NCBI RefSeq assembly: GCF_003268655.1
Contig: NZ_CP029642.1
Location: 3,286,001 to 3,350,000, forward strand
Source: Arthrobacter dokdonellae
GTDB lineage: Bacteria > Actinomycetota > Actinomycetes > Actinomycetales > Micrococcaceae
DNA: 64,000 nucleotides
Reading direction: 5' to 3'
Shown: positions 1-64,000 of the stretch, piece after piece
Layout of the letters: each line of letters starts with the position of its first letter
Position numbering within the stretch: the first letter of the stretch is position 1
Translations under genes and position numbers: made by a program
The notes under the pieces: generated by a model
What the model saw: the letters and a program-made list of their open reading frames with translations, nothing else
Told to the model about the DNA's origin: nothing
Database searches by the model: none

Positions 1-16
1 GTTGGCGGCCCGGGTA

Positions 17-33
17 TTGTAGACTTCCTACAA
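17..33. promoter_or_regulatory. Inverted repeat upstream of fabD, candidate operator
   Basis: TTGTAG and CTACAA form a perfect 6-bp inverted repeat around a 5-bp spacer, about 70 bp before the fabD start. Actinobacterial fabD operons are often controlled by a FasR/PucR-type regulator encoded just upstream, so this is a plausible operator. A frame ending in TAG at 20-22 could be the tail of such an upstream gene, but only six codons are visible. Confidence 0.4.
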
Positions 34-57
34 ATCATCCCCTTGAGCTTGGTGCAC

Positions 58-79
58 GCAAACACCGTGTAAACACCGT
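58..79 (+). repeat. Tandem 11-bp direct repeat in fabD leader
   Basis: Two adjacent 11-mers, GCAAACACCGT and GTAAACACCGT, differ at one base. Spacing of about one helical turn suggests binding sites on the same DNA face. Together with the inverted repeat at 17-33 this makes the fabD leader look like a regulated promoter. No strong -10/-35 pair is clear. Confidence 0.4.
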
Positions 80-101
80 CAAGTTTGGAAAGCTGGTAAT
101 T

Positions 102-1043
102 GTGCTTGCAATAGTCTGCCCTGGTCAGGGTTCCCAAACGCCCGGCTTCCTTTCGCCCTGGCTCGAACGCCCGGGCGTCGAGGAAAAACTGGCGTCTCTC
201 AGCGAGGCGGCGGGCATCGACCTGATCGCCCACGGCACCACCTCCGACGCCGAGACCATCAAGGACACAGCCGTCGCGCAGCCCTTGATCGTGGCCGCCG
301 GGCTGGTCGCCGCCGAGGCCCTGCTGGACGTCCCGTTGGAGTCCCTGCCGGTGGTGGTCGCCGGGCACTCCGTCGGTGAAATCACGGCGGCCGCCCTGAC
401 GGGAACCCTGTCCAGCGCGGACGCCATGGCGTTTGTGCGTGAACGCGCCAACAAGATGGCCGAGGCCTCCGCTGCCGCCCCCACCGGCATGGCCGCCGTG
501 GTGGGCGGCGATCCGGAGGAGGTCCTGGCCGCCATTGCCGCCGCCGGATTGGCCCCGGCCAACATGAACTCCACAGGCCAGACCGTTGCCGCCGGCACGC
601 TGGAGCAGATCGCGGCCCTCGTGGCGGCACCGCCGGCCAAGGCCCGCGTCATCCCGCTCCAGGTCGCCGGCGCTTTCCACACCCACCACATGGCGCCGGC
701 CGTCGCGGCACTGCGGGCCCTCGCCCCGTCGCTCACGCCCCACGCACCCAAGGTGCCGTTGCTCTCCAACTACGACGGCGCCGTCGTCCGTTCCGGAGAC
801 GCGGCCCTGCAGTCCCTCATCGCCCAGGTGTCGCGGCCGGTCCGCTGGGACCTGTGCATGGACACCATGTCCGCGGTGGGCGTGACGGGCTTGATCGAAC
901 TGACGCCGGCCGGGACCCTGACGGGCCTGGCCAAGCGGGGCATGAGCGGTGTTGCTACCGTTGCACTGAAGACACCGGACGATCTGGAAGCCGCCAAGCA
1001 GCTGCTGTCCGGGCACGCGCAGCACGAAGAGGACCACAAGTGA
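102..1043 (+). CDS. fabD: Malonyl-CoA:ACP malonyltransferase FabD
   Basis: Transfers malonyl from CoA to acyl carrier protein, supplying the extender unit for type II fatty acid synthesis in the cytoplasm. The 313-residue length is normal. The N-terminal GQGSQ motif (residues 8-12) and the nucleophile elbow GHSVGE with Ser90 are intact, as is the GAFHTHHM histidine region near residue 195. The GTG start is preceded by GGAAAG about nine bases upstream; the frame stays open to the window edge, so a longer N terminus is formally possible but not expected for the family. First gene of the fabD-fabH-acpP-fabF operon, overlapping fabH by four bases. Confidence 0.95.
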   Translation: MLAIVCPGQGSQTPGFLSPWLERPGVEEKLASLSEAAGIDLIAHGTTSDAETIKDTAVAQPLIVAAGLVAAEALLDVPLESLPVVVAGHSVGEITAAALTGTLSSADAMAFVRERANKMAEASAAAPTGMAAVVGGDPEEVLAAIAAAGLAPANMNSTGQTVAAGTLEQIAALVAAPPAKARVIPLQVAGAFHTHHMAPAVAALRALAPSLTPHAPKVPLLSNYDGAVVRSGDAALQSLIAQVSRPVRWDLCMDTMSAVGVTGLIELTPAGTLTGLAKRGMSGVATVALKTPDDLEAAKQLLSGHAQHEEDHK

Positions 1044-2101
1044 GCACACCCACGCTGAAACAAAACACCGCCCGCAACGGGGCCCGCATCCTGGGCATCG
1101 GCGCCTTCCGCCCCGACCTGATCGTCACCAACGACGACGTCTGCCAGTGGATCGATTCCTCCGACGAGTGGATCCGCCAGCGCACCGGCATCATCACGCG
1201 GCACCGCGCGCCCCGCGACGTATCCGTCGTCGACATGGCCGTCGGGGCGGGCGCCGAGGCCATCAGGAACGCCGGGATCGAACCGTCGCAGATCGGCACC
1301 GTGCTCGTCTCGACGGTCACGCACCCGTACGCGACGCCGTCGGCCGCGGCACTGATCGCGGACAGGCTCGGCGCCACCCCGGCCCCCGCCTACGACATCT
1401 CCGCGGCGTGCGCCGGCTACTGCTACGCCGTGGCCCAGGCCGACGCCCTGGTGCGCTCCGGCACCGCCGAATATGTGCTGGTCATCGGTGTGGAGAAGCT
1501 GTCCGACGTCATCGACAACCACGAGCGCACCATCTCCTTCCTGCTCGGGGACGGCGCCGGCGCGGTCGTGATCGGCCCGTCCGACGAGCCCGGCATCAGC
1601 CCCAGCGTCTGGGGTTCGGACGGCGGCAAGTGGGACGCCATCGGCATGACGCATTCCCTGATCGAGGTCCGGGACTTCAGCGACCACGCCATGAAGGCCG
1701 ACGACATTGAATCGGCCGCGGCCGACGAAGCCCACGCAACCCTGTGGCCCACCCTGCGCCAGGACGGCCAGACAGTGTTCCGCTGGGCCGTATGGGAAAT
1801 GGCGAAGATGGCCAAGAAGGCCCTGGACGACGCCGGCATCACCCCCGCCGACCTCGGCGCCTTCGTCCCCCACCAGGCCAACATGCGCATCATCGACGAA
1901 CTTGCCAAGCAGCTCCAATTGCCCGAGCACGTCATCATCGGCCGGGACATTGCCGACGCCGGCAACACCTCCGCGGCCTCCATTCCGCTGGCAACGCACC
2001 GCCTGCTGGCGGAGAATCCGGAGCTTTCCGGTAAACTCTCGCTTCAGATCGGCTTTGGTGCCGGCCTGGTGTTCGGCGCCCAAGTGGTCCGCCTCCCCTA
2101 G
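1040..2101 (+). CDS. fabH: Beta-ketoacyl-ACP synthase III FabH
   Basis: Starts fatty acid synthesis by condensing an acyl-CoA primer with malonyl-ACP. The protein has 353 residues. The catalytic triad is visible: Cys124 in SAACAGYC, His in VPHQANMRI and Asn in DAGNTSAAS. The start is the GTG that overlaps the fabD stop as GTGA, with GAAGAGG just before it; this gives an N terminus MSTPTLKQN and signals translational coupling. In Arthrobacter relatives FabH usually accepts branched primers, giving anteiso fatty acids, but that specificity cannot be read from the sequence. Distinct from the OleA-type synthase at 46908. Confidence 0.95.
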   Translation: MSTPTLKQNTARNGARILGIGAFRPDLIVTNDDVCQWIDSSDEWIRQRTGIITRHRAPRDVSVVDMAVGAGAEAIRNAGIEPSQIGTVLVSTVTHPYATPSAAALIADRLGATPAPAYDISAACAGYCYAVAQADALVRSGTAEYVLVIGVEKLSDVIDNHERTISFLLGDGAGAVVIGPSDEPGISPSVWGSDGGKWDAIGMTHSLIEVRDFSDHAMKADDIESAAADEAHATLWPTLRQDGQTVFRWAVWEMAKMAKKALDDAGITPADLGAFVPHQANMRIIDELAKQLQLPEHVIIGRDIADAGNTSAASIPLATHRLLAENPELSGKLSLQIGFGAGLVFGAQVVRLP

Positions 2102-2202
2102 CTTCAGATAGCAAGGCAAGCCGCAAACGTGGTTTGATCAACACTGCCTGAAAAGATCAAAGTCCTTGATCACAGCAAAAACAACAAAAGAAGGAGCCGT
2201 CA

Positions 2203-2448
2203 ATGGCTAGCAACGAAGAAATCCTGGCCGGCTTGGCTGAAATCGTCAACGAAGAGACCGGCCTGGCCCCCGAGGCTGTTGAGCTGGACAAGTCCTTCAC
2301 GGATGACCTGGACATCGACTCGATCTCCATGATGACCATCGTGGTCAACGCTGAAGAGAAGTTTGACGTCAAGATCCCCGACGAAGAAGTCAAGAACCTC
2401 AAGACCGTCGGTGACGCAGTCAGCTTCATCGCCGGCGCACAGGCGTAA
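2203..2448 (+). CDS. acpP: Acyl carrier protein
   Basis: Carries growing acyl chains on a phosphopantetheine arm. The 81-residue acidic protein has the DIDS motif with Ser40 as the attachment site. A clear AAGGAG lies about seven bases before the ATG. It sits 101 bp after fabH and is followed by a strong hairpin before fabF. ACP is needed in excess over the enzymes, and the hairpin may contribute to that by stabilising or partly terminating the message. Confidence 0.96.
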   Translation: MASNEEILAGLAEIVNEETGLAPEAVELDKSFTDDLDIDSISMMTIVVNAEEKFDVKIPDEEVKNLKTVGDAVSFIAGAQA

Positions 2449-2496
2449 CTTCTCGCCCTTGCTGCCCTCATCCGCAACTGCGACACGGGGCATTCG

Positions 2497-2531
2497 TGGG
2501 TGGCTGGCACATCGCGTGCCGGCCACCCACA
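2497..2531 (+). terminator. Strong hairpin between acpP and fabF
   Basis: Arms GTGGGTGGCTGGCAC and GTGCCGGCCACCCAC pair over 15 bp with one G-U type mismatch and a 5-nt loop. A T-rich run (CATTTTTG) follows only about 25 bases later, so this looks like a partial terminator or an RNA-stability hairpin inside the operon rather than a full stop. Confidence 0.6.
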
Positions 2532-2584
2532 GCAGTAACTGAGTCTGTCCTGTACATTTTTGTTCATTTTTAGAGAGTTGAACC

Positions 2585-3844
2585 ATGGCCCGCAAAGTAG
2601 TCATCACTGGACTCGGAGCAACCACGCCGATCGGCGGCGACGTCCCCACCACGTGGAGGAACGCGCTGAAGGGTGTTTCCGGCGCCCACACCCTGACCGA
2701 CGAGTGGGTGGAAAAGTACGACATCCCGGTGCACTTCGCCGCCAGGGTCACGACTCCCGCCTCCGAGACCCTCAGCCGCGTGGAAGCCAAGCGCATGGAT
2801 CCGTCCACCCAGTTTGCCGTGGTGGCGGCACGCGAGGCGTGGAAGGATTCCGGCCTGGAGGAGGTCGACCACGACCGCCTGGCCGTGGCCTTCGCCACCG
2901 GGATCGGCGGGGTGTGGACGCTGCTCGACGCCTGGGACACCCTCCGGGAGAAGGGCCCGCGCCGGGTGCTGCCCATGACTGTCCCGATGCTGATGCCCAA
3001 CGGCCCCGCCGCGGCAGTCAGCCTCGACCTTGGCGCCCGTGCCGGTGCGCACACGCCCGTCTCCGCCTGCGCCTCGGGCACTGAAGCAATGGACCTGGGC
3101 CTGGAGCTGATCCGCTCCGGCAAGGCCGACATCGTGGTGGCCGGCGGCGCCGAAGCCGCGATCCACCCGCTGCCCATGGCCGCCTTCGCCGCCATGCAGG
3201 CGCTCTCCAAGCGCAACGACGACCCCGAGCACGCTTCACGGCCCTACGACGTCAACCGTGACGGCTTCGTCATGGGCGAAGGCGCCGGGGCGCTGGTGCT
3301 CGAGGCCGAGGAGCACGCGCTGGCCCGCGGCGCCCGCATCTACGGCGAACTGGCCGGCACCTCCGTGACCGCCGACGCCTACCACATCACCGCGCCGGAC
3401 CCGGAAGGCCTTGGCGCCACCCGCGCCCTGAAGGCCGCGCTGTTCGACGCCCGCGCCCAGGCCGAAGACGTGGTCCACGTCAACGCCCATGCCACGTCCA
3501 CCCCGGTGGGCGACCGGCCCGAGTACACCGCACTGCGCGCCGCCCTGGGCGACCACGTGGACAACGTGTGCGTCTCCGCCACGAAGTCGCAGACGGGGCA
3601 CCTGCTGGGTGCTTCAGGCGCCGTTGAGTCCGTGCTGACGGTCCTGGCGGTCTATCACCGCCTGGCGCCCGTCACCATCAACCTGGAAAACCAGGACCCC
3701 GAAATTCCGCTGGACATTGTCACGGGCACCCCGCGCGGACTGCCCGAGGGCCAGGTGGTGGCCCTGAACAACTCATTCGGCTTTGGCGGCCACAACGCCG
3801 TTGTTGCCATCCGCAGCACCGGCCCGAAGGTTGACATGGTCTAG
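2585..3844 (+). CDS. fabF: Beta-ketoacyl-ACP synthase II FabF
   Basis: Elongating condensing enzyme of fatty acid synthesis, extending acyl-ACP with malonyl-ACP. The 419-residue protein has the full thiolase fold signature: Cys162 in VSACASGTEA, the first His in NAHATSTPVGD and the second in KSQTGHLLGASG. The start is ATG with AGAGAG upstream. Last gene of the operon, followed within 50 bp by a perfect GC-rich terminator hairpin. Confidence 0.95.
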   Translation: MARKVVITGLGATTPIGGDVPTTWRNALKGVSGAHTLTDEWVEKYDIPVHFAARVTTPASETLSRVEAKRMDPSTQFAVVAAREAWKDSGLEEVDHDRLAVAFATGIGGVWTLLDAWDTLREKGPRRVLPMTVPMLMPNGPAAAVSLDLGARAGAHTPVSACASGTEAMDLGLELIRSGKADIVVAGGAEAAIHPLPMAAFAAMQALSKRNDDPEHASRPYDVNRDGFVMGEGAGALVLEAEEHALARGARIYGELAGTSVTADAYHITAPDPEGLGATRALKAALFDARAQAEDVVHVNAHATSTPVGDRPEYTALRAALGDHVDNVCVSATKSQTGHLLGASGAVESVLTVLAVYHRLAPVTINLENQDPEIPLDIVTGTPRGLPEGQVVALNNSFGFGGHNAVVAIRSTGPKVDMV

Positions 3845-3889
3845 CCTTCCCGGCGGGACTGACGTTTCCCGGCTGTAGTGAAGCACGAC

Positions 3890-3921
3890 GGCGGCGCCCA
3901 CGTTTTAACGTGGGCGCCGCC
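3890..3921 (+). terminator. Rho-independent terminator of the fab operon
   Basis: GGCGGCGCCCACGTT and AACGTGGGCGCCGCC are perfect inverted arms separated by TT, followed by TTCTCGTTG. This is the strongest hairpin near the operon end, 46 bp after the fabF stop. Confidence 0.85.
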
Positions 3922-3929
3922 TTCTCGTT

Positions 3930-4058
3930 GAGGTTCGAGATCACGACCTCCCACGCCGCTGAGGTTCGAGATCACGACCGATCCATCTCGGTTCTCATCC
4001 GACGGAGAGGTCGTTATCTCGAACCTCAACAGTTGAAGAAGTGGTTATCTCGAATCTC
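3930..4058. repeat. Nested inverted-repeat element, family A
   Basis: Four half-sites are present. Two direct copies of GAGGTTCGAGATCACGACC occur at 3930-3948 and 3961-3979. Two reverse-complement copies occur at 4009-4027 (one change, C to A) and 4041-4058 (diverged). The inner pair forms a 19-bp stem around a 29-nt loop and the outer pair can form a second, weaker stem. It fills the gap between the fab terminator and the end of the convergent DUF3145 gene. Confidence 0.75.
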
Positions 4059-4067
4059 GAAGGGGGT

Positions 4068-4571
4068 TCATCCGACGTGGTGGAGCCAGCGCACCGGGGC
4101 GCCTGCTGCCGCGTGGCGGAACGGTTCCAGCTCCTCATCCCAGGCCTCGCCGAGTGCCAGAGACAGCTCCTGATAGACGGCGGCGGGTTCGCCCTTACCT
4201 GCCTCATAGGCGTAACGGATGCGGTCCTCGGACACCATGATGTTGCCGTGGACATCGGTGACGGCATGGAAGATGCCCAATTCCGGCGTGTGCGACCATC
4301 GTGAGCCGTCGCAGCCGGCGCTGGGTTCCTCCGTGACTTCGTAGCGCACATTGGCCCAGCCGCGAAGCGCCGAGGCCAGACGCGCCCCCGTGCCGGCGGG
4401 ACCGTGCCATACATACTCCGTGCGCATGACATTGGGCGCCGCGGGCTGTGGCGTCCACTGCAAACCCGTGCGCTGGTCCATCACTCCGGCGATGGATGAT
4501 TCGATATGTGGGCACATGACAGCCGGGGCTGAGTGCACAAACAAGACACCGCGCGTCGATACGACGTTCAT
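4068..4571 (-). CDS. DUF3145 family protein
   Basis: Recognised as the DUF3145 family, found in actinobacteria beside fabF; function unknown. The sequence begins STRGVLFVHSAPAVMCPHIE and carries the family-like stretch LASALRGWANVRYEVTEEPS. The frame is open to an ATG at 4616, but GGAGG lies five bases before the ATG at 4571, giving a 167-residue protein of normal family length. It converges on fabF, with repeat element A between the two. The constant pairing with fatty acid genes suggests a role linked to lipid metabolism, but this is inference. Confidence 0.8.
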   Translation of the reverse strand: MNVVSTRGVLFVHSAPAVMCPHIESSIAGVMDQRTGLQWTPQPAAPNVMRTEYVWHGPAGTGARLASALRGWANVRYEVTEEPSAGCDGSRWSHTPELGIFHAVTDVHGNIMVSEDRIRYAYEAGKGEPAAVYQELSLALGEAWDEELEPFRHAAAGAPVRWLHHVG

Positions 4572-4818
4572 TCCATCCTCCATTGCAGTAGGTGCGTCTT
4601 CCCCAACGACCTTCAACCGGATGGAACATGTTGTTGCGCGGAGCCGGATGTGCCCGACCCTGGATTGCCAAAAGCCTTATGCGGCCACCATGGCTTGTGG
4701 CGGCGGATCGCCGTCAGCCCCATGGTTCCTTCTCATTGTGCCGTAGCGGCGCCGATTGCGCCACCACAGGTCATAAAAGTGTCGCACATGGCCGCTGCGA
4801 GTATGCCGCCGGCCCGGC

Positions 4819-5754
4819 TCAGGCCCTCGGATGCGCCTGCCGGTAGCCGTCGCGGAGGCGCTCGACCGAAACGTGCGTGTACAGCTGCGTGGTCGCCAGC
4901 GAGCTGTGGCCCAGGATCTCCTGTACCGCCCGCAGGTCCGCGCCCCCGTCCAGCAGGTGGGTGGCCGCCGAATGCCGCAGCGTGTGCGGCCCGGTGGCGG
5001 AAGTGTCGCCCAACGCGCCAAAGACGTGTTCGACGACGGTGCGCACCGTGCGCTGGTCGATCCGGCCTCCGCGCTTGCCCAGGAAGAGCGCAGGGCCGCT
5101 GCGTTCCGTGGCCAGCCCCGGCCGGCCGGCCGCCACCCACCGCTCGACGGCGTCCGCCGCCGGCAGCCCGTAGGGGACCACGCGCTCCTTGTTGCCCTTG
5201 CCGAGGACGCGGAGGGTCCGCCGTTCCCGGTTGAGGTCGTCGACGTCCGCGCCGGCGAGTTCGCCGACGCGGATGCCCGTGGCGTACAGCAGCTCCACCA
5301 TGGCATGGTCTCGGAGGGCAACGGCATCTCCGCCCGCCGCTGCATCCTGCAGGGCAGCCATGAGCCGCTGGATTTGCTGCTGCTGCAAAACTGCCGGGAG
5401 CGCGTGGTCTTGTTTGGGCGCCTTCAGACGAAGCGCCGGGTCCTTCTCCACGAGCTCCTCGCGGAGAGCCCAAGCCGTGAAACTGCGGGCCGCTGCCGCA
5501 CGGCGGGCCAGCGTGGAGCGTGATGATCCGGCTGCGCTTTGCTCGCCCAGCCATCGGCGAAGCAGCGCCAGTTCAAGTCCGCCAAGGCTGGTGACGCCCT
5601 CTGCCACAGCGTGGATGAGCAGGGAGTCCACGTCGCCGCGGTAGGCCCGGACAGTGTGCGCAGACCTCCCGCGTTCCGCCACGAGGTAGCGTTCAAAGCC
5701 GTCGGCTGCCCGGGCCAGCGGTTCAGGCAGGCGGGTGCGTTCGTCATGGTCCAC
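4819..5754 (-). CDS. xerC: Tyrosine recombinase XerC
   Basis: Site-specific recombinase that with XerD resolves chromosome dimers at dif during division. The N-terminal SAM-like core-binding domain (FERYLVAERGRSAHTVRAYR) precedes the catalytic domain with Arg in ATGIRVGELAG, Lys in GKGNKERVVPYG, HTLRHSAATHLL, the GHSSLATTQ histidine and Tyr in LYTHVSVERL. The GTG at 5754 gives 311 residues, normal for XerC; an upstream in-frame GTG at 5808 would give 329, and neither has a good Shine-Dalgarno. Its place downstream of dprA-comM is typical for actinobacteria, so it is a housekeeping enzyme, not a phage integrase. Confidence 0.9.
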   Translation of the reverse strand: MDHDERTRLPEPLARAADGFERYLVAERGRSAHTVRAYRGDVDSLLIHAVAEGVTSLGGLELALLRRWLGEQSAAGSSRSTLARRAAAARSFTAWALREELVEKDPALRLKAPKQDHALPAVLQQQQIQRLMAALQDAAAGGDAVALRDHAMVELLYATGIRVGELAGADVDDLNRERRTLRVLGKGNKERVVPYGLPAADAVERWVAAGRPGLATERSGPALFLGKRGGRIDQRTVRTVVEHVFGALGDTSATGPHTLRHSAATHLLDGGADLRAVQEILGHSSLATTQLYTHVSVERLRDGYRQAHPRA

Positions 5755-5915
5755 AACCCCACTGTGCGCTGTCTGCGCCGTCCCGGCAAGCTGACCCGCC
5801 GGTGCCACGCGGACTGGACCAAGGCGTCGCCGTTCCGTTCAGTCCACGGAGACGCAGTTCAGCCCAGCCCGGCCCCCGCGTCGCGGTCCGCCCCAGCCGT
5901 CTGCATCCGTTCAGG

Positions 5916-6449
5916 TCAGGCCAGGGCGTCGCGGAACGCCTGCGCCATGGCCGGCGAAAAGGCCACGAGAACAACCGAGGCCGGCAGTTCCGGCCCGCCG
6001 CGGCCTGCGGTGCGGCGTTCGACGTCGGAGAAGCCGGCCGCTGCCGCTGCCGCCACATCCTGCGTGGACCAGCCAAACACTCCCCCGCCGATCGCAGGGA
6101 AAGCAACGGACCGGGCGCCGATCTCCGCGGCCACCTCACAACACCGCGAGAAGCACAGCTCCAGCAGGCGCCTGTCCACCTGGCCCGCGTGTCGGTTGGG
6201 CCCCACCGTGTGGATCACCCAACGGGCCGGAAGCCGCCCGGCCCCCGTGGCGACGGCTTCCCCGGCGGGCAGCCCTTCCGGATAGCGTGTACGTCGCAGT
6301 TCCCGGCACTCGGCCAGGAGTTCGGACCCGGCTGCGCGATGGATGGCGCCATCCACGCCGCCTCCCCCAAGAAGCCCGGAATTGGCCGCGTTGACCACGG
6401 CATCCACTTCCAGCGTGGTGATGTCCGCCTGCACAACCGTGATGTCCAT
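5916..6449 (-). CDS. Macro domain protein (ADP-ribose binding/hydrolase)
   Basis: A single 177-residue macro domain that begins MDITVVQADIT. Binding-site motifs are clear: NAANSGLLGGGGVDGAIHRA, which holds the Asn and Gly-rich loop that positions ADP-ribose, and AFPAIGGGVFGW. Such MacroD/YmdB-like proteins remove O-acetyl or ADP-ribose groups from proteins or small molecules. It lies 46 bp downstream of dprA on the same strand, between dprA and xerC, which normally follow each other more closely, so it may be an added gene in this operon. The true start is the ATG at 6449; the longer open frame upstream overlaps dprA. Confidence 0.88.
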   Translation of the reverse strand: MDITVVQADITTLEVDAVVNAANSGLLGGGGVDGAIHRAAGSELLAECRELRRTRYPEGLPAGEAVATGAGRLPARWVIHTVGPNRHAGQVDRRLLELCFSRCCEVAAEIGARSVAFPAIGGGVFGWSTQDVAAAAAAGFSDVERRTAGRGGPELPASVVLVAFSPAMAQAFRDALA

Positions 6450-6495
6450 GGCGCCCACGTTATCAAGTCCGCGTTGGCCGCCGGCCAGCCATGTC

Positions 6496-7767
6496 TTAGC
6501 TGCCACGTTTCCAGCCGCCGCCCTGCCTCTGGGCCAGCCCGAGCAGTTCCAACCGTCCCAGCCCGGCCAGCACCGATTCGGTCCCCAGGCCGGCCACCAC
6601 GCTGAGCTTATCCGCCGTGGTGGCCGAGCGGAGCGGGAGCGCGTCCAGAAGGAGGAGGTCTTCAACACCGAGTCCGTCATGCAGGGCCGCTGTCCCTTCC
6701 TGTTCGGGCGCCAGGTTGGCGCCGGCCGCTCCCGCCAGCTCGGCGATGTCCGCCGCGTCCGTGACACAGACGGCGGCCCCTTCCCGCAGCAGGCGGTGGC
6801 AGCCTGCCGAATTTGCCGAATAGACCGACCCGGGGACGGCGCCGACGGAGCGGCTCAACCCCTCGGCGTGGTGTGCGGTGTTGAGTGCCCCGGACCGCCA
6901 CCTCGCTTCCACCACCACTGTCACCTCGCACAGCGCGGCGATGAGCCGGTTGCGCTGCAGAAAGCGGTATCGGGTGGGGTTGGTGCCCGGCGGAACCTCC
7001 GCGATGACGCACCCTTGCTCGGTGACGGTGCGCAGCAGGTCCTCGTTGCCAGAGGGGTAGAACCTGTCCACGCCCCCGGCCATGACGGCCAGCGTCGGCG
7101 GCTGTGCCATGCTGGCGGACGCGGCACCTTCCAATGCTGGCACGCCCCAATAGCCCGGGTCCTGTCGCGCGGCGGCGAGGGCACCGCGGTGCGCATTGGC
7201 ATCGATCCCGTACGCACCGCCGCTGACCACGGTAAAGCCGCGCTGGACGAGGGTCGATGCCATCTCGCCCGTGACGTTGGCGCCATAGCTGGTGCTGTCC
7301 CGCGAGCCGACCAAAGCAATGCACCGTTCCTGGCCAGGTATGCGCAGCACGCGTCCGCGCATCCAGAGGGCAATGGGCTCGGTCAGTTGCAGGTCGGCCA
7401 GGGCGCGCGGCCATCCGGGATCTTCGGGAATTAGCAAGCCGCCGCCGTACCGTTCCAGCATCCGCAGGTCGCGCTCAGGGGCAAGGTCGCCGACCCGCGG
7501 CCGCCACCGTCCCAAGGCATCAGCCAGGCCCGGCCATCGGCCGGTGCCCGTCTCAGCCAGCACCGCCGTCATTTCCTGTTCCAGCACGGCGCTTGACTCC
7601 GCGCCGCTGCGGATGAACGCCAGCGCGTCCACCGGGCCCGCGACCGCGATCAGTGCCAGCCCGGCCAAGTCCGATGGTTCCATGAGGCGGGTCAGGGCCG
7701 CCCGCGCCAATCGGAGGTCGGCGTTGCCCGCCGCGGGCATGGCGGAGTCCACAGTGTTGCCGTTCAT
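6496..7767 (-). CDS. dprA: DNA-processing protein DprA
   Basis: Binds single-stranded DNA and loads RecA during natural transformation; widely kept in non-competent bacteria. The 423-residue protein has the Rossmann-like DprA core: GSRDSTSYGANVT, VSGGAYGIDANAHRGAL and the stretch from AVMAGGVDRFYP to TRYRFLQRNRLIAAL. A C-terminal winged-helix-like region follows. Its ATG overlaps the comM stop as ATGA, so the two are translationally coupled. Confidence 0.93.
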   Translation of the reverse strand: MNGNTVDSAMPAAGNADLRLARAALTRLMEPSDLAGLALIAVAGPVDALAFIRSGAESSAVLEQEMTAVLAETGTGRWPGLADALGRWRPRVGDLAPERDLRMLERYGGGLLIPEDPGWPRALADLQLTEPIALWMRGRVLRIPGQERCIALVGSRDSTSYGANVTGEMASTLVQRGFTVVSGGAYGIDANAHRGALAAARQDPGYWGVPALEGAASASMAQPPTLAVMAGGVDRFYPSGNEDLLRTVTEQGCVIAEVPPGTNPTRYRFLQRNRLIAALCEVTVVVEARWRSGALNTAHHAEGLSRSVGAVPGSVYSANSAGCHRLLREGAAVCVTDAADIAELAGAAGANLAPEQEGTAALHDGLGVEDLLLLDALPLRSATTADKLSVVAGLGTESVLAGLGRLELLGLAQRQGGGWKRGS

Positions 7768-9317
7768 TGTCCTTCTCCTCGTTGTCGCAATGTCAGTGCC
7801 AGGCCCACGTCCTCGGCGCCGGGCCGGTCCCGCCCTCGCAGGTCGGCCACAGTCCAGGCCAGGCGCAGCACCCGGTCATAGCCCCGGGCCGTCAGTGATC
7901 CCAGACCCATGGCCCGGTCCAGCAGTGCCGTATCCGCCGGGGGCAGGCGCAGGGGCCCGCGCAGGATCCTGCCGGTGAGGTCGGCGTTGTGGACCAGTCC
8001 GAATGGACGCAGCCTCTCGCGGGCGGTGTCCCTGGCCACCTGCACCCTTGCCGCCACCTGGACCGTGCCTTCGCGCGGCTCGGAATCGGACAGCTGGGCC
8101 AGCTGCACGCGGTTTACCTGCAACTGGATGTCCACTCGGTCCAGCAACGGACCGGAGAGCCGGCCAAAGTAGCGGCGCCGTGCCATGGGCGTGCATTCAC
8201 AGCTGATGCCCTTGCCGGCAGCCTTCCCGCAGGGGCAGGGGTTCGCGGCCAGGACCAGCTGGAAGCGTGCCGGGTATGCCGCTGTTCCCGCCGAGCGGTG
8301 CAGCACCAGTTCGCCGCTCTCCAACGGCTGGCGGAGGGCATCCAGGACGCGTTTGTCGAATTCGGGTGCCTCGTCCAGGAAAAGCACCCCCCGATGTGCT
8401 CGGGATGCAGCCCCGGGCCGGGGAATGCCGGTGCCGCCGCCAATGATCGACGCCGTGCTTGCGGAGTGGTGCGGGCGCTCGTAGGGCGGGCGCCGGATCA
8501 GGCCGTTGACGCCGCGGCGCACGTGGTCCAGGGAATGGATGGCCGTCACTTCCAGCGCCTCGTCGTCGCTAAGCGGGGGCAGCAGACCCGGAAGGCGTTC
8601 GGCCAGCATTGTCTTCCCGGATCCCGGAGGGCCCACCATCATCAGGTGGTGCCCGCCGGCAGCCGCGATCTCCAGGGCCAGCCGGGCCTCCCCCTGGCCC
8701 GCCACCTCCGAAAGGTCCGGCGGGCCCTGCCTCGCGGCCGCGGCGTCTTCACGCAGCGGAGCGGCTGCCGTGCCGGCGCCCTGCGTCACGGCGAACACCA
8801 ACGTTTCGGGATCGGCTTCGAAGTCGGCGGCAACCTGGGCCAGCGAGCCGTAGCCGCGCACCTTGGCGCCCGCGACAAGCTCCGCCTCCGCGAGGTTCGA
8901 TTCGGCCACCACGAATTCCCGCCGCCCGGCCCGCATGGCGGCCAGGACGGCGGGCAGCACGCCGCGGACAGGGCGCAGCCGCCCGTCCAGTCCAAGTTCA
9001 GCGATGAAGACCGTCCCCCCTGTCCGGCGCACGTCTCCGGCGGCTTCCAGCGCGGCCATGACGATGGCCAGGTCAAAGCCGGAGCCCTTCTTGGGCAGTG
9101 ACGCGGGGACCAGGTTGACCGTGATCTTGCGCCGGCTCAGGGGTATGCCGGAGTTCTGGGCGGCCGAGCGGATGCGTTCCCGTGCCTCATTCAATGCGGC
9201 GTCCGGAAGACCCAGCAGGACAAAGCTGGGGAGGGTCTGGCCAATGTCGGCTTCGACCTCGATGACGTGGCCGTTGAGGCCCATCAGGGCCACCGCCAGA
9301 GCCCTTCCCATCCCCAT
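7764..9317 (-). CDS. comM: ComM/YifB family Mg-chelatase-like ATPase
   Basis: AAA+ helicase-like ATPase of the YifB/ComM family, which promotes branch migration of incoming DNA in competent species. The N-terminal ChlI-type domain (VEADIGQTLPSFVLLGLPDA) precedes Walker A GPPGSGKTMLAERLP and Walker B GVLFLDEAPEF. A cysteine-containing NPCPCGKAAGKGISCEC stretch and a Mg-chelatase C-terminal domain follow. Length 517 is normal. It directly abuts yraN and overlaps dprA by four bases, forming a yraN-comM-dprA transcription unit. Confidence 0.92.
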   Translation of the reverse strand: MGMGRALAVALMGLNGHVIEVEADIGQTLPSFVLLGLPDAALNEARERIRSAAQNSGIPLSRRKITVNLVPASLPKKGSGFDLAIVMAALEAAGDVRRTGGTVFIAELGLDGRLRPVRGVLPAVLAAMRAGRREFVVAESNLAEAELVAGAKVRGYGSLAQVAADFEADPETLVFAVTQGAGTAAAPLREDAAAARQGPPDLSEVAGQGEARLALEIAAAGGHHLMMVGPPGSGKTMLAERLPGLLPPLSDDEALEVTAIHSLDHVRRGVNGLIRRPPYERPHHSASTASIIGGGTGIPRPGAASRAHRGVLFLDEAPEFDKRVLDALRQPLESGELVLHRSAGTAAYPARFQLVLAANPCPCGKAAGKGISCECTPMARRRYFGRLSGPLLDRVDIQLQVNRVQLAQLSDSEPREGTVQVAARVQVARDTARERLRPFGLVHNADLTGRILRGPLRLPPADTALLDRAMGLGSLTARGYDRVLRLAWTVADLRGRDRPGAEDVGLALTLRQRGEGQ

Positions 9318-9674
9318 TCAGCCCACACCCTTGAGGTGGTCGATGCTGGGGGCCGAGCGGCCGTCCATGATGATGCCCACAGCGTCGATGCGCAGCCGGC
9401 CCATGACGTGCCGGTGTTCCCGTGCCCACAGGACGGCCAGGGTCCGCAGCCGGCGCAGCTTGGCCGGTGTCACTGCCTCCAGGGGGTCGCCGTAGCGCCT
9501 CGACTGCCGCGTCTTGACCTCGACAATCACCAGCTCCGACCCGTCAAGGGCCACCAGGTCGATCTCCCCGGACGGGCAGCGCCAATTGCTGTCGATGACC
9601 CGGAATCCCCGGTCCTCGAGGTAGTCCGCCGCGACCATTTCACCGGTCTGGCCCAACGCATCCTTTGCTTTCAT
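9318..9674 (-). CDS. yraN: UPF0102 protein YraN, endonuclease-like fold
   Basis: Small 118-residue protein of the YraN/UPF0102 family, which has a restriction-endonuclease-like fold and unproven role. The core motifs are GEIDLVALDG followed by ELVIVEVKTRQS, matching the D-(E/Q)-x-K type nuclease centre. The ATG at 9674 (MKAKDALGQTGE) gives the usual family length; a longer open frame upstream is not needed. Its stop adjoins the comM start with no gap. Confidence 0.9.
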   Translation of the reverse strand: MKAKDALGQTGEMVAADYLEDRGFRVIDSNWRCPSGEIDLVALDGSELVIVEVKTRQSRRYGDPLEAVTPAKLRRLRTLAVLWAREHRHVMGRLRIDAVGIIMDGRSAPSIDHLKGVG

Positions 9675-9780
9675 GGCAACCTCCACTGCCAGCGTGGCGG
9701 AGAATTCCACGCCGGGGCAGGGGGGTTGGGCTAAATGTGGACGGCTCGCACCCGGGCATGCCTTGTGGAGGAACAAAGGC

Positions 9781-9819
9781 GGGGACGACGGCGGAACGTG
9801 CGTCCCGCCGTCGTCCCCG
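9781..9819 (-). terminator. Terminator downstream of DUF2469 gene
   Basis: GGGGACGACGGCGG and CCGCCGTCGTCCCC are perfect 14-bp inverted arms around an 11-nt loop. It lies between the end of the DUF2469 gene (9886) and the yraN start, so it separates the rplS-lepB-rnhB-DUF2469 unit from yraN-comM-dprA. Confidence 0.75.
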
Positions 9820-9885
9820 CCGTGTGCGGTGGCACCGTCAGTTCAGCCCGCGTCAGCCCTGGTGCCGACAGCGGCGACGGAGTGC

Positions 9886-10218
9886 TCAGCCCAGCGGTCC
9901 CAGCTGGCCGTCCTTGGGGACTTGGAGGTCGTCCGTCTTGATCAGTTCCTCCACGTTGACGTCCTTGAAGGTGATGACACGGACGTTTTTGACGAACCGG
10001 GCTGTGCGGTAGACGTCCCACACCCAAGCGTCCTGAAGGGTCAGGTCGAAGTAGACCTCGCCGTCGGCGGAGCGCGCCTGCAGGTCGACGTGGTTGGCCA
10101 GATAGAAGCGGCGTTCGGTCTCCACGACGTAGCTGAAGAGGTTCACCACGTCCCGGTATTCGCGGTAGAGCTGCAGCTCCATGTCGGTTTCGTAGTTTTC
10201 CAGGTCCTCAGCGCTCAT
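9886..10218 (-). CDS. DUF2469 family protein
   Basis: Highly conserved 110-residue actinobacterial protein of unknown function, always near rnhB. Recognised by MSAEDLENYETDMELQLYREYRDVV and by LTLQDAWVWDVYR followed by VKNVRVITFKDVNVEEL. The ATG at 10218 is chosen because family members begin at MSAEDLE; an in-frame ATG at 10245 would add nine residues. No membrane segment or catalytic motif is visible. Confidence 0.9.
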   Translation of the reverse strand: MSAEDLENYETDMELQLYREYRDVVNLFSYVVETERRFYLANHVDLQARSADGEVYFDLTLQDAWVWDVYRTARFVKNVRVITFKDVNVEELIKTDDLQVPKDGQLGPLG

Positions 10219-10281
10219 GGTTCCATCATCCATCACTTGGGGCACTGCCGACGAACGGGGCCGTACGCCGGCGGCGAAACG

Positions 10282-10968
10282 CTAGGTGAGGCGCCAGGTC
10301 CTGCGGTGGAAGTCCGTGGCGCCGTGGCCGGCAATCGCGGCCCGGTGCCCGGCCGTGGCGTAGCCCTTGTTGCCGTCCCAGCCGAACTGCGGGAATTGCT
10401 GCGCGAGCTCCACCATCATGGCGTCGCGTTCCACTTTCGCCAGGACGCTGGCGGCGGCGACGGACAGGCACGTCATGTCCGCCTTGATGCGGGTACGCAC
10501 CATCATGGCCGCGCCCGGGGCGGGCTCGACGGCGGGTCCGGCGGCGGGTCCGGCAAACAGGATCTCCGGCTGCACGGGCACGGAGAGCCAGTCGTGGTTG
10601 CCGTCCAGGATGACGTAGCCCGGCAGCAGTTCGGCGGACACCGCGGCCAGGGCGCGCGTCCCCGCCAATCGCAGGGCGGCCATAAGGCCGACGGCGTCGA
10701 TCTCCGCCGCGGACGCGTGTCCGACGGCATACGCCTGTGCCCACTCCTGGATCGCCGGGACCAGGGCCTGGCGCACCGGTCCGCGCAGCAGCTTGCTGTC
10801 CTTGACCCCGGGCAGTTCGGCGGCGGTGGCGGCATCGATGACCACCACCCCGACGCTGACCGGGCCGGCCAGCGCGCCCCTGCCTACCTCGTCGCAGCCC
10901 GCCACCAGCGTGTAGCCCTGGGCCGCCAGCTCGCGTTCCCACTCCAGGGTGGGCGGCAGGGCTGCCAC
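10282..10968 (-). CDS. rnhB: Ribonuclease HII
   Basis: Cleaves RNA in RNA-DNA hybrids and removes misincorporated ribonucleotides. The 228-residue protein has the acidic metal-binding residues in GCDEVGRGALAGPV, the KDSK motif, the VILDGNHDW aspartate and the SVLAKVERDAMM motif. The start is GTG at 10968, overlapping the lepB stop by one base (TAGTG); no ATG fits the family N terminus. It lies in the rplS-lepB-lepB-rnhB-DUF2469 operon. Confidence 0.92.
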   Translation of the reverse strand: MAALPPTLEWERELAAQGYTLVAGCDEVGRGALAGPVSVGVVVIDAATAAELPGVKDSKLLRGPVRQALVPAIQEWAQAYAVGHASAAEIDAVGLMAALRLAGTRALAAVSAELLPGYVILDGNHDWLSVPVQPEILFAGPAAGPAVEPAPGAAMMVRTRIKADMTCLSVAAASVLAKVERDAMMVELAQQFPQFGWDGNKGYATAGHRAAIAGHGATDFHRRTWRLT

Positions 10969-11843
10969 TACTTTCCCGTGGGGACGACGCCCGACGACGT
11001 CCCTTGGCTGACGCTGGACGGCTTCGGCACGTTGGCGAAGACGTTGGGATAGTTCCCCAGAATCCCCATGTGGTTCAGCGGCCAGGCAATCACGATGGCA
11101 CGGCCCTCCACGTCGGAAATCGGCACAAATCCGGTGCCGCTCAGGGCTTGGTGCGCGCGCGAGTCCTCGGAGTTGTTCCGGTGGTCGCCCATGACCCAGA
11201 GATGCCCCGCGGGGACCGTCACGTCGAAGGTGGTGTCCGACGGCGAGGCCCCCGGGAACAGGTACGGCTCCGTGATGGCCGCGCCGTTGATGGTCAGCTT
11301 TCCAGCAGCGTCGCAGCACTTCACATGGTCCCCCGGAAGGCCGATGACGCGCTTGACCAGGTGCTGCTGCGAGCTGTCGGGCGCCAGCCCCAGGAACGTG
11401 GCGACGTCGCCCACCCATGTAAACGGTCCGGTCTGCGGCTGTTCCGGAGGAAGCCAGCCCTGGGTGTCCTTAAAGACGACGACGTCCCCCCGTTCGAGTG
11501 CGAACGGCTTGGGCACCAGCAGGTTCACAAATATCCTGTCGTCAATGCGCAGGGTGTTTTCCATCGAGCCGGAAGGAATGTAGAAGGCCCTGAACAGGAA
11601 CGTCTTGATCAGGAAGGACAGCACCAAGGCGATGGCCAGAATGGTGACGATCTCCTTGCCCCAGGACCAGGCCCTGTTGCCGAAGCGCTCCATCGCGGTG
11701 GCCTCGGGCGCATGTGCGCCGTGTGCGGCATGGGTGCCGTGGTGGGCGCTGCCGCCCGGGGCACCGCCGTCGCCCGGGACGCCCGGGGCACCGCCGTCGC
11801 CCGGGTGGGACTGGCCGGGATCGCCGGGCACTTTGTGCTCCAT
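10968..11843 (-). CDS. lepB: Signal peptidase I, copy 1
   Basis: Membrane serine protease that removes signal peptides from secreted proteins. An N-terminal hydrophilic low-complexity tail (residues 1-55, rich in Gly, Pro, Ala and His) precedes one membrane segment at about 64-86. The Ser/Lys dyad is Ser93 in PSGSMENTL and Lys164 in HLVKRVIGLPGD, with the VMGDHRNNSEDSR box near the C terminus. The GDGGAPG duplication in the tail comes from a 27-bp tandem repeat. It is followed directly by rnhB and preceded by a second lepB. Confidence 0.93.
   Translation of the reverse strand: MEHKVPGDPGQSHPGDGGAPGVPGDGGAPGGSAHHGTHAAHGAHAPEATAMERFGNRAWSWGKEIVTILAIALVLSFLIKTFLFRAFYIPSGSMENTLRIDDRIFVNLLVPKPFALERGDVVVFKDTQGWLPPEQPQTGPFTWVGDVATFLGLAPDSSQQHLVKRVIGLPGDHVKCCDAAGKLTINGAAITEPYLFPGASPSDTTFDVTVPAGHLWVMGDHRNNSEDSRAHQALSGTGFVPISDVEGRAIVIAWPLNHMGILGNYPNVFANVPKPSSVSQGTSSGVVPTGK
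11754..11805 (-). repeat. 27-bp tandem repeat within lepB N-terminal tail
   Basis: Two near-identical 27-bp units begin at 11754 and 11781 (start GCCCGGGGCACCGCC). They encode the repeated GDGGAPG stretch in the signal peptidase tail. Being in frame with a multiple-of-three unit, copy-number change would lengthen or shorten the tail without breaking the gene. Confidence 0.8.
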
Positions 11844-11904
11844 GGGAGTGGTTCCTTAAGTTGGGTTCAACAGTTCAGTTCAGCAGGCGGTGGGACGGGC
11901 CACG

Positions 11905-12555
11905 TCAGGGGGCGTCGCGCGGCAACAGGTGGATCCGCCCCAGCGGCCAGACCGTGGCCCACGGCCGCCCGATCACCTTGCTGGTCGAGATGAGGCCGCC
12001 GCCGGGCATCCCGAGCAGTGACCGGGAGTCCGCGGAGATGCTCCGGTGGTCGCCCATGAGCCACAATTTACCCTGCGGAACGGTGACGTCGAACTTCAAC
12101 GCGCTGGGTTCATCGCCGGGGTACAGGTAATTCTCGGTGACCGGGACCCCGTTGACCTCGAGCCGTCCGGAGGCGGTGCAGCACTTGACGGTGTCCCCGG
12201 CCACGCCCAGCACCCGCTTGACGTAAATGTTGTTGTTCGGGACCAGGCCCAGCCACTGCCCGGCGGCAACGGCTGCCTCCGCGAGAGGATCGTTGCCGGA
12301 CTGCAGCGGGGTGAACGATCCACGGCCGTCAAAGACCACCACGTCGCCGCGCTTGATGGACGCCAGCGCAAAATCGGTGCGCGAAACCAGCACGCGGTCC
12401 CCGGTCAGCAGCAGCGGTTCCATGGACGCGGACGGGATGTAATACACGTCCACCCACACATTGCGCACCACCGCCGTCAGCAGGAAAAGCACCACGACGG
12501 CCACAACAACAAAACGCCAGCCCAGTTTCCTGGACTGGCGTTTCGCTTGGATCAA
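11905..12555 (-). CDS. lepB: Signal peptidase I, copy 2
   Basis: Second type I signal peptidase, 216 residues, 61 bp upstream of copy 1. A short basic N terminus leads into a membrane segment at about 13-34. Ser44 in PSASMEPLL and Lys113 in YVKRVLGVAGD form the dyad and LMGDHRSISADSR is the conserved C-terminal box. It lacks the long tail of copy 1. Tandem lepB genes after rplS are common in actinobacteria; the differing sequences near the active site suggest divided substrates, but this is inference. Confidence 0.93.
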   Translation of the reverse strand: MIQAKRQSRKLGWRFVVVAVVVLFLLTAVVRNVWVDVYYIPSASMEPLLLTGDRVLVSRTDFALASIKRGDVVVFDGRGSFTPLQSGNDPLAEAAVAAGQWLGLVPNNNIYVKRVLGVAGDTVKCCTASGRLEVNGVPVTENYLYPGDEPSALKFDVTVPQGKLWLMGDHRSISADSRSLLGMPGGGLISTSKVIGRPWATVWPLGRIHLLPRDAP

Positions 12556-12567
12556 AGCGCGGATCCC

Positions 12568-12927
12568 TTACTTGGCGGGAACGGCGTCGCGCTTTTCCTT
12601 GATCTTGGCAGCCTTGCCGCGCAGGTTGCGCATGTAGTACAGCTTGGCGCGGCGGACGTCACCCTTGGTGACAACCTCGATCTTGTCGATGACCGGGGAG
12701 TGCACCGGGAAGGTACGCTCCACGCCGACACCGAAGGAGACCTTGCGGACCGTGAAGGTTTCGCGGACGCCGTCGCCCTGGCGGCCAAGGACGAAGCCCT
12801 TGAACACCTGGACACGCGAGCGGGAACCTTCAATGATGTTCACGTGAACGTTGAGGGTGTCGCCGGCACGGAAGGCGGGGATGTCGCTGCGCAGGCTGGC
12901 TGCGTCAACAGAATCGAGAATCTGCAT
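12568..12927 (-). CDS. rplS: 50S ribosomal protein L19
   Basis: Ribosomal protein at the interface between the subunits. The 119-residue sequence has the typical L19 core: [51 protein letters not shown] and the C-terminal [20 protein letters not shown]. It is normally directly downstream of trmD; here 3.3 kb of sugar transporter genes lie in between, so it needs its own promoter, for which a TAAAAT -10 box is seen at 13013-13018. lepB copy 2 follows after 12 bp. Confidence 0.96.
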
Positions 12928-13012
12928 TTTTCACTCCAGGCAGACGCCACAGGTCATCTGCTTTGTGTCACGCCCCCATGGACGGCGCGGGGCCAGTCAT
13001 GGAAAGCGAAAG

Positions 13013-13041
13013 ATTTTAGCCCGGGGTATCAAGGATGAATC
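13013..13041 (-). promoter_or_regulatory. Candidate rplS promoter
   Basis: On the minus strand TAAAAT (13018-13013) is a good -10 box, 17 bp from a weak GATTCA -35 (13041-13036). Transcription would start about 80 bases before rplS. An own promoter is expected because the gene is separated from trmD by the inserted transporter genes. Confidence 0.4.
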
Positions 13042-13212
13042 CCGGCGTGCCGCCCTGTTGACGAACGCTCCCCCTGTGGCAGGAACGCGCCCAGTAGGCA
13101 CTTCCCCCATTTTGCCACACCGTGCGGGGCAACAACTAATTGTCCGGCAGCAGGATGTCGGCGGCACGACGCCGGGTCCCGGCCCGGGGCGCGGGCGCGG
13201 CCCCGCCGTGGC

Positions 13213-14106
13213 TCATCCCTTCACGGCCCCCTCAGTGGCGTTCATGATCCGTCGCTGGAAGATGAAGAACATGACGGCGACCGGAATGGTCATCAGCGCG
13301 GCGGCGGCAAGCTTGAGCGGATACTGGGTGGGCCCTCCCAGCTGTCCGCTGGCCAGCGAGGCCACCCCCTTCGTCAGGGTGGTCAGAGCCGGCGACTGGG
13401 TGGAGACGATGAAGTGTGAGAGCTCGTTCCACGACCCTTGGAAGGAGAGGATGATGATGGTCATCAGGGCCGGCCGGGACATGGGCAGGACGATGGACCA
13501 GAACACCCGGAACGTGCCGGCCCCGTCGATCCGGGCCTGCTCCTCGACGCTGATCGGGACCGATTCAAAGAAGTTCTTCATGATGAACACGCCGGCCGCG
13601 TCGGTGAGGAGGGGCACGATCATCCCGGTGTATGAGTCGTAGATGCCGACCTGGTTGAGCACCAGGAACTTGGGGATGAGCAGGACGACGCCGGGCACGC
13701 TCATCACGGCGATGAGACCGGCGTAGATGGCGCCCCTGCCACGGAAGTGCAGGCGGGCCAGGGCGTAGCCGGCGAGCGAGTCGAAGAACACGCGGCCAAG
13801 GGTGACGCAGACGGTGACGATTGCGGAGTTCTTGAACCAGACGGGGAAGTCCGAGTGGGCGAACAGCCCCCGGTAGGCCGCCGTCGTCCACACCTGCGGC
13901 ACCAGTGAAACCGGGCTCTGCGCCGCTTCCGTCTCCGATTTGAACGACGTCGCCACCTGCACGAGGAACGGGAAGATGTAGATGACGGCCAGGGCGATGA
14001 GGACGGCGTAAAGCACGGACGTGGCGGCCACGGTGCCGTTGCGGTCCCGGCGGCGCACGGGGTGCTGTTTCGTGCCGGCTGTGTCTGTTGACCGGGTGAT
14101 GCTCAT
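13213..14106 (-). CDS. Sugar ABC transporter permease, MalG type
   Basis: Membrane subunit of a CUT1-type carbohydrate importer, 297 residues with six predicted membrane segments. The EAA loop that docks the ATPase is EEQARIDGAGTFRVFWSIVL. The ATG overlaps the stop of the partner permease as ATGA. Last gene of a binding protein-permease-permease cassette with no ATPase; such systems share a genome-wide MsiK/UgpC-type ATPase. Substrate cannot be told from the sequence. Confidence 0.9.
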   Translation of the reverse strand: MSITRSTDTAGTKQHPVRRRDRNGTVAATSVLYAVLIALAVIYIFPFLVQVATSFKSETEAAQSPVSLVPQVWTTAAYRGLFAHSDFPVWFKNSAIVTVCVTLGRVFFDSLAGYALARLHFRGRGAIYAGLIAVMSVPGVVLLIPKFLVLNQVGIYDSYTGMIVPLLTDAAGVFIMKNFFESVPISVEEQARIDGAGTFRVFWSIVLPMSRPALMTIIILSFQGSWNELSHFIVSTQSPALTTLTKGVASLASGQLGGPTQYPLKLAAAALMTIPVAVMFFIFQRRIMNATEGAVKG

Positions 14107-15248
14107 CGGCGTTCTCCGTCCGGCGTCGGTGGTGGCCCCGCGGCCGCGGCGCCGGCCGGGACGCCGCTGCTGCCTGTTCCCACGGACAGGTAGGGCCGCA
14201 TCTTGCGCCGGGAGACCTTGCGTTCGCGCAGCACCCAGCGTTGGAAGAGCGTGAAGAACACGATGATCACGAACAGGATGAATGCGATCGCGGCGCCTTG
14301 CCCCCAGCCCTGGTCCTGGAAGGCGGCCTGATAGGACAGGTAGGCCGGGGTGAGCGTCGTCTTGTCAGGGGCGCCCTGGGTGCCGGTGTAGATCTGGTCG
14401 AAGACCTGCCAACAGCCGATCAGGCCAAGGGTGAGCACGGTGAACAGGGTGGGGCGCAGCTGCGGCAGGGTCACCTGCCAAAAGCGCTGCCAGCCGTTGG
14501 CGCCGTCGACCATGGCCGCCTCGGTGACGTCGCGGTCGAGGTTTTGCAGCGCGGCGATGAACAACAGCATGAAGGTTCCGCTGGTGGTGAAGATCCCCAT
14601 GATGATGTAGGCGCTCATAGCCACCGACGGCCCGGCCAGCCAGTCCCACCACGAGATCCCGAGGAACGTGCCGCCGGTGAGGAAGGCGGGCCCGTTCTGC
14701 ACGCCAAACACGCCGAGGAGGTCGTGCAGGATGCCGCTGGGTTCGTTGAACCAGTTCGGCCCGGTGATGCCGATGTAGGAGAGCAGCTTGTTGACGCTGC
14801 CGGTGGAGCTGAACAGGAACAGCCATAGGACGGTGATGGCCACGGAGCTCGTGACGGAGGGGAAGTAGAACGCCGTGCGGAAGAAGCCGCGGCCGCGCAG
14901 GACGGCCCGGTTGACCAGCACGGCGAGGAAGAGGGACAGCGCCGTCTGCAAGGGCACCACGAGCACCACGTACCAGGCGTTGTTGCGCAGGGAGGTGCCG
15001 AAGTCCTGCTCCGCCAGCCCGCCGCCGGCGAGCAGCTTGGAGTAGTTGTCGAAGCCGATGAAGTGCACACCGGCCGAGAACGGGCTGCCGCGGCCGCCCC
15101 AGTCGGAGAAGCTCACCCACAGTGCCATCAGGACGGGGATCACCAGGAACAGGCCGAGCAGGAAGAGCACCGGGCCGGTGAACAGCCACCCGGAGGCGGT
15201 CTCGTGGCCGTGGATACCCGAGCGGGACCGCACGGCGTTGGCGGACAC
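14103..15248 (-). CDS. Sugar ABC transporter permease, MalF type
   Basis: Partner permease, 381 residues, starting at GTG 15248 two bases after the binding-protein stop. It has an N-terminal membrane segment (LFTGPVLFLLGLFLVIPVLM) and the EAA loop EAAMVDGANGWQRFWQVTLP. A long periplasm-facing insert near residues 165-215 and a Pro/Ala/Gly-rich tail are present. It forms the heterodimeric channel with the MalG-type subunit. Confidence 0.9.
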   Translation of the reverse strand: MSANAVRSRSGIHGHETASGWLFTGPVLFLLGLFLVIPVLMALWVSFSDWGGRGSPFSAGVHFIGFDNYSKLLAGGGLAEQDFGTSLRNNAWYVVLVVPLQTALSLFLAVLVNRAVLRGRGFFRTAFYFPSVTSSVAITVLWLFLFSSTGSVNKLLSYIGITGPNWFNEPSGILHDLLGVFGVQNGPAFLTGGTFLGISWWDWLAGPSVAMSAYIIMGIFTTSGTFMLLFIAALQNLDRDVTEAAMVDGANGWQRFWQVTLPQLRPTLFTVLTLGLIGCWQVFDQIYTGTQGAPDKTTLTPAYLSYQAAFQDQGWGQGAAIAFILFVIIVFFTLFQRWVLRERKVSRRKMRPYLSVGTGSSGVPAGAAAAGPPPTPDGERR

Positions 15249-15250
15249 GG

Positions 15251-16522
15251 CTACTTCAGCAGGGCCTGGAGGTTTTTCTGTGTCTCATCCAGGAGTGTCT
15301 TTGGATCGCTCTTGGCCAGGCTTCCCAGCTTTGAATCGAGGTCGCTGACGACGGCGGCGGAACCCTTGGCTGCCGGCACGCCCTGGGCGTAGGCAGCGGC
15401 TTCGAGGAATGGGGCGAGCTGCGGATACTCCTGCTTCCAGGAGTCCGCCGCGGACTGGATGGAGGGCATGACCCCGAACGCCTTCGCGAAGCCGAGCTGG
15501 TCGCTCTTGGTGGTCAGCTGCTCCACCAGCTTCAGCGCGGCTGCCTGGTTGGGGCTGTCGGCCGCAATGCCCCAGCAGTTCGTGAACTCCAGCGTGCCCT
15601 GCCCCTTCGGGCCGGACGGCAGCGGGATGACCTTGTACTTGATGTTCGGGTAGTCGGACTGCATGCCGCCGGTGATCCAGTTGCCTTCAATCGTCATCGC
15701 TGTCAGGCCCTTGCCGAGCGCCTCGCCGCCCCAGCTGGCGCCGACGTCCGCAGCGAACTTCATGGCGCCGTCGTTCAGGAGCTTCTTGGCGTACGTGAGC
15801 GCCTGGACGTTCGCTGCGCTGTTCGCGGTGGCCTGCGTGCTGTCGGCGTTCATGAGGTTCCCGCCGGCCTCGACCATGAACGCCCCGAGCCGTTCATACT
15901 GGCCGCTGACAACCAGGCCGGTCTGCTTGCCGGTGGTCAGCTTCTTGCTGACGGCCTCCAGCTGGTCCCAGGTCTTTGGATAGTCGGAGTCGGTGAGCCC
16001 GGCGGCCTTCCACATGTCGGTGTTGATGACCAGCTGCAGGGTGGAGAAATCCTTGGGCGCGCAATAGAGCTTGTTGTTGTAGGTGAACGACTTCACCAGC
16101 GTGGGATAAAAGTCGGAGGTGTCCTTCAGCTGGTCGCCGTAGGCCAAAAGCGAGCCGTTGGCGGCGTACCCGGCGAGCGAGCCGGTGGAGAGGTAGAAGA
16201 CGTCGGCAGGCTTTTTGGCGGCAAACCCCTGAGCCAGCTGCTGGTCAAGGTTGCTGGCCGCGATCACCGTGGCCTTCGTTCCGGATGACTTGGACCAGTC
16301 GGCCACGGCGCTCTTCACCGCATTGGTTTCGGCGTTGCCGCTGGAACCGATCATGACCGTCAGGGCGGACGACGACGAGGTCAGGCCGCCTCCTCCCCCT
16401 GCCGCCCCGGAGCCTGTCGAGGCCGCGTTTCCGCCGAAGCCCGAGCCGCAGGCACTCAATGCCAGCACCGTGCCGAACGCGGCGGCCCCGCTGAGGACCC
16501 GGACGGCTAAGTCTTTTTGCAT
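15251..16522 (-). CDS. Sugar ABC transporter substrate-binding lipoprotein
   Basis: Extracellular solute-binding protein, 423 residues, anchored as a lipoprotein. The signal peptide MQKDLAVRVLSGAAAFGTVL ends in the lipobox LSAC, followed by a Gly/Ser-rich linker and a family 1 binding fold (VMIGSSGNAETNAVKSAVAD, later EGNWITGGMQSDYPNIKYKV). The open frame continues upstream, but the ATG at 16522 begins a proper signal peptide. First gene of the cassette; a TTGACA/TACGTT promoter and an operator-like repeat lie upstream. Confidence 0.9.
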   Translation of the reverse strand: MQKDLAVRVLSGAAAFGTVLALSACGSGFGGNAASTGSGAAGGGGGLTSSSSALTVMIGSSGNAETNAVKSAVADWSKSSGTKATVIAASNLDQQLAQGFAAKKPADVFYLSTGSLAGYAANGSLLAYGDQLKDTSDFYPTLVKSFTYNNKLYCAPKDFSTLQLVINTDMWKAAGLTDSDYPKTWDQLEAVSKKLTTGKQTGLVVSGQYERLGAFMVEAGGNLMNADSTQATANSAANVQALTYAKKLLNDGAMKFAADVGASWGGEALGKGLTAMTIEGNWITGGMQSDYPNIKYKVIPLPSGPKGQGTLEFTNCWGIAADSPNQAAALKLVEQLTTKSDQLGFAKAFGVMPSIQSAADSWKQEYPQLAPFLEAAAYAQGVPAAKGSAAVVSDLDSKLGSLAKSDPKTLLDETQKNLQALLK

Positions 16523-16616
16523 GGTGCTCTCCCCAGCGTTCCGCGGCGTCTGCCGCATCGGTCGGACCGATGGCTCCTGCGCCCCATGCTGCATCCTGCC
16601 GGCACGACTGCCACGG

Positions 16617-16631
16617 ATTGACCGCTCCAAT
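16617..16631. promoter_or_regulatory. Candidate LacI-type operator of sugar ABC cassette
   Basis: ATTG and CAAT form an inverted repeat around ACCGCTC, just downstream of the promoter at 16641-16669, so a repressor here would block the start of transcription. GC-centred palindromes of this kind are typical LacI-family sites. No regulator gene is adjacent. Confidence 0.35.
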
Positions 16632-16640
16632 GTTGCCCTC

Positions 16641-16669
16641 AACGTAGGCCTGCGGCGGGAAGCTGTCAA
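16641..16669 (-). promoter_or_regulatory. Sigma-70-type promoter of sugar ABC cassette
   Basis: On the minus strand a consensus TTGACA (16669-16664) lies 17 bp from TACGTT (16646-16641). Transcription would start about 110 bases before the binding-protein gene. The -35 box lies only about 30 bp downstream of the trmD stop, so the cassette brings its own promoter. Confidence 0.7.
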
Positions 16670-16700
16670 GGGGGGCCGCTGGCAGCTGCGGAGGGACTCC

Positions 16701-17498
16701 TTACTCCCCGGTCCGGCGCACCGCCCTGCCCTGTTCGACGGCGTACCCGAGTTCCCAGAGCACGTTGCGTTCGGTCTTGCTGAAGTTGGAGACGTCCAGC
16801 TTGTCCAGCAGGTCGGGGCGGCGGGCGGCCGTGCGGCGCAGCTGGTTTTCCCTGCGGAACTTGGCGATCTTGCCGTGGTTGCCGCTGAGCAGCACCTCGG
16901 GGACGTCCCGGCCGCGCCAACTTGAAGGCTTCGTGTAGACGGGGTATTCCAGCAGTCCGTCGGAATGCGATTCTTCAACGAGCGATTCGGGGTTCCCCAC
17001 GACGCCCGGGATGAGGCGGCCGATGGCCTCCACCATGGCCAGCACGGCGACTTCGCCGCCGTTCAGGACGTAGTCGCCGAGGCTGACGGGCCGGACGGTG
17101 TACCTGTCGGTGGCCCATTCCAGGACGCGTTCGTCAATGCCTTCGTAGCGGCCGCACGCGAACACGAGATGCTCCTCCTCGGCCAGCTCGTAGGCGAGGG
17201 CCTGGTTGAACACCTCGCCCGCGGGCGACGGGACGATCAGGGTGGGCCGCGCGCCCTCGGACGCGGGGCTGGAGGCGGCGATGTCTTCCAGGGCCTGCGC
17301 CCACGGCTCGGGCTTCATGACCATGCCGGCTCCGCCGCCGTACGGGGTGTCGTCCACGGTCCGGTGGCGGTCCTGCGTGTAGCCGCGCAGATCGTGGACG
17401 GCCAGTTCCAGCAGGCCCTCGGTGCGGGCCTTGCCGATGAGGCTCAGTTCCAGCGGCGCCAGGTACTCGGGGAAGATGCTGACCACGTCCAAGCGCAT
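16701..17498 (-). CDS. trmD: tRNA (guanine-N1)-methyltransferase TrmD
   Basis: Methylates G37 of tRNAs to prevent frameshifting. The 265-residue protein shows the trefoil-knot AdoMet-binding family motifs: [13 protein letters not shown] at the start, [32 protein letters not shown] and [19 protein letters not shown]. The ATG overlaps the rimM stop by one base (TGATG). In most relatives rplS follows immediately; here a sugar transporter cassette intervenes. Confidence 0.95.
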
Positions 17499-18058
17499 CA
17501 GTCCTGCTGGCCTTCCGTTTCAGCGGCCTCGCCGGATTCATCGTTTTCTGAGGCCTCCTTGTTCACCGTGAACAGGCCCGCCGGGGGTGTGAGGAGGACG
17601 TAGCCCTCTTCAATGTTCACCTCGGGGACGATCTCGTCCACGAACGGGACCAGGACTTCGTCGCCGTCGTTGTCCTCGACGATCAGCAGGTCCTGGACGG
17701 GCAGCGTGCGCAGGCCCGTGACCTTGCCAACGGTCCGGGCGCCGACCCTGACCTCAAGGTTCAGCAGTTCGTGTTCGTACCAGGCGTCGTCGTCCGTGTC
17801 TTCGTCGGATTCGAAGAACAAGGTCGTGCCGCGCAACAGTTCCGCGTCGTTGCGGGTGTCCACGCCCTCAAAGCCAAGGAGCAGGATGTCCTTGTTCCAG
17901 CGCGAACTGCGCACCGTGAGCGTGCCGATTTTCGCGGGCTCGGCGGCAAATTCAGTTCCGACGGAAAACCGGGAATCGGGGGCGTCTGTGAGGACAAGCA
18001 CTGTCACTTCGCCGCGAATGCCGTGTGGCTTGCCGATCCGGGCAACCTGAACCTGCAT
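17498..18058 (-). CDS. rimM: Ribosome maturation factor RimM
   Basis: Assists 30S subunit assembly near S19. The 186-residue protein has the N-terminal RimM barrel ([21 protein letters not shown]) and the PRC-barrel C-terminal domain ([14 protein letters not shown], then [21 protein letters not shown]). AAGGAG sits seven bases before the ATG at 18058, deciding against the longer frame from 18094. The acidic C-terminal tail overlaps the trmD start by one base. A terminator-like hairpin separates it from the KH gene upstream. Confidence 0.94.
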
Positions 18059-18108
18059 GTGAACTCCTTGGTGCGTGGTGGTTGGGGGCCGCAATGGCCG
18101 GGAAAAGA

Positions 18109-18143
18109 TTTGGCCCCGACACCATTATGGTGCCGGGGCCAAA
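18109..18143 (-). terminator. Terminator-like hairpin between KH gene and rimM
   Basis: Arms TTTGGCCCCGACACCAT and ATGGTGCCGGGGCCAAA pair over 17 bp with one mismatch around a single base. On the minus strand it is followed by TCTTTTCC. It lies inside what is usually one operon (rpsP-KH-rimM-trmD), so it may partly end transcription after the KH gene. Confidence 0.65.
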
Positions 18144-18210
18144 CGCGTGGCTTTACTACTGAAAGCTTTTGCCTCGCCACGTGCGGGCGCAAGGCTAAAG
18201 TGGCGGCAGG

Positions 18211-18453
18211 TTACCGGCGGCGGTCGGTGTCGACTACGTCAACCCGGACCGGCTCGCCGTGGGCCAGGGCTGCCACCACGGTGCGCAGCGCGCGGGCGGT
18301 GCGTCCCTGGCGGCCGATGACCCGGCCCAGATCATCCTGGTGAACGCGCACCTCGAGGGATTCCCCGCGGCGGTTGTTGTTGAGGCCCACCTTGACGTCG
18401 TCGGGAGAGTCAACTATCCCACGGACCAAGTGCTCCAGCGCTTCAGCCAACAA
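18211..18453 (-). CDS. KH-domain RNA-binding protein (UPF0109/KhpA type)
   Basis: Small 80-residue protein with a single KH domain; the GxxG loop is VIGRQGRT. It begins LLAEALEHLVRGIVDSPDDV and ends DVVDTDRRR, both family hallmarks. The start appears to be TTG at 18453, one base after the rpsP stop; the longer frame upstream overlaps rpsP. Proteins of this kind bind structured RNA and affect translation and cell-wall growth in Gram-positive bacteria. Confidence 0.9.
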   Translation of the reverse strand: MLAEALEHLVRGIVDSPDDVKVGLNNNRRGESLEVRVHQDDLGRVIGRQGRTARALRTVVAALAHGEPVRVDVVDTDRRR

Positions 18454-18454
18454 G

Positions 18455-18862
18455 CTACTCTGCCTCGGTGCTCTCGGCAGCCTCAGCCTCGTCAGCCTTG
18501 GCGGCCTTCTTGGTGATGGCTTCCTTGACAACAAGGTTTTTGGCTTCGGGAGCGACAAAGGGAGCCTTGGCTTCCTTCGTCTTCAAGGTGCCTTCGGCGC
18601 CCTTGATGCCCTTGAACTTCTGCCAGTCACCGGTGATCTTCAGGATCTTGGCGACAGGCTCCGACGGCTGGGCGCCAACGCCGAGCCAGTACTGGGCACG
18701 GTCAGACTTCACTTCGATGAAGGAAGGCTGCTCGGTGGGGTGGTACTTGCCGATTTCCTCGATGGCACGGCCGTCACGCTTCGCGTGAGAGTCCATGACG
18801 ACGATGCGGTAGTACGGTGCGCGCATCTTGCCGAAGCGCTTAAGGCGAATCTTTACGGCCAC
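18455..18862 (-). CDS. rpsP: 30S ribosomal protein S16
   Basis: Ribosomal protein needed for 30S assembly. The N-terminal core [20 protein letters not shown] and [20 protein letters not shown] are diagnostic. Length is 135 residues, longer than the ~85-residue core because of an Ala/Glu/Lys-rich C-terminal tail, which is normal in actinobacteria. The start is GTG at 18862 with CAGGAG eleven bases upstream. First gene of rpsP-KH-rimM-trmD. Confidence 0.96.
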
Positions 18863-19170
18863 TTTTGTGGTTACTCCTGGTTCGAAAAGGGGCGAATTCC
18901 GCTATCACGCTCCCGTGGGGCGGGCCGATCACGCAGATTTCTAAGGACAGGATCATCGAACGGAGAGAGGGGCCGCACGGATCGAGTACCCGTCCATTAT
19001 GCCAGATAATCCCGCACCCGTGCGACGCGTGACACCGTGCACGCCGCGTGTTTTGCGTCATGGCGCCGCGAGTGCTGATGTTGGCGACAAAAAAGCCGTT
19101 GTAACCACCGGTCTCGCAGCCAACGTCAGCACTCGTGCGAGCGGTCGGAGCGGGTGGGAGCGGCCGGGGA
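18863..19170. other. Intergenic region upstream of rpsP
   Basis: About 308 bp without a gene. The left part is the rpsP leader, in which no strong promoter could be picked by eye. The right part holds the inverted repeat at 19069-19135 at the end of the hypothetical gene that starts at 19623. Confidence 0.6.
19069..19135. repeat. Long inverted repeat, family D
   Basis: CGAGTGCTGATGTTGGC and GCCAACGTCAGCACTCG are 17-bp arms with one mismatch, around a 33-nt loop. It lies 35 bp beyond the stop of the gene at 19171. The long loop and lack of a T-run are unlike a standard terminator and resemble the other intergenic repeat elements in this window. Confidence 0.65.
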
Positions 19171-19623
19171 TCATGCCGCCGAAAAGAAGAACAACCCCAT
19201 TTTCGCATTGTCTTCGGCCACGGCCGTGGCGGCGACGGCCATGGCCGCCAGGGCGCGCAACAGCGGCTCGGTAACCTCGGGCGTGGACTCCATCTCCTCC
19301 GCGGCAGCCCACTCGGCGGCCAGCTCCACGACGTCGTCCGGCTCTTCCGGCGCGTTGAGCTCGGCAAAGACTTCCAGCAGCGCGTCGGGAACCGCGTACA
19401 GCGAATCCAGCTCAATGTCCACCAGGCTGAGTTCGGCGCCGACGCCCGTGGCATGGACCTTCTTCACGGCAAGCTCCCCCAAAATCTCAATTTCAAAGTC
19501 GCTCAGGCCCGGGGTGGGCAGCACGGGAACGTCCACGGCGGGCGACGTTCCTGCTTCGCGGGCCTTGGCCCGGGCAACGGCCTGGTGGTGGTCGGCAATG
19601 AAGAACTCGGAGTAAAGGGCCAC
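19171..19623 (-). CDS. Hypothetical acidic protein
   Basis: Not recognised. 150 residues, acidic, begins MALYSEFFIADHHQAVARAK (GTG start at 19623 with GAAAGG upstream). The middle is rich in Glu and Asp (LSLVDIELDSLYAV, then NAPEEPDDVVELAAEW) and the C terminus in Ala with a hydrophobic end MGLFFFSAA. No signal peptide. It follows the VOC gene by 29 bp on the same strand and is probably cotranscribed with it. Confidence 0.6.
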   Translation of the reverse strand: MALYSEFFIADHHQAVARAKAREAGTSPAVDVPVLPTPGLSDFEIEILGELAVKKVHATGVGAELSLVDIELDSLYAVPDALLEVFAELNAPEEPDDVVELAAEWAAAEEMESTPEVTEPLLRALAAMAVAATAVAEDNAKMGLFFFSAA

Positions 19624-19652
19624 ACTGTGCCTTTCGCGAAGGGGGTGCCGGG

Positions 19653-20543
19653 TCAGCGCTGGGCCGCGGCGGGTGCAGTCTCCACACTAACCCGGATCCG
19701 GTTCTTCCACGGGTCATCGAAGAGGATCTCGGCGCCGGTGTTGGCGACGGCAATGCCATGGTGGCCAAGGCGCTCGGCGAGCGCACCGACGTCGTCCTGG
19801 CCGGGGAGCTTGATCAGGACTTCGCCGAGGCCCAAGGTGTCCTTGCGGGGCCCGGCTCCGCGGCTGTTCCACACGTTCATGGCCATGTGATGGTGGTAGC
19901 CGCCCGCGGAGACGAACAGCGCCTGGCCGTGCCACCCCGCCGTGCGTTCGAAGCCGAGCGTGTCCACGTAGAATTTTTCGGCTGTCTGGACGTCCCCCAC
20001 CTGCAAGTGGACATGTCCGACGCCGGCCGCTGCGTCCCGCTGCGCGGCCACCGATTCTTCGGTCAGGTGCCGCTGGAGGTATTGCTGCGGCGGCAGGGCC
20101 AGGCTGTCCATCTGAACGGTGCCGCCGCTCCAGGTCCAGGCGTCCCGCGGCCGGTCCCAGTACAGTTCAATGCCGTTGCCCTCGGGGTCGGTGAAGTAGA
20201 ACGCCTCCGAGACCAGGTGGTCGGCGCTTCCGACGAACAGCTGCGGATTGTGGTGGGCGGCGCTGGCCACGGTGGCGGCGAGGGCTGCCTGGTCCTCAAA
20301 AAGCAGGGCGGTGTGGAACAGTCCGGCCTCGCCGCGGCCGGGGACGTGGAGGCCTCCGGCCGGCTGCAGGTGGACCAGCGGCGTGGTGCCGCGGCCCAGG
20401 TACTGGCCGCCGTCGGCCTCGGCGACGACGTCAAGTCCGAGCGCCTTGTGGTAGTAGTCGCCCATCAGGGACATGTCCCCCACCTTGAGCATCACAGTGC
20501 CCATTTGCAGGCCGGGGGACAAAAGGTCTTGCTGGCTGGTCAT
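19653..20543 (-). CDS. VOC family protein, CatE/glyoxalase-like dioxygenase
   Basis: Two vicinal-oxygen-chelate modules, about residues 10-130 and 155-285. Metal-ligand candidates are VHLQPAG and FHTALLFED, GNGIELYWDRP in module 1, and GHVHLQVGD and GGYHHHMAMNVW in module 2. The pattern matches ring-cleaving catechol dioxygenase-like proteins used against quinones. GGAG stands five bases before the ATG at 20543. The earlier in-frame ATG at 20570 has no ribosome site and overlaps the likely -10 box, so 20543 is preferred (296 residues). The gene is under a palindromic, MarR-like promoter. Confidence 0.85.
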   Translation of the reverse strand: MTSQQDLLSPGLQMGTVMLKVGDMSLMGDYYHKALGLDVVAEADGGQYLGRGTTPLVHLQPAGGLHVPGRGEAGLFHTALLFEDQAALAATVASAAHHNPQLFVGSADHLVSEAFYFTDPEGNGIELYWDRPRDAWTWSGGTVQMDSLALPPQQYLQRHLTEESVAAQRDAAAGVGHVHLQVGDVQTAEKFYVDTLGFERTAGWHGQALFVSAGGYHHHMAMNVWNSRGAGPRKDTLGLGEVLIKLPGQDDVGALAERLGHHGIAVANTGAEILFDDPWKNRIRVSVETAPAAAQR

Positions 20544-20570
20544 GGCTTCTCCAAGGTTTGTGGTGTTCAT

Positions 20571-20599
20571 ATCGTATCAAACTACTTGAAGCTTCAAGT
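20571..20599 (-). promoter_or_regulatory. Palindromic promoter of VOC gene, candidate MarR-type operator
   Basis: ACTTGAAGCTTCAAGT at 20584-20599 is a perfect 16-bp palindrome containing a TTGAAG -35-like box; TACGAT at 20576-20571 could be the -10 with a short 15-bp spacer. MarR-family repressors often bind such sites in front of quinone or electrophile detoxification genes. The palindrome ends exactly at the last base of the upstream HD/LuxR gene. Confidence 0.5.
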
Positions 20600-22236
20600 T
20601 ATTCCCGGGATTCCGTTCTGTTTGCCGACCGGTCCCACAGTCCGTGGTCCAAGGCGAAGATGGTGGCCGAGACGCGGTTGGCGGACCCGGTCTTTTCGTA
20701 GATGTGCTCCACATGGTTGCGTGCGGTCTTTGGCGCGATGAACAACGCGGCGGCGATGTCCCGGTTGTTCTTCCCCTGGCACACCAGCGCCAGCACCTCC
20801 AGTTCCCTGGCCGTCAGCCCGGCGGGTCCGCTGCGCCGCCGGGGATCGCCGCGGCCCGCGGCGGCAAGGACCGCATCAACGGCACGCCCATCCAGCCGGC
20901 CTGTGACCACTTCGGCGTGCAGCCGCTCACCGGCCTCCTGCGGCGCGGCGGCCGGACGGTGCGGACGCGGCTCCAGGCTGGTCTGGTAGTAGTCGGCCGC
21001 GGCAAGGATGCGCTGGCCCGCATCCAGCTCCGCGCCCGTGAGCCCTCGCGGGTAGCCGGACCCGTCAAGTCGTTCGTGATGCGCACCGGCCAGCGCGGCC
21101 ACCCGCCGCAGGCCCGGCACCCGGCCCAGGATGCGCTCGCTGAGGAACGGGTACATGTGCAGCCGCTCGCGCTCCATCGACGACAGTTCCGCTTCTTTGT
21201 CCCAGATCGCGTTGGAAACGCCCATCCGGCCCAGATCGTGGACCCAGCCGGCGCGGCGCAGCAGACCCACGTCGACGTCGGGGAGCCCGCATTCAGCGGC
21301 GGCGGCCGCAGCATGGAAGGCCACGGCCCGGGAGTGTCCCGCCGTCCACGGGGATTTCAGGTCGGCAAAGTCTCCCATGGCGGCCAGGACCGCATCCATG
21401 TCGGCCTCCGACAGGGCCGCGTCGCGCGGTGCCGCTGCGAGCGCGGCCGGCCACGGATCGCCGTCCAGCAGCCCCGCCGTCAGCTCCGCACCGTGCCCGC
21501 AAAACAAGTCCGCCAGCTCCGGGTCGAACTGGGTGCCGCGACGTTGCCTGACCATGGCCACGGCAGCCTCGGCGCCGGCGGTCCGCAGGAAGACCTCGGC
21601 CGTGTCGGCCAGCTGGGCTATGCGCATTTCCAGGGGAATTTCGACGCCGGACCTCCCCGCCGGAAGCCCCTTGCCGTCCCAGCGTTCAAAGGCGTGGCCC
21701 AGGATGGCCGGCAGGCCCGGGTCCAGCCCCACCCTGGTCGCCAGCTGGCCGGCGGACACGCAGTGGGAACGGATCAAATCCCTGACCGCCGTGTTCGCCG
21801 TGGCCACGAACCGGGACCGCCGGGCCGCACGCCGCAGCGGCGGCAGTTCCGTGCCCGTGCGGCGAAGCATGAGCGACAGCATGGGAAGCCCCTGTGCGTC
21901 GATCAGGTAATAGTCGGCGCGGAAACCGATGTCGTCCCCAAAGCGCGCCGCCAGCTCAAAGGAGTCGGCGTGGCAGCCAATCCAGGCCAGAAGGCTGGCG
22001 TAGTAGATCCGTCCCCGTGCTTCCTGCCCGATTCCGAGTTGTTCGGCCATCCGCATCCCCAGCAGCATGGCCCGCAACATGTGCTCCATGGGCTGGCCGA
22101 GTCCCAAGTCGATGGCCAGGGACAGGGCTGCCAGGACTTCGGCGCGTCCGGCCGCTGCCGGAGGCCGCGGAGACATTCCCGCAGGCCCGGGGGCCGTGGG
22201 AGGCCAGGTCGAGTCCCCGAAACCGCGCGCTGCCAC
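20599..22236 (-). CDS. Tandem HD-domain protein with C-terminal LuxR-type HTH
   Basis: A 545-residue one-component regulator. Residues ~45-215 look like a degenerate HD domain: HMLRAML, AWIGCHADS and GHAFERWDGKGLP, where the paired HH is lost. Residues ~298-420 are a complete HD-GYP-type domain: GHSRAVAFH, WVHDLGRMG, HMYPFLSERIL and HHERLDGSGYPRGL. Residues 473-537 are a LuxR helix-turn-helix (LTARELEVLALVCQGKNNRD, then TARNHVEHIYEKTG). HD-GYP domains hydrolyse c-di-GMP or similar, but substrate here is unknown. The GTG start at 22236 is uncertain; ATG 22176 is an alternative. Last gene of a three-gene operon. Confidence 0.8.
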   Translation of the reverse strand: MAARGFGDSTWPPTAPGPAGMSPRPPAAAGRAEVLAALSLAIDLGLGQPMEHMLRAMLLGMRMAEQLGIGQEARGRIYYASLLAWIGCHADSFELAARFGDDIGFRADYYLIDAQGLPMLSLMLRRTGTELPPLRRAARRSRFVATANTAVRDLIRSHCVSAGQLATRVGLDPGLPAILGHAFERWDGKGLPAGRSGVEIPLEMRIAQLADTAEVFLRTAGAEAAVAMVRQRRGTQFDPELADLFCGHGAELTAGLLDGDPWPAALAAAPRDAALSEADMDAVLAAMGDFADLKSPWTAGHSRAVAFHAAAAAAECGLPDVDVGLLRRAGWVHDLGRMGVSNAIWDKEAELSSMERERLHMYPFLSERILGRVPGLRRVAALAGAHHERLDGSGYPRGLTGAELDAGQRILAAADYYQTSLEPRPHRPAAAPQEAGERLHAEVVTGRLDGRAVDAVLAAAGRGDPRRRSGPAGLTARELEVLALVCQGKNNRDIAAALFIAPKTARNHVEHIYEKTGSANRVSATIFALDHGLWDRSANRTESRE

Positions 22237-22274
22237 ATCTCCAGTGTAAGGCCGCCCGCTTCCCGGGACGCTGG

Positions 22275-22901
22275 TCAGTCGTCTGGAACCGGTGCCGGCG
22301 CCGGGGCGCCGGCGGGGTGATCCGCCGATCCGCGGAGGGGTGCCAGCAGGGCGTCCTGCAGTTCGCGTCCCAGCCCGGGCGGAACATCGACGTCCACGGC
22401 CAGCGCCTGCAGCGCCCTGCTGAAATAGTTGCGGGCCGCGGCTGCCAAGGCGATGTCCACGATCTCCCTGTCGCTGAAGCCGGCATCGCGCAGGGACTGG
22501 GAATCGCCGTCGTCCATGGTGGCGGAACTGGTGCTCAGCTTGACGGCAAAGTCCATCATGGCCACCTCTTCCCGGGGCAGGCCGGCCGTGCGGTAGTCGT
22601 GGGCAACTCGGATGAGTTCGTCCTCCGTCATGAAGTTCAGCGCCTTCTTGCCGTGCGCGAGCAGGCAGGCCGTTGAGCCGAGGCCGCGCGCCGCTGCCAG
22701 CGTCACCAGCTCGTAGCGGCGCACTCCCAGCGAACCGGCGATGGCGGCCTGCAGCGCCCGCCAGGCGGCGAGGGCTTCGGGGTTCACTGCCATGGCCCTC
22801 GTGTGGCTGGGGACGTAGCCGAGGGCCTGGAGGTCGTCGGCGTAAATCCGCGCGACAGGCCCTGCTGCAGTCGATTCCGGGGTGGTTTCAATGATGCTCA
22901 T
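22275..22901 (-). CDS. Carboxymuconolactone decarboxylase/AhpD-like protein
   Basis: 208 residues with the all-helical AhpD-like fold of the carboxymuconolactone decarboxylase family. The core GSTACLLAHGKKAL keeps the second Cys and the His of the CxxCxxxH peroxidase motif but has Ser in place of the first Cys, so a classical disulfide-exchange peroxidase cycle is unlikely. It lies 15 bp downstream of the hypothetical gene and 38 bp upstream of the HD/LuxR gene, in one operon. Possible roles are peroxide sensing or ring-cleavage metabolism. Confidence 0.78.
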   Translation of the reverse strand: MSIIETTPESTAAGPVARIYADDLQALGYVPSHTRAMAVNPEALAAWRALQAAIAGSLGVRRYELVTLAAARGLGSTACLLAHGKKALNFMTEDELIRVAHDYRTAGLPREEVAMMDFAVKLSTSSATMDDGDSQSLRDAGFSDREIVDIALAAAARNYFSRALQALAVDVDVPPGLGRELQDALLAPLRGSADHPAGAPAPAPVPDD

Positions 22902-22916
22902 GGTGCGGCCGTCCTT

Positions 22917-23648
22917 TCATGATCCGGCAAGTGCGTCGTGAGGGGATGCCGCGGTGGACGGGAACCTGACGCTGGTGTCCGCCACAAACAACCCCCGCTG
23001 CGGCAGCCAAAAATCAGCCAGGTGGTCCTGGACCGGCAGCGGCTGCGGGGCGCCGGCGTCGACGCCGTCGATCATGGCGCTGCTGCCCGTGACGGCCCAG
23101 ACGCGCAGCGGCTTGGCTTGGAACGACTGTCCATTCGGGACAAGTCCGGCAAATTTCAACTTTCCCGCACCCAGGGCCGGCCCCATCATCCGGCCCATGG
23201 CGTTGACCATGCTGTCCCTGCGCCACAGTGCGGAGGGGAAGTGCAGGGCCATCGCCGTGGCCGCGGCCGTGACCCAGGTTGCCGCAAGCTCCAGCTTCCA
23301 ATGTACGACGCCGGGCACTCCCACCGTCAGTGTCCAGGCGCCCGTCCACTCGGCGTCGACCTGCGCGGTCACGGTCTCCGCCGCTGCGGCTCCGAAGTAC
23401 CTGGCGCAGCTGCGGTCCGGTGGGACATCGGCATAAATGCTCCAGTGCCCGTCGGGGGTGCGCAGCCAGACGGCGCGATAGCCGGGGCCGATCGAACTGG
23501 CCGGGAAGCGCCGGAACGCCAGGTAGTGCCCGGAACTGAACGGCACTCCCATGACGGCGTAGCCGGCGAAGTGTTCAGCCGGGTCGTCGGGCAGCGTTGC
23601 TGCGGATTCGGCCCTGGCTGCGGATTCCTGTGGTGTTGTGGTTGTCAT
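22917..23648 (-). CDS. Hypothetical protein, first gene of HD/LuxR operon
   Basis: Not recognised. 243 residues, soluble, no signal peptide. It begins with a Thr/Ala-rich stretch, then AGYAVMGVPFSSGHYLAFRR, VWLRTPDGHWSIYADVPPDR and EWTGAWTLTVGVPGVVHWKL. This tryptophan-rich, beta-strand pattern resembles a lipocalin-like or carotenoid-hydratase-like barrel, but that is only an impression. AAGGAG-type sequence precedes the ATG at 23648. Two overlapping inverted repeats lie upstream. Confidence 0.65.
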   Translation of the reverse strand: MTTTTPQESAARAESAATLPDDPAEHFAGYAVMGVPFSSGHYLAFRRFPASSIGPGYRAVWLRTPDGHWSIYADVPPDRSCARYFGAAAAETVTAQVDAEWTGAWTLTVGVPGVVHWKLELAATWVTAAATAMALHFPSALWRRDSMVNAMGRMMGPALGAGKLKFAGLVPNGQSFQAKPLRVWAVTGSSAMIDGVDAGAPQPLPVQDHLADFWLPQRGLFVADTSVRFPSTAASPHDALAGS

Positions 23649-23678
23649 TGCGTGCTCCTTTGCTGTGTCACGAGCCTA

Positions 23679-23717
23679 ATGTTGCGGCACTCCAACAACA
23701 TGGGGCAGATGACCCAT
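23679..23717. promoter_or_regulatory. Overlapping inverted repeats upstream of HD/LuxR operon
   Basis: ATGTTG (23679-23684) pairs with CAACAT (23696-23701), and ATGGG (23700-23704) pairs with CCCAT (23713-23717). They lie 30-70 bp before the first gene, where an operator would be. Possible target of the LuxR-type protein encoded by the third gene. Confidence 0.35.
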
Positions 23718-23835
23718 TAATGCCCGGCAGTTTTGCCGGTGCGCCCCGCGGGGGCTGGTCGCGAGGGGGCTGCCCGCGCGTGCTGTCAGACCGGTGCTGC
23801 CCCGCCCGGGCCGCGAAGCCAGAGCAAGCCGCACC

Positions 23836-24348
23836 TCACCGAAGGTCTGCGCACATGGCGATGCGGCGTCCCAGGGCGTCGAGGCCCAGGCGCACTTCGT
23901 CGCGGCGCAGGGCTGCCAACCCAGGCGGCAGCGGCCGTTCCGGCCCTCCGGGCATTTCAACAAAGCCGCAGCTGGCGTAAAACGGTCCGTTGAAGGGCAC
24001 GTCGGCGAAGGTGCACAGCGTCATCGTGTGAAAGCCGACCTCCAGCGCCCACGCCTTGGCCGCCATGACAAGCGCCCGGCCGATCCCCCGCCGTGCGTGC
24101 TCGGGGCTGACGGCCAGCTGGCCCAAATGGGCCTGCCCGTCGACGACTTCCAGGCGGGCGAACCCTACGGGCGGGCGGCCGGCAACCATGATGTGGAAAG
24201 CGCCGGCATAGCTCGCGGCCGTGCCCGGCGGCGGAAAGTCGCCGAAGGGGAACGGTGGATCCAGGGTGGCAAACGCCTGGTCCGCGTCTGCCTCCAGGGC
24301 AGGCAAAAGTGAGAATTCACTCAAGGCCGCCGGACGGATTTCAAGCAT
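23836..24348 (-). CDS. GNAT family N-acetyltransferase
   Basis: 170 residues with the acetyl-CoA-binding motif A LGQLAVSPEHARRGIGRALV followed by MAAKAWALEVGFHTMTLCTF and the NGPFYASCGFVE segment near the C terminus. N terminus MLEIRPAALSEFSLLPAL is typical. Substrate unknown. It stands alone between the HD/LuxR operon and a 580-bp repeat-rich gap. Confidence 0.85.
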   Translation of the reverse strand: MLEIRPAALSEFSLLPALEADADQAFATLDPPFPFGDFPPPGTAASYAGAFHIMVAGRPPVGFARLEVVDGQAHLGQLAVSPEHARRGIGRALVMAAKAWALEVGFHTMTLCTFADVPFNGPFYASCGFVEMPGGPERPLPPGLAALRRDEVRLGLDALGRRIAMCADLR

Positions 24349-24429
24349 GGAACGATCCTACGGCCTGGCACCGACCCCCTTTCCTGTACAGGTCCGGCGT
24401 CGCCCGCCCCGAGATCCAAAGCCGTGAAT

Positions 24430-24509
24430 GCGAGAACCGCCCGGCTGGTCCGCTGGAACGTTCGGGCGCCCCAGAACGTACCAGTGGGCCTGACGGGCCA
24501 CGATCCCGC
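24430..24509. repeat. Long imperfect inverted repeat
   Basis: The inner arms CTGGAACGTTC and GAACGTACCAG surround GGGCGCCCCA. Pairing continues outward, with several mismatches, over about 34 bases on each side (24430-24463 with 24474-24509). It lies about 80 bp upstream of the GNAT start, next to repeat element B1. Confidence 0.5.
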
Positions 24510-24545
24510 CCATGCCCTCGCGCCTTGGTGCAGCTCAGGATGCCG

Positions 24546-24634
24546 AGATGCAGATATGAGGCCGATATGGACATATGAGGCTGATTTATCGACCTCATTT
24601 GTCCATGCCGGCCTCAAATATCCGTTTCGACCTC
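24546..24634. repeat. Nested inverted-repeat element, family B, copy 1
   Basis: Four half-sites ending in TGAGG or starting CCTCA. The inner pair (24562-24580 and 24593-24611) forms a 19-20 bp stem with three mismatches around CTGATTTATCGA. The outer pair (about 24546-24561 and 24612-24632) can form a second stem. The inner pair and loop match copy 2 at 32322-32373 closely; the loop differs at one base in twelve. Confidence 0.75.
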
Positions 24635-24931
24635 CGCAAGGGTGGTATTCACGCACGGTACAGCTCCCGGCGGGCCGGCAGCCGGCGACCCCGCCACTGC
24701 CGTACTCTCGGGGACTATTCTTCGCCGCGAAGCGCCCCCCGGCAGATCGGAATCGTCATACCCGAAGCCGCCCGGAACTCCGGACCAGAGGCAGATCGGC
24801 AGCGACGCGGCAGCCAGGAGCGCCGGGTTCATAGCTGCCGGAGCGGCGGCGTCGGGCGTCGCCCGGGCCCTTCGTGTCGGCCGTCGCGCTGGCCCTTCGC
24901 GCCGGAGCGGCGGCGCGAGCGTCGTGTGTCG
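24635..24931. other. Intergenic remainder downstream of hydrolase gene
   Basis: About 300 bp with no convincing gene. A 15-bp direct repeat GCCGGAGCGGCGGCG occurs at 24837-24851 and 24901-24915. A short minus-strand frame at 24614-24832 lacks family features. No terminator with a T-run is seen. Confidence 0.5.
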
Positions 24932-25678
24932 TCAGCCGCCGGCCTCAACGCCGCCGATGAACTCCTCAATCAGGGCCGCCCCTGCCTCGGAGTCCTGCGG
25001 CCGGTGGCCGCCGCGGGTGACCTCGTGGCGGGCGCCGGTGGCGGCGAGGTATGCGGCGATCTCCTCATACAGCGGCTCCCATCCGCCGGTGACGACCAGC
25101 GTGGGCACGCCCGGGACTATGTGGACCGGCGCGTCCCACTGAGGCGCTTGGAGGTGAACGCGGGCCGCGATCCTGGCAGCGGACTCCGCCGGGACCGTCC
25201 GCGGCCGAGCCGTACCGGCAGCGAAGGCGCCAGGCCTGCCGCCGGGCCCGTTCATGGACGCCGTCAGCCGGCGGAACTCGGCGGAGAACGCCGTGTCGGT
25301 CAGGGACGCGCTGCGCGCAAACAGCGGCGCGAGATGTTCGCGGTAGGCGGTGGTGGCGGGCAGCTCGGCCGTCAGCGAGAGCAGGGCAGGCTCGAGCAGC
25401 ACCAGGGACCTGACGAGGTCTGGCCGCTCCACCGCCGCCATCATTGTTGCGATGGCGCCCTGCGCGTGCGCCACGACGTGCCCGCCGTCGGCCAAGGCAT
25501 CAATGACGATCCTGGCATCGCCGGCAAAGTCTGTGGCCACGGGAGGCTCGACGGCGTCAAATCCGGACCGCTTCAGGAAGAGGGCATCGTAGCGCCCGGC
25601 CAGGCGGTGTTGGACAGGCCAGGCCGACGCGCCGTAGCCGTCGATCCCGTGCACAAACACGATCCGGGGTTTAGTCAT
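24932..25678 (-). CDS. Alpha/beta-hydrolase fold protein lacking the nucleophile
   Basis: 248 residues with the alpha/beta-hydrolase layout: an oxyanion-type strand VFVHGIDGYGASAW, the elbow region VVAHAQGAIATMMAAVERPD, the strand VPTLVVTGGWEPLYEEIA and a late His in TRGGHRPQDSE. At the elbow the usual G-x-S-x-G is A-H-A-Q-G, so Ala72 replaces the catalytic Ser; the codon is clearly GCG. It may be a binding protein, or use another residue. It lies 104 bp downstream of the peptide ABC operon, beyond a hairpin. Confidence 0.8.
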   Translation of the reverse strand: MTKPRIVFVHGIDGYGASAWPVQHRLAGRYDALFLKRSGFDAVEPPVATDFAGDARIVIDALADGGHVVAHAQGAIATMMAAVERPDLVRSLVLLEPALLSLTAELPATTAYREHLAPLFARSASLTDTAFSAEFRRLTASMNGPGGRPGAFAAGTARPRTVPAESAARIAARVHLQAPQWDAPVHIVPGVPTLVVTGGWEPLYEEIAAYLAATGARHEVTRGGHRPQDSEAGAALIEEFIGGVEAGG

Positions 25679-25714
25679 TCAAGCAGGGTACCGGACCACC
25701 CTGACAGGGCCGTC

Positions 25715-25742
25715 GACCCCTGGGCCCGCGGACCCAGGGGTC
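25715..25742 (-). terminator. Hairpin at end of peptide ABC operon
   Basis: GACCCCTGGG and CCCAGGGGTC are perfect 10-bp arms with an 8-nt loop, 40 bp past the stop of the ATPase gene. No strong T-run follows on the minus strand. Confidence 0.55.
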
Positions 25743-25781
25743 CAAGCCGCTGGCCGCTGTCTCCAGGCGGACCCCGGCCCG

Positions 25782-28103
25782 CTAGGCGCCCGGCGTCACG
25801 GTCCCCTCGACCAGGGTGTCCGCGGCGGCGTGCCCGTTGATGGGGAAGTGGCAGGCGGTCATGTGCACCATGGTCCCGTGCGCCGCGGCGGCGGCCGTTG
25901 CCGCCTCCACGTCCGCTGCGGGCATGGGAACCGATCCCCCGCCCGGTTGCAGGGGCGGCACCACCTTCGCGCAAATCTCCTGCGCCATGGGGCAGCGGGT
26001 GCGGAAGCGGCAGCCGCTGGGCGGGTTCATCGCCGAGGGCAGTTCGCCCCGCACCCCCAGCTTCGCCTTTTGCCGCTCCACGATGGGGTCCGGGATGGGG
26101 ATGGTGTCGATCAGCCCGCGCGTGTAATGGTGCTGCGGGTGCGAATACACCGCCGCGGCCGGCCCCACTTCCACCATCCGGCCCAGGTACATGACCGCGA
26201 TGACGTCGGAGAGGTAGCGGACCACGGACAGGTCGTGGCTGATGAAAAGGTACGTCAGCTCGCGGTCGCGCTGCAGCTCCTTCATCAGGTTCAGCACCTG
26301 CGCCTGGATGGACACATCCAGCGCCGAGACAGGTTCGTCGGCCACGATCAGCCCCGGCTGCAGGGCCAGCGCCCGTGCCAGGCCGATGCGCTGGCGCTGC
26401 CCGCCGGAAAATTCGTGCGGGTACCGCTCGGCGGCCCGGGCGGGAAGCCCGACGGCGGCCAGGAGCTCGTCCACCCGCTCGTTGCGGTCGCGCGGCGAGC
26501 CCACGTGCTGGATGTCCAGCGGCTCGCGCAGGATGGAACGCACGCGCATGCGCGGGTCCAGCGAAGCGTAGGAGTCCTGGAACATGAACTGCACGTTGCG
26601 CCGACCCTCCTTCGCCTCCTTGCCGCGCAGCTGGGAAATGCGCCTGCCGCGGAAGAGGATCTTCCCGGCCGTGGGCACGTCCAGCCCCACCACCAGCCGC
26701 CCCAGCGTGGTCTTCCCGCAGCCCGACTCCCCCACGAGCCCCAGTGTCCGCCCGCGCGGGATGGACACGGTGACGTCGGCGACGGCGCTGATGTCCCCCA
26801 CGTGGCGGCGCAGCACGGCGCCGGCGGTGACCGGAAAGTCCTTCACCACCCCCTGCACCTGAAGGAGCGGGATGCCGTCGGCCGGAATGAACGTGGTGGG
26901 CGCCACCCAGCCGCGGTCGTCGGACGCCGCGCCGTCGGCCGGCTTCTCCGTCGCCCGGTGGGACGCACCCGGGGTGACCATCGCGCCCGGCCGGGTCCCG
27001 GCGTCGTGCCTGACATGGGCGTCCGGGACGTCGGAGAGGTCCATGCCGGCCTCCAGCTCCGCGGCCTCCACCCGCGCGGCCTCGGGCACGGTGGTGCGCA
27101 GGTCCACGGGCTCGGGCACCTTCAGCGGCGTGGTGCGCGGGACAAAACAGGCGTATTCCTGAGGACCGTACGGGGTGGCGATGGTGGTCACGGGCGGCAC
27201 CTGCGCGCGGCAGGATTCGACGGCGAATCGGCAGCGCGGCGCGAAGCGGCACGCGGGGGGCGGGTCCACGAGGTCCGGGGGGAGGCCCGGAATCGAGTAC
27301 AGCCGTTCGCCCGTCCCGGCGGCGCGCTCGGGCAGCGCCTCGAACAGGGCATCGGTGTAGCGGTGCTTGGGCGCGGCGAACAAGGTGTGGACATCGGCCA
27401 TTTCAACCACCTTGCCGGCGTACATGACCACCACGCGGTCGGCGCTGCCGGCGATGACGCCGAGGTCGTGGGTGACCAGGATCATGGCCATGTGAAATTC
27501 ATCGCGCAGCCTGTCCACGAGCTCCAGGATCTGCTTTTGCACCGTCACGTCCAGGGCGGTGGTGGGCTCATCCGCGATGAGCAGCTTGGGCTGGCAGATC
27601 AACGCCATCGCTATCATCACGCGCTGGCGTTGGCCGCCGGAGAGCTGGTGCGGGAAGTCCTTGACCCGCTGGAGGGGGCTGGGGATGCCAACCAGCCCGA
27701 ACATTTCCACCACCCGCTTCATCGCGTCCCGCTTGGACAGCCCGCGGTGGAGCATGAGTGGCTCGGCCACCTGGTCGCCGATGGGGATGACCGGGTTCAG
27801 CGACGTCATGGGGTCCTGGAAGATCATGCCGATGTCCCCGCCGCGGATCTCGCGCAGCCTGGGCTCGTCCAGCTGCACGAGGTCTTCGCCGTCGAAGAGG
27901 ATTTCGCCGCGGGTGATGTGGCCTCCGGGCGGGAGCAGCCTCTCAATGGACATGGCCGTCATGGTCTTGCCGCTGCCGGACTCCCCCACCAGCCCCAGCG
28001 TTTCCCCGGCGTCCACGTGCAGGCTGACATGGTCCAGGGCATGCACCACCGACTTGCTCAGCTGGATGTCCGTGCTGAGGTCCGTGATCTCCAGGAGTGC
28101 CAT
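25782..28103 (-). CDS. Dipeptide/oligopeptide ABC transporter, fused DppD-DppF ATPase
   Basis: Cytoplasmic ATPase of a peptide importer with two complete nucleotide-binding domains in one 773-residue chain. Domain 1 has Walker A GLVGESGSGKTMT, signature LSGGQRQRVMIA and Walker B KLLIADEPTTALD; domain 2 has GLVGESGCGKTTLG, FSGGQRQRIGLA and GLIVADEPVSALD. Each ends in the oligopeptide-transporter Cys motif (CRFAPRCRFAVESC and CRFRTRCPMAQEIC), which in relatives can bind iron-sulfur. The start is ATG 28103 with AGGAAAGG upstream; the longer open frame overlaps the permease. Last subunit of the operon. Confidence 0.93.
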   Translation of the reverse strand: MALLEITDLSTDIQLSKSVVHALDHVSLHVDAGETLGLVGESGSGKTMTAMSIERLLPPGGHITRGEILFDGEDLVQLDEPRLREIRGGDIGMIFQDPMTSLNPVIPIGDQVAEPLMLHRGLSKRDAMKRVVEMFGLVGIPSPLQRVKDFPHQLSGGQRQRVMIAMALICQPKLLIADEPTTALDVTVQKQILELVDRLRDEFHMAMILVTHDLGVIAGSADRVVVMYAGKVVEMADVHTLFAAPKHRYTDALFEALPERAAGTGERLYSIPGLPPDLVDPPPACRFAPRCRFAVESCRAQVPPVTTIATPYGPQEYACFVPRTTPLKVPEPVDLRTTVPEAARVEAAELEAGMDLSDVPDAHVRHDAGTRPGAMVTPGASHRATEKPADGAASDDRGWVAPTTFIPADGIPLLQVQGVVKDFPVTAGAVLRRHVGDISAVADVTVSIPRGRTLGLVGESGCGKTTLGRLVVGLDVPTAGKILFRGRRISQLRGKEAKEGRRNVQFMFQDSYASLDPRMRVRSILREPLDIQHVGSPRDRNERVDELLAAVGLPARAAERYPHEFSGGQRQRIGLARALALQPGLIVADEPVSALDVSIQAQVLNLMKELQRDRELTYLFISHDLSVVRYLSDVIAVMYLGRMVEVGPAAAVYSHPQHHYTRGLIDTIPIPDPIVERQKAKLGVRGELPSAMNPPSGCRFRTRCPMAQEICAKVVPPLQPGGGSVPMPAADVEAATAAAAAHGTMVHMTACHFPINGHAAADTLVEGTVTPGA

Positions 28104-28165
28104 GGTGCTGCCTTTCCTTTCCTGCCTGATGTACGACGCCGGAGGGCCGGGTTGCGCTTGTTCCT

Positions 28166-29110
28166 TCAGCGCCGCTGCAGCCTGACCTCCACGGAGTCGC
28201 GCAGCCCGTCGCCGACGAGGTTCACGGCCACCACCACCACGATGATCAGGATTCCCGGAGGGTAGATGAGCCACCAGTAGTTGGTGAAGATGAAGGCCGT
28301 GCCGTTGCTGAGCATGCCGCCCCAGTCGGTGGCCGGCGGCGAAATGCCCAGGCCCAGGTAGCCGAGGTAGGCGATGAGCAGGATGGCGTCGGCCACCTGG
28401 AAGGTGGCGTTGACAATGACCGTGCCGATCACGTTGGGCATGATGTGCCGCAGCACCGAATGCCAGGAAGATCCGCCCATGACGTGCACTGCCTGCACGT
28501 ATTCGCGCACGCGCAGCGTCAGGGACTCCCCGCGCACCAGCCGTGCGGGCACCAGCCACGCCGTCAGGCCCAGCACAAAGATCATGACGGGAACGCTTGG
28601 GGAGACGATGGTGACGATGAACAGCAGAAGGAACAGGATGGGGATGGAGAGGATCGCGTCGACAATGCGCATCATGACGGCGTCGACCAGGCCGCCGAAG
28701 AAGCCCGCGATGGCGCCCCACACCGTGCCGACGATGGTCGCGATGATGGCGGCGGCAAAGCCGACGATCAGGGACGTTTGCCCGCCCACCATCAGCCTGC
28801 CCAGCTGGTCGTAGCCGGTCTCGTTGGTGCCCAGCGGATGGCCCGGGCCCGGCGGCAGGTTGACCTGGAGCAGGTTCACCGTGACCTGATCCGTTTTGTA
28901 GACGAGCGGCCCGAGGAAGCAGAACACCACGGCCAGCACCAGGACCACGATCCCCACGATCGCCAGCTTGTTTTGGATGAAGACCTCAAAGCCGAGGCGG
29001 AACATGCTCTTGGCCTTGCCTGCGGGCAGGCCCGTGGCGGCAACCGGCGGCCCTTCCGGGCGCGGCGCCTCGCCGGATACCTCGACCTTCGCCCTGCTTG
29101 GATCGCTCAC
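28166..29110 (-). CDS. Dipeptide/oligopeptide ABC transporter permease, DppC type
   Basis: Inner-membrane channel subunit, 314 residues. An N-terminal cytoplasmic tail precedes the first membrane segment (LAIVGIVVLVLAVVFCFLGP). The HPLGTNETGYDQLGRLMVGG box is typical for DppC, and the EAA-type loop is YVQAVHVMGGSSWHSVLRHI. GTG at 29110 overlaps the DppB stop as GTGA, fixing the start; an upstream open frame is a shadow. Confidence 0.92.
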   Translation of the reverse strand: MSDPSRAKVEVSGEAPRPEGPPVAATGLPAGKAKSMFRLGFEVFIQNKLAIVGIVVLVLAVVFCFLGPLVYKTDQVTVNLLQVNLPPGPGHPLGTNETGYDQLGRLMVGGQTSLIVGFAAAIIATIVGTVWGAIAGFFGGLVDAVMMRIVDAILSIPILFLLLFIVTIVSPSVPVMIFVLGLTAWLVPARLVRGESLTLRVREYVQAVHVMGGSSWHSVLRHIMPNVIGTVIVNATFQVADAILLIAYLGYLGLGISPPATDWGGMLSNGTAFIFTNYWWLIYPPGILIIVVVVAVNLVGDGLRDSVEVRLQRR

Positions 29111-30051
29111 AGCTTCACCCTCGGATCGATGATGGCCAGCGAAACATCCGCCAGCAGGTTCCCGGCCACGGTGGCAAACGCCGTGATGATCACCACGCCC
29201 AGTTCCACCGGGTAGTCGGACGATTGCGCCGCCTGCCAAAACAGCAGGCCCATGCCGGGAAAATTAAAAATGGATTCGGTCACCAGCGCGCCGGCAAACA
29301 GTGCCGGCAGGGACAGGCCCAGCAGCGTGATGATGGGGATCAGTGCGTTCCGCAGCACGTGGTGGTACAAGACGCGGGTTGGCGAGGCACCCTTGGCCCG
29401 GGCCGTGCGGACATAGTCCTGGTCGACGTTGTCCAGCACCGAGGACCGCATGTAGCGGGAAAACCCGGCAATGCTCAGCAGCGCCAGGGTGACGATGGGC
29501 AGGATCATGGCGTCGAACTGTTGGAAGATGGGACCCACACCGTTGGATTGCGGCGCCTCCGGCGGGAACCAGCCCAGGTTCTGCGAAAAGACCTCGATCA
29601 TGATGATGCCGATGAAGAAGGTCGGCGCCGCGTAGAAGATGAAGGAAAACCCCGTGGCCACGTAGTCGAAGGAGCGGTTGCGCCGGACTGCCTGGTAGAT
29701 GCCCAGCGGTATGGCGACGATGACCGTGAGCAGCAGGGAGAGCAGGCTCAGGATGACGGTCTTGGGCAGGCGCTGGATCAGCAGCGAACTGACGGACTGG
29801 TTCAGCTTGACGGAAAAGCCAAAGTTGCCGCTGAACCACTCGCCCAGCTGCCTGAAATACTGGACAAACAAGGGCTGGTCGTAGCCGTTGGCGACATTGA
29901 ACTGCGCCACCTGGAGCGCGGTGGCCCGCGGCCCCAGGATGGCCCGCGCCGCACCGCCGGGAAGCTGGTGCAGCAGGATGAAGACAATGATGGTCACCAC
30001 AAGGACCACGAGGATGGCCTGGGCCAGGCGGCGCAGGATGTAGCCAATCAT
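29107..30051 (-). CDS. Dipeptide/oligopeptide ABC transporter permease, DppB type
   Basis: Partner channel subunit of 314 residues. It starts MIGYILRRLAQAILVVLVVT, the classic DppB first membrane segment with HQLPGG after it. The EAA-type loop is YVRTARAKGASPTRVLYHHV, and PALFAGALVTESIFNFPGMG is a family box. It overlaps dppC by four bases and follows the binding-protein gene by 109 bp. Confidence 0.92.
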   Translation of the reverse strand: MIGYILRRLAQAILVVLVVTIIVFILLHQLPGGAARAILGPRATALQVAQFNVANGYDQPLFVQYFRQLGEWFSGNFGFSVKLNQSVSSLLIQRLPKTVILSLLSLLLTVIVAIPLGIYQAVRRNRSFDYVATGFSFIFYAAPTFFIGIIMIEVFSQNLGWFPPEAPQSNGVGPIFQQFDAMILPIVTLALLSIAGFSRYMRSSVLDNVDQDYVRTARAKGASPTRVLYHHVLRNALIPIITLLGLSLPALFAGALVTESIFNFPGMGLLFWQAAQSSDYPVELGVVIITAFATVAGNLLADVSLAIIDPRVKL

Positions 30052-30160
30052 GATGCCGCGCGCCTCGCCGGTCCCATGCTGGCCAATGCTCCTGCGCCTG
30101 CCATGGCTGGACCACCCTCGTCCCTGTGATGGTGTTTTGTTGTTGTGCCCGAAGGACGGC

Positions 30161-32029
30161 TCAGTAGTGCCATTCCTCGGGGTTGATGGCGCTGTACGGG
30201 TTCTGCGTCGTGGCGCCCTGGAGGCCGTTGGCCACCTCGGTCAGGCTGTAGGTGTAGTTCGGCTGCCAGATCACGGGCAGGTCCTTGGCCAGCGCATCCT
30301 CGTAGGCCTGCATCACGGCCGTGCCACTCTGCGTGGTGGTGTCGGCAATGAGCTTGTCGATGGCCGGGTTGGAATAGCTGCCGCTGTTCGAACCGGCACC
30401 GGTCTCGAAGAGCACCTCGCCCGTCGGGTAGTAGTCAGGTGCGTACACCCAGCCACCGCCCCAGTTTCCCATCTGCCACGTGCAGGTCTTGCCCGAGCAG
30501 GGGATTGAGGTTCCGGTCACCGTATTGAACGGAGCCGGGGTGATGTTCAGCGTGATGCCGACCTGGGCGGCGTTCGACTTCATCGACTGCATGGCGGTCG
30601 TGATTGTCTGGTTGCCGCTGGCATACTGAAGGTTGAATGTAGCCTTGGCGCCAGCCGCGACGCCCGCACCACACTCGCCGGCACCGCTGCCCGGCTTGGC
30701 GCAGACGCTGATGCCGCCCGGGTTGACCGTCCATCCGTTGTCGGTGAGGTCCTTCTTGGCATTGGCGATGCTGAACGGATACGGGTTGTTTTTCTCCGTT
30801 TGGGAAATCAGCGGGCTGTCCGGATAAAGCGGCACGGGCCCGGTGGTTTGCACCCCGTAGTTCTTCGCCGCCGAACTCAGGATGGCTGGCTGGTCAACGA
30901 CCGACTGCAGTGCCTGGCGGAAGTAGAGCTGCTTGAAAATCGGCCCCACGGTGGGGTTGTTGAAATTGATCGGGAAGTAGTTGATCCCGTACAGGAACCA
31001 CGGCGCCAGCGTGTAGTTGGCGCTCAAGGGGTTGGGCCCGGCCTCGGCGGGGCCGGTGCTGGCCGGCTTGGCTGCCTGCAGGTCCTGGGTGGGCAGGTAA
31101 CCAACATCGATGGTGTTCCCACCGCGCAAGACCTGGAATTCGGCGTCGTCCGTGGTGAACGGAACCTCAATGAACTCCTTGAGGCTGGCCTTGACCGGCC
31201 CGGAGTAGGTGGGGTTCGGAACAAAGGTGATGTGGCCGTCGGCGTTGAACTTCGTCAGCTTCCACGGCCCGTCCACGACCTGCCACAGCGGGTTGGTGGC
31301 GTACGTCGGCAGGTCCTTCGATTGTGAAATCAGGTACTTGTAGACGGCAGCGCAGCCGGACTCGTTCGTGGCGCAGTCTCCCTTGGTGTTGGCGGCCGTC
31401 ATGTCCCAGGCGTCCGGCATGGGGGTGATGGTGCTCAACTGGTTGTACAGGAACCACTGCTGGCTGTAGGCCTTGTCCGTGTTGAACACGATGGTCTTCG
31501 CATCCGGTGTGGAGACGGAGACGACGTTGTCCGGAAACTGGCCCGGCGTGTACGCGGCGTAGTTCTTCTTCTCCGCCTTGAGCATGTTGTACCAGAACAT
31601 CACGTTCTGTGCCGTCACGCTGGTGCCGTCGGACCACTTGTAGTCCTTGAGCTTGACGGTGACCGTCTTGCCGCCGTTGCTGAAAACGGGTTCCGCGGCC
31701 AGACTCAGCGAATCGCTGACCTCGGCCTTGCCGTCGTTGCCGAACCAGTACAGCGGCCGGAACAGCAGGTACTGCAGGTCCGAGGAGTTGGAAACGGTAA
31801 AATCAGCGAGTGGCGAGAAGGGCCAAATCCAGTTCGGCACTGTGTTGGGCGGTTCCGCGAACGTGGCGGTGTTGGCAGACTTTCCCGGGGCATTTCCTGA
31901 ACTGGAGGTGGGGCTCGAGTTCCCGCTTCCGGAGGAGCACCCCGTCAATGCCAGCAAAACCACTGCAATACTTCCAAATATCCGGAAGATCGGCTTCCGG
32001 ATCCCCCCATGAGTTCGCAACTTTTTCAT
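30161..32029 (-). CDS. Peptide ABC transporter substrate-binding lipoprotein
   Basis: Family 5 extracellular solute-binding protein, 622 residues. The signal peptide MKKLRTHGGIRKPIFRIFGS leads to the lipobox LTGC and a Ser-rich linker. Family-type segments include LKDYKWSDGTSVTAQNVMFW and the C-terminal DLPVIWQPNYTYSLTEVANG. Two adjacent ATGs exist; GGAGG is six bases from the second (32029) and only three from the first (32032), so 32029 is preferred. First gene of the operon, under the promoter at 32094-32122. Confidence 0.92.
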   Translation of the reverse strand: MKKLRTHGGIRKPIFRIFGSIAVVLLALTGCSSGSGNSSPTSSSGNAPGKSANTATFAEPPNTVPNWIWPFSPLADFTVSNSSDLQYLLFRPLYWFGNDGKAEVSDSLSLAAEPVFSNGGKTVTVKLKDYKWSDGTSVTAQNVMFWYNMLKAEKKNYAAYTPGQFPDNVVSVSTPDAKTIVFNTDKAYSQQWFLYNQLSTITPMPDAWDMTAANTKGDCATNESGCAAVYKYLISQSKDLPTYATNPLWQVVDGPWKLTKFNADGHITFVPNPTYSGPVKASLKEFIEVPFTTDDAEFQVLRGGNTIDVGYLPTQDLQAAKPASTGPAEAGPNPLSANYTLAPWFLYGINYFPINFNNPTVGPIFKQLYFRQALQSVVDQPAILSSAAKNYGVQTTGPVPLYPDSPLISQTEKNNPYPFSIANAKKDLTDNGWTVNPGGISVCAKPGSGAGECGAGVAAGAKATFNLQYASGNQTITTAMQSMKSNAAQVGITLNITPAPFNTVTGTSIPCSGKTCTWQMGNWGGGWVYAPDYYPTGEVLFETGAGSNSGSYSNPAIDKLIADTTTQSGTAVMQAYEDALAKDLPVIWQPNYTYSLTEVANGLQGATTQNPYSAINPEEWHY

Positions 32030-32093
32030 CATGCGCCTCCATGGCAGAGCGCGGAAGCGGGCCTGTCTGGTCCACTCAAGGCTCCTACTGGAG

Positions 32094-32122
32094 ATTGTAA
32101 ACCTCCCCCGCCGTACTGTCAG
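32094..32122 (-). promoter_or_regulatory. Promoter of peptide ABC operon
   Basis: On the minus strand CTGACA (32122-32117) lies exactly 17 bp from TACAAT (32099-32094), a near-consensus pair. Transcription would begin about 58 bases before the binding-protein start. Confidence 0.75.
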
Positions 32123-32321
32123 GAGGACGATTTGGCCACGAAAAGGCCTAAGGAACGCCGTTTTGCCTGGCACGGATGGGCATTTGCGCGGTGTTCCGCA
32201 GGTCACGGTTGCCAATGGGCGTTCTCTGGCAGTTTTCTACCAGTTTCCTGCCAATTCCCCGGGTAGGCAGGCAAAAGGTGCCGCTCGGGGCCGCTGCCTG
32301 CCCGTCTCCAGCGCGGAGGAT

Positions 32322-32373
32322 GTCGATATGGATATTTGAGGCTGATATATCGACCTCAAATATCCATATCGAC
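32322..32373. repeat. Perfect inverted repeat, family B, copy 2
   Basis: GTCGATATGGATATTTGAGG (32322-32341) and its exact reverse complement (32354-32373) form a perfect 20-bp stem around CTGATATATCGA. Partial pairing extends about 8 bp further on each side. It lies between the divergent peptide operon and the MFS gene, 28 bp before the MFS start, so it also overlaps that gene's likely promoter region (TTGAGG at 32336, AATATC 17 bp later). Confidence 0.85.
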
Positions 32374-32400
32374 CTCCTCGCCGCCATGTGAGGTTCTACT

Positions 32401-33813
32401 GTGGGATGTGTGAGTGTCGAGGAAGAGAATTCCGGCGCGCGGGTTGAGGACGCAGCGCCCGGCGGGGCAGCGCCCGGCGGCATTCTCGGCCGCGGCTACC
32501 GCACTGTCACGCTGGGGATCTGTGCGCTCATCGTGCTGTCCGCCTTCGAGGCGCTGGCCATCACCACCATCATGCCGACCATCAGCGCGGCACTGGACGG
32601 TGCGGCGCTCTACGCGCTCGCCTTCGCGGGACCCCTGGCCGCCGGCGTCGTGGGCATGGTGCTGGCCGGAAACTGGTGCGACCGCGCCGGTCCGAGGGGT
32701 TCCCTCTACGCCTCCGTGGTGCTGTTCGCCGCCGGGTTGGCGGTCGTCGGCACCGCACCCGGCATGCCGGTCTTCCTGGCCGGCCGCCTTGTGGAGGGGC
32801 TCGGCACCGGAGCGCTGACCGTTGCCCTCTACGTGGTGGTGGCCCGGGCCTACCCGTCCGCACTCCACCCGCAGATCTTTGCCGCGTTTGCCGCCTCGTG
32901 GGTTGTGCCCTCGCTCGTCGGCCCGCTGATCGCCGGGCTGATTGCGCAGACCCTTGGGTGGCGGTGGGTGTTTCTGGGGGTCATTGGGCTGGTGGCTGCC
33001 GCCTTGGCCATGGTCATCCCCGCCATGGCCCGGCTGCGCCGTCCCGCCGGCGGGCCGACCGTTCCGTGGAACCTGCGCCGCCTCGGCTGGGCCCTGCTGG
33101 CCGCGGCGGCCGTGCTCGGCGTCAACCTCCTGGCCGACTCCAAGGGCCTGCTCTTCTGGATAGGCCCCGCGGCGGCGGCCGTCATCGCGTTGTTGGCGCT
33201 GCGCCCGCTGCTTCCCCGGCGCACGCTGATGTCCGACGTCGGCCTACCCAGCGTGATTCTCAGCCGCGGCCTGGTTGCCGGCGCGTTCTTCGGCGCCGAC
33301 GTGTACATTCCCTACCTCTTGACCGTGCGATACGGCTTCCCGCCGTTGGCCGCCGGGCTCTCCGTGACCGTCTCCGGCCTGTGCTGGGCGGTCGGCTCGT
33401 GGCTGCAAAGCCGGTTGGGCGGCCGCCTCAGCCATGCGCGCAGCATCCGCTTCGGCGCCGTTTTCCTGTGCCTGGCCATCGCCGCGGCAGGTGCGACGGC
33501 GGCCCTCACCCTGGTGCCCGCGGTCGCCATCGCCGGATGGGCGTTGGGCGGATTCGGCATGGGACTGATGTATCCGCGCACCAGCGTCGCGACCCTCGAG
33601 TACTCCACGGTGGAGACCCAGGGCTTCAACAGCTCCGCGCTGAGCATCGCCGACTCCATCGGCGCCTCACTTGCCCTGGCGGCGACGGCCATCGTGTTCG
33701 CCGCGCTCGCCGGGCTGGGCGGGGCCTGGCCGTTCGCCGGTTGCTTCGCGCTGGCGGTGCTGCCCGCACTGGCGGCGTTCGCGCTGGCGCCGCGCGCACG
33801 CCGTGTGGCGTAG
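32401..33813 (+). CDS. MFS drug-exporter-like transporter
   Basis: 470-residue major facilitator with 12 to 14 membrane segments. After a charged N-terminal tail, the first segment ends AFEALAITTIMPTIS, and motif A is seen as LAGNWCDRAGPRGSLYAS. The region GGFGMGLMYPRTSVATLEYS lies in the C-terminal half. This layout fits multidrug exporters of the DHA2 kind. GTG at 32401 has GAGG eight bases upstream; GTG at 32410 is also possible. It converges on ffh with only 47 bp between. Confidence 0.85.
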   Translation: MGCVSVEEENSGARVEDAAPGGAAPGGILGRGYRTVTLGICALIVLSAFEALAITTIMPTISAALDGAALYALAFAGPLAAGVVGMVLAGNWCDRAGPRGSLYASVVLFAAGLAVVGTAPGMPVFLAGRLVEGLGTGALTVALYVVVARAYPSALHPQIFAAFAASWVVPSLVGPLIAGLIAQTLGWRWVFLGVIGLVAAALAMVIPAMARLRRPAGGPTVPWNLRRLGWALLAAAAVLGVNLLADSKGLLFWIGPAAAAVIALLALRPLLPRRTLMSDVGLPSVILSRGLVAGAFFGADVYIPYLLTVRYGFPPLAAGLSVTVSGLCWAVGSWLQSRLGGRLSHARSIRFGAVFLCLAIAAAGATAALTLVPAVAIAGWALGGFGMGLMYPRTSVATLEYSTVETQGFNSSALSIADSIGASLALAATAIVFAALAGLGGAWPFAGCFALAVLPALAAFALAPRARRVA

Positions 33814-33860
33814 TGCCCGGCTCAGCCGCGCATGCCGGACCTGGCTCCGGGAAAGCGGTC

Positions 33861-35432
33861 CTACTTCAGGAACTTCTCGAAGCCCTTGGGCAGGTTTAGG
33901 CTGGCGGGGTCGAAGTCCCCGCTGCCGCTGCCGAAGGCGGCACCGGTCGGCAGGGACTTGGGCGCGTTGGCCTTCTCCTGTGCCGCCTTGAGTTCGGCGG
34001 CCGCCTTGGCCGGGTTGCCGGAGCGCGCCTTCTTTTTCACCACCTTCTTGCCCTTGCGGGCGCCCCCGAAGCCGCCGGGACCGGCAACGCCGGGCATGCC
34101 CGGAATGCCGCCTCCCTGGGCCATCTTCTTCATCATCTTCTGGGCCTGGCCGAAGCGCTCCAGCAGGCCATTGACCTCGGAGACGTGCACGCCGGAACCC
34201 TTGGCGATGCGCGCGCGGCGGGAGCCGTTGATGATCTTCGGGGCCACGCGCTCGTGCGGGGTCATGGAGCGGACGATTGCTTCGACCCGGTCGATCTCGC
34301 GTTCGTCAAAGTTTTCCAGCTGCTGGCGGATGTTTGCCGCGCCGGGCATCATCATCAGCATCTTCTTCATGGAGCCCATTTTGCGGATCTGCTGCATCTG
34401 GGACAGGAAGTCATCCAGCGTGAAGTCTTCCTGGTCGGCGAACTTCCGCGCCATCCGCTCGGCTTCGCCCTTGTCCCAGTTCTTTTCGGCCTGCTCGATG
34501 AGCGTGAGGACGTCGCCCATGTCCAGGATGCGGCTGGCCATGCGGTCCGGGTGGAACAGTTCAAAGTCGTCCAGGGACTCGCCGGTGGACGCGAACATGA
34601 CCGGCTTGCCGGTGACGGACGCGACCGACAGTGCCGCGCCGCCGCGGGCATCGCCGTCGAGCTTGGAGAGGACCACGCCGGTGAAGTTCACGCCGTCGTC
34701 GAAGGCCTTGGCCGTGGTGACGGCGTCCTGGCCGATCATGGCGTCGATGACGAAGAGGACCTCGTCCGGGTTGATGGCGGCGCGGATGTTCGCGGCCTGC
34801 GCCATCAGTTCGGCGTCGATGCCGAGGCGGCCGGCGGTGTCCACAATGACCACGTCGTGAAGCTTGGACCTGGCCTCGGCCACACCGGCCCGTGCCACGG
34901 CCACGGGATCGCCGGTGGCATTTTCGAATTCGCTGGACACGCCGGGGTGCGGGGCGAACACGGGCACCCCGGCACGCTCACCGTTGACCTGGAGCTGCTT
35001 GACGGCGTTGGGGCGCTGGAGGTCGGCCGCGACCAGGAGGGGGCTGTGGCCCTGGGCCTTGAGCCACTTGGACAGCTTTCCTGCCAGCGTGGTCTTGCCC
35101 GCGCCCTGGAGGCCGGCCAGCATGATGACGGTGGGCGGGTTCTTCGCCAGGTTGATGCGCCGGGTCTCCCCGCCCAGGATCGTCACGAGTTCCTCATTGA
35201 CGATCTTGACGATCTGCTGCGCCGGGTTCAGCGCCTCGTTGACCTCTGAGCCCAGGGCGCGTTCGCGCACCTTCGCGGTGAACTCGCGCACCACGGGAAC
35301 GGCGACGTCGGCATCGAGCAGGGCGCGACGGATCTCCCGGACGGTGGCGTCGACGTCAGCCTCGCTGAGCCGGCCCTTGCCGCGCAGGTTCTTGAAAGTT
35401 GCTGTCAGCCGGTCAGATAGGGAGTTGAACAC
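33861..35432 (-). CDS. ffh: Signal recognition particle protein Ffh
   Basis: GTPase that binds signal sequences and 4.5S RNA and docks with FtsY. The 523-residue protein has the NG domain (G1 GLQGAGKTTLAGKL, VAADLQRPNAVKQL, DTAGRLG, LSKLDGDARGG) and a methionine-rich M domain (MQQIRKMGSMKKMLMMM and GSRRARIAKGSG), then a Gly/Lys-rich tail. The start is GTG 35432 (VFNSLSDRLTATFKNLRG); the longer frame is not family-like. In relatives rpsP follows closely; here about 14 kb of other genes separate them. Confidence 0.95.
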   Translation of the reverse strand: MFNSLSDRLTATFKNLRGKGRLSEADVDATVREIRRALLDADVAVPVVREFTAKVRERALGSEVNEALNPAQQIVKIVNEELVTILGGETRRINLAKNPPTVIMLAGLQGAGKTTLAGKLSKWLKAQGHSPLLVAADLQRPNAVKQLQVNGERAGVPVFAPHPGVSSEFENATGDPVAVARAGVAEARSKLHDVVIVDTAGRLGIDAELMAQAANIRAAINPDEVLFVIDAMIGQDAVTTAKAFDDGVNFTGVVLSKLDGDARGGAALSVASVTGKPVMFASTGESLDDFELFHPDRMASRILDMGDVLTLIEQAEKNWDKGEAERMARKFADQEDFTLDDFLSQMQQIRKMGSMKKMLMMMPGAANIRQQLENFDEREIDRVEAIVRSMTPHERVAPKIINGSRRARIAKGSGVHVSEVNGLLERFGQAQKMMKKMAQGGGIPGMPGVAGPGGFGGARKGKKVVKKKARSGNPAKAAAELKAAQEKANAPKSLPTGAAFGSGSGDFDPASLNLPKGFEKFLK

Positions 35433-35711
35433 GCGCCGTGTACTTCTTTCGTCTGGGGTACAGCCATCACCCGCGCGGCCCGGCCATGGCGGCAAGGCCG
35501 CGGGTGCGGCGATTCGAATTTGCAGGATGAGAACGGCGGGCCAGCCCTTAAAGGCTGCCCGCTCCCTTTCCTGTGGGACTCAACTATCAAGGGTATCAAG
35601 TGCGGGGGCGTTCGTTGCACCCTTTCGCTGCCGGCCGCACTGCCTTTCGGCCGTCACCCCGTGGGTCCGCGGGGAAAGGAAATCCCCTGGATTAAGTGGC
35701 ATGCTGGGTGG
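35433..35711. other. Divergent leader region of ffh and zwf
   Basis: About 280 bp between the ffh and zwf starts. An imperfect hairpin (35536-35546 with 35553-35562, loop CTTAAA) is present. ATCAAG is repeated at 35587-35592 and 35596-35601. No promoter could be chosen with confidence. Confidence 0.4.
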
Positions 35712-37298
35712 GTGACCAAAACCACAAGAGTGACCCGCAGCCCACAGTCAGCCACCACTCCCGCCTCCCGCGGCCCGTCGCACACCGGCTCCGGGGCTTC
35801 CACTCCGGCAAAGTCTTCTGTCAAGGCCGACGCCGGGTCCCCGGCTTGGGGGACCGCCGCGGCTTCAGGCGGTTCCGGGAGTTCTGGCGGTAAGCGCATC
35901 AAGACGCTGGTCATCCTGGGCGCCTCGGGCGACCTGACAGGCAGGCTCTTGCTCCCCGGCGTCGCACGCCTCATCGCGTCGGGGCGGGCACCCGGCATCA
36001 CCCTGGTGGGCGCCGGCAGTGACGACTGGAGTGCAAAACAGTGGCAGGACCGGATGACGGAGAGCTTTGCCGAGGCTATGGAACCCGGCGGGTCATCCAC
36101 CACGGCCGGCATCAAGGAGCTGAAGAAGGTCCAGAAGGACAGCCGCTACCAACAGGTCGACGTGACCGCCAAGGGAGCGATTGGCGAACTCCTGGCCGCG
36201 GTGGAAGGTCCGGCAGCCCTGTACTTCGCGCTGCCGCCGGCCATCAGCCAAAAGGCCTGTGAGGTCCTGAAGAAAAAGGAACTGCCGGCCGGCACCCGCC
36301 TGGTGATGGAGAAGCCGTTCGGCTCCAGCGCCGCATCCGCGCACGCACTCAATGAGACGCTGGCCGGACTGGTTCCGGAGGACCATATCCACCGCGTGGA
36401 CCATTTCCTGGGCAAGTCGACGGTGCTGAACATCATGGGCCTGCGCTTCGCGAACCGCCTGCTGGAACCGTTGTGGAACGGGGAGCACGTTGAAAAGGTC
36501 GAGATCATCTTTGACGAGGACCTGACGCTGGAAAACCGTGCCCGCTATTATGACCATGCCGGCGCAGGCAGGGACATGATCCAAAGCCACCTGCTGCAGA
36601 TCATGGCCATCATGGCGATGGAGCCGCCGGCCACCTTGGACCAGCAGGACGTGCGCTCCAGCATTTCCGCCGTGCTCCGCGCCAGCACCATCGGCAACTC
36701 CTACAAGCCCGACCTGGCTGATTCGACCCGGCGGGCGCGCTACACGAAAGGCACCATCGGAAAGCGGAAGGTGCCCGACTATGTGGCCGAGGAGGGCGTG
36801 GACCCAGCCAACGACACCGAAACGCTTGCCGAGGTGGAGGTCTACGTCAACAACTGGCGCTGGGCCGGGGTGCCGTTCATTCTGCGCTCCGGGAAGGCGC
36901 TGGGACGGGCGCGCAAGGAAGCCGTGGTGACCTACAAGCCGGTGCCGCACCTGCCGAAGGGCTTCACCGGCACCGACTCCCCCACCCGGCTCCACATCGG
37001 GCTCGGGCCGGAGACGCTCACGCTGGACTTGGACGTCAACGGACCCGGCGACCTCTTCACCCTGGACCGCGTGCAGCTCGAAACGGAACTGTCCAGCGAC
37101 CCCCTGCTGCCGTACGGCGAAGTCCTTGAGGGCGTGCTCAACGGCGACCCGCTCCTTTCCGTCCGTGGCGACACGGCCGAGGACTGCTGGCGGATCGTGG
37201 CACCGGCCTTTGACGCCTGGAAGAAAGGCACCGTCCCCATGGAGGAATACGCCGCCGGCTCAAACGGTCCCGCCGACTGGACCACCAGCAACGACTGA
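35712..37298 (+). CDS. zwf: Glucose-6-phosphate dehydrogenase, orphan copy
   Basis: Oxidises glucose 6-phosphate to 6-phosphogluconolactone with NAD(P), entry to the pentose phosphate pathway. GASGDLTGRLLLPG is the nucleotide-binding motif, EKPFG follows, the active-site motif is HRVDHFLGKSTV (usual consensus RIDHYLGKE), and DHAGAGRDMIQSHLLQ is conserved. The start is placed at GTG 35712, giving 528 residues with a Ser/Thr/Pro-rich tail of about 60 residues before the core. No opcA, pgl or tal neighbours are present, so this is probably not the only zwf of the genome. Confidence 0.9.
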   Translation: MTKTTRVTRSPQSATTPASRGPSHTGSGASTPAKSSVKADAGSPAWGTAAASGGSGSSGGKRIKTLVILGASGDLTGRLLLPGVARLIASGRAPGITLVGAGSDDWSAKQWQDRMTESFAEAMEPGGSSTTAGIKELKKVQKDSRYQQVDVTAKGAIGELLAAVEGPAALYFALPPAISQKACEVLKKKELPAGTRLVMEKPFGSSAASAHALNETLAGLVPEDHIHRVDHFLGKSTVLNIMGLRFANRLLEPLWNGEHVEKVEIIFDEDLTLENRARYYDHAGAGRDMIQSHLLQIMAIMAMEPPATLDQQDVRSSISAVLRASTIGNSYKPDLADSTRRARYTKGTIGKRKVPDYVAEEGVDPANDTETLAEVEVYVNNWRWAGVPFILRSGKALGRARKEAVVTYKPVPHLPKGFTGTDSPTRLHIGLGPETLTLDLDVNGPGDLFTLDRVQLETELSSDPLLPYGEVLEGVLNGDPLLSVRGDTAEDCWRIVAPAFDAWKKGTVPMEEYAAGSNGPADWTTSND

Positions 37299-37346
37299 CC
37301 CTCCTCACCGCCATGCGCAAGGCCGGCCCGCCGCGTTGCGCCTAAA

Positions 37347-37382
37347 GACACCGGCCGGTCCCTCAAGGTGCCGGCCGGTGTC
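37347..37382. terminator. Bidirectional terminator between zwf and DUF559 pseudogene
   Basis: GACACCGGCCGG and CCGGCCGGTGTC are perfect 12-bp arms with a 12-nt loop. The hairpin lies 48 bp after the zwf stop and touches the stop of the convergent pseudogene. Confidence 0.7.
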
Positions 37383-38215
37383 ACGTGTTCGTGGACTCGA
37401 TCCGGTCCAGGGCCTGTCTGACGCAGCGCAGCATCAGTTCCGGGTTGTACAGAACAACGGCTGCCGGTATTCGTAGTTTCCAGATTCCCTCGATGACCAG
37501 CAGGTTGTCCCGCCGCAGGTCTTCGGCCCAGCCCTTGGGTGTGTTGTGGTACTGCTCCCCGTCCGTTTCCACCCCGCGGACGCCCGCCACCAGCAAATCC
37601 AGATGACCAACGCCCCGCACGGCCGCCTGCCCCTGTACGTTGTACCCGGCGGACTTGAGGTAGTAGTGGCCCACAGGTTCGACGATCGACTGGGGCTGCG
37701 GGTCGATCATCGCCACGATGGCCTGTCCGGGCGCACCGGCCCGCCCCGAAAAGGCGCTCCGGAGCCGGCCGATGGTGCACCTTTTGAGCACCACGGCGGA
37801 CTCGGACTGCCAGGGCCTCAACCTGCGTCCCGCGGCGGACGCATTGATGCAGAATGTCAATCAACGTCAGCCCGCCACGAACCCGGTGGACGACGCATCC
37901 GGGCACCTGCCGTCCGTGCGCCGCCGCAACATGGGGCTCCGCTTTGGGTCGGATGACCCACAAGCCCCATTCCTCCGCCTTCGTGAAGCAGGTCCTCCGC
38001 GCCTGATGCTGGGCCAGCGGCAGGTCAAGGGGATCGGCCTCCGGCAGTGCAAAGTAGCCGCGCGCCACCGACCGGATGGTTCCCCCGGCCAGTGCCTGTT
38101 TCAAGTCCCACGCCGTGCAGCCGCGCGACAGCAGGTCCTTCCGCCGCGCGACCGTGCCGAATGCCCTGATGGCGTTCTCCGCGGTGCTGCCTTTCCGGAT
38201 CTCCTGAATGGTCAT
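37381..38215 (-). pseudogene. Frameshifted AbiEi-HTH/DUF559 endonuclease-like gene
   Basis: The N-terminal half is in one frame from ATG 38215: MTIQEIRKGSTAENAIRAFG, an AbiEi-like helix-turn-helix (RKDLLSRGCTAWDLKQALAG), then CVVHRVRGGLTLIDILHQC. The C-terminal half is in another frame: LKRCTIGRLRSAFSG, SIVEPVGHYYLKSAGYNVQG and GVGHLDLLVAGVRGVETDGE, the DUF559/Vsr-like nuclease core. The join falls near 37800, where EALAV in one frame should run into ESAVV in the other; two bases appear lost or one gained. Intact relatives are about 280-300-residue proteins often grouped with AbiEi antitoxins. Probably nonfunctional unless a sequencing error. Confidence 0.75.
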
Positions 38216-38356
38216 GCCGTCCAGTGTGTCGAACCCGCCGCGGTAGCGGCTCCGGCCTCCCAGCATTTGTGGATGAATCTCGGCGGGGGTCTCCGTGTGG
38301 AGGGAACGTGGGGTGCCGGCGTCGTACAGGGTCCCGACGGGGCCCGGCCGCCGACG

Positions 38357-40047
<1,691 letters not shown>

Positions 40048-40174
40048 GGTTACGGCCTTTCGTTGCAAGTGGTGTTGCCGCCGCCGCTCCGTTGGGGCTG
40101 TGCAATCTGGACACCTACAACTGTTCCGTGGCCGTGTTTCCGTCGCGCGCGGCAAAGATTGCCGCCGTGTTACA

Positions 40175-40210
40175 AAAAGCGGCGACAGGTTAATTCCTGT
40201 CGCCGCTTTT
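40175..40210 (-). terminator. Terminator downstream of ftsY
   Basis: AAAAGCGGCGACAGG and CCTGTCGCCGCTTTT are perfect 15-bp arms around TTAATT. On the minus strand the stem is followed by TTTTTGT, ending ftsY transcription before the amtB promoter. The plus strand also has TTTTGTTT, so it could work both ways. Confidence 0.9.
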
Positions 40211-40272
40211 GTTTCCGGCGCGTTACGCGCGCCGGTCATGTCTTAGGAATCCAGGCCTTAGGACACCATGCT

Positions 40273-41475
40273 CTAGGACAGCAGGGCGTCCACGAAGCCC
40301 TCGGCGTCAAACGGCGCGAGGTCGTCCGCGCCCTCGCCAAGGCCCACCAGCTTCACCGGCACGCCGAGCGTCTTTTGGATCGCCACCACAATGCCGCCCT
40401 TGGCCGTGCCGTCCAGCTTGGTCAGCACAATGCCGGTGATGTTGACGACGTCGGAGAACACCTTCGCCTGGGCCAGCCCGTTTTGCCCGGTGGTGGCGTC
40501 GAGCACCAGCAGCACCTCATCGACGGTGGCCTGCTTTTCAATGACGCGCTTGACCTTGCCGAGCTCGTCCATCAGGCCCACCTTGTTCTGCAGGCGGCCC
40601 GCGGTGTCAATCATGACCACGTCAACTTCGCCCTCAATGCCGGCCTTCACCGCCTCAAAGGCAACGGAGGCGGGGTCCGCGCCGTCGACGTCGGACTTCA
40701 CCGTCGGCACTCCCACCCGGGCACCCCAGGTGGCCAGCTGCTCGGCGGCGGCCGCGCGGAACGTGTCCGCCGCCCCGAGGAGCACGTCCTTGTCCTCGGC
40801 GACGAACACGCGGGCCAGCTTGCCCACGGTGGTGGTCTTGCCGACGCCGTTGACGCCCACCACCATGAGGACGGCGGGCCGGCCGTCGTGGCGGTCGATG
40901 TTCAGGCTGCGGTCCATGGTGGGGTCGACCAGCTTGACGAGCTCCTCGCGCAGCATGCCCTGGACGTGCTCGGCGCTGCGGGTGCCCAGGACCTTGACGC
41001 GTTCGCGCAGCGTGTCCACCAGCTCCATGGTGGAATCGGTGCCGATGTCCGCCAGCAGCAGCGTCTCCTCGACTTCCTCCCACACGTTTTCATCGATGGT
41101 GTCCCGCGAGAGCAGCGCCAGCAGGCCCTTGCCCAGCGCGTTGTTGGACTTGGCCAGCCGGGCGCGCAGCCGGACCAGCCGGCCCTCCGCGGGCAACGGG
41201 GTTTCCAGCGCCGGTGCCGTTTCCGTCGGGGCCGCCGTTACGACGTCCGACGGCGGGGCCTGGGTTTCCGGGCGCTCCTCCACCAGGGTGCCGCCCCCTG
41301 GGGAAGCGTCCCCGGCCTGGCCCGTCGCCGGGTCGAGGGGTGCCGGGTCGTTCGCGTCGCGCGGGCCGGTGTAGTTTTGTGAGTTCTTCCGCGCCTTCAG
41401 GAAGACAGGGACAAGGGCGCCGACGACGGCGAGCCCGATGACGATGTACAGGATGATGGCAAGAGTCTGGTTCAC
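40273..41475 (-). CDS. ftsY: Signal recognition particle receptor FtsY
   Basis: GTPase that receives Ffh-ribosome complexes at the membrane. The 400-residue protein begins with a hydrophobic anchor (LAIILYIVIGLAVVGALVPV), followed by a Pro/Ala/Glu-rich linker. The NG domain has G1 GVNGVGKTTTVGKLA, GAADTFRAAAAEQL, DTAGRLQNK and LTKLDGTAKGG. The ATG at 41475 starts the anchor. smc is normally immediately upstream; here an MFS gene on the other strand lies between. Confidence 0.95.
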   Translation of the reverse strand: MNQTLAIILYIVIGLAVVGALVPVFLKARKNSQNYTGPRDANDPAPLDPATGQAGDASPGGGTLVEERPETQAPPSDVVTAAPTETAPALETPLPAEGRLVRLRARLAKSNNALGKGLLALLSRDTIDENVWEEVEETLLLADIGTDSTMELVDTLRERVKVLGTRSAEHVQGMLREELVKLVDPTMDRSLNIDRHDGRPAVLMVVGVNGVGKTTTVGKLARVFVAEDKDVLLGAADTFRAAAAEQLATWGARVGVPTVKSDVDGADPASVAFEAVKAGIEGEVDVVMIDTAGRLQNKVGLMDELGKVKRVIEKQATVDEVLLVLDATTGQNGLAQAKVFSDVVNITGIVLTKLDGTAKGGIVVAIQKTLGVPVKLVGLGEGADDLAPFDAEGFVDALLS

Positions 41476-41540
41476 CGTCCCAGTCTCTCACGGGCCCTCC
41501 GGTCCCCCGCTTGGGCCGGGCTGTGGCAAACTCAATGCTG

Positions 41541-42863
41541 ATGTCAACACCCAGCCCAGCCCCCGAAGCCGACAGTGCCGCCGCGGTCAAGCTCCCGCGG
41601 GAGATCAAGGTCCTGGTCGCCGCCGCATTCCTGATCGCCATCGGCTTCGGGATCGTCGCCCCGGTCCTGCCTCAGTTTGCGCAGAGCTTCCATGTCAGCG
41701 TGGGTGCCGCCGCCGTCGTGGTCAGCGTCTTCGCCTTCACCCGGCTGGTCTTTGCCCCGCTCAGCGGCGTCCTCGTGGAGCGGCTGGGCGAGCGGCGCAC
41801 CTACATCCTGGGCATCCTGATCGTCGCGGCGTCCTCCGCCGCCTGCGCCTTCGCGCAGAACTACTGGCAGCTGCTGCTGTACCGCGGGCTGGGCGGGATC
41901 GGCTCCACGATGTTCACGGTCTCGGCCATGGGCCTGCTGATCAGGCTCGCTCCCGCGCAGGCCCGGGGAAAGGTCTCCAGCCTGTACGCCGGGTCGTTCC
42001 TGCTGGGGAACATCACGGGTCCGGCGGCCGGCGGGCTGCTGGCCGGGTTCGGCCTTCAGCTGCCGTTCCTTGTCTATGCCGGCGCCCTGGTGCTGGTGGC
42101 GCTGCTCGTGGCCACGCAGCTGCCCGCCGCCGTGCCGGTGCCGGCCAAGGCTGCGGAGCCGGCGGGTGTCCAGGCCGTCGCGCAGGGTCCAGTCCGGGAG
42201 GGGGCCGCGGCCGGCCCCCTCCCGGCGGGCGAGGGTGCGGCGGCAGGCGGGGGTCCGGCGTCGAACACTGTCAAGCAGGAGCCGCTGCTTCTGCGCGCTG
42301 CCCTGGGCATCCCCGCCTACCGGGCCGTCCTGGCGTCGAGCTTCGCGAACGGGTGGTCGGCGTTTGGGATCCGCATGGCCCTGGTGCCACTGTTCGCCAC
42401 GGCTGCCCTCGGCGCCGGGCCGGAGGTGGCCGGGATCTCGCTGGCGGTCTTCGCCATTGGCACCGGAATCGCGTTGATGTTTTCCGGCAGACTGGCCGAC
42501 ACCTGGGGCCGCAAGCCCATGATCCTGCTGGGCCTGCTCGTGAACGGCCTGGGCATGGGTGTCCTCGGGTTCACCGGCGACGTGTTCTGGTTCTTTGCCG
42601 TGTCGCTCGTGGCCGGGCTGGGCAGCGGGCTCATGGGGCCGGCCCAGCAGGCCACGGTGGCGGACGTGATCGGCAACGAGCGCTCCGGCGGCAAGGTCCT
42701 GGCCACCTTCCAGATGTGCTCCGACTTCGGCGCGATCATCGGGCCCATCGCGGCCGGCTACCTGGTGGACCTGTTTTCTTACGGCCTGGCGTTTTCGATG
42801 GCGACGGTGGTGGCCCTGGTGGCCGTGGTGTTCTGGCTCCCGGCGGCCGAGACCCAGCGCTGA
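41541..42863 (+). CDS. MFS transporter, 12-TM exporter type
   Basis: About 440-residue major facilitator. The first segment VLVAAAFLIAIGFGIVAPVL is typical of DHA1 exporters, with motif A-like LSGVLVERLGERRTY and a matching GRLADTWGRKPMI in the second half. A long hydrophilic Pro/Ala/Gly loop (about residues 200-250) joins the halves. ATG 41535 or 41541 could be used; neither has a strong ribosome site. It diverges from ftsY and converges on smc, so it interrupts the usual smc-ftsY pair. Confidence 0.85.
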   Translation: MSTPSPAPEADSAAAVKLPREIKVLVAAAFLIAIGFGIVAPVLPQFAQSFHVSVGAAAVVVSVFAFTRLVFAPLSGVLVERLGERRTYILGILIVAASSAACAFAQNYWQLLLYRGLGGIGSTMFTVSAMGLLIRLAPAQARGKVSSLYAGSFLLGNITGPAAGGLLAGFGLQLPFLVYAGALVLVALLVATQLPAAVPVPAKAAEPAGVQAVAQGPVREGAAAGPLPAGEGAAAGGGPASNTVKQEPLLLRAALGIPAYRAVLASSFANGWSAFGIRMALVPLFATAALGAGPEVAGISLAVFAIGTGIALMFSGRLADTWGRKPMILLGLLVNGLGMGVLGFTGDVFWFFAVSLVAGLGSGLMGPAQQATVADVIGNERSGGKVLATFQMCSDFGAIIGPIAAGYLVDLFSYGLAFSMATVVALVAVVFWLPAAETQR

Positions 42864-42898
42864 CGCCCCCTCCCGGTCCGGGTCCCGCCCCGGTTCTG

Positions 42899-42959
42899 TG
42901 TTGCAGAAGTTGGACCAAATTCGCGCAGGAAAACGCTTCCCGGTCGAATAACTGCAACA
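42899..42959. repeat. Imperfect inverted repeat, family E, at convergent gene ends
   Basis: TGTTGCAGAAGTTGGACC (42899-42916) and GGTCGAATAACTGCAACA (42942-42959) match in 14 of 18 paired positions around a 25-nt loop; the outer 8 bp are perfect. It lies between the 3' ends of the MFS gene and smc and may act as a weak two-way terminator or be another repeat element. Confidence 0.55.
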
Positions 42960-42991
42960 TAGATGTCCAGGGAGGGGTTGGGCGGAAGCGG

Positions 42992-45900
42992 TCAGACGTC
43001 TGCCGGGGCGCGGTCGATGCGCTGGCTGATGACGGTGGAAACGCCGTCGCCCCTCATGGAGACGCCGTAAAGGGCGTCCGCCACTTCCATGGTGCGCTTC
43101 TGGTGCGTGATGATGATCAGCTGGCTGGATTCGCGCAGCTCCTCGAAGATGGTGATGAGCCGGCCGAGGTTCGTGTCGTCCAAGGCCGCCTCCACCTCAT
43201 CCATGACATAAAACGGCGACGGCCGGGCCTTGAAGATGGCGACGAGCAGCGCCACGGCGGTCAGCGAACGCTCCCCGCCGGAGAGCAGGGACAGCCGCTT
43301 GATCTTCTTGCCTGCCGGCCGGGCCTCCACCTCGATGCCGGTAGTGAGCATGTCGGAGGGGTCGGTCAGCACCAGCCGGCCCTCGCCGCCGGGGAACAGG
43401 CGGCCAAAGACGCGCTCAAACTGCACGGCGGTGTCCGTGTAGGCGGCCGTGAACACCTCCTCCACCCGCTGGTCCACCTCCTTGATGATGTCCATCAGGT
43501 CCTTGCGGCTGGACTTCAAATCCTCCAGCTGCGTGGACAGGAACTGGTGGCGTTCCTCCAGCGCCGCGAACTCCTCCAGGGCCAGCGGGTTCACCTTTCC
43601 CAGCGCGGCCAGGTCCCGTTCGGCCCGTTTGAGCCGCTTTTCCTGCTCCTCGCGCACAAACGGCACGCCCTCGGGCACCTCGCTGCCGGAGTCGTCCACG
43701 GCCACGCGCAGCGATGCCCACTTGTCCGTTGACGCCCCCGGGCTGGGCGGCACGAGCGTGTCCGGGCCGTACCCGGCCAGCAGGTGGTCGACCGTCAGGC
43801 CCAGCTCCTCGATCGCCTTGTTTTCCAGCGATTCAACGCGCAGGCGCTGGGCAGCCCTGGCCAGCTCGTCCTTGTGGACGGAATCGGTCAGCTTGGCCAG
43901 TTCCACTTCCAGTTCCATCGTGGCCGAACGCACGGCCATGAGCTCCACCTCGCGCTGGGCCCGACGTTCCTCGGCCGCGTCCCGCTCCTCCTCGGCCAGT
44001 TCAATGGACGCCTCCACATGCCGCAGCAGCGCCTCCACGCCGGCCGAAACGGCGGCGGCCTTCCGCGCCTGAAAACGGCGCCGGCGTGCGCGCTGCGCGG
44101 CCTGCTCGCGGGCGGCGCGCTCCGTGGCGGCGGCCCGTTCCAGCGCGGCGGCCCGGTTGCGGACGGCGTTCAACTGCTCTTCGGTGCTGCGCAGCGCCAG
44201 CCGGGACTCCATCTCCACGGCACGCGCCGCCGTGGCCTGCGCGGCCAGCGCGTCCCGGTCGTCCATGGACGGATCGGCCTCGGCAGGGGCCTCCTGCGCG
44301 CGTGCCAGCCGCGCGGCAATTTCCGTCAGCGCCGCCTGCTCCTTCTCCAGGTTGGCACCCGCCACGGACAGCGCCAGCTCGTGCCGCTCCGCCTCCCCCG
44401 CCGCCGACCGCAGCGTGGCGCCCAGCGCCCCGAGCCGCTCTGCCACGGCGGCCAGCCGCGCGTCGGATTCGTGCAGCGCGGCCAGCGTGGCTGTCTCATT
44501 TTCCGAGGCCGTGGTCCGCTGAGCCTTGGCGGCCGCCAGCGCGAAGCGTGCCCGCTCCCCCTCGGATGCGGCGTCGCGCAGCTTGGCGTCGGTCTCGTCG
44601 ACGGCGGCCTGCAGTTCCAGGAGCGAGGGCGCCGTGGCCGATCCTCCGCGGACGGAATACGCGGCCAGCACGTCCCCGTCCGCGGTCACAGCCGTCAGGG
44701 ACGGAAACTGCTCCAGGACGGTTTGCGCCGCGGTCAGGTCAGGCACCAGCACGACGCCGTCCAGCAGCGCGTCCAGCACGGGACCCAGTTCCGCCGGACC
44801 ATCCACCTGTGCCCGTCCGACGCCGCCCCCCGCCACCGCGGCCGCCGCGGCTTCCACGTCTCCCGCGAGGAAAGGCGCAGCCGCGCGGCGCCGCTGCGTG
44901 CCGTCCGGTTCCGCTGCCGCCGCAGTGCCAGCAGCCGCCGCGCCGCCCGCCACGACCAGGGTGACCCGTCCGCCGTCGTCCGCCTTGATCCGCTCCAGGG
45001 CGGCCACGGCGGCATCGGCCGAGTCCACCGCCACGCCCTCGGCCGCCGCGCCCAGGGCAGCGGCGATGGCGGTCTCGTGGCCGGGCGCCACCGTGAGCAG
45101 CTCCGCCACGGCGCTGAGCACGCCCGGCAGCCCGGCGGCCAGCAGGTGCGCGGAGCCGTCCTTGCGCAGCAGGCCCACGGACAGGGCGTCGCGGCGGGCG
45201 GTGAGGGAATCGCGCTCCCGGTCCGCGGCGAGCTGGGCGGCCGTCAGCTCCCGGATCTGTTCGTCAATTTCCGCCAGCGCCGCGGCGGCCTCCTCGTAGT
45301 CGGCGTCGAGCCGTTCCTCGCCCTCCTCCACGCCGGCCACCTGGGACTCCAGGGCCGCAAACTCGCGGGCGGCCTCGCCGTGCCGCTCGGCGCCGGCGGC
45401 CTTGCCCTGGTGCAGGCGGCCGATCTCCGCCTCGGCTGACTCGACGCGGGACCGGGCCGCAGCGACCTGCCCCGCCAGCTTGGCCAGGCCCTCGCGCCGG
45501 TCCGCCGTGGCGCGCAGCAGCTCCCGGACGCGCTGTTCCTCGGCGCGGACGGCGGCCTCCACGTCCTCCTTGATGTCCATGGCGGTCTCCAAGGCGATCC
45601 GCCGCTCCTCCAGCGCCAGATCCAGCTCGGCCTCCTCGGACCGCAGCCGCTGCGCCTGCCCGGCCAGCCGGTCCGGATCGCGGCTGGGATCCGGCGCGGC
45701 CTCGGCGGCGCCCAGGTGCCGCTGCCGTTCCTGGGCCAGCACACCCAGCGATTTCATCTTTTCGCGAGTGGCGGACAGTTGGTACCAGGTGTCACGGGCG
45801 GCGTTGAGCACGGGCGTGGCGGCCGCCGACTGCTGCTCCAGCGCTGCCTGCCGGGTGCGTCCGGCCAGGAGGTCCGCCTCGACCTGTTCGCGCCGCGACT

Positions 45901-46654
45901 TGAGTGCCGCCTCGGCTGCCTCGTCACGTTCGACGGCGGTGGTGAGGGTCACGATGTCGTCGGCCAGCAGGCGGGCCCGGGCGTCGCGGACGTCGAACTG
46001 CACGGCTTGGGCCCGCCGGGCAACGGCGGCCTGTTTGCCCAGCGGCGTGAGCTGGCGGCGGATCTCGCCGGTGAGGTCGCTGAGGCGGGCCAGGTTCGCG
46101 GACATGGCGTCCAGCTTGCGCAGCGTCTTTTCCTTGCGGCGGCGGTGCTTGAGGATGCCGGCGGCCTCCTCAATGAAGCCGCGCCGGTCTTCGGCCGTGG
46201 CGTGCAGGACCTTGTCCAGCTGGCCCTGGCCCACGATGACGTGCATTTCCTTGCCCAGGCCGGAGTCGGAGAGCAGTTCCTGGATGTCCAGCAGCCGGCA
46301 GCCGGTGCCGTTGATGGCATACTCCGAACCGCCCGTGCGGAACAGGGTCCGGGAGATGGTGACCTCGGAGTATTCGATCGGCAGGGCGCCGTCGGCGTTG
46401 TCAATGGTCAGGGCCACCTGGGCGCGGCCCAGCGGCGGGCGCCCGGCAGTCCCGGCAAAGATGACGTCCTCCATTTTGCCGCCGCGCAGCGTCTTGGCCC
46501 CCTGCTCGCCCATGACCCAGGCCAGGGCGTCAACCACGTTGGACTTGCCGGAGCCGTTGGGGCCCACCACGGCCGTGACCCCCGGCTCAAAGTCAAAGGT
46601 GGTGGCCGAGGCGAACGACTTGAATCCGCGCACGGTCAAACTTTTTAGATGCAA
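42992..46654 (-). CDS. smc: Chromosome segregation ATPase SMC
   Basis: Condensin subunit that organises and segregates the chromosome. The 1220-residue protein has Walker A GPNGSGKSNVVDALAW at the N terminus, two long coiled coils flanking a hinge at roughly 500-660, the signature LLSGGERSLTAVALLVAIFK and Walker B FYVMDEVEAALDDTN at the C terminus. Relatives begin MHLKSLTVRGFKSFAS, matched here by a TTG start at 46654 with GGAG ten bases upstream; the open frame to 46918 overlaps oleA and is not used. Confidence 0.95.
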   Translation of the reverse strand: MHLKSLTVRGFKSFASATTFDFEPGVTAVVGPNGSGKSNVVDALAWVMGEQGAKTLRGGKMEDVIFAGTAGRPPLGRAQVALTIDNADGALPIEYSEVTISRTLFRTGGSEYAINGTGCRLLDIQELLSDSGLGKEMHVIVGQGQLDKVLHATAEDRRGFIEEAAGILKHRRRKEKTLRKLDAMSANLARLSDLTGEIRRQLTPLGKQAAVARRAQAVQFDVRDARARLLADDIVTLTTAVERDEAAEAALKSRREQVEADLLAGRTRQAALEQQSAAATPVLNAARDTWYQLSATREKMKSLGVLAQERQRHLGAAEAAPDPSRDPDRLAGQAQRLRSEEAELDLALEERRIALETAMDIKEDVEAAVRAEEQRVRELLRATADRREGLAKLAGQVAAARSRVESAEAEIGRLHQGKAAGAERHGEAAREFAALESQVAGVEEGEERLDADYEEAAAALAEIDEQIRELTAAQLAADRERDSLTARRDALSVGLLRKDGSAHLLAAGLPGVLSAVAELLTVAPGHETAIAAALGAAAEGVAVDSADAAVAALERIKADDGGRVTLVVAGGAAAAGTAAAAEPDGTQRRRAAAPFLAGDVEAAAAAVAGGGVGRAQVDGPAELGPVLDALLDGVVLVPDLTAAQTVLEQFPSLTAVTADGDVLAAYSVRGGSATAPSLLELQAAVDETDAKLRDAASEGERARFALAAAKAQRTTASENETATLAALHESDARLAAVAERLGALGATLRSAAGEAERHELALSVAGANLEKEQAALTEIAARLARAQEAPAEADPSMDDRDALAAQATAARAVEMESRLALRSTEEQLNAVRNRAAALERAAATERAAREQAAQRARRRRFQARKAAAVSAGVEALLRHVEASIELAEEERDAAEERRAQREVELMAVRSATMELEVELAKLTDSVHKDELARAAQRLRVESLENKAIEELGLTVDHLLAGYGPDTLVPPSPGASTDKWASLRVAVDDSGSEVPEGVPFVREEQEKRLKRAERDLAALGKVNPLALEEFAALEERHQFLSTQLEDLKSSRKDLMDIIKEVDQRVEEVFTAAYTDTAVQFERVFGRLFPGGEGRLVLTDPSDMLTTGIEVEARPAGKKIKRLSLLSGGERSLTAVALLVAIFKARPSPFYVMDEVEAALDDTNLGRLITIFEELRESSQLIIITHQKRTMEVADALYGVSMRGDGVSTVISQRIDRAPADV

Positions 46655-46702
46655 ACTGTTTTCTACTCCTGCGCCGGGGCGGTTTTCACTAGCCAATCTA
46701 CC

Positions 46703-46755
46703 GTGCCGCGGCACTCTGCCGGGGAAGTTTCCCACATGTATGCACCGCGGTGCAT
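46703..46755. promoter_or_regulatory. Two palindromes in the smc-oleA divergent region
   Basis: GTGCCGCGGCAC (46703-46714) and ATGCACCGCGGTGCAT (46740-46755) are perfect palindromes with the same CCGCGG centre. A further half-site GGTGCAT lies at 46776-46782. They stand between the divergent smc and oleA starts and are candidate operators for the ole operon. Confidence 0.45.
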
Positions 46756-46907
46756 GTGCGTCAAACCGGCCGCAAGGTGCATAGTTAACGGTGAGGCTTG
46801 TTGTCGCGAGGGGATGGAGGCACGCGGATGCCCCCCGGTCGCGGCCGCATACCATCGTTCTTTCGGTTCCCGGGCACCGTACGCACACAGAAGATAAAGG
46901 CTGGAAT

Positions 46908-47933
46908 TTGATCGGCAACGCGACTTTTCACCACCACAACACCGCCTTACTCGCCGTCACCAGTGTCGAGGCCCCCGTGGTGGTCAGTTCGTCCGATTTT
47001 GACGAACGCCTTGCGCCGAGCCTGAAGCGCCTGCGCCTGTCGAAGCGGCTGCTGGAACGTGTTGCCGGTGTCGAGGAGCGCCGCTGGTGGGCGCCCGGGA
47101 CCGCCTTTGACGACGCCGCCATCGAGGCCGGAGCGAAGGCCCTCGCCGAGGCGGGTATTGAGGCTGGCGAGATCGGCCTGCTGATCAACACCTCCGTGAC
47201 CCGCCGCAACCTGGAGCCGTCCGTGGCGGTGAAGATCCACAACGCACTGGGCCTGCCGTCGTCGGCCCTGAACTTCGACCTGGCCAACGCCTGCCTGGGC
47301 TTCGTCAACGGCATCACGCTGGCCGCCAACATGATCGACTCCGGACAGATCAAGTACGCGCTGATCGTGGCCGGCGAGGACGCCCAGGCCACGCAGGAAA
47401 CCACCTTCCGCCGGCTCAACGCCGAGACGTCCACACGTGACGACTACCTGCGCGAGTTCGCCACCCTGACCCTGGGTTCGGGCGCCGCGGCCGCCGTCAT
47501 CGGCCCGGCCGACGCCCATCCGGGCGGCCACCGCATCCTGGGCGGCGTCTCCCGCGCGGGCACCTCCCACCACGAGCTGTGCGTGGGCGGGCCCGACGGC
47601 ATGTTCACGGACACCAAGGGCCTGCTGGACAACGGACTGGAACTGGTCACGGACGCCTGGCACGAGGCCCACGCCGACGGCTGGGACTGGAGCGGGATGG
47701 ACCGCTACGTCACACACCAGGTGTCGAACTCGTACACGAACGCCATCATCAAGGCCGTGAATCTGGTCCGCAACCGCGTGCCCATCACGTTCCCGAAGTG
47801 GGGCAACGTGGGCCCGGCGTCCCTGCCCATGACGCTGGCGCAGGAGGCCCAGAGCCTCAGCCCCGGCGACCGCGTGCTGTGCATGGGCGTGGGCTCGGGG
47901 CTGAACACCGCGATGATGGAGATTGCGTGGTAG
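46908..47933 (+). CDS. oleA: OleA-type acyl-CoA condensing synthase
   Basis: Joins two fatty acyl-CoA molecules head to head into a beta-keto acid, first step of long-chain alkene synthesis. The 341-residue thiolase-fold protein has Cys in NACLGFVNG, the glutamate-bearing LIVAGEDAQATQE, His in VTHQVSNSY and Asn in WGNVGPASLP. It differs from FabH in these boxes and by its neighbours oleBC and oleD. The start is TTG 46908 with AAAGG seven bases before; the open frame further upstream runs into the smc leader. It overlaps oleBC by seven bases. Confidence 0.9.
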   Translation: MIGNATFHHHNTALLAVTSVEAPVVVSSSDFDERLAPSLKRLRLSKRLLERVAGVEERRWWAPGTAFDDAAIEAGAKALAEAGIEAGEIGLLINTSVTRRNLEPSVAVKIHNALGLPSSALNFDLANACLGFVNGITLAANMIDSGQIKYALIVAGEDAQATQETTFRRLNAETSTRDDYLREFATLTLGSGAAAAVIGPADAHPGGHRILGGVSRAGTSHHELCVGGPDGMFTDTKGLLDNGLELVTDAWHEAHADGWDWSGMDRYVTHQVSNSYTNAIIKAVNLVRNRVPITFPKWGNVGPASLPMTLAQEAQSLSPGDRVLCMGVGSGLNTAMMEIAW

Positions 47934-50737
47934 CTGGGATCACGGCCGCCTCTCCCCTCTCCCCCTCCGCCGCGTCCCCCGGGGCCGCCACGCACGCCCC
48001 CGAACCCTGGCCCGGCGTGCATGCCTCCTGGCGCCGCACCCTGTCCGTGCCGTCGACCGCCGCCGTGGACGCGCCCGGCACGTCCCGGCAGTGGCACTTT
48101 CTGGACAACGCCGACGACGTCGCCGCCACGGGCGTGGAACCGGCGGGCACGCTGCTGTGCGTGCACGGCAACCCCACCTGGTCGTACCTGTGGCGCACCC
48201 TGCTGGCCGGGGCCACCTCCCCGTCCACGCTGGCTGCCGGCGGCCCCTGGAGGGTCGTCGCCGTCGACCAGCTGGACATGGGATTCTCCGAACGCACCGG
48301 CACCTTCCGCCGCCTCGAAGACCGCATCACCGACCTCGGCGACCTCACCGCCGCGCTGCACCTTGACGGGCCCGTGGTCACGGTGGGACACGACTGGGGC
48401 GGCATCATTTCCCTCGGCTGGGCCGACCGCCACCGGGACCAGCTGGCCGGCGTCGTGCTGACCAACACGGCCGTCCACCCGGCGGGCTTTTCCCTGCCGC
48501 CCGCCCTGAAGCTGGCCCTCCACCCCGCCATCCATCGGTGGGGCACGACGACGTCCGCCGCCTTTTTGCGCGTCACGCACGCACTTGCACAGCCCGCACT
48601 CGCCCCCGAGGTCCGCGACGCGTTCATGGCCCCGTACCGCACCGCCCTGCGCCGCGCCGGTGTGGGCAACTTCGTGGCGGACATCCCGGCTGCGGAGTCG
48701 CACCCGTCGCGGGCGGCCCTGGAGGAGGTCTCCTCCGGCATCCGCACCCTGGGCGTGCCGGCGCTCATGATGTGGGGCCCCAAGGACCCGGTGTTTTCCG
48801 ACCGCTACCTGCGTGACCTGCTGTCCCGGATGCCGCACGCGGACGTCCACCGCTTCGAGGGCGCCGGCCACCTGGTCCAGGAAGACCGCGACATCGCGAC
48901 CCCCGCCTTTGACTGGCTGGCGAAAAATGTCGTCGCCCCGGGCGGTCGGGCTCCCGGCGACGTGGCTCCCGGCGGTCGGGCAGCGGGCCCGGCGGACGCG
49001 CCGGAATCCGACGCCGGGCCATTCCGCCCCATGCTCGCCGAGCTGGACGCCCGCCGCAACGACCACTCGACCGCCATCGTGGACATGGTCCCCGCCGCCG
49101 GCCGGGCAGCCACCCGCGATCGAGCGGGGAGCCCTGCGAGCGGCCAGGGATCGGGATCCAGCCCGCGCTCCGTATCCTGGGCAGACCTGGCACGCGACGT
49201 GGACGATCTCGCCGCCGGCCTCGCGGACCTCGGCGTCCGCGGCGGCGACCGCGTCAGCCTGCTGGTCCCACCGGGCATCACGCTGACCACCCTCATTTAC
49301 GCCTGCCTTCGGCTCGGTGCCGTCATCGTGGTGGCCGACGCCGGCCTCGGCACCAAGGGCATGAGCCGCGCCATCAAGGGGGCCGGCCCCGCCTACCTGA
49401 TCGGCATTGAGCGCGCGCTGGCGGGCGCCCGCCTCTACAACTGGCCGGGCGTGAAAGTCTGCTCGGAGGACTTCACCCCGGCAATGGATGCCACGAAGCG
49501 CAAGCTGCTGAACGTGGCCGCGACGGTTCCCCAGCTGCTGGCCAACGGCCGTGTCATGCACCTGGCCGCGTCCGCACCCGCCATGGGGTCTCCGGGCGCC
49601 GACGACGACGCCGCGGTGCTGTTCACCTCCGGTTCGACGGGCCCGGCCAAGGGCGTCGTCTACACACACCGCCGGCTGGCCGCCATGCGGGACACCCTCA
49701 AGGCCGCCTACAAGCTGGAGGCCGGCACCGCGCTCGTGGCCGGCTTCGCCCCGTTCGCCCTGTTGGGCCCGGCACTCGGCGCCACGTCGGTCACCCCGGA
49801 CATGGACGTCACCGCCCCGCGCACCCTCACCGCCGCCGCTTTGGCGGATGCCGCGGCAGCCATCGACGCCACGGTCGTCTTCGCCTCCCCGGCGGCACTG
49901 GTCAACGTGGTGGCGACCGCGGCGCAACTGACGGACACCCACAAAACGGCGCTGGCCGGCGTCGAAATTGTGCTTTCCGCGGGCGCGCCGCTGGGCGAGC
50001 CCCTGCTGGCCCAGGTGCAGGACCTGACACCGCAGGCCACCCTGCACACGCCCTACGGCATGACCGAGGCGCTGCCCGTGACGGACATCAGCCTAGCCGG
50101 CATCCGCGAGGCCGGCGCCGGCAACGGTGTGTGCGTCGGCATGCCCGTCAGTGGCGCCACCGTGGCCGTCGCCCCCCTCACCCCCGAGGGCGGCGTGGAT
50201 CCCGAGCCCACCACCCGCGCCAATGTCACCGGCGAGATCCTGGTACGCGCCCCGCATGTCAAGGAGCGCTACGACCGCCTGTGGATCACGCAGGAGCAGA
50301 GCGCCTCGATTCCCGGCTGGCACCGCAGCGGCGACGTGGGCCACTTCGACGACGCCGGCCGGCTTTGGGTTGAGGGCCGCCTGGCGCACATTCTGACGAC
50401 GCCCGCTGGCGTCAGGACCCCCGTGGCGGGCGAACTCGCCGCGGAGCAGGTGCCCGGCGTGGCGCGGGCCGCCGTCGTGGGCGTGGGTCCCGCCGGTGTG
50501 CAGGCAGCTGTGGCCGTCGTGGAAACCGTCCCGCCCGCGAAGCATTCCGGTCTGGCCGGGACCGGGCTGGCCGCGCAGCTCCGTTCCGCCGCCGCCGGCG
50601 TGGGGCTGGAGCTGTCCGCCGTGCTGGTCATCGACGCCATGCCCACCGACATCCGCCACAATTCCAAGATCGACCGCACGGCGCTGTCCGCGTGGGCGTC
50701 GCGCATGCTGGCCGGGGAGAAGGCCGGCCGCCCGTGA
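47927..50737 (+). CDS. oleBC: OleBC fusion: beta-lactone decarboxylase and beta-lactone synthetase
   Basis: A 936-residue fusion. Residues ~25-335 are an alpha/beta hydrolase of the haloalkane-dehalogenase type (CVHGNPTWSYLWR, then GHDWGGIISLGWADR with Asp156 as nucleophile), matching OleB, which splits the beta-lactone to alkene and CO2. Residues ~345-936 are an AMP-forming ligase (LFTSGSTGPAKGVVYTHRR, YGMTEALPVTD, WHRSGDVGHFDDAG), matching OleC, which makes the beta-lactone. A Pro/Ala-rich linker joins them. Such fusions are typical of actinobacterial alkene producers. The GTG start at 47927 has TGGAG upstream. Confidence 0.9.
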   Translation: MVAGITAASPLSPSAASPGAATHAPEPWPGVHASWRRTLSVPSTAAVDAPGTSRQWHFLDNADDVAATGVEPAGTLLCVHGNPTWSYLWRTLLAGATSPSTLAAGGPWRVVAVDQLDMGFSERTGTFRRLEDRITDLGDLTAALHLDGPVVTVGHDWGGIISLGWADRHRDQLAGVVLTNTAVHPAGFSLPPALKLALHPAIHRWGTTTSAAFLRVTHALAQPALAPEVRDAFMAPYRTALRRAGVGNFVADIPAAESHPSRAALEEVSSGIRTLGVPALMMWGPKDPVFSDRYLRDLLSRMPHADVHRFEGAGHLVQEDRDIATPAFDWLAKNVVAPGGRAPGDVAPGGRAAGPADAPESDAGPFRPMLAELDARRNDHSTAIVDMVPAAGRAATRDRAGSPASGQGSGSSPRSVSWADLARDVDDLAAGLADLGVRGGDRVSLLVPPGITLTTLIYACLRLGAVIVVADAGLGTKGMSRAIKGAGPAYLIGIERALAGARLYNWPGVKVCSEDFTPAMDATKRKLLNVAATVPQLLANGRVMHLAASAPAMGSPGADDDAAVLFTSGSTGPAKGVVYTHRRLAAMRDTLKAAYKLEAGTALVAGFAPFALLGPALGATSVTPDMDVTAPRTLTAAALADAAAAIDATVVFASPAALVNVVATAAQLTDTHKTALAGVEIVLSAGAPLGEPLLAQVQDLTPQATLHTPYGMTEALPVTDISLAGIREAGAGNGVCVGMPVSGATVAVAPLTPEGGVDPEPTTRANVTGEILVRAPHVKERYDRLWITQEQSASIPGWHRSGDVGHFDDAGRLWVEGRLAHILTTPAGVRTPVAGELAAEQVPGVARAAVVGVGPAGVQAAVAVVETVPPAKHSGLAGTGLAAQLRSAAAGVGLELSAVLVIDAMPTDIRHNSKIDRTALSAWASRMLAGEKAGRP

Positions 50738-51795
50738 ACAGGCCCTCCGGAAGGCGGCGTTCGACGGCGCCCCAGGGCTCCCCGGGTCCCTCGCCTGAGC
50801 CGGCGGCCGGGCCCCGCGTGCTGGTGACGGGCGCCAGCGGGCTGCTGGGACGCGCCGTGGCGCAGCTTTTGCACGGGCGCGGCTACGCGGTGCGGACGCT
50901 GCAGCGCAGCGCCGTGCACGACCCGTGGGAGTCGGTCCAGGGCTCTGTGGCGGATCCCGACGTGGCCGCCCGTGCGGTCTCAGGGGTTGCCGCCGTCATC
51001 CATCTGGCCGCCAAAGTCTCCTTCACCGGCGAGTGGGGGGACTTTGTGGCCACGAACATTGTGGGCACCCGCCAGCTCCTGGCCGCGTCGCAACGTGCCG
51101 GCGTGCGTGACTTCGTGTTTGTGTCCTCACCGTCCGTGGCCCACTTTGGCGCCTCGATAGTGGGTGCCGGTGCCGCACCGGCCAACCCTGACCTGGCCCG
51201 CGGCTTTTATGCCCGCTCGAAGGCCGCGGCGGAGGAGCTGGCGCTGGCCGAGGACTCCCCCAGTTTCAGGGTGACGGCCATCCGGCCGCACATTGTGTGG
51301 GGTCCCGGCGACACCCAGCTGGTGGAACGGGTGGTGGAGCGGGCCCGTGCCGGCCGCCTTCCGCTGATCGACGGCGGCCGGGCACTGATCGACACCACGT
51401 ATGTGGACAACGCCGCCGAGGCGATTGTGCGCGGGCTCGAGCGCATGGACTATGCCCATGGGCAGGCCCTGGTGGTGACCAACGGCGAACCGCGTCCCGT
51501 GGGTGAGCTCATTGCGGGCATTTGTGTCGCCGCCGGCGTGCCGGCACCGGCCTTCTCGGTGCCGGGCTGGCTGGCCCGCGGGGCCGGTTCCGTCATTGAA
51601 AAGGCGTGGGCGGCGGCCGGGACGAGGGGCTGGGTAAACGACGAACCCCCGATGACACGATTTTTGGCCGAGCAGCTCTCCACGGCCCACTGGTTTGACC
51701 AGCGGCACACCCAGGCCGTGCTGGACTGGACGCCGGCCGTATCCCTGGACGAGAGCCTGGCCCGCTTGGCGGAATATTACCGGACCGGGCCGTAG
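50734..51795 (+). CDS. oleD: OleD-type 2-alkyl-3-oxoalkanoate reductase
   Basis: NADPH-dependent reductase of the OleA product, an extended short-chain dehydrogenase of 353 residues. It has the nucleotide-binding motif VTGASGLLGRAV, the FVFVSSPSVA strand and the catalytic YARSKAAAEE (Tyr-x3-Lys). GTG at 50734 overlaps the oleBC stop as GTGA, showing coupling. It completes the oleA-oleBC-oleD pathway from acyl-CoA to internal alkene. Confidence 0.9.
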   Translation: MNRPSGRRRSTAPQGSPGPSPEPAAGPRVLVTGASGLLGRAVAQLLHGRGYAVRTLQRSAVHDPWESVQGSVADPDVAARAVSGVAAVIHLAAKVSFTGEWGDFVATNIVGTRQLLAASQRAGVRDFVFVSSPSVAHFGASIVGAGAAPANPDLARGFYARSKAAAEELALAEDSPSFRVTAIRPHIVWGPGDTQLVERVVERARAGRLPLIDGGRALIDTTYVDNAAEAIVRGLERMDYAHGQALVVTNGEPRPVGELIAGICVAAGVPAPAFSVPGWLARGAGSVIEKAWAAAGTRGWVNDEPPMTRFLAEQLSTAHWFDQRHTQAVLDWTPAVSLDESLARLAEYYRTGP

Positions 51796-51849
51796 CAGGG
51801 TTCGGCCGGCAGCCGTGGCGTTCCCGCCGACGCCACGGCCGCCGCGGCG

Positions 51850-54450
51850 TCAGTGGGCTCCGGCACCGCCCCGTCCCGGAGGATTGGGCCGGTGTCGACG
51901 TTCCCACTGGATTGAGCCGTTGGTGACGTTCCCGGCCACGTCCGTGGCGCGCACGCGCACCAGGGTCGGCTTGCCGGTCATGGCGATCGCGGCTCCGGAT
52001 GGAAGCCAGGTGTCCTTGCCGTCGATCCTGTATTCCACTTTGGCCAGCCCGGAGAGGGCGTCGGAGGCGGTCACGGTGATGGCCTTGCCTGCCTTGTCGT
52101 TGGCCAGTGCGAGCTTCGGGCCGGTTGTGTCGATCCCGACGCTCTGGTGGGCCACCTCGGAGACGTTTCCGGCCGCATCGGTGGCCCGCGCTTCGAAAGT
52201 GTGCCTATCCTCGGCCGACAGGGTCACCGGGGCGGTGTAGGGGGTCCAGGCGCCCGAGTCGGTGCGGCTCTCCAGGGCCAGCGGCCCGCCGCGGTCGTCT
52301 GCGCCTGCAACGGTGAGCACGACCGGGGCCTTCCACCAGCCGGCGGCGTTGGCGGCCGTGTCTGTGGTGATGGTCGCCGTGGGCGCCACGACGTCGGCAG
52401 CGCCGCAGTCCAGTTTCGCATCGGCCCAGTCCGCCCAGGCGTGCCAGGACGCGGTGGAGGCGGTGCCCACGAGGTTGTTGCGCAGCTCAACGACCTTGGC
52501 CCCACTGATGTCCACGGCAAGCGTCTGCGGTTGGTCAATGCCTTGGGCAATGGTCTTGGCATAGACCTGCTTGCCGTCGGCATAGACCTCAAAGGTGCTC
52601 CGAGGAGTGACGCCGTCCTTCGCCGCACGTGCGATGACGTCGTCGTCGATGCCAATGACGGACCGGAAGGTGGTGCATTGTGCATCCACGGTGAACGTCA
52701 CCGATGCGGGGCTGTTGGTGCCCAGGCCCTTCGGGTACGTGACGCCCCCTAGTTTGATGGCCGGGCCGTCGTTGGCGGCGTTGCCGCCCACTGCCATGTC
52801 CCGTTCCACCGGACCCCAGCCGTTGGTGGAGTTGTCCCACGTCAGGTCCGAGACGTACACACTGTCGGCCAGCAGGACTTTTACCGTGACGCTTCCGGGG
52901 AATTCCTTACCCCCGACGGAGATGGTCACCGGGACCGTGTAGCTGCCAGCGGCCTTGGATCCGGCGGTCACGGGAACCTGGACGGTGGCCGTGCCTCCGG
53001 CCGCAATGCTTGGCACCGCCACGGCGGTTGTGGGAAGTGTCAGCCCGGGTGTGGCCGCAAACGTCAGGCTTGCCCCGGCGAGGGCGGACTGGTCGATATT
53101 TTGCACCGTGACCGGAATGGTCCCCGAGGCCCCTGGAGCCAGCGTGACCTTGCCCCCGATGCCGGGAACCGAAGGCAGGCCCGGTATTGTGCCGGGGGTC
53201 AGGCGCAAGAGTGCGGTGCCATGGCTCGGGACCGTGGCAGAGAAGGCACTGGAGGTGTTGAGGACGTCGGCGCCGTCCCACAGGGAGCGCACCGAGTAGG
53301 CCCCGCTTCCCTTGACTTCCCCCACGTTGGAGGAAATCAGCTGCTGCTGCGCGGTGGTGTTGAACAACGCCACGGCAATGTCCCCACCGGAGAGCTCCTT
53401 GGCCCACACCTGGATGCCGCCGCTGTTGCGGACACGAACGGCCTGCTTGCCCAGTGGGTCCTGGTCGACGGCCACGACTTCTGCGTTGCTGACGGTCTTC
53501 AGGGTTTCAGGGGACAGCTGGGTCAGGTCCGTGCCCATGAACAGCGGCGCCGAAAGCATGGCCCACATGCCAAAGTGGCTGCGGTTTTCATCGTCCGTAA
53601 GGCTTCCGTTGCCCACCTGCAGCATGTCGGGGTCATTCCAGCCGCCGGGGCCGGCGTATTGTGACAAGCTTGCCTGGCTGTTGATGATGCCGCTGATCGA
53701 GGCCCAGGTGGGGGCGATGTCGCTGGTGGTGCGCCACAGGTTGGCGATGTCCTTGCCCCACGTCCAGGGCTGGGTGACCCCGTATTCGGAAATACCGTAG
53801 ACCATCTTCCGGCCCGTTTGCTTCAGGGCATCGCGCATCTTGGCGAAGGCGGCCTGGCGGTTGAGGTTGTCGGTCTCGTCGGCGCGGCACCAGTCGTACT
53901 TGAGGTAGTCCACGCCCCACGAGGCAAAGGTGTCGGCGTCCTGCTGTTCGTGGTTGAGGCTGCCCAGCCCGTAAATGGGGTAGGCGTCCCAATGGTTGGC
54001 GCACGTTTCACTGCCGGGAACCGCATAGATGCCGAACTTCAGGCCCTTGGAGTGGATGTAGTCGCCAAGCGCCTTCATGCCGCCGGGAAAGCGGTCGGGG
54101 TTGGAAAAGAGGGCACCGTCGGCTCCCCGCCCGCCCTGCCAGCAGTCGTCGACCACCACGTTGTCATAGCCGGCCTTGGCCATGCCGTTGGCAGCCATGG
54201 CATCGGCCGTTGCCTTGACGACATTCTCGTTCAGGCCGTAGCAGCGGACCTGGTTCCAGCTGTTCCACCCCATGGGCGGCGTCAGTGCCACCCCGTTGTC
54301 CAGCGCCTGGGCCGGCTGGAGCGGGGCCAGCAGCATGCCGCCCAAAAGGGCTGCGCCCACGGCTGCGGCTGCACTGGCCCGCCATCGAAGCGAGGCGGCG
54401 AATCGTCGTTGATTTCTTGGTGCGCGCAAGGTGATCTTCTCTCGACTCAT
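51850..54450 (-). CDS. Secreted GH27 alpha-galactosidase with NPCBM domain
   Basis: Extracellular glycosidase of 866 residues. A signal peptide (about 1-49, ending QPAQA) precedes the GH27 barrel LTPPMGWNSWNQVRCYG. Asp186 in YLKYDWC is the expected nucleophile, Asp244 in LWRTTSDIAPTW the acid/base. A beta-sandwich, an NEW3-like region, an NPCBM sugar-binding domain (about 530-690) and Ig-like repeats follow, with no LPxTG anchor. No Shine-Dalgarno precedes ATG 54450, whereas GAGAGAAG lies six bases before an in-frame TTG at 54429, which may be the real start. Likely releases galactose from plant oligosaccharides. Confidence 0.9.
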   Translation of the reverse strand: MSREKITLRAPRNQRRFAASLRWRASAAAAVGAALLGGMLLAPLQPAQALDNGVALTPPMGWNSWNQVRCYGLNENVVKATADAMAANGMAKAGYDNVVVDDCWQGGRGADGALFSNPDRFPGGMKALGDYIHSKGLKFGIYAVPGSETCANHWDAYPIYGLGSLNHEQQDADTFASWGVDYLKYDWCRADETDNLNRQAAFAKMRDALKQTGRKMVYGISEYGVTQPWTWGKDIANLWRTTSDIAPTWASISGIINSQASLSQYAGPGGWNDPDMLQVGNGSLTDDENRSHFGMWAMLSAPLFMGTDLTQLSPETLKTVSNAEVVAVDQDPLGKQAVRVRNSGGIQVWAKELSGGDIAVALFNTTAQQQLISSNVGEVKGSGAYSVRSLWDGADVLNTSSAFSATVPSHGTALLRLTPGTIPGLPSVPGIGGKVTLAPGASGTIPVTVQNIDQSALAGASLTFAATPGLTLPTTAVAVPSIAAGGTATVQVPVTAGSKAAGSYTVPVTISVGGKEFPGSVTVKVLLADSVYVSDLTWDNSTNGWGPVERDMAVGGNAANDGPAIKLGGVTYPKGLGTNSPASVTFTVDAQCTTFRSVIGIDDDVIARAAKDGVTPRSTFEVYADGKQVYAKTIAQGIDQPQTLAVDISGAKVVELRNNLVGTASTASWHAWADWADAKLDCGAADVVAPTATITTDTAANAAGWWKAPVVLTVAGADDRGGPLALESRTDSGAWTPYTAPVTLSAEDRHTFEARATDAAGNVSEVAHQSVGIDTTGPKLALANDKAGKAITVTASDALSGLAKVEYRIDGKDTWLPSGAAIAMTGKPTLVRVRATDVAGNVTNGSIQWERRHRPNPPGRGGAGAH

Positions 54451-54499
54451 AAAAGGAGCGTGTGACGTGACTTACAGCATGCTACCGACATCCCCCCAA

Positions 54500-54528
54500 A
54501 TAGCAACAATATTTTAACAATTACGCAA
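54500..54528 (-). promoter_or_regulatory. Candidate promoter of alpha-galactosidase gene
   Basis: On the minus strand TTGCGT (54528-54523) is 17 bp from TGCTAT (54505-54500), inside a strikingly AT-rich stretch of about 55 bp (54499-54540) that also contains repeated TTGTT words. A sugar-responsive repressor site could overlap, but no clean palindrome is seen. Confidence 0.5.
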
Positions 54529-54542
54529 CGATACAAACACTG

Positions 54543-54819
54543 GCCGCCGGCCTTTTGCGCCATGGCCCGTGACCGGCCCGAGGTGGCACATTCGGGCGTG
54601 CAATCCCGGAGCGTCCGCGCAACAACAGGGAGGCCTATGGCAGTTGCCGTGTCAGGGGCAGTCAGACTAACTCGAAGGATGGGGCTGTGGCGGAATAGCC
54701 GCATGCAGCCAGGCGACCCCGCGCCTCGCGGCAGCACGCCGGGCAAACCAACGGGACGGTGTGTGATCCACCACGAGATTCCGCACCCAGCGGCCGATGC
54801 CAACCAAGCCGTGCTATTT
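54543..54819. other. Intergenic region between galactosidase and SDR genes
   Basis: Part of a 490-bp gap between divergent genes. No gene, repeat or terminator was recognised in this portion; the promoter-like sequences are at its two edges. Confidence 0.5.
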
Positions 54820-54841
54820 TATTTAGGTACCCTTATAAATA
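54820..54841 (+). promoter_or_regulatory. Inverted repeat and -10 region upstream of SDR gene
   Basis: TATTTA and TAAATA are perfect 6-bp arms around GGTACCCTTA, in an AT-rich patch with TATAAAT as a likely -10. It is about 100 bp before the SDR start and has the size of a TetR- or MerR-type operator. Confidence 0.4.
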
Positions 54842-54943
54842 TGGATCCGGAATCTATTCATATGCCATGGTCGCCCCTGTCGGCGAGTCGGGCACGGCCA
54901 CCGGCCGCTGAAGCCGTCTGCAAGTTCACTGGAGGTTGTTGAA

Positions 54944-55600
54944 ATGAGCAAGTCGCTAATTGCCATCGTCGGGGCGGGCCCCGGCGTCAGCGCGGGAATC
55001 GCCAGGAGGTTCGGCAGTGAGGGATTCCAGGTGGTCCTGCTGGCACGGCGTCTGGATTCAGTGAAGTCGGAGGCAGTGAAGCTCAAGGCCCAGGGCATCG
55101 AAGCCCATGCCATCGTCGCCGACGCCGCGTCCCGGGACAGCCTGGCGGAGGCCTTCGCCCAGGTTGAATCCGAGTTCGGGGCCCCGGACGTCATGGTGTA
55201 CAACGCCGGCGCCAACTCCATCTCCGAGCCGTCCGCGCTGTCCGCAGAAGACATGCTCAACGACTTCACGATCAACGTCGCGGGCGCCCTGAACTCCGCG
55301 CAGCTCGTCATCCCGGCCATGACCGTACGCGGCTCCGGGTGCATTTTGTTCACCGGCGGCATGCTCGCCCTGCGCCCCGTGGCCTCACGGGCCTCCGCGG
55401 CGATCTCAAAGGCGGGGCTGCGAAACCTCGCCTTCACTCTGGCTGACGAACTGGCGCCGGCAGGCATCACCGTCGGCACCGTCACGATCGGCGGGGTGGT
55501 CAAGCCCGGGACATTCTTCGATCCGGACCTTATCGCGGAACAGTACTGGAACCTCTTCTCCGGCAAGGACCAGAAGGAGATCGTGTACCAGGAGAGCTAG
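54944..55600 (+). CDS. Divergent short-chain dehydrogenase/reductase
   Basis: 218 residues with a Rossmann N terminus (IAIVGAGPGVSAGIARRFGS, VVLLARRLDS) and the structural VYNAGANS motif. The catalytic region reads ILFTGGMLALRPVASRASAAISKAGLR with internal breaks in the usual pattern: the Ser position is Thr/Gly and no Tyr is found four or seven residues before the Lys. So it probably binds NAD(P) but may not be a classical reductase. GGAGG lies eight bases before the ATG. It stands alone, divergent from the galactosidase gene. Confidence 0.82.
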   Translation: MSKSLIAIVGAGPGVSAGIARRFGSEGFQVVLLARRLDSVKSEAVKLKAQGIEAHAIVADAASRDSLAEAFAQVESEFGAPDVMVYNAGANSISEPSALSAEDMLNDFTINVAGALNSAQLVIPAMTVRGSGCILFTGGMLALRPVASRASAAISKAGLRNLAFTLADELAPAGITVGTVTIGGVVKPGTFFDPDLIAEQYWNLFSGKDQKEIVYQES

Positions 55601-55626
55601 AACCCGCCGCGGACCACGGCGCACGT

Positions 55627-55695
55627 CCAACCCTGGTTACTTCGCCGAACCCTGATGCGCCGCCACACACCCCAGCCCCTGCATCAGGGTTCGGC
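55627..55695. repeat. Inverted-repeat element, family C, copy 1
   Basis: GCCGAACCCTGATGC (55644-55658) and its exact reverse complement (55681-55695) form a perfect 15-bp stem around a 22-nt loop; an outer half-site CCAACCCTGGTTAC lies at 55627-55640. It follows the SDR stop by 26 bp, and its right arm contains the stop codon of the DUF559 remnant. Confidence 0.8.
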
Positions 55696-56058
55696 TGTTT
55701 TGTCAGCAGCGAAGTCAACACGGTAGGAGCGCCCGCTCGCGTTCAGGGTGACCTGTAGCTCCGGCACCTCGATCGGCGGGTGGGCGATGATGAGGCGGGT
55801 CCGTGATTCACCGGCCGACTCCGAGAGGGCGTTGAGGGCGGCAACGACATTCCGGGTCCGCCGGACTCCCCGGCGTCCGGCCATCCGGTCCAGCAGTTCC
55901 GCCAAGCCTGCTGTCACGTCGTCGGGCGTCAAGCTCTGGACATGCCTGTGGAATCCGGGCGCCTGCCTTGAGGGGGAGGCCTGGTAGGGGACGTTGACGT
56001 GGCCGTCCCTGTTGCGTCCCCACAGGTGGAGGACATGGAGGATGGTGGAACTGGGGTG
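55684..56058 (-). pseudogene. DUF559-type gene remnant, truncated at both ends
   Basis: The readable protein runs from SSTILHVLHLWGR through APGFHRHVQSLTPDDV, then GRRGVRRTRNVVAALNALSE, and ends LQVTLNASGRSYRVDFAADK plus five residues. These match the middle of actinobacterial AbiEi-HTH/DUF559 proteins, but the N-terminal HTH is missing, about 40 residues appear deleted after LTPDDV, and the nuclease core that should follow VDFA is absent. The frame breaks off inside repeat C1 on one side and near the CCCGG tract and repeat C2 on the other. Not expected to be functional. Confidence 0.65.
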
Positions 56059-56071
56059 CGTGTATGCGGTT

Positions 56072-56096
56072 CCCGGCCCGGCCCGGCCCGGCCCGG
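56072..56096. repeat. CCCGG pentanucleotide tract
   Basis: Five perfect tandem copies of CCCGG. It lies at the broken 5' side of the DUF559 remnant and next to repeat C2, so it may mark a deletion or slippage site. Confidence 0.85.
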
Positions 56097-56124
56097 CCGC
56101 CAGAGCACGCGCCACTGGTTAAGT

Positions 56125-56197
56125 CCGCCAACCCTGACGCAGCGAACTGTGCAAGGCCTCCGGCATCAGAGTTCGGGAACAATGTCAGGGTTCGGGC
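56125..56197. repeat. Nested inverted-repeat element, family C, copy 2
   Basis: The outer arms CCGCCAACCCTGACGC (56125-56140) and TGTCAGGGTTCGGGC (56183-56197) and the inner arms AGCGAACTGTGC (56141-56152) and GGCATCAGAGTTCGGG (56162-56177) are diverged versions of the copy 1 half-site. It ends 47 bp from the fpg stop codon. Confidence 0.7.
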
Positions 56198-56244
56198 CAC
56201 CGAGCCACCCGTCCGCACCCCTTGTTGCCACCCAAGGCGGCGGT

Positions 56245-57246
56245 CTAGAGCCGGGCGTTCCTGGGTTTGGGCTGGCAGACGGGACAGCTGTAGGAGGACC
56301 GGTTCATGAAGGTGTCCCGGCGGATCCTCGTCGACAGCCCGGCGGCAGCACACCGCAGGCACGGCTGGCCCTCCCGCCCGTAGGCGTTCAGTGACCGGGA
56401 GAAGTAGCCGGAGGCACCGTTGACGTTGACGTACAGCGAATCGAAGCTGGTGCCGCCGGCGTCGAGGGCCCGGGACATCACGTCATGTGCGGCGTGGATG
56501 ATCCGCTCCGTGTCGGGGCGGCGCATGGTGTCAGTGGGCCGGGCGTAATGCATCTTGGCCGCCCACAGGGCCTCGTCAGCGTAAATGTTGCCGATGCCGG
56601 AGACGAGCCCCTGATCGAGCAGGGCTCGCTTGAGGCCCGTCTTCGTGGCCCGCAATTTTCGGTGCAGCGCGTCGATGGAGAAGTTGGGGTCCAGCGGATC
56701 GCGGCCGATGTGCGCCGCCTCGGACGGAATCAGTGCCCATCCTCCGGATTCGCGCCCGTTCGCGGCTCCGGCGGGGATGGAAATGCCGGTACCGCCGGGC
56801 TTTCCGTCGGCAGTCTTCACGAGGGACGTGACAAACAGCCCGCCAAGGATCCGCTGGTCGATAAAGCGCAGTTCTTCGGGAGCACCGTCACGCGCGGAGA
56901 AGGAGAGCCGGACCTTCAAGTGTTTCTCGTGCGGCTGCCCGGGCGATTCCACCAGCAGCTGGCCGCTCATGCCCAGATGGGCAACGAGAGCGGTGTGCGG
57001 CGGCGCGGTGTGCGGGAGTGCGGAAGTGCCGGGTGCGAAATCGCCCAGCGGCATCCACAGGAACTTGCCGCGGCGCACCACGTCCAGGACTGTTGCGCCG
57101 ACCAGATTCCCGGTGAAGTCCTCCACGCCGAGCGCGTGGCGGCGGATGGAGCGGGGATCGTGCACGGCGACGCCGATGACGGTCCGGCCCACGATCCAGC
57201 GTTCCAGACCGCGTCGGACAACCTCGACTTCGGGTAGTTCAGGCAT
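56245..57246 (-). CDS. mutM: Formamidopyrimidine-DNA glycosylase MutM
   Basis: Base-excision repair enzyme removing 8-oxoguanine and cutting the abasic site. Pro2 and Glu3 ([15 protein letters not shown]) are the catalytic N terminus; [21 protein letters not shown] and a zinc finger ([13 protein letters not shown] then [10 protein letters not shown]) are present. Length 333 exceeds the usual 270-290 because of insertions near residues 72-86 and 150-175. It directly follows rnc. In relatives smc would be next; here the ole cluster and other genes lie between. Confidence 0.95.
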
Positions 57247-58104
57247 TTAGTCCGCGGCTGGTCCGGAGGACTTGGACGGGGAAGAATCCGCACTGGAAGC
57301 CGCACTGGAAGCCACCGAAGCCCCGGAAGCCACGGAACGGGCGGTATCGGCAGACGGGGTCCCGGCGTCGTGCTTGGAATCCTTGGACGGGTAAAAGCGT
57401 TCCTGCAGCGCCTTCCACCCGGCGGCGGCGGCGGCGCGCTCGGCTTCCTTCTTGGACGGCCCGGCGCCGGTGCCGTAGTGGTGGCCGCCGATCACCAGAC
57501 GCGCGGAGAACGAGCGGTCGTGGTCGGGGCCGGTGCCGTCGATCTCGTAGGCGATCGAGCCCAGGTGGCGGGCGGCGGAAATTTCCTGGATGCTGGTCTT
57601 CCAGTCGGTGCCGGCTCCGAGGACCTCTGAGTCGGCCAGCAGCGGCCCCACCAGGCGCATGACCAGCTGCCGGGCCGTCTCGATGCCGTTCGTCAGATAC
57701 GTGGCGCCGATGAGTGCTTCCATGGTGTCGGCCAGGATCGAGGACTTGTTGCGGCCCTTGGTGAGGCGCTCGCCCTGGCCCAGGTAGATGAATTCGCCCA
57801 GGCCCAGGGAGCGGGCAATCGAGGCGAGGGCCCGGGTGGAGACCACGGCGGAGCGGCGTTTGGCCAGCTCACCCTCGGGCAGCGACGGGTTGTCGCGGTA
57901 CAGGGCGTCCGTGACGGAGAAGCCCAGAATGGAGTCGCCGAGGAACTCCATGCGTTCGTTGGTTGGGATGCCGCCGTTTTCATATGCGTAGGAACGGTGT
58001 GTCAGGGCAAGACGAAGCGTCCCGGCATCAATAGTGACACCGAGACGCTTCAAAAGCAGTTTGTGCCCGTCCTCGAGCTTCGGGGGTTCCGCAACTGAGG
58101 ACAT
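57247..58104 (-). CDS. rnc: Ribonuclease III
   Basis: Cuts double-stranded RNA in rRNA and mRNA processing. The signature ERMEFLGDSILGFSVTDALY lies in the nuclease domain (residues ~15-155), with the second acidic pair in LADTMEALIGATYL. A dsRNA-binding domain follows (about 175-245) and a Ser/Ala-rich tail ends the protein. GGAG is six bases before ATG 58104, giving 285 residues; the upstream TTG at 58119 has no such site. Abuts mutM. Confidence 0.95.
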   Translation of the reverse strand: MSSVAEPPKLEDGHKLLLKRLGVTIDAGTLRLALTHRSYAYENGGIPTNERMEFLGDSILGFSVTDALYRDNPSLPEGELAKRRSAVVSTRALASIARSLGLGEFIYLGQGERLTKGRNKSSILADTMEALIGATYLTNGIETARQLVMRLVGPLLADSEVLGAGTDWKTSIQEISAARHLGSIAYEIDGTGPDHDRSFSARLVIGGHHYGTGAGPSKKEAERAAAAAGWKALQERFYPSKDSKHDAGTPSADTARSVASGASVASSAASSADSSPSKSSGPAAD

Positions 58105-58161
58105 GAGCAGCTCCTGCAAGACTATTAAGTGGTCGAACGGCCGGATGGCCGCAAGGACGTC

Positions 58162-58365
58162 TTAGACGTCGGCAACCTTACGGCCCTTGTATTCCAGGAA
58201 CAGGGCGGTGCCGGCGGAGTCGGTGACGACCTTGGCCTGGTGCGGCAGGCTGTAGACAACCTGGCCGTTTTCGATGGTCTTGACCAGGTTCGGCGCGGTG
58301 GCCTTCCACTGGGAACGGCGTGCGCGCGTATTGGCACGGGACATCTTCCGCTTGGGAACAGCCAC
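58162..58365 (-). CDS. rpmF: 50S ribosomal protein L32
   Basis: 67-residue ribosomal protein. It begins [20 protein letters not shown] from a GTG start at 58365 with AAAAGAG upstream. It has no cysteines, so it is the zinc-independent form. It lies between DUF177 and rnc in the conserved DUF177-rpmF-rnc order. Confidence 0.95.
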
Positions 58366-58423
58366 GGCAAACTCTTTTCTCTCGATAACCGGCAGGCACG
58401 TGCCCACAGGTAAAACTTATTGA

Positions 58424-59023
58424 CTAGTCTTCTTCGCCGGTCAAGCCCTGCAGGGCGGACCACCGGGGATCCAGGATCTCGTGGTGGTGCCCCGGCTCAT
58501 CCGCAAGGCGTATCCCGCATTCGGAACACAGGCCCTCACAGTCTTCCCGGCACACCGGCTGGAACGGCAGGGCGGTTACCACTGCGTCCCGCAACACCGG
58601 TTCAAGATCGATGAAATCGTGCTCGACCCAACGTTGCGTATCTTCGTCTTCATCAAGGCCCGCGGGGGGTTGCTCGTAGAAGAAAAGTTCCTGCACATCA
58701 ACCTCAAGGTCCTCCGTGAAGTTCGCCAGGCACCGGGAGCATTCGCCTGTCAATTCGACAAGCACGCTGCCCGACACCAGAATTCCTTCATGGACGGCCT
58801 CAAATCGGAGTTCCAGATCCAGATCGGTTCCGGGCGTCACCTTGATGAGCGGGGTGCCAAAATCCTCTGGCACGGGAATACGTTCGTTGAAAGTCCGCAT
58901 GCTGCCCGGGCTTCGCCCGAGCTCCCTGACACCTACGGTGAGGGGGGTGCCGTGGTTGGGATTGCTGCCCAACGTGGTTGCGCTAATGAGAACTCCTGAA
59001 TGAACATACGACCGACGCACCAT
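58424..59023 (-). CDS. DUF177/YceD family protein
   Basis: Protein of the DUF177 family, linked by gene position to L32 and thought to act in 23S rRNA or ribosome biogenesis. Core features are VGVRELGRSPGSMRTFN, GECSRCLANFTEDLEVDVQE and the Cys-rich CREDCEGLCSECG. The start is unsettled: ATG 59023 is listed, ATG 59050 is further up, and GGAG stands five bases before an ATT codon (59050 minus 63), a rare start type. It precedes rpmF by 58 bp. Confidence 0.88.
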   Translation of the reverse strand: MVRRSYVHSGVLISATTLGSNPNHGTPLTVGVRELGRSPGSMRTFNERIPVPEDFGTPLIKVTPGTDLDLELRFEAVHEGILVSGSVLVELTGECSRCLANFTEDLEVDVQELFFYEQPPAGLDEDEDTQRWVEHDFIDLEPVLRDAVVTALPFQPVCREDCEGLCSECGIRLADEPGHHHEILDPRWSALQGLTGEED

Positions 59024-59341
59024 CCTATCCCGAATAATCACGGGCTTCAAAACGGGCGGTTACCAAAGCCATTTCGGCCTTGTCCAGTCTACGCCAGCCG
59101 CCACCGGGGAGTCGAACCGCACGGGGCGTGCCGTCCGTGACGTGACTCTCAGGAGGCACGACGCCGGAGGGCCGGCTTGCGCCGCGCGCCGGCCCGCCGC
59201 TGTGGTCCCGTGGTGCGGAGCGGAGGCCGCCGACCCTGTCCTGTTTTGCGCTGCGGCCGCTGCGTGTCTGGCGCAGGACGGTGTTGTGCGCCGTGGGCAT
59301 GCCGGGCGGTGCGCACCACGGGACGAAAACCGGACGGGACG
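59024..59341. other. Intergenic region between coaD and DUF177 gene
   Basis: About 318 bp with no gene accepted. A hairpin with arms GGGCCGGC and GCCGGCCC (59169-59176 and 59188-59195) could end coaD transcription. Short frames on both strands here have no family features. Confidence 0.5.
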
Positions 59342-59857
59342 CTATGGGCGTGGCGGGACCACCGGCGTCGGGCGGGTGTCCGGTCCCACGTCGCCCTGCA
59401 GCCGGCGCAACACGGCCCGCGGCACGAAGTCGGAGACGTCCCCGCCGAGCGTGTGGACTTCCTTGATGAGCGTTGAGGACAGGTGCAGGTAGCGGCTGTC
59501 ACCGGGCAGGAAGACCGTCTCCACTCCGGAGAGCTGGCGGTTCATGGTGGCCATGGGCAGCTCGTAGTCGAAATCCGAGGAGGAGCGCAGGCCCTTGACG
59601 ATGGCGGAAATTCCGCGCGAATGGCAGAAGTCGGACAGCAGCCCCTCCCCCATCGGCTCCACCACGATCCCCGACAGGGCCGAAAACGTGGTCCGTGCCA
59701 TGTCCAGGCGTTCATTCAGCGTGAACCGGTACGTCTTGGCATAGTTTGTCGACACGGCCACGACCACCTCGTCGAAAAGTGCGGTGGCCCTCGCGATGAC
59801 TTCTATGTGCCCCTTGTGGATCGGGTCGAACGATCCGGGGCATACGGCGCGCTGCAT
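59342..59857 (-). CDS. coaD: Phosphopantetheine adenylyltransferase CoaD
   Basis: Makes dephospho-CoA from phosphopantetheine and ATP in coenzyme A synthesis. The 171-residue nucleotidyltransferase has PGSFDPIHKGHIEVI at the N terminus with the HxGH-type motif, VKGLRSSSDFDYELPMATMN, and the SSTLIKEV motif near the end, followed by a short Pro-rich tail. The rsmD gene that often accompanies coaD is not adjacent; instead a divergent aminotransferase starts 186 bp away. Confidence 0.95.
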   Translation of the reverse strand: MQRAVCPGSFDPIHKGHIEVIARATALFDEVVVAVSTNYAKTYRFTLNERLDMARTTFSALSGIVVEPMGEGLLSDFCHSRGISAIVKGLRSSSDFDYELPMATMNRQLSGVETVFLPGDSRYLHLSSTLIKEVHTLGGDVSDFVPRAVLRRLQGDVGPDTRPTPVVPPRP

Positions 59858-60043
59858 AGCCTGAATCTATCCGAAGAACGCCCCGGAAACGACCCGTTCG
59901 GGCCCATGTCGTCTCCGTTACGTGGCCTACCGGCCGGTACGCCCCGGTCCGCCACGGCGCGCCGTCCGGCGCCACCCCGGGTAACGTATTTAGAACCACA
60001 CCACCCCGCGGCAGCCGCGCGGGTCCGGCAGCAAGGAGCAGCA

Positions 60044-61240
60044 ATGACCACCCCATGGCAGCGCACCGCGGACGGCGCCAACCTTTTGGGCCCGGACGGC
60101 TCGCTGGGGGTGACCATTTTTGAGGAAATCACCACGCTCGCCAACAGGCACCAGGCCATCAACCTGGGCCAGGGCTTCCCCGACGAGGACGGGCCGGCCG
60201 AGCTCAGCCGCATGGCGCAGGAGGCCATCGCCGGCGGCCACAACCAGTACGCGCCCGGCAAGGGCATCCTCGAGCTGCGCCAAGCGGTCGCCAAACACCA
60301 GGAACGCTTTTACGGCCTCACCCCGGACCCGGACACGGAAATCGTCATCACCACGGGCGCCACGGAAGCCATCGCCTCGGCCATCCTCGCGCTGACCGGA
60401 CCCGGCGACGAAGTCCTCACCTTCGAACCGTTCTACGATTCCTACGGCGCCATGATCGGCCTCAGCGGCGCCAGCCACACCACCGTGCCCCTGCTGGCCC
60501 CCGATTTCATGCCGGACCTCGCCGCCTTGGAAAACAGCTTCAGCCAACGCACCAAAATGGTCATCGTCAACAACCCGCACAACCCCACCGGCGCAGTGTT
60601 CCCCGAGACCGTGCTCACCGAGGTGGTCCGCCTCGCCATCAAGTACGATGCCGTGATCCTCACCGACGAGGTCTACGAGCACCTCACGTTTGGTCCCCGG
60701 CACATACCCGTGGCGACGCTGCCCGGGGCGGCGGAACGGACACTGACCATTTCCTCGGCCGGCAAGACGTTCTCCTTCACTGGCTGGAAGGTCGGCTGGA
60801 TCTCGGGCCCGGCGGAGCTGGTCGCCGCGGCCCGCACGGTTAAACAGTTCCTGTCCTATTCCTCCGGCACCCCGTTTCAGACCGCCATCGCCGCGGGCCT
60901 GCGCATGGATGAGACCTTCTTCACGGGCGCCGCCGCCACGCTGCGCCGCAAGCGCGACATCCTCAGCGAAGGCCTGCGCGCAGCCGGCCTGGACGTGCTC
61001 ACCTCCCAGGGCACCTACTTCATCAACGCCGACACCGCAGCGCTGGGCATCACCGACGCCACGGCCCTGGCCCGCCGCCTCCCGGAGCTCATCGGCGTGG
61101 CAGCCATCCCCGTCGCCGTTTTCTGCCACCCCGAGGGCGCACAACGGACCCGGTCCCTGCTGCGCTTCGCGTTCTGCAAGAGGGAAGAAGTGCTGGAGCA
61201 GGCCGCCGGACGTCTGGCCACCCTGCAGGACAAGCTGTAG
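60044..61240 (+). CDS. PLP-dependent aminotransferase, DapC-like
   Basis: Class I/II fold-type I aminotransferase, 398 residues. PLP-binding Lys is in SSAGKTFSFTGWKVGW, NPHNPTGAVFPE and LTDEVYEHLTFG hold the cofactor, and INLGQGFPDEDGP is the N-terminal substrate loop. It closely resembles the actinobacterial N-succinyldiaminopimelate aminotransferase DapC from lysine and cell-wall synthesis, but kynurenine or methionine aminotransferases share these motifs. AAGGAG lies five bases before ATG 60044. It overlaps the next gene by one base. Confidence 0.88.
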   Translation: MTTPWQRTADGANLLGPDGSLGVTIFEEITTLANRHQAINLGQGFPDEDGPAELSRMAQEAIAGGHNQYAPGKGILELRQAVAKHQERFYGLTPDPDTEIVITTGATEAIASAILALTGPGDEVLTFEPFYDSYGAMIGLSGASHTTVPLLAPDFMPDLAALENSFSQRTKMVIVNNPHNPTGAVFPETVLTEVVRLAIKYDAVILTDEVYEHLTFGPRHIPVATLPGAAERTLTISSAGKTFSFTGWKVGWISGPAELVAAARTVKQFLSYSSGTPFQTAIAAGLRMDETFFTGAAATLRRKRDILSEGLRAAGLDVLTSQGTYFINADTAALGITDATALARRLPELIGVAAIPVAVFCHPEGAQRTRSLLRFAFCKREEVLEQAAGRLATLQDKL

Positions 61241-62013
61241 TGGTCCTGGCCAGCCGCTACCTGCGCGCTTCAGGCGTGCACGCCACGATCGACGCCGATC
61301 CCTGGCATGAGCATGCCTTTGTCCTGAGCATTGACAACGCCGAACAGTCGCAGGTCAACCTGGCGCACCCGGACGAGGTGTTCTACGAATACCTGCGCCG
61401 GATCGCCAACGCCGTGGACCTGGTCAAGCCGGCCGGGGAACCGGTCGCTGTCCTGCACCTGGGCGCGGGCGCGCTCACGCTGGCCCGCTACATCCAGGCC
61501 ACCCGCCCGGGCTCCGTCCAGCACGCCGTGGAGCTGGAGCGCGAACTGCTCGACTTTGTCCTTGAACACCTGCCGCTGCCGGCCGGGACGAACCTCACCA
61601 GCCACGTGGGCGACGCCCGCGAAGCGCTCGGCGCGCTGCCCGCCGGCCTGACGTTCGACGTCGTCATTCTGGACATTTTCAGCGGACCGGACGCGCCGGC
61701 CCACCTGGCCTGCACGGATTTTTACCGCGAAGCGGCGGCCGTGCTGGCGGCTGGCGGGGTGCTGGCCGTCAATGTGGGCGACGAGCCCGGGTTTTCGCTG
61801 GTGCGCAGCCAGGCCCGGGCGATGCGGGAGGCCATTCCCGGCACCGCGGCGTACGGCGCCACGAACCTGTTCACGCGGCGCTACCCCGGCAACATCATCC
61901 TGCTGGGCCGGAAGGGTGGCTGGCCGGCCGAATGGTCGCAGGCGCTGGTCGCGGCCGGCCCGCACCCGGCCACGGTGCTCAGCGGCGTGGAACTGGACGA
62001 GCTCGCCGGGTGA
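61240..62013 (+). CDS. Spermidine synthase-like methyltransferase-fold protein
   Basis: 257 residues with a Rossmann methyltransferase fold: VAVLHLGAGALTLARYIQAT is motif I, HAVELERELLDFV holds the acidic ribose-binding residue, SHVGDAREALGAL the adenine site and FDVVILDIFSGPDAPAHL motif IV. Similar actinobacterial proteins are annotated as spermidine-synthase-like or fused-MFS/spermidine synthase; true polyamine synthesis is unproven. GTG 61240 overlaps the aminotransferase stop TAG by one base, so the two are coupled. Confidence 0.8.
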   Translation: MVLASRYLRASGVHATIDADPWHEHAFVLSIDNAEQSQVNLAHPDEVFYEYLRRIANAVDLVKPAGEPVAVLHLGAGALTLARYIQATRPGSVQHAVELERELLDFVLEHLPLPAGTNLTSHVGDAREALGALPAGLTFDVVILDIFSGPDAPAHLACTDFYREAAAVLAAGGVLAVNVGDEPGFSLVRSQARAMREAIPGTAAYGATNLFTRRYPGNIILLGRKGGWPAEWSQALVAAGPHPATVLSGVELDELAG

Positions 62014-62040
62014 CACGCGCCGCAGCCGCGGCGGCCCACG

Positions 62041-62301
62041 TCACCCGTCTTCGCGAAGGAAGTCCGGCAGCTGCTCCACGTAGACGGTCTGCGGCGGTTC
62101 GAAGTACATCACCAGGACCCGCTCCCCCACGGGATACACGCTGGTTTCGTCGTAGGGGTGGGCATGGAACGCGGTGGTTCCGCCCAGAAACGGGACCATC
62201 ACCTCACCCACCGTTCCCGGCCCCACCGCCCCTGACACGCGGCCCACCCGTCCCGTCAGGCTCCGGTCCAGGTCCCTACGGTTGGGACGGCCGCCCGCCA
62301 T
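62041..62301 (-). CDS. NfeD-like OB-fold protein partner of flotillin
   Basis: 86 residues, no membrane segment. LTGRVGRVSGAVGPGTVGEV and the later YPVGERVLVMYFEPPQTVYV resemble the soluble OB-fold domain of short NfeD proteins. NfeD genes are often paired with SPFH-family genes, as here: it follows the flotillin gene and overlaps it by 26 bp from ATG 62301. The lack of a membrane segment is unusual for stand-alone NfeD. Confidence 0.7.
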   Translation of the reverse strand: MAGGRPNRRDLDRSLTGRVGRVSGAVGPGTVGEVMVPFLGGTTAFHAHPYDETSVYPVGERVLVMYFEPPQTVYVEQLPDFLREDG

Positions 62302-63670
62302 CGCCCTTTCCCTTCCTCAGCGATTCGGTCAGGGCGGGCAGGTAGCTCCCCACCTGGGCCAGGATGCCGCCGACCATCTCGTTGACGCCGTCGCCGCCGT
62401 TGAGGACGGTCAGCTGGCCCACATGGCCGAAGGGCTCGGCCGCGGCGGCAACAATGGCGGGCATGTTTTCCGCCAGCTGCTGCGAGATGACGGCCTCCTG
62501 GTTGCTGCCGAGGGCCTCCGCGCGGGCCTTGATGCCGTCGGCCTCGGCAAGGGCCTTGGCCTTGATGGCCGACGCCGCCGCCTCCCCGCGTGCCCTCGTC
62601 GCGGCAGCCTCGGCCTCGCCGGTGATCTTCGTGGCGCCGGCCATGGCCGCGGCGGCCGTGGCGTTGGCCTGCGCCTCCACCTCGGTCTTTTTGGCCCGGG
62701 CCTCGGCGGCGCTGATGTCCGCCGCCTTCTGGGCTTCGGCCTCGGTGCGCTGGGCGTAGGCCCGGGCGTCGGCGGGCTTGCGGACGGTGGTCTGAAGCTT
62801 TTGTTCCTCGCGGTCGGCCTCCAGCATGGCCACCTGGGTCTCCTGCACCACCACCTGCTGCCGCGCCGTGGCCTCGGCGAGCGGGCCGGCCTGTGCCGCG
62901 TTGGCCCGGGCACGCTCGGCGTTGGCGGCGGCGGCGGACTGCCGGATGGCGGAGACGCTTTGCGCGTCGGCAATGAGAGACGCCGCCTCGGCTTCCTTCT
63001 CGGCGGCCTCGCGGTTGCGGGTGGCCTCCGCAATCCGCGCCTCCATCTTGACCTGGGCAATGTGCGGCTTCGCCAGGTTTTGGATATACCCGGTGGGGTC
63101 CTCGAGGTCCTTGATCTGCAGGGAGTCGACCACCAGCCCCAGCTTCTCCATTTCAATGCCGCTGGCGCTGCGCACCTGGGACGCGAGCTTGTCGCGCTCC
63201 CGAATGATCTCCTCGACGGTCATGCTGCCGATGATGGAGCGCAGGTGCCCTTCAAAGACGTTGTAGACCTGGCTTTCCATCTTGGGCTGCTGTCCCAGGA
63301 AGCGCCGCGCGGCGTTGGCGATGAACGGCGTCGAGTCCCCGATCTTGAAGATCACCACGCCCTGGACCACCACCTGGATGCCCTGCGACGTGACGCAGTT
63401 GACCTGCAGCTCCGTCTCGTTCAACGTCAGCGACAGGGCGCGGACGGTCTGCAGCCCGGGGACCACAAACGCGCCCTTACCGGTGACAATCTTAAAGTCC
63501 ATGCCGTCGGTGGTGGCGGGCCGTCCGCGGGTCAAGCCGGAGATAATCAGGGCCTCGTTGGGTTCGGCCACCTGCCACATCATTTTCACGGACACCCGGA
63601 TCACCACGAGAAGCACCACCACCGCCACGATGATGGCGATGAGTGGCAGGAACGCTAACAGTAATGGCAT
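62276..63670 (-). CDS. Flotillin-like SPFH membrane scaffold protein
   Basis: 464 residues. One N-terminal hydrophobic segment (LLLAFLPLIAIIVAVVVLLV) anchors it; an SPFH domain follows (about 35-200, with LTRGRPATTDGMDFKIVTGK and MTVEEIIRERDKLASQVRS). Then comes a long Ala/Glu-rich coiled coil (about 205-400) and a C-terminal region with GGDGVNEMVGGILAQVGSYL. These match bacterial flotillins that organise membrane microdomains. ATG 63670 has AAAGG upstream and starts the anchor; the longer open frame is not used. Confidence 0.9.
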   Translation of the reverse strand: MPLLLAFLPLIAIIVAVVVLLVVIRVSVKMMWQVAEPNEALIISGLTRGRPATTDGMDFKIVTGKGAFVVPGLQTVRALSLTLNETELQVNCVTSQGIQVVVQGVVIFKIGDSTPFIANAARRFLGQQPKMESQVYNVFEGHLRSIIGSMTVEEIIRERDKLASQVRSASGIEMEKLGLVVDSLQIKDLEDPTGYIQNLAKPHIAQVKMEARIAEATRNREAAEKEAEAASLIADAQSVSAIRQSAAAANAERARANAAQAGPLAEATARQQVVVQETQVAMLEADREEQKLQTTVRKPADARAYAQRTEAEAQKAADISAAEARAKKTEVEAQANATAAAAMAGATKITGEAEAAATRARGEAAASAIKAKALAEADGIKARAEALGSNQEAVISQQLAENMPAIVAAAAEPFGHVGQLTVLNGGDGVNEMVGGILAQVGSYLPALTESLRKGKGDGGRPSQP

Positions 63671-64000
63671 GGTCGCGGCCTTTGCACTGGGCCAGACGCC
63701 GCGTGCGGCGCCGGCCGCGGGCCGCCGGCTTGCCCGGCGGCCCTGAAATGAAGTTGTGGTTGCCGGCGGCGTTCCGGCCTCCGGGGAGTGCCGCGCGCCG
63801 CGTCGACGGGCTCGACGCCGGCAGCGCACCGGCGGCGGGAACGAAAAGGCTGGTTGGTTGGAGCCTTTATGTGCACGTACTTTTTGTTGCAGGCAACGCT
63901 ACTCGCCGATGCTTGGAATTGACCCGCTGGCAGCCGGGAGAACACACGCCGCGGGACGGGCAACCGGAGGGGCTGCCGACGTCCGTGTCGGCGCATGTCC
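63671..64000. other. Leader region of flotillin gene to window end
   Basis: No gene accepted in the last 330 bp. A hairpin with perfect arms GGGCCGCCGG and CCGGCGGCCC lies at 63719-63743 in the flotillin leader. A weak minus-strand promoter with TTGCCT and CATAAA is possible near 63865-63895, spacing 19 bp. Confidence 0.4.

What the first reader, a model, noticed from the sequence alone, without database searches (positions are those of the whole stretch)
24546..32373. Matching palindromic repeats flank the peptide-transporter cassette
Element B occurs at 24546-24634 (diverged, nested) and at 32322-32373 (perfect 20-bp stem). The 12-nt loops differ at a single base, so they are clearly the same family. 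They lie just outside the hydrolase gene (24932) and the promoter of the peptide ABC operon (32122), bracketing a 7.6-kb block that also sits at a break in the conserved ffh-rpsP order. Either the block moved in by recombination between such elements, or these elements gather in gaps between transcription units. The perfect state of copy 2 implies recent arrival or selection.
Basis: partly seen in the sequence, partly recalled or inferred. Interest (0 to 1): 0.72.

Follow-up and report, generated by a model that had tools for sequence, protein, structure and literature searches.

The report
Four-box palindromic repeats in Arthrobacter
Two small hairpin-shaped DNA repeats beside a peptide-transporter gene block belong to a family of short palindromes scattered between genes in Arthrobacter, and comparison with relatives gives no sign that they carried the transporter genes in.

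Summary
Copies sit at 24538-24635 and 32318-32377, far beyond chance. The "mobile cassette" reading is not supported: the hydrolase plus peptide-ABC block lies beside ffh in 8 of 22 congeners (a ninth partial), and the family model finds no convincing B element at its edges in any of the 22.

The genome holds 22 confident copies plus one doubtful. None of 44 copies in three species lies inside a called gene. Gaps between transcription units, convergent and also divergent, are over-represented.

The unexpected part is the architecture. Palindromes with quite different arms in other congeners align on their centres to one plan: two ~34-nt arms, each with two GAnnCnG boxes 19 bp apart. The "nested" first copy is the usual 60 bp plus one extra 19-bp unit per arm. 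At six sites with alignable flanks, copies changed one arm at a time with no paired change; paired changes appear only where flanks do not prove common descent. This fits arrival or renewal as ready-made palindromes, then decay.

Closest known kind: REP/MITE-like intergenic palindromes, especially transposase-less CGTC REPs. It lacks their size and unpaired tag, and this genome shows no Y1 transposase. Mover and function are unknown.

The parts
24538..24635 (.). B element copy 1: 98-bp imperfect palindrome with three 19-bp-spaced units per arm (60-bp element plus one extra 19-bp unit in each arm)
32318..32377 (.). B element copy 2: 60-bp near-perfect palindrome (89% of 27 core pairs Watson-Crick; perfect inner 20-bp stem)
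32322..32341 (+). left arm of the perfect 20-bp stem of copy 2
32354..32373 (-). right arm of the perfect 20-bp stem of copy 2
23836..24348 (-). context: GNAT acetyltransferase gene downstream of copy 1
   Evidence: PF00583
25782..28238 (-). context: fused oligopeptide ABC ATPase gene (start approximate)
   Evidence: two ABC_tran and two oligo_HPY stretches
28226..30051 (-). context: two oligopeptide permease genes (OppC-like, OppB-like; starts approximate)
30161..32044 (-). context: solute-binding protein gene (SBP_bac_5; start approximate)
32401..33813 (+). context: MFS transporter gene starting just after copy 2; found at this place only in G000, G010 and G019

Best explanation
The two B elements are members of a dispersed family of non-coding intergenic palindromes, REP/MITE-like in kind. 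The family has 22 confident copies in this Arthrobacter-clade genome and belongs to a wider group of palindromes with one shared plan: a ~34-nt arm with two GAnnCnG boxes 19 bp apart, then its mirror image. Shown: copy numbers, intergenic placement, the shared plan in many of the palindromes examined, and one-sided change at sites whose flanks support common descent. Inferred: copies arrive at, or are renewed in, a gap as ready-made palindromes; copies landing between transcription units are tolerated; they then decay by independent mutation of the arms. Also inferred: when transcribed they form a strong hairpin in untranslated RNA. The enzyme that spreads or renews them is not identified. Their position on both sides of the hydrolase/opp block follows from gaps at the ends of a gene cluster, not from movement of the block.
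For: 23 sites at E up to 1 in the genome, one of them doubtful; matches in 13 of 22 congeners with R2 and 16 of 22 with R3 (own genome not counted). 0 of 44 copies inside a called gene, four overlapping a gene end by up to 23 bp. 15 of 22 own copies in non-tandem gaps (9 convergent, 6 divergent) against 40 of 249 background gaps. Of 13 comparisons at 10 corresponding sites, the six with a flank at least 0.80 identical show 23 one-sided changes, 0 paired and 2 unpaired double changes; the other seven show 24 paired, 25 one-sided and 1 unpaired double. Six own copies whose G019 gap reads without a palindrome are more perfect than six shared copies (P = 0.003). G-T (38) and A-C (32) mismatches are about equal, with 115 other mismatches, so no RNA-wobble signature. 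20 of the flanking proteins were scanned with Pfam: unrelated families, four without a match, none a transposase. The block is conserved without elements.
Against: No clean empty site with a target-site duplication was found; the gaps are too diverged and in several cases anchored on one side only. The 0.80 flank cut-off was chosen after seeing the data: at 0.70 two more comparisons join and the tally becomes 34 one-sided and 4 paired. Shared copies are not significantly less perfect than all 14 other own copies (P = 0.18). Gaps look re-occupied or converted in place: other palindromes or decayed look-alikes sit in the same gap at 1467k (G010, G019) and 620k (G010; a possible end remnant in G019), and type I palindromes with different arms sit in the rpsP-amidase gap of four congeners. 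No mobilising enzyme is known. Background gap classes come partly from orthologous, hence non-independent, regions and from my own simple gene caller.
Confidence: 0.6

Rival explanations
1. The hydrolase/peptide-transporter block is a cassette that moved in by recombination between flanking B elements.
For: Two copies of the family do flank the block 7.7 kb apart, and opp genes are absent at this place in 13 of 22 congeners.
Against: The block is at the same place in 8 of 22 congeners with no convincing B element there. The copies enclose the hydrolase gene, which stays near ffh even where opp is missing. G019, which has both the block and the MFS gene, has no palindrome at either gap.
Confidence: 0.03
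2. The hairpin is selected as RNA: a bidirectional 3'-end element (terminator or mRNA-end protector) placed after genes.
For: 9 of 22 own copies in convergent gaps against 23 of 249 background gaps; median 14 bp to the nearer of the two stop codons in 15 convergent copies, some of them orthologs of each other; very stable folds; covariation above shuffles in the whole set. Type I palindromes of other congeners carry A and T tracts at the two ends, like bidirectional terminators.
Against: Divergent gaps are over-represented too: 6 of 22 against 17 of 249 (P = 0.003; P = 0.03 against the length-weighted share). Type II copies have no T tract and the terminator scan reports neither window copy. 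Copies with the best-supported orthology lose pairs without compensation, and G-T is not favoured over A-C.
Confidence: 0.25
3. Palindromes are perfected in place by replication template switching (quasipalindrome correction), with no dispersal and no function.
For: Template switching makes quasipalindromes more perfect (PMC7202029, abstract and part of the introduction read). Three species have three different palindromes in the 1074k gap, and all 16 differences in the three (not independent) comparisons are paired. Type I palindromes in the rpsP-amidase gap of G007, G015 and G021 differ by 14 paired, 9 one-sided and 6 unpaired double changes. Multi-base swaps such as GG to TC occur in the arms.
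Against: Does not explain a genome-wide family consensus, the 19-bp boxes shared across quite different arms, or the one-sided change at the six best-flanked orthologs.
Confidence: 0.15
4. The palindrome is a four-box recognition site (two boxes per arm, 19 bp apart, head to head) for an unknown sequence-specific protein, for example a recombinase/transposase or a chromosome-organising protein.
For: The boxes and the 19-bp spacing persist while spacers diverge; copy 1 has exactly one more 19-bp unit per arm; copies are missing from two large chromosome segments (top-two-gap P = 0.0005 after merging neighbours).
Against: No binding protein is known. Most type comparisons used copies found with a type II model, which favours those columns; the ffh-anchored regions are free of that bias, but the two full matches there come from the same gap in two species. 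Three of 14 arms lack the 19-bp repeat. The genome-position test was made after seeing the positions.
Confidence: 0.25

Closest known systems
CGTC-tagged REPs (Di Nocera et al. 2013, PMC3733652; abstract, sections 6 and 15 and passages read)
   Same: Intergenic palindromic repeats in many variants, some species-specific; found mainly in convergent and unidirectional gaps next to stop codons; no dedicated transposase
   Different: Those have 8-9 bp stems, an unpaired CGTC tag and 20-40 bp length. Here the whole 60 bp is palindromic, CGTC where present lies inside the stem, there are two boxes per arm, and divergent gaps are used too. 'Actinobacteri', 'Arthrobacter' and 'Streptomyces' do not occur in its main text
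GTAG REPs / REPINs with RAYT transposases (same paper; PMC3116915 seen in a search listing only)
   Same: Dispersed intergenic palindromes, non-coding
   Different: No conserved GTAG tag; no Y1 transposase (PF01797) match in this genome; few copies (22 confident)
Bacterial MITEs and ERIC (PMC10969869, passages read)
   Same: Small repeats, intergenic, foldable, tens of copies
   Different: Almost no unique centre between the arms; no target-site duplication shown; no parent element with these arms seen (all 17 arm hits with up to 2 mismatches in this genome fall in compact elements)
REP predictions in Arthrobacter livingstonensis (RepRanger, PMC12306157, passages read)
   Same: A generic palindrome tool was run on an Arthrobacter; its table row gives counts 5,512 and 705 (column headings not seen)
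   Different: A table row; no family, consensus or architecture in the passages I read

Membership tests
REP/MITE-like dispersed intergenic palindromic repeats (general kind) | many copies of one palindromic sequence per genome | tested here: met
   22 confident copies
REP/MITE-like dispersed intergenic palindromic repeats (general kind) | extragenic location | tested here: met
   0 of 44 inside a called gene; four overlap a gene end by up to 23 bp
GTAG REP / REPIN | GTAG tag at one end | tested here: not met
   ends read GGATG...CATCC; no conserved GTAG by eye
GTAG REP / REPIN | RAYT (Y1) transposase in the genome | tested here: not met
   PF01797: no match at E up to 0.01 in G000; the control rings in 6 of 14 genomes
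CGTC REP | unpaired CGTC motif at one end of an 8-9 bp stem | tested here: not met
   CGTC or its variants lie inside a ~30-bp stem
MITE | target-site duplication at empty versus filled sites | tested here: inconclusive
   gaps too diverged between species
MITE | arms shared with a full-length transposon | tested here: inconclusive
   arm word with up to 2 mismatches occurs only in compact elements in G000; other genomes and looser arms not tested
Intrinsic terminator | G+C-rich stem followed by a T run | tested here: not met
   neither window copy reported; G+C 0.42 and 0.49
ERIC | 127-bp enterobacterial consensus (recalled) | not tested
   different length and taxon; no alignment to ERIC made
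Known structured RNA (Rfam) | match at gathering score | tested here: not met
   0 matches in the window

The most novel reading that the evidence does not exclude
Arthrobacter and some other Micrococcaceae carry a rapidly diversifying system of four-box palindromic sites (boxes GAnnCnG, 19 bp apart, two per arm, head to head). A still unknown sequence-specific protein recognises and spreads or renews them, and its specificity co-diverges with the sites, so that different species have their own site sequences on the same plan.
Probability: 0.25. Interest if true: 0.68.

Novelty: new variant of a known kind. Interest (0 to 1): 0.45.

Why it matters
Short palindromic repeats are common unexplained features of bacterial genomes, and one large class of them (CGTC REPs) has no known mover. 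Here is an actinobacterial group with no Y1 transposase match in the genome studied, a fixed 19-bp internal period and many diverged variants. That gives a concrete handle: a protein that reads boxes 19 bp apart can be looked for. It also warns against reading paired repeats at the edges of a gene block as proof that the block is mobile.

Tried and rejected
Rejected: a mobile cassette bracketed by B elements; RAYT-driven REPINs in this genome; a known Rfam RNA; a nested insertion in copy 1 (it is one extra 19-bp unit per arm). No match outside chromosomes: exact pattern in viral contigs, copy 2 against plasmids and phages. An ori/ter-symmetric layout does not fit: parS-like sites lie at 496.7-508.9 kb and the best dif-like site at 2.585 Mb (one of three matches to a pattern recalled from memory). 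Tried without result: precise empty sites with target duplications (of nine queried sites, 3157k and 3213k gave no match in the three genomes). The named genome scan gave two records, Arthrobacter silviterrae and A. wenxiniae, whose contig lengths equal those of G004:C56 and G019:C22; these names, and the genus, are therefore inferred. The species of the window is not known. Papers: by titles and abstract starts, searches listed nothing that describes this family (63 and 65 each listed 15 of 17); passages of PMC2267715 show stem-loop counts for Corynebacterium and Mycobacterium only. The library lacks most subscription papers, so 'undescribed' is only as strong as those searches.

Limits and rows dropped: the genome search scored at most 150 of several hundred to about 1700 first-look candidates per genome in the genus searches (20 in the family search), so weak copies may be missed. 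Gene calls are from my own codon-usage script. Alignment A2 (41 rows) leaves out 1454k (doubtful), 1467k (hybrid) and copy 1 (three units). In one search my OppC query was out of frame, so its rows are not used; the block is judged by the ABC ATPase, OppB and OppA rows. In one search the G012 copy is out of register and its three comparisons are not counted.
Full report
OBSERVATION. Both elements are there. Copy 2 has the perfect 20-bp stem 32322-32341/32354-32373 with loop CTGATATATCGA; copy 1 has loop CTGATTTATCGA. Four hits of the core word with up to 3 mismatches lie in the window, all in these elements; shuffles average 0.02. Copy 2 is the only palindrome of score 20 or more in the window (21.5); the best in each of 20 Markov-1 resamplings was 10-13. 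The window is 67.9% G+C, the elements 42% and 49%.

FAMILY. In the window's own genome (4.53 Mb, 2 contigs) the core word with up to 2 mismatches gives 17 hits, all in compact elements. A covariance model from 8 copies (R2) gives 46 strand-matches = 23 sites at E up to 1, all on contig 1; one (1454k) is doubtful and one (1467k) is a hybrid with a foreign inner arm. R2 finds matches in 13 of 22 congeners and R3 (41 copies) in 16 of 22, own genome not counted; most copies are in G019 and G004. In a draw of 245 genomes of the family, 9 match at 1e-5, the own genome included: six of this genus and three of other genera (with stricter filters and only 20 candidates scored per genome). The named scan for the centre gave only Arthrobacter silviterrae and A. 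wenxiniae.

PLACEMENT. With my own gene caller, 0 of 44 copies (23 own, 13 G019, 8 G004) lie inside a gene; four overlap a gene end by 7-23 bp. Own copies: 9 convergent, 8 tandem, 6 divergent. Leaving out the doubtful one, 9 of 22 are convergent against 23 of 249 background gaps of 70 bp or more (P about 8e-5), and 6 of 22 are divergent against 17 of 249 (P = 0.003; P = 0.03 against the length-weighted share), so tandem gaps are strongly under-represented (7 of 22 against 209 of 249). That background comes from the window and orthologous ffh regions and is not independent. In 15 convergent copies, some of them orthologs of each other, the nearer of the two stop codons is a median 14 bp away (distances taken by hand). 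The enrichment is thus for boundaries of transcription units in general, and not only for 3' ends. Twenty flanking proteins scanned against Pfam are unrelated, four have no match, and none is a transposase. Merging neighbours within 10 kb leaves 17 places; the two largest gaps, 1.46 and 1.24 Mb, together have P = 0.0005, a test chosen after seeing the data.

THE BLOCK. I fetched the ffh side of all 22 congeners. Hydrolase plus the opp genes lie together next to ffh in 8 (G004, G005, G006, G009, G010, G011, G014, G019; the GNAT gene on the far side was hit in all but G009, and in G004 it is 6.4 kb away) and partly in G021. In the remaining 13 the hydrolase lies near ffh without opp. The MFS gene occurs only in G010 and G019 besides the window. 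R3 at E up to 1 finds nothing at the two gaps in any congener except one match of E = 0.54 and 83% G+C in G004's GNAT-hydrolase interval, which I take as chance. A model-free scan finds no palindrome of score 18 or more at the block's edges in the eight with the block. Two congeners without opp have long palindromes of other sequence in equivalent gaps: G008 between hydrolase and ffh (box score 6 of 8, no 19-bp repeat by eye) and G018 at the hydrolase 3' end (box score 2). So the block did not need B elements, and such gaps attract hairpins in general. In G019 the gap before the MFS gene aligns and has no palindrome.

HOW COPIES CHANGE. On all 41 copies the pairing is strongly above column shuffles (114 double changes against 63.6 expected, 0 of 500), which alone would suggest compensation. 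But relatedness confounds that, so I compared copies at corresponding sites: 10 sites, 13 comparisons. In the six comparisons where at least one 40-nt flank is 0.80 or more identical (null 95% = 0.65) there are 23 one-sided changes, 0 paired, 2 unpaired double changes. In the other seven there are 24 paired, 25 one-sided, 1 unpaired double; the 1074k gap holds three different palindromes in three species. With a 0.70 cut-off, 778k and 934k/G019 move over and the first group becomes 34 one-sided and 4 paired. Type I palindromes in the rpsP-amidase gap of G007, G015 and G021, with flanks only 0.50-0.65 identical, differ by 14 paired, 9 one-sided and 6 unpaired double changes (a fourth, in G012, is out of register and not counted). 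So paired change is concentrated where common descent of the copies is not shown, and the best-supported orthologs change arm by arm. Six own copies whose G019 gap reads without a palindrome, mostly anchored on one side, are more perfect than six shared ones (P = 0.003), but against all 14 other own copies the difference is not significant (P = 0.18). G-T and A-C mismatches are about equal (38, 32, beside 115 others), so wobble pairing is not favoured. Gaps can be re-occupied: at 1467k G010 has another palindrome in the same gap and G019 a decayed look-alike; at 620k G010 has a decayed look-alike and G019 a possible end remnant.

ARCHITECTURE. Other congeners carry palindromes with other arms: type I AAATGAyvCCGATCCCGC... 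(G002, G003, G007, G012, G013, G015, G017, G021) and type III GGGGGCTGTTGTGGTGATCGGAGGCTG... (G008, G009, G020, with variants in G003 and G006). In 14 arms chosen from the types, self-identity at offset 19 averages 0.48 against about 0.25 at most other offsets (0.36 at offset 22); 0 of 2000 shuffles reach 0.48. Three arms (G010 L158, G016 L170, own 1467k) do not show it. Aligned on the centre, the type-weighted consensus of 39 elements is nnnagGAngCcGatntGGncnttgGaGgCcGnta, i.e. the box GAnnCnG at columns 6-12 and again at 25-31. Most of these palindromes were found with a type II model, which favours those columns. The bias-free sample is the ffh-anchored regions: of 10 palindromes of score 20 or more there outside the window's own, two (G021 L127, G007 L134) match 8 of 8 box positions, one 6, the rest 0-3; a shuffled arm reaches 8 with probability 4e-5. 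Those two are type I in the same rpsP-amidase gap, so they count as one case, and the product given should not be used. L127 was not reported by R3 at E up to 1. Over all fetched loci (1.29 Mb with overlaps, 63 palindromes) scores are nearly bimodal, 5-8 against 0-5, with one register-shifted member scoring 1 (L072) and one ffh-region hairpin at 6 (L128). Two other genera show the same 19-bp repeat by my reading (G106, box 8; G118, 6-7); the third (G162) scores 3. Copy 1 in the window is 98 bp = 60 + 2 x 19: one more unit in each arm.

WHAT IT IS. A dispersed intergenic palindrome family of REP/MITE kind with its own architecture. The nearest published group I found is the CGTC REPs, which also lack a transposase and sit next to stop codons in convergent gaps (PMC3733652, abstract and sections 6 and 15 read), but they have 8-9 bp stems and an unpaired tag. 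There is no Y1 transposase match in this genome. Template switching can perfect quasipalindromes (PMC7202029, abstract and part of the introduction read) and may explain in-place renewal. Paper searches listed no description of this family. What moves it and what it does are open. My order is passive or selfish dispersal or renewal with tolerated hairpins, then, about equally, a selected RNA role and a recognition site for an unknown protein.

Noticed in passing
window 3927-4058: A second, longer palindrome with a different arm (GAGGTTCGAGATCACGACC repeated at about 31 bp in each arm); another repeat family or regulator site.
   Followed up: no
window 9778-9821: GGACGACGGCGGAACG hairpin; look-alikes lie in the ffh-anchored regions of G003, G006, G014 and G015, those of G003, G006 and G014 next to A runs: terminator-like.
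   Followed up: partly
G000:C1:3427473 and 3427704 (L091): Two B elements about 231 bp apart in what looks like a tandem duplication, with nearly identical right arms and different left arms.
   Followed up: partly
G000:C1:1467036 (L085) and G010:C72:13808 (L155): The same gap holds two quite different palindromes in two species; the own copy has a type II outer arm and a foreign inner arm.
   Followed up: partly
rpsP-amidase gap in L127 (G021), L133 (G015), L134 (G007), L135 (G012): Four congeners have type I palindromes with different arms in one gap whose flanks no longer align: a recurrently occupied or converted site, empty of such a palindrome in the window.
   Followed up: partly
L139 4079-4148 and L170 about 1590 (G016): Another palindrome family (ACTGGCCCGCAWTTGATGT...) that does not fit the four-box plan.
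   Followed up: no
G000 chromosome: B copies are missing from two segments of 1.46 Mb (around the dif-like site) and 1.24 Mb (from 3.74 Mb through the contig end to 0.62 Mb, including the parS-like sites).
   Followed up: partly
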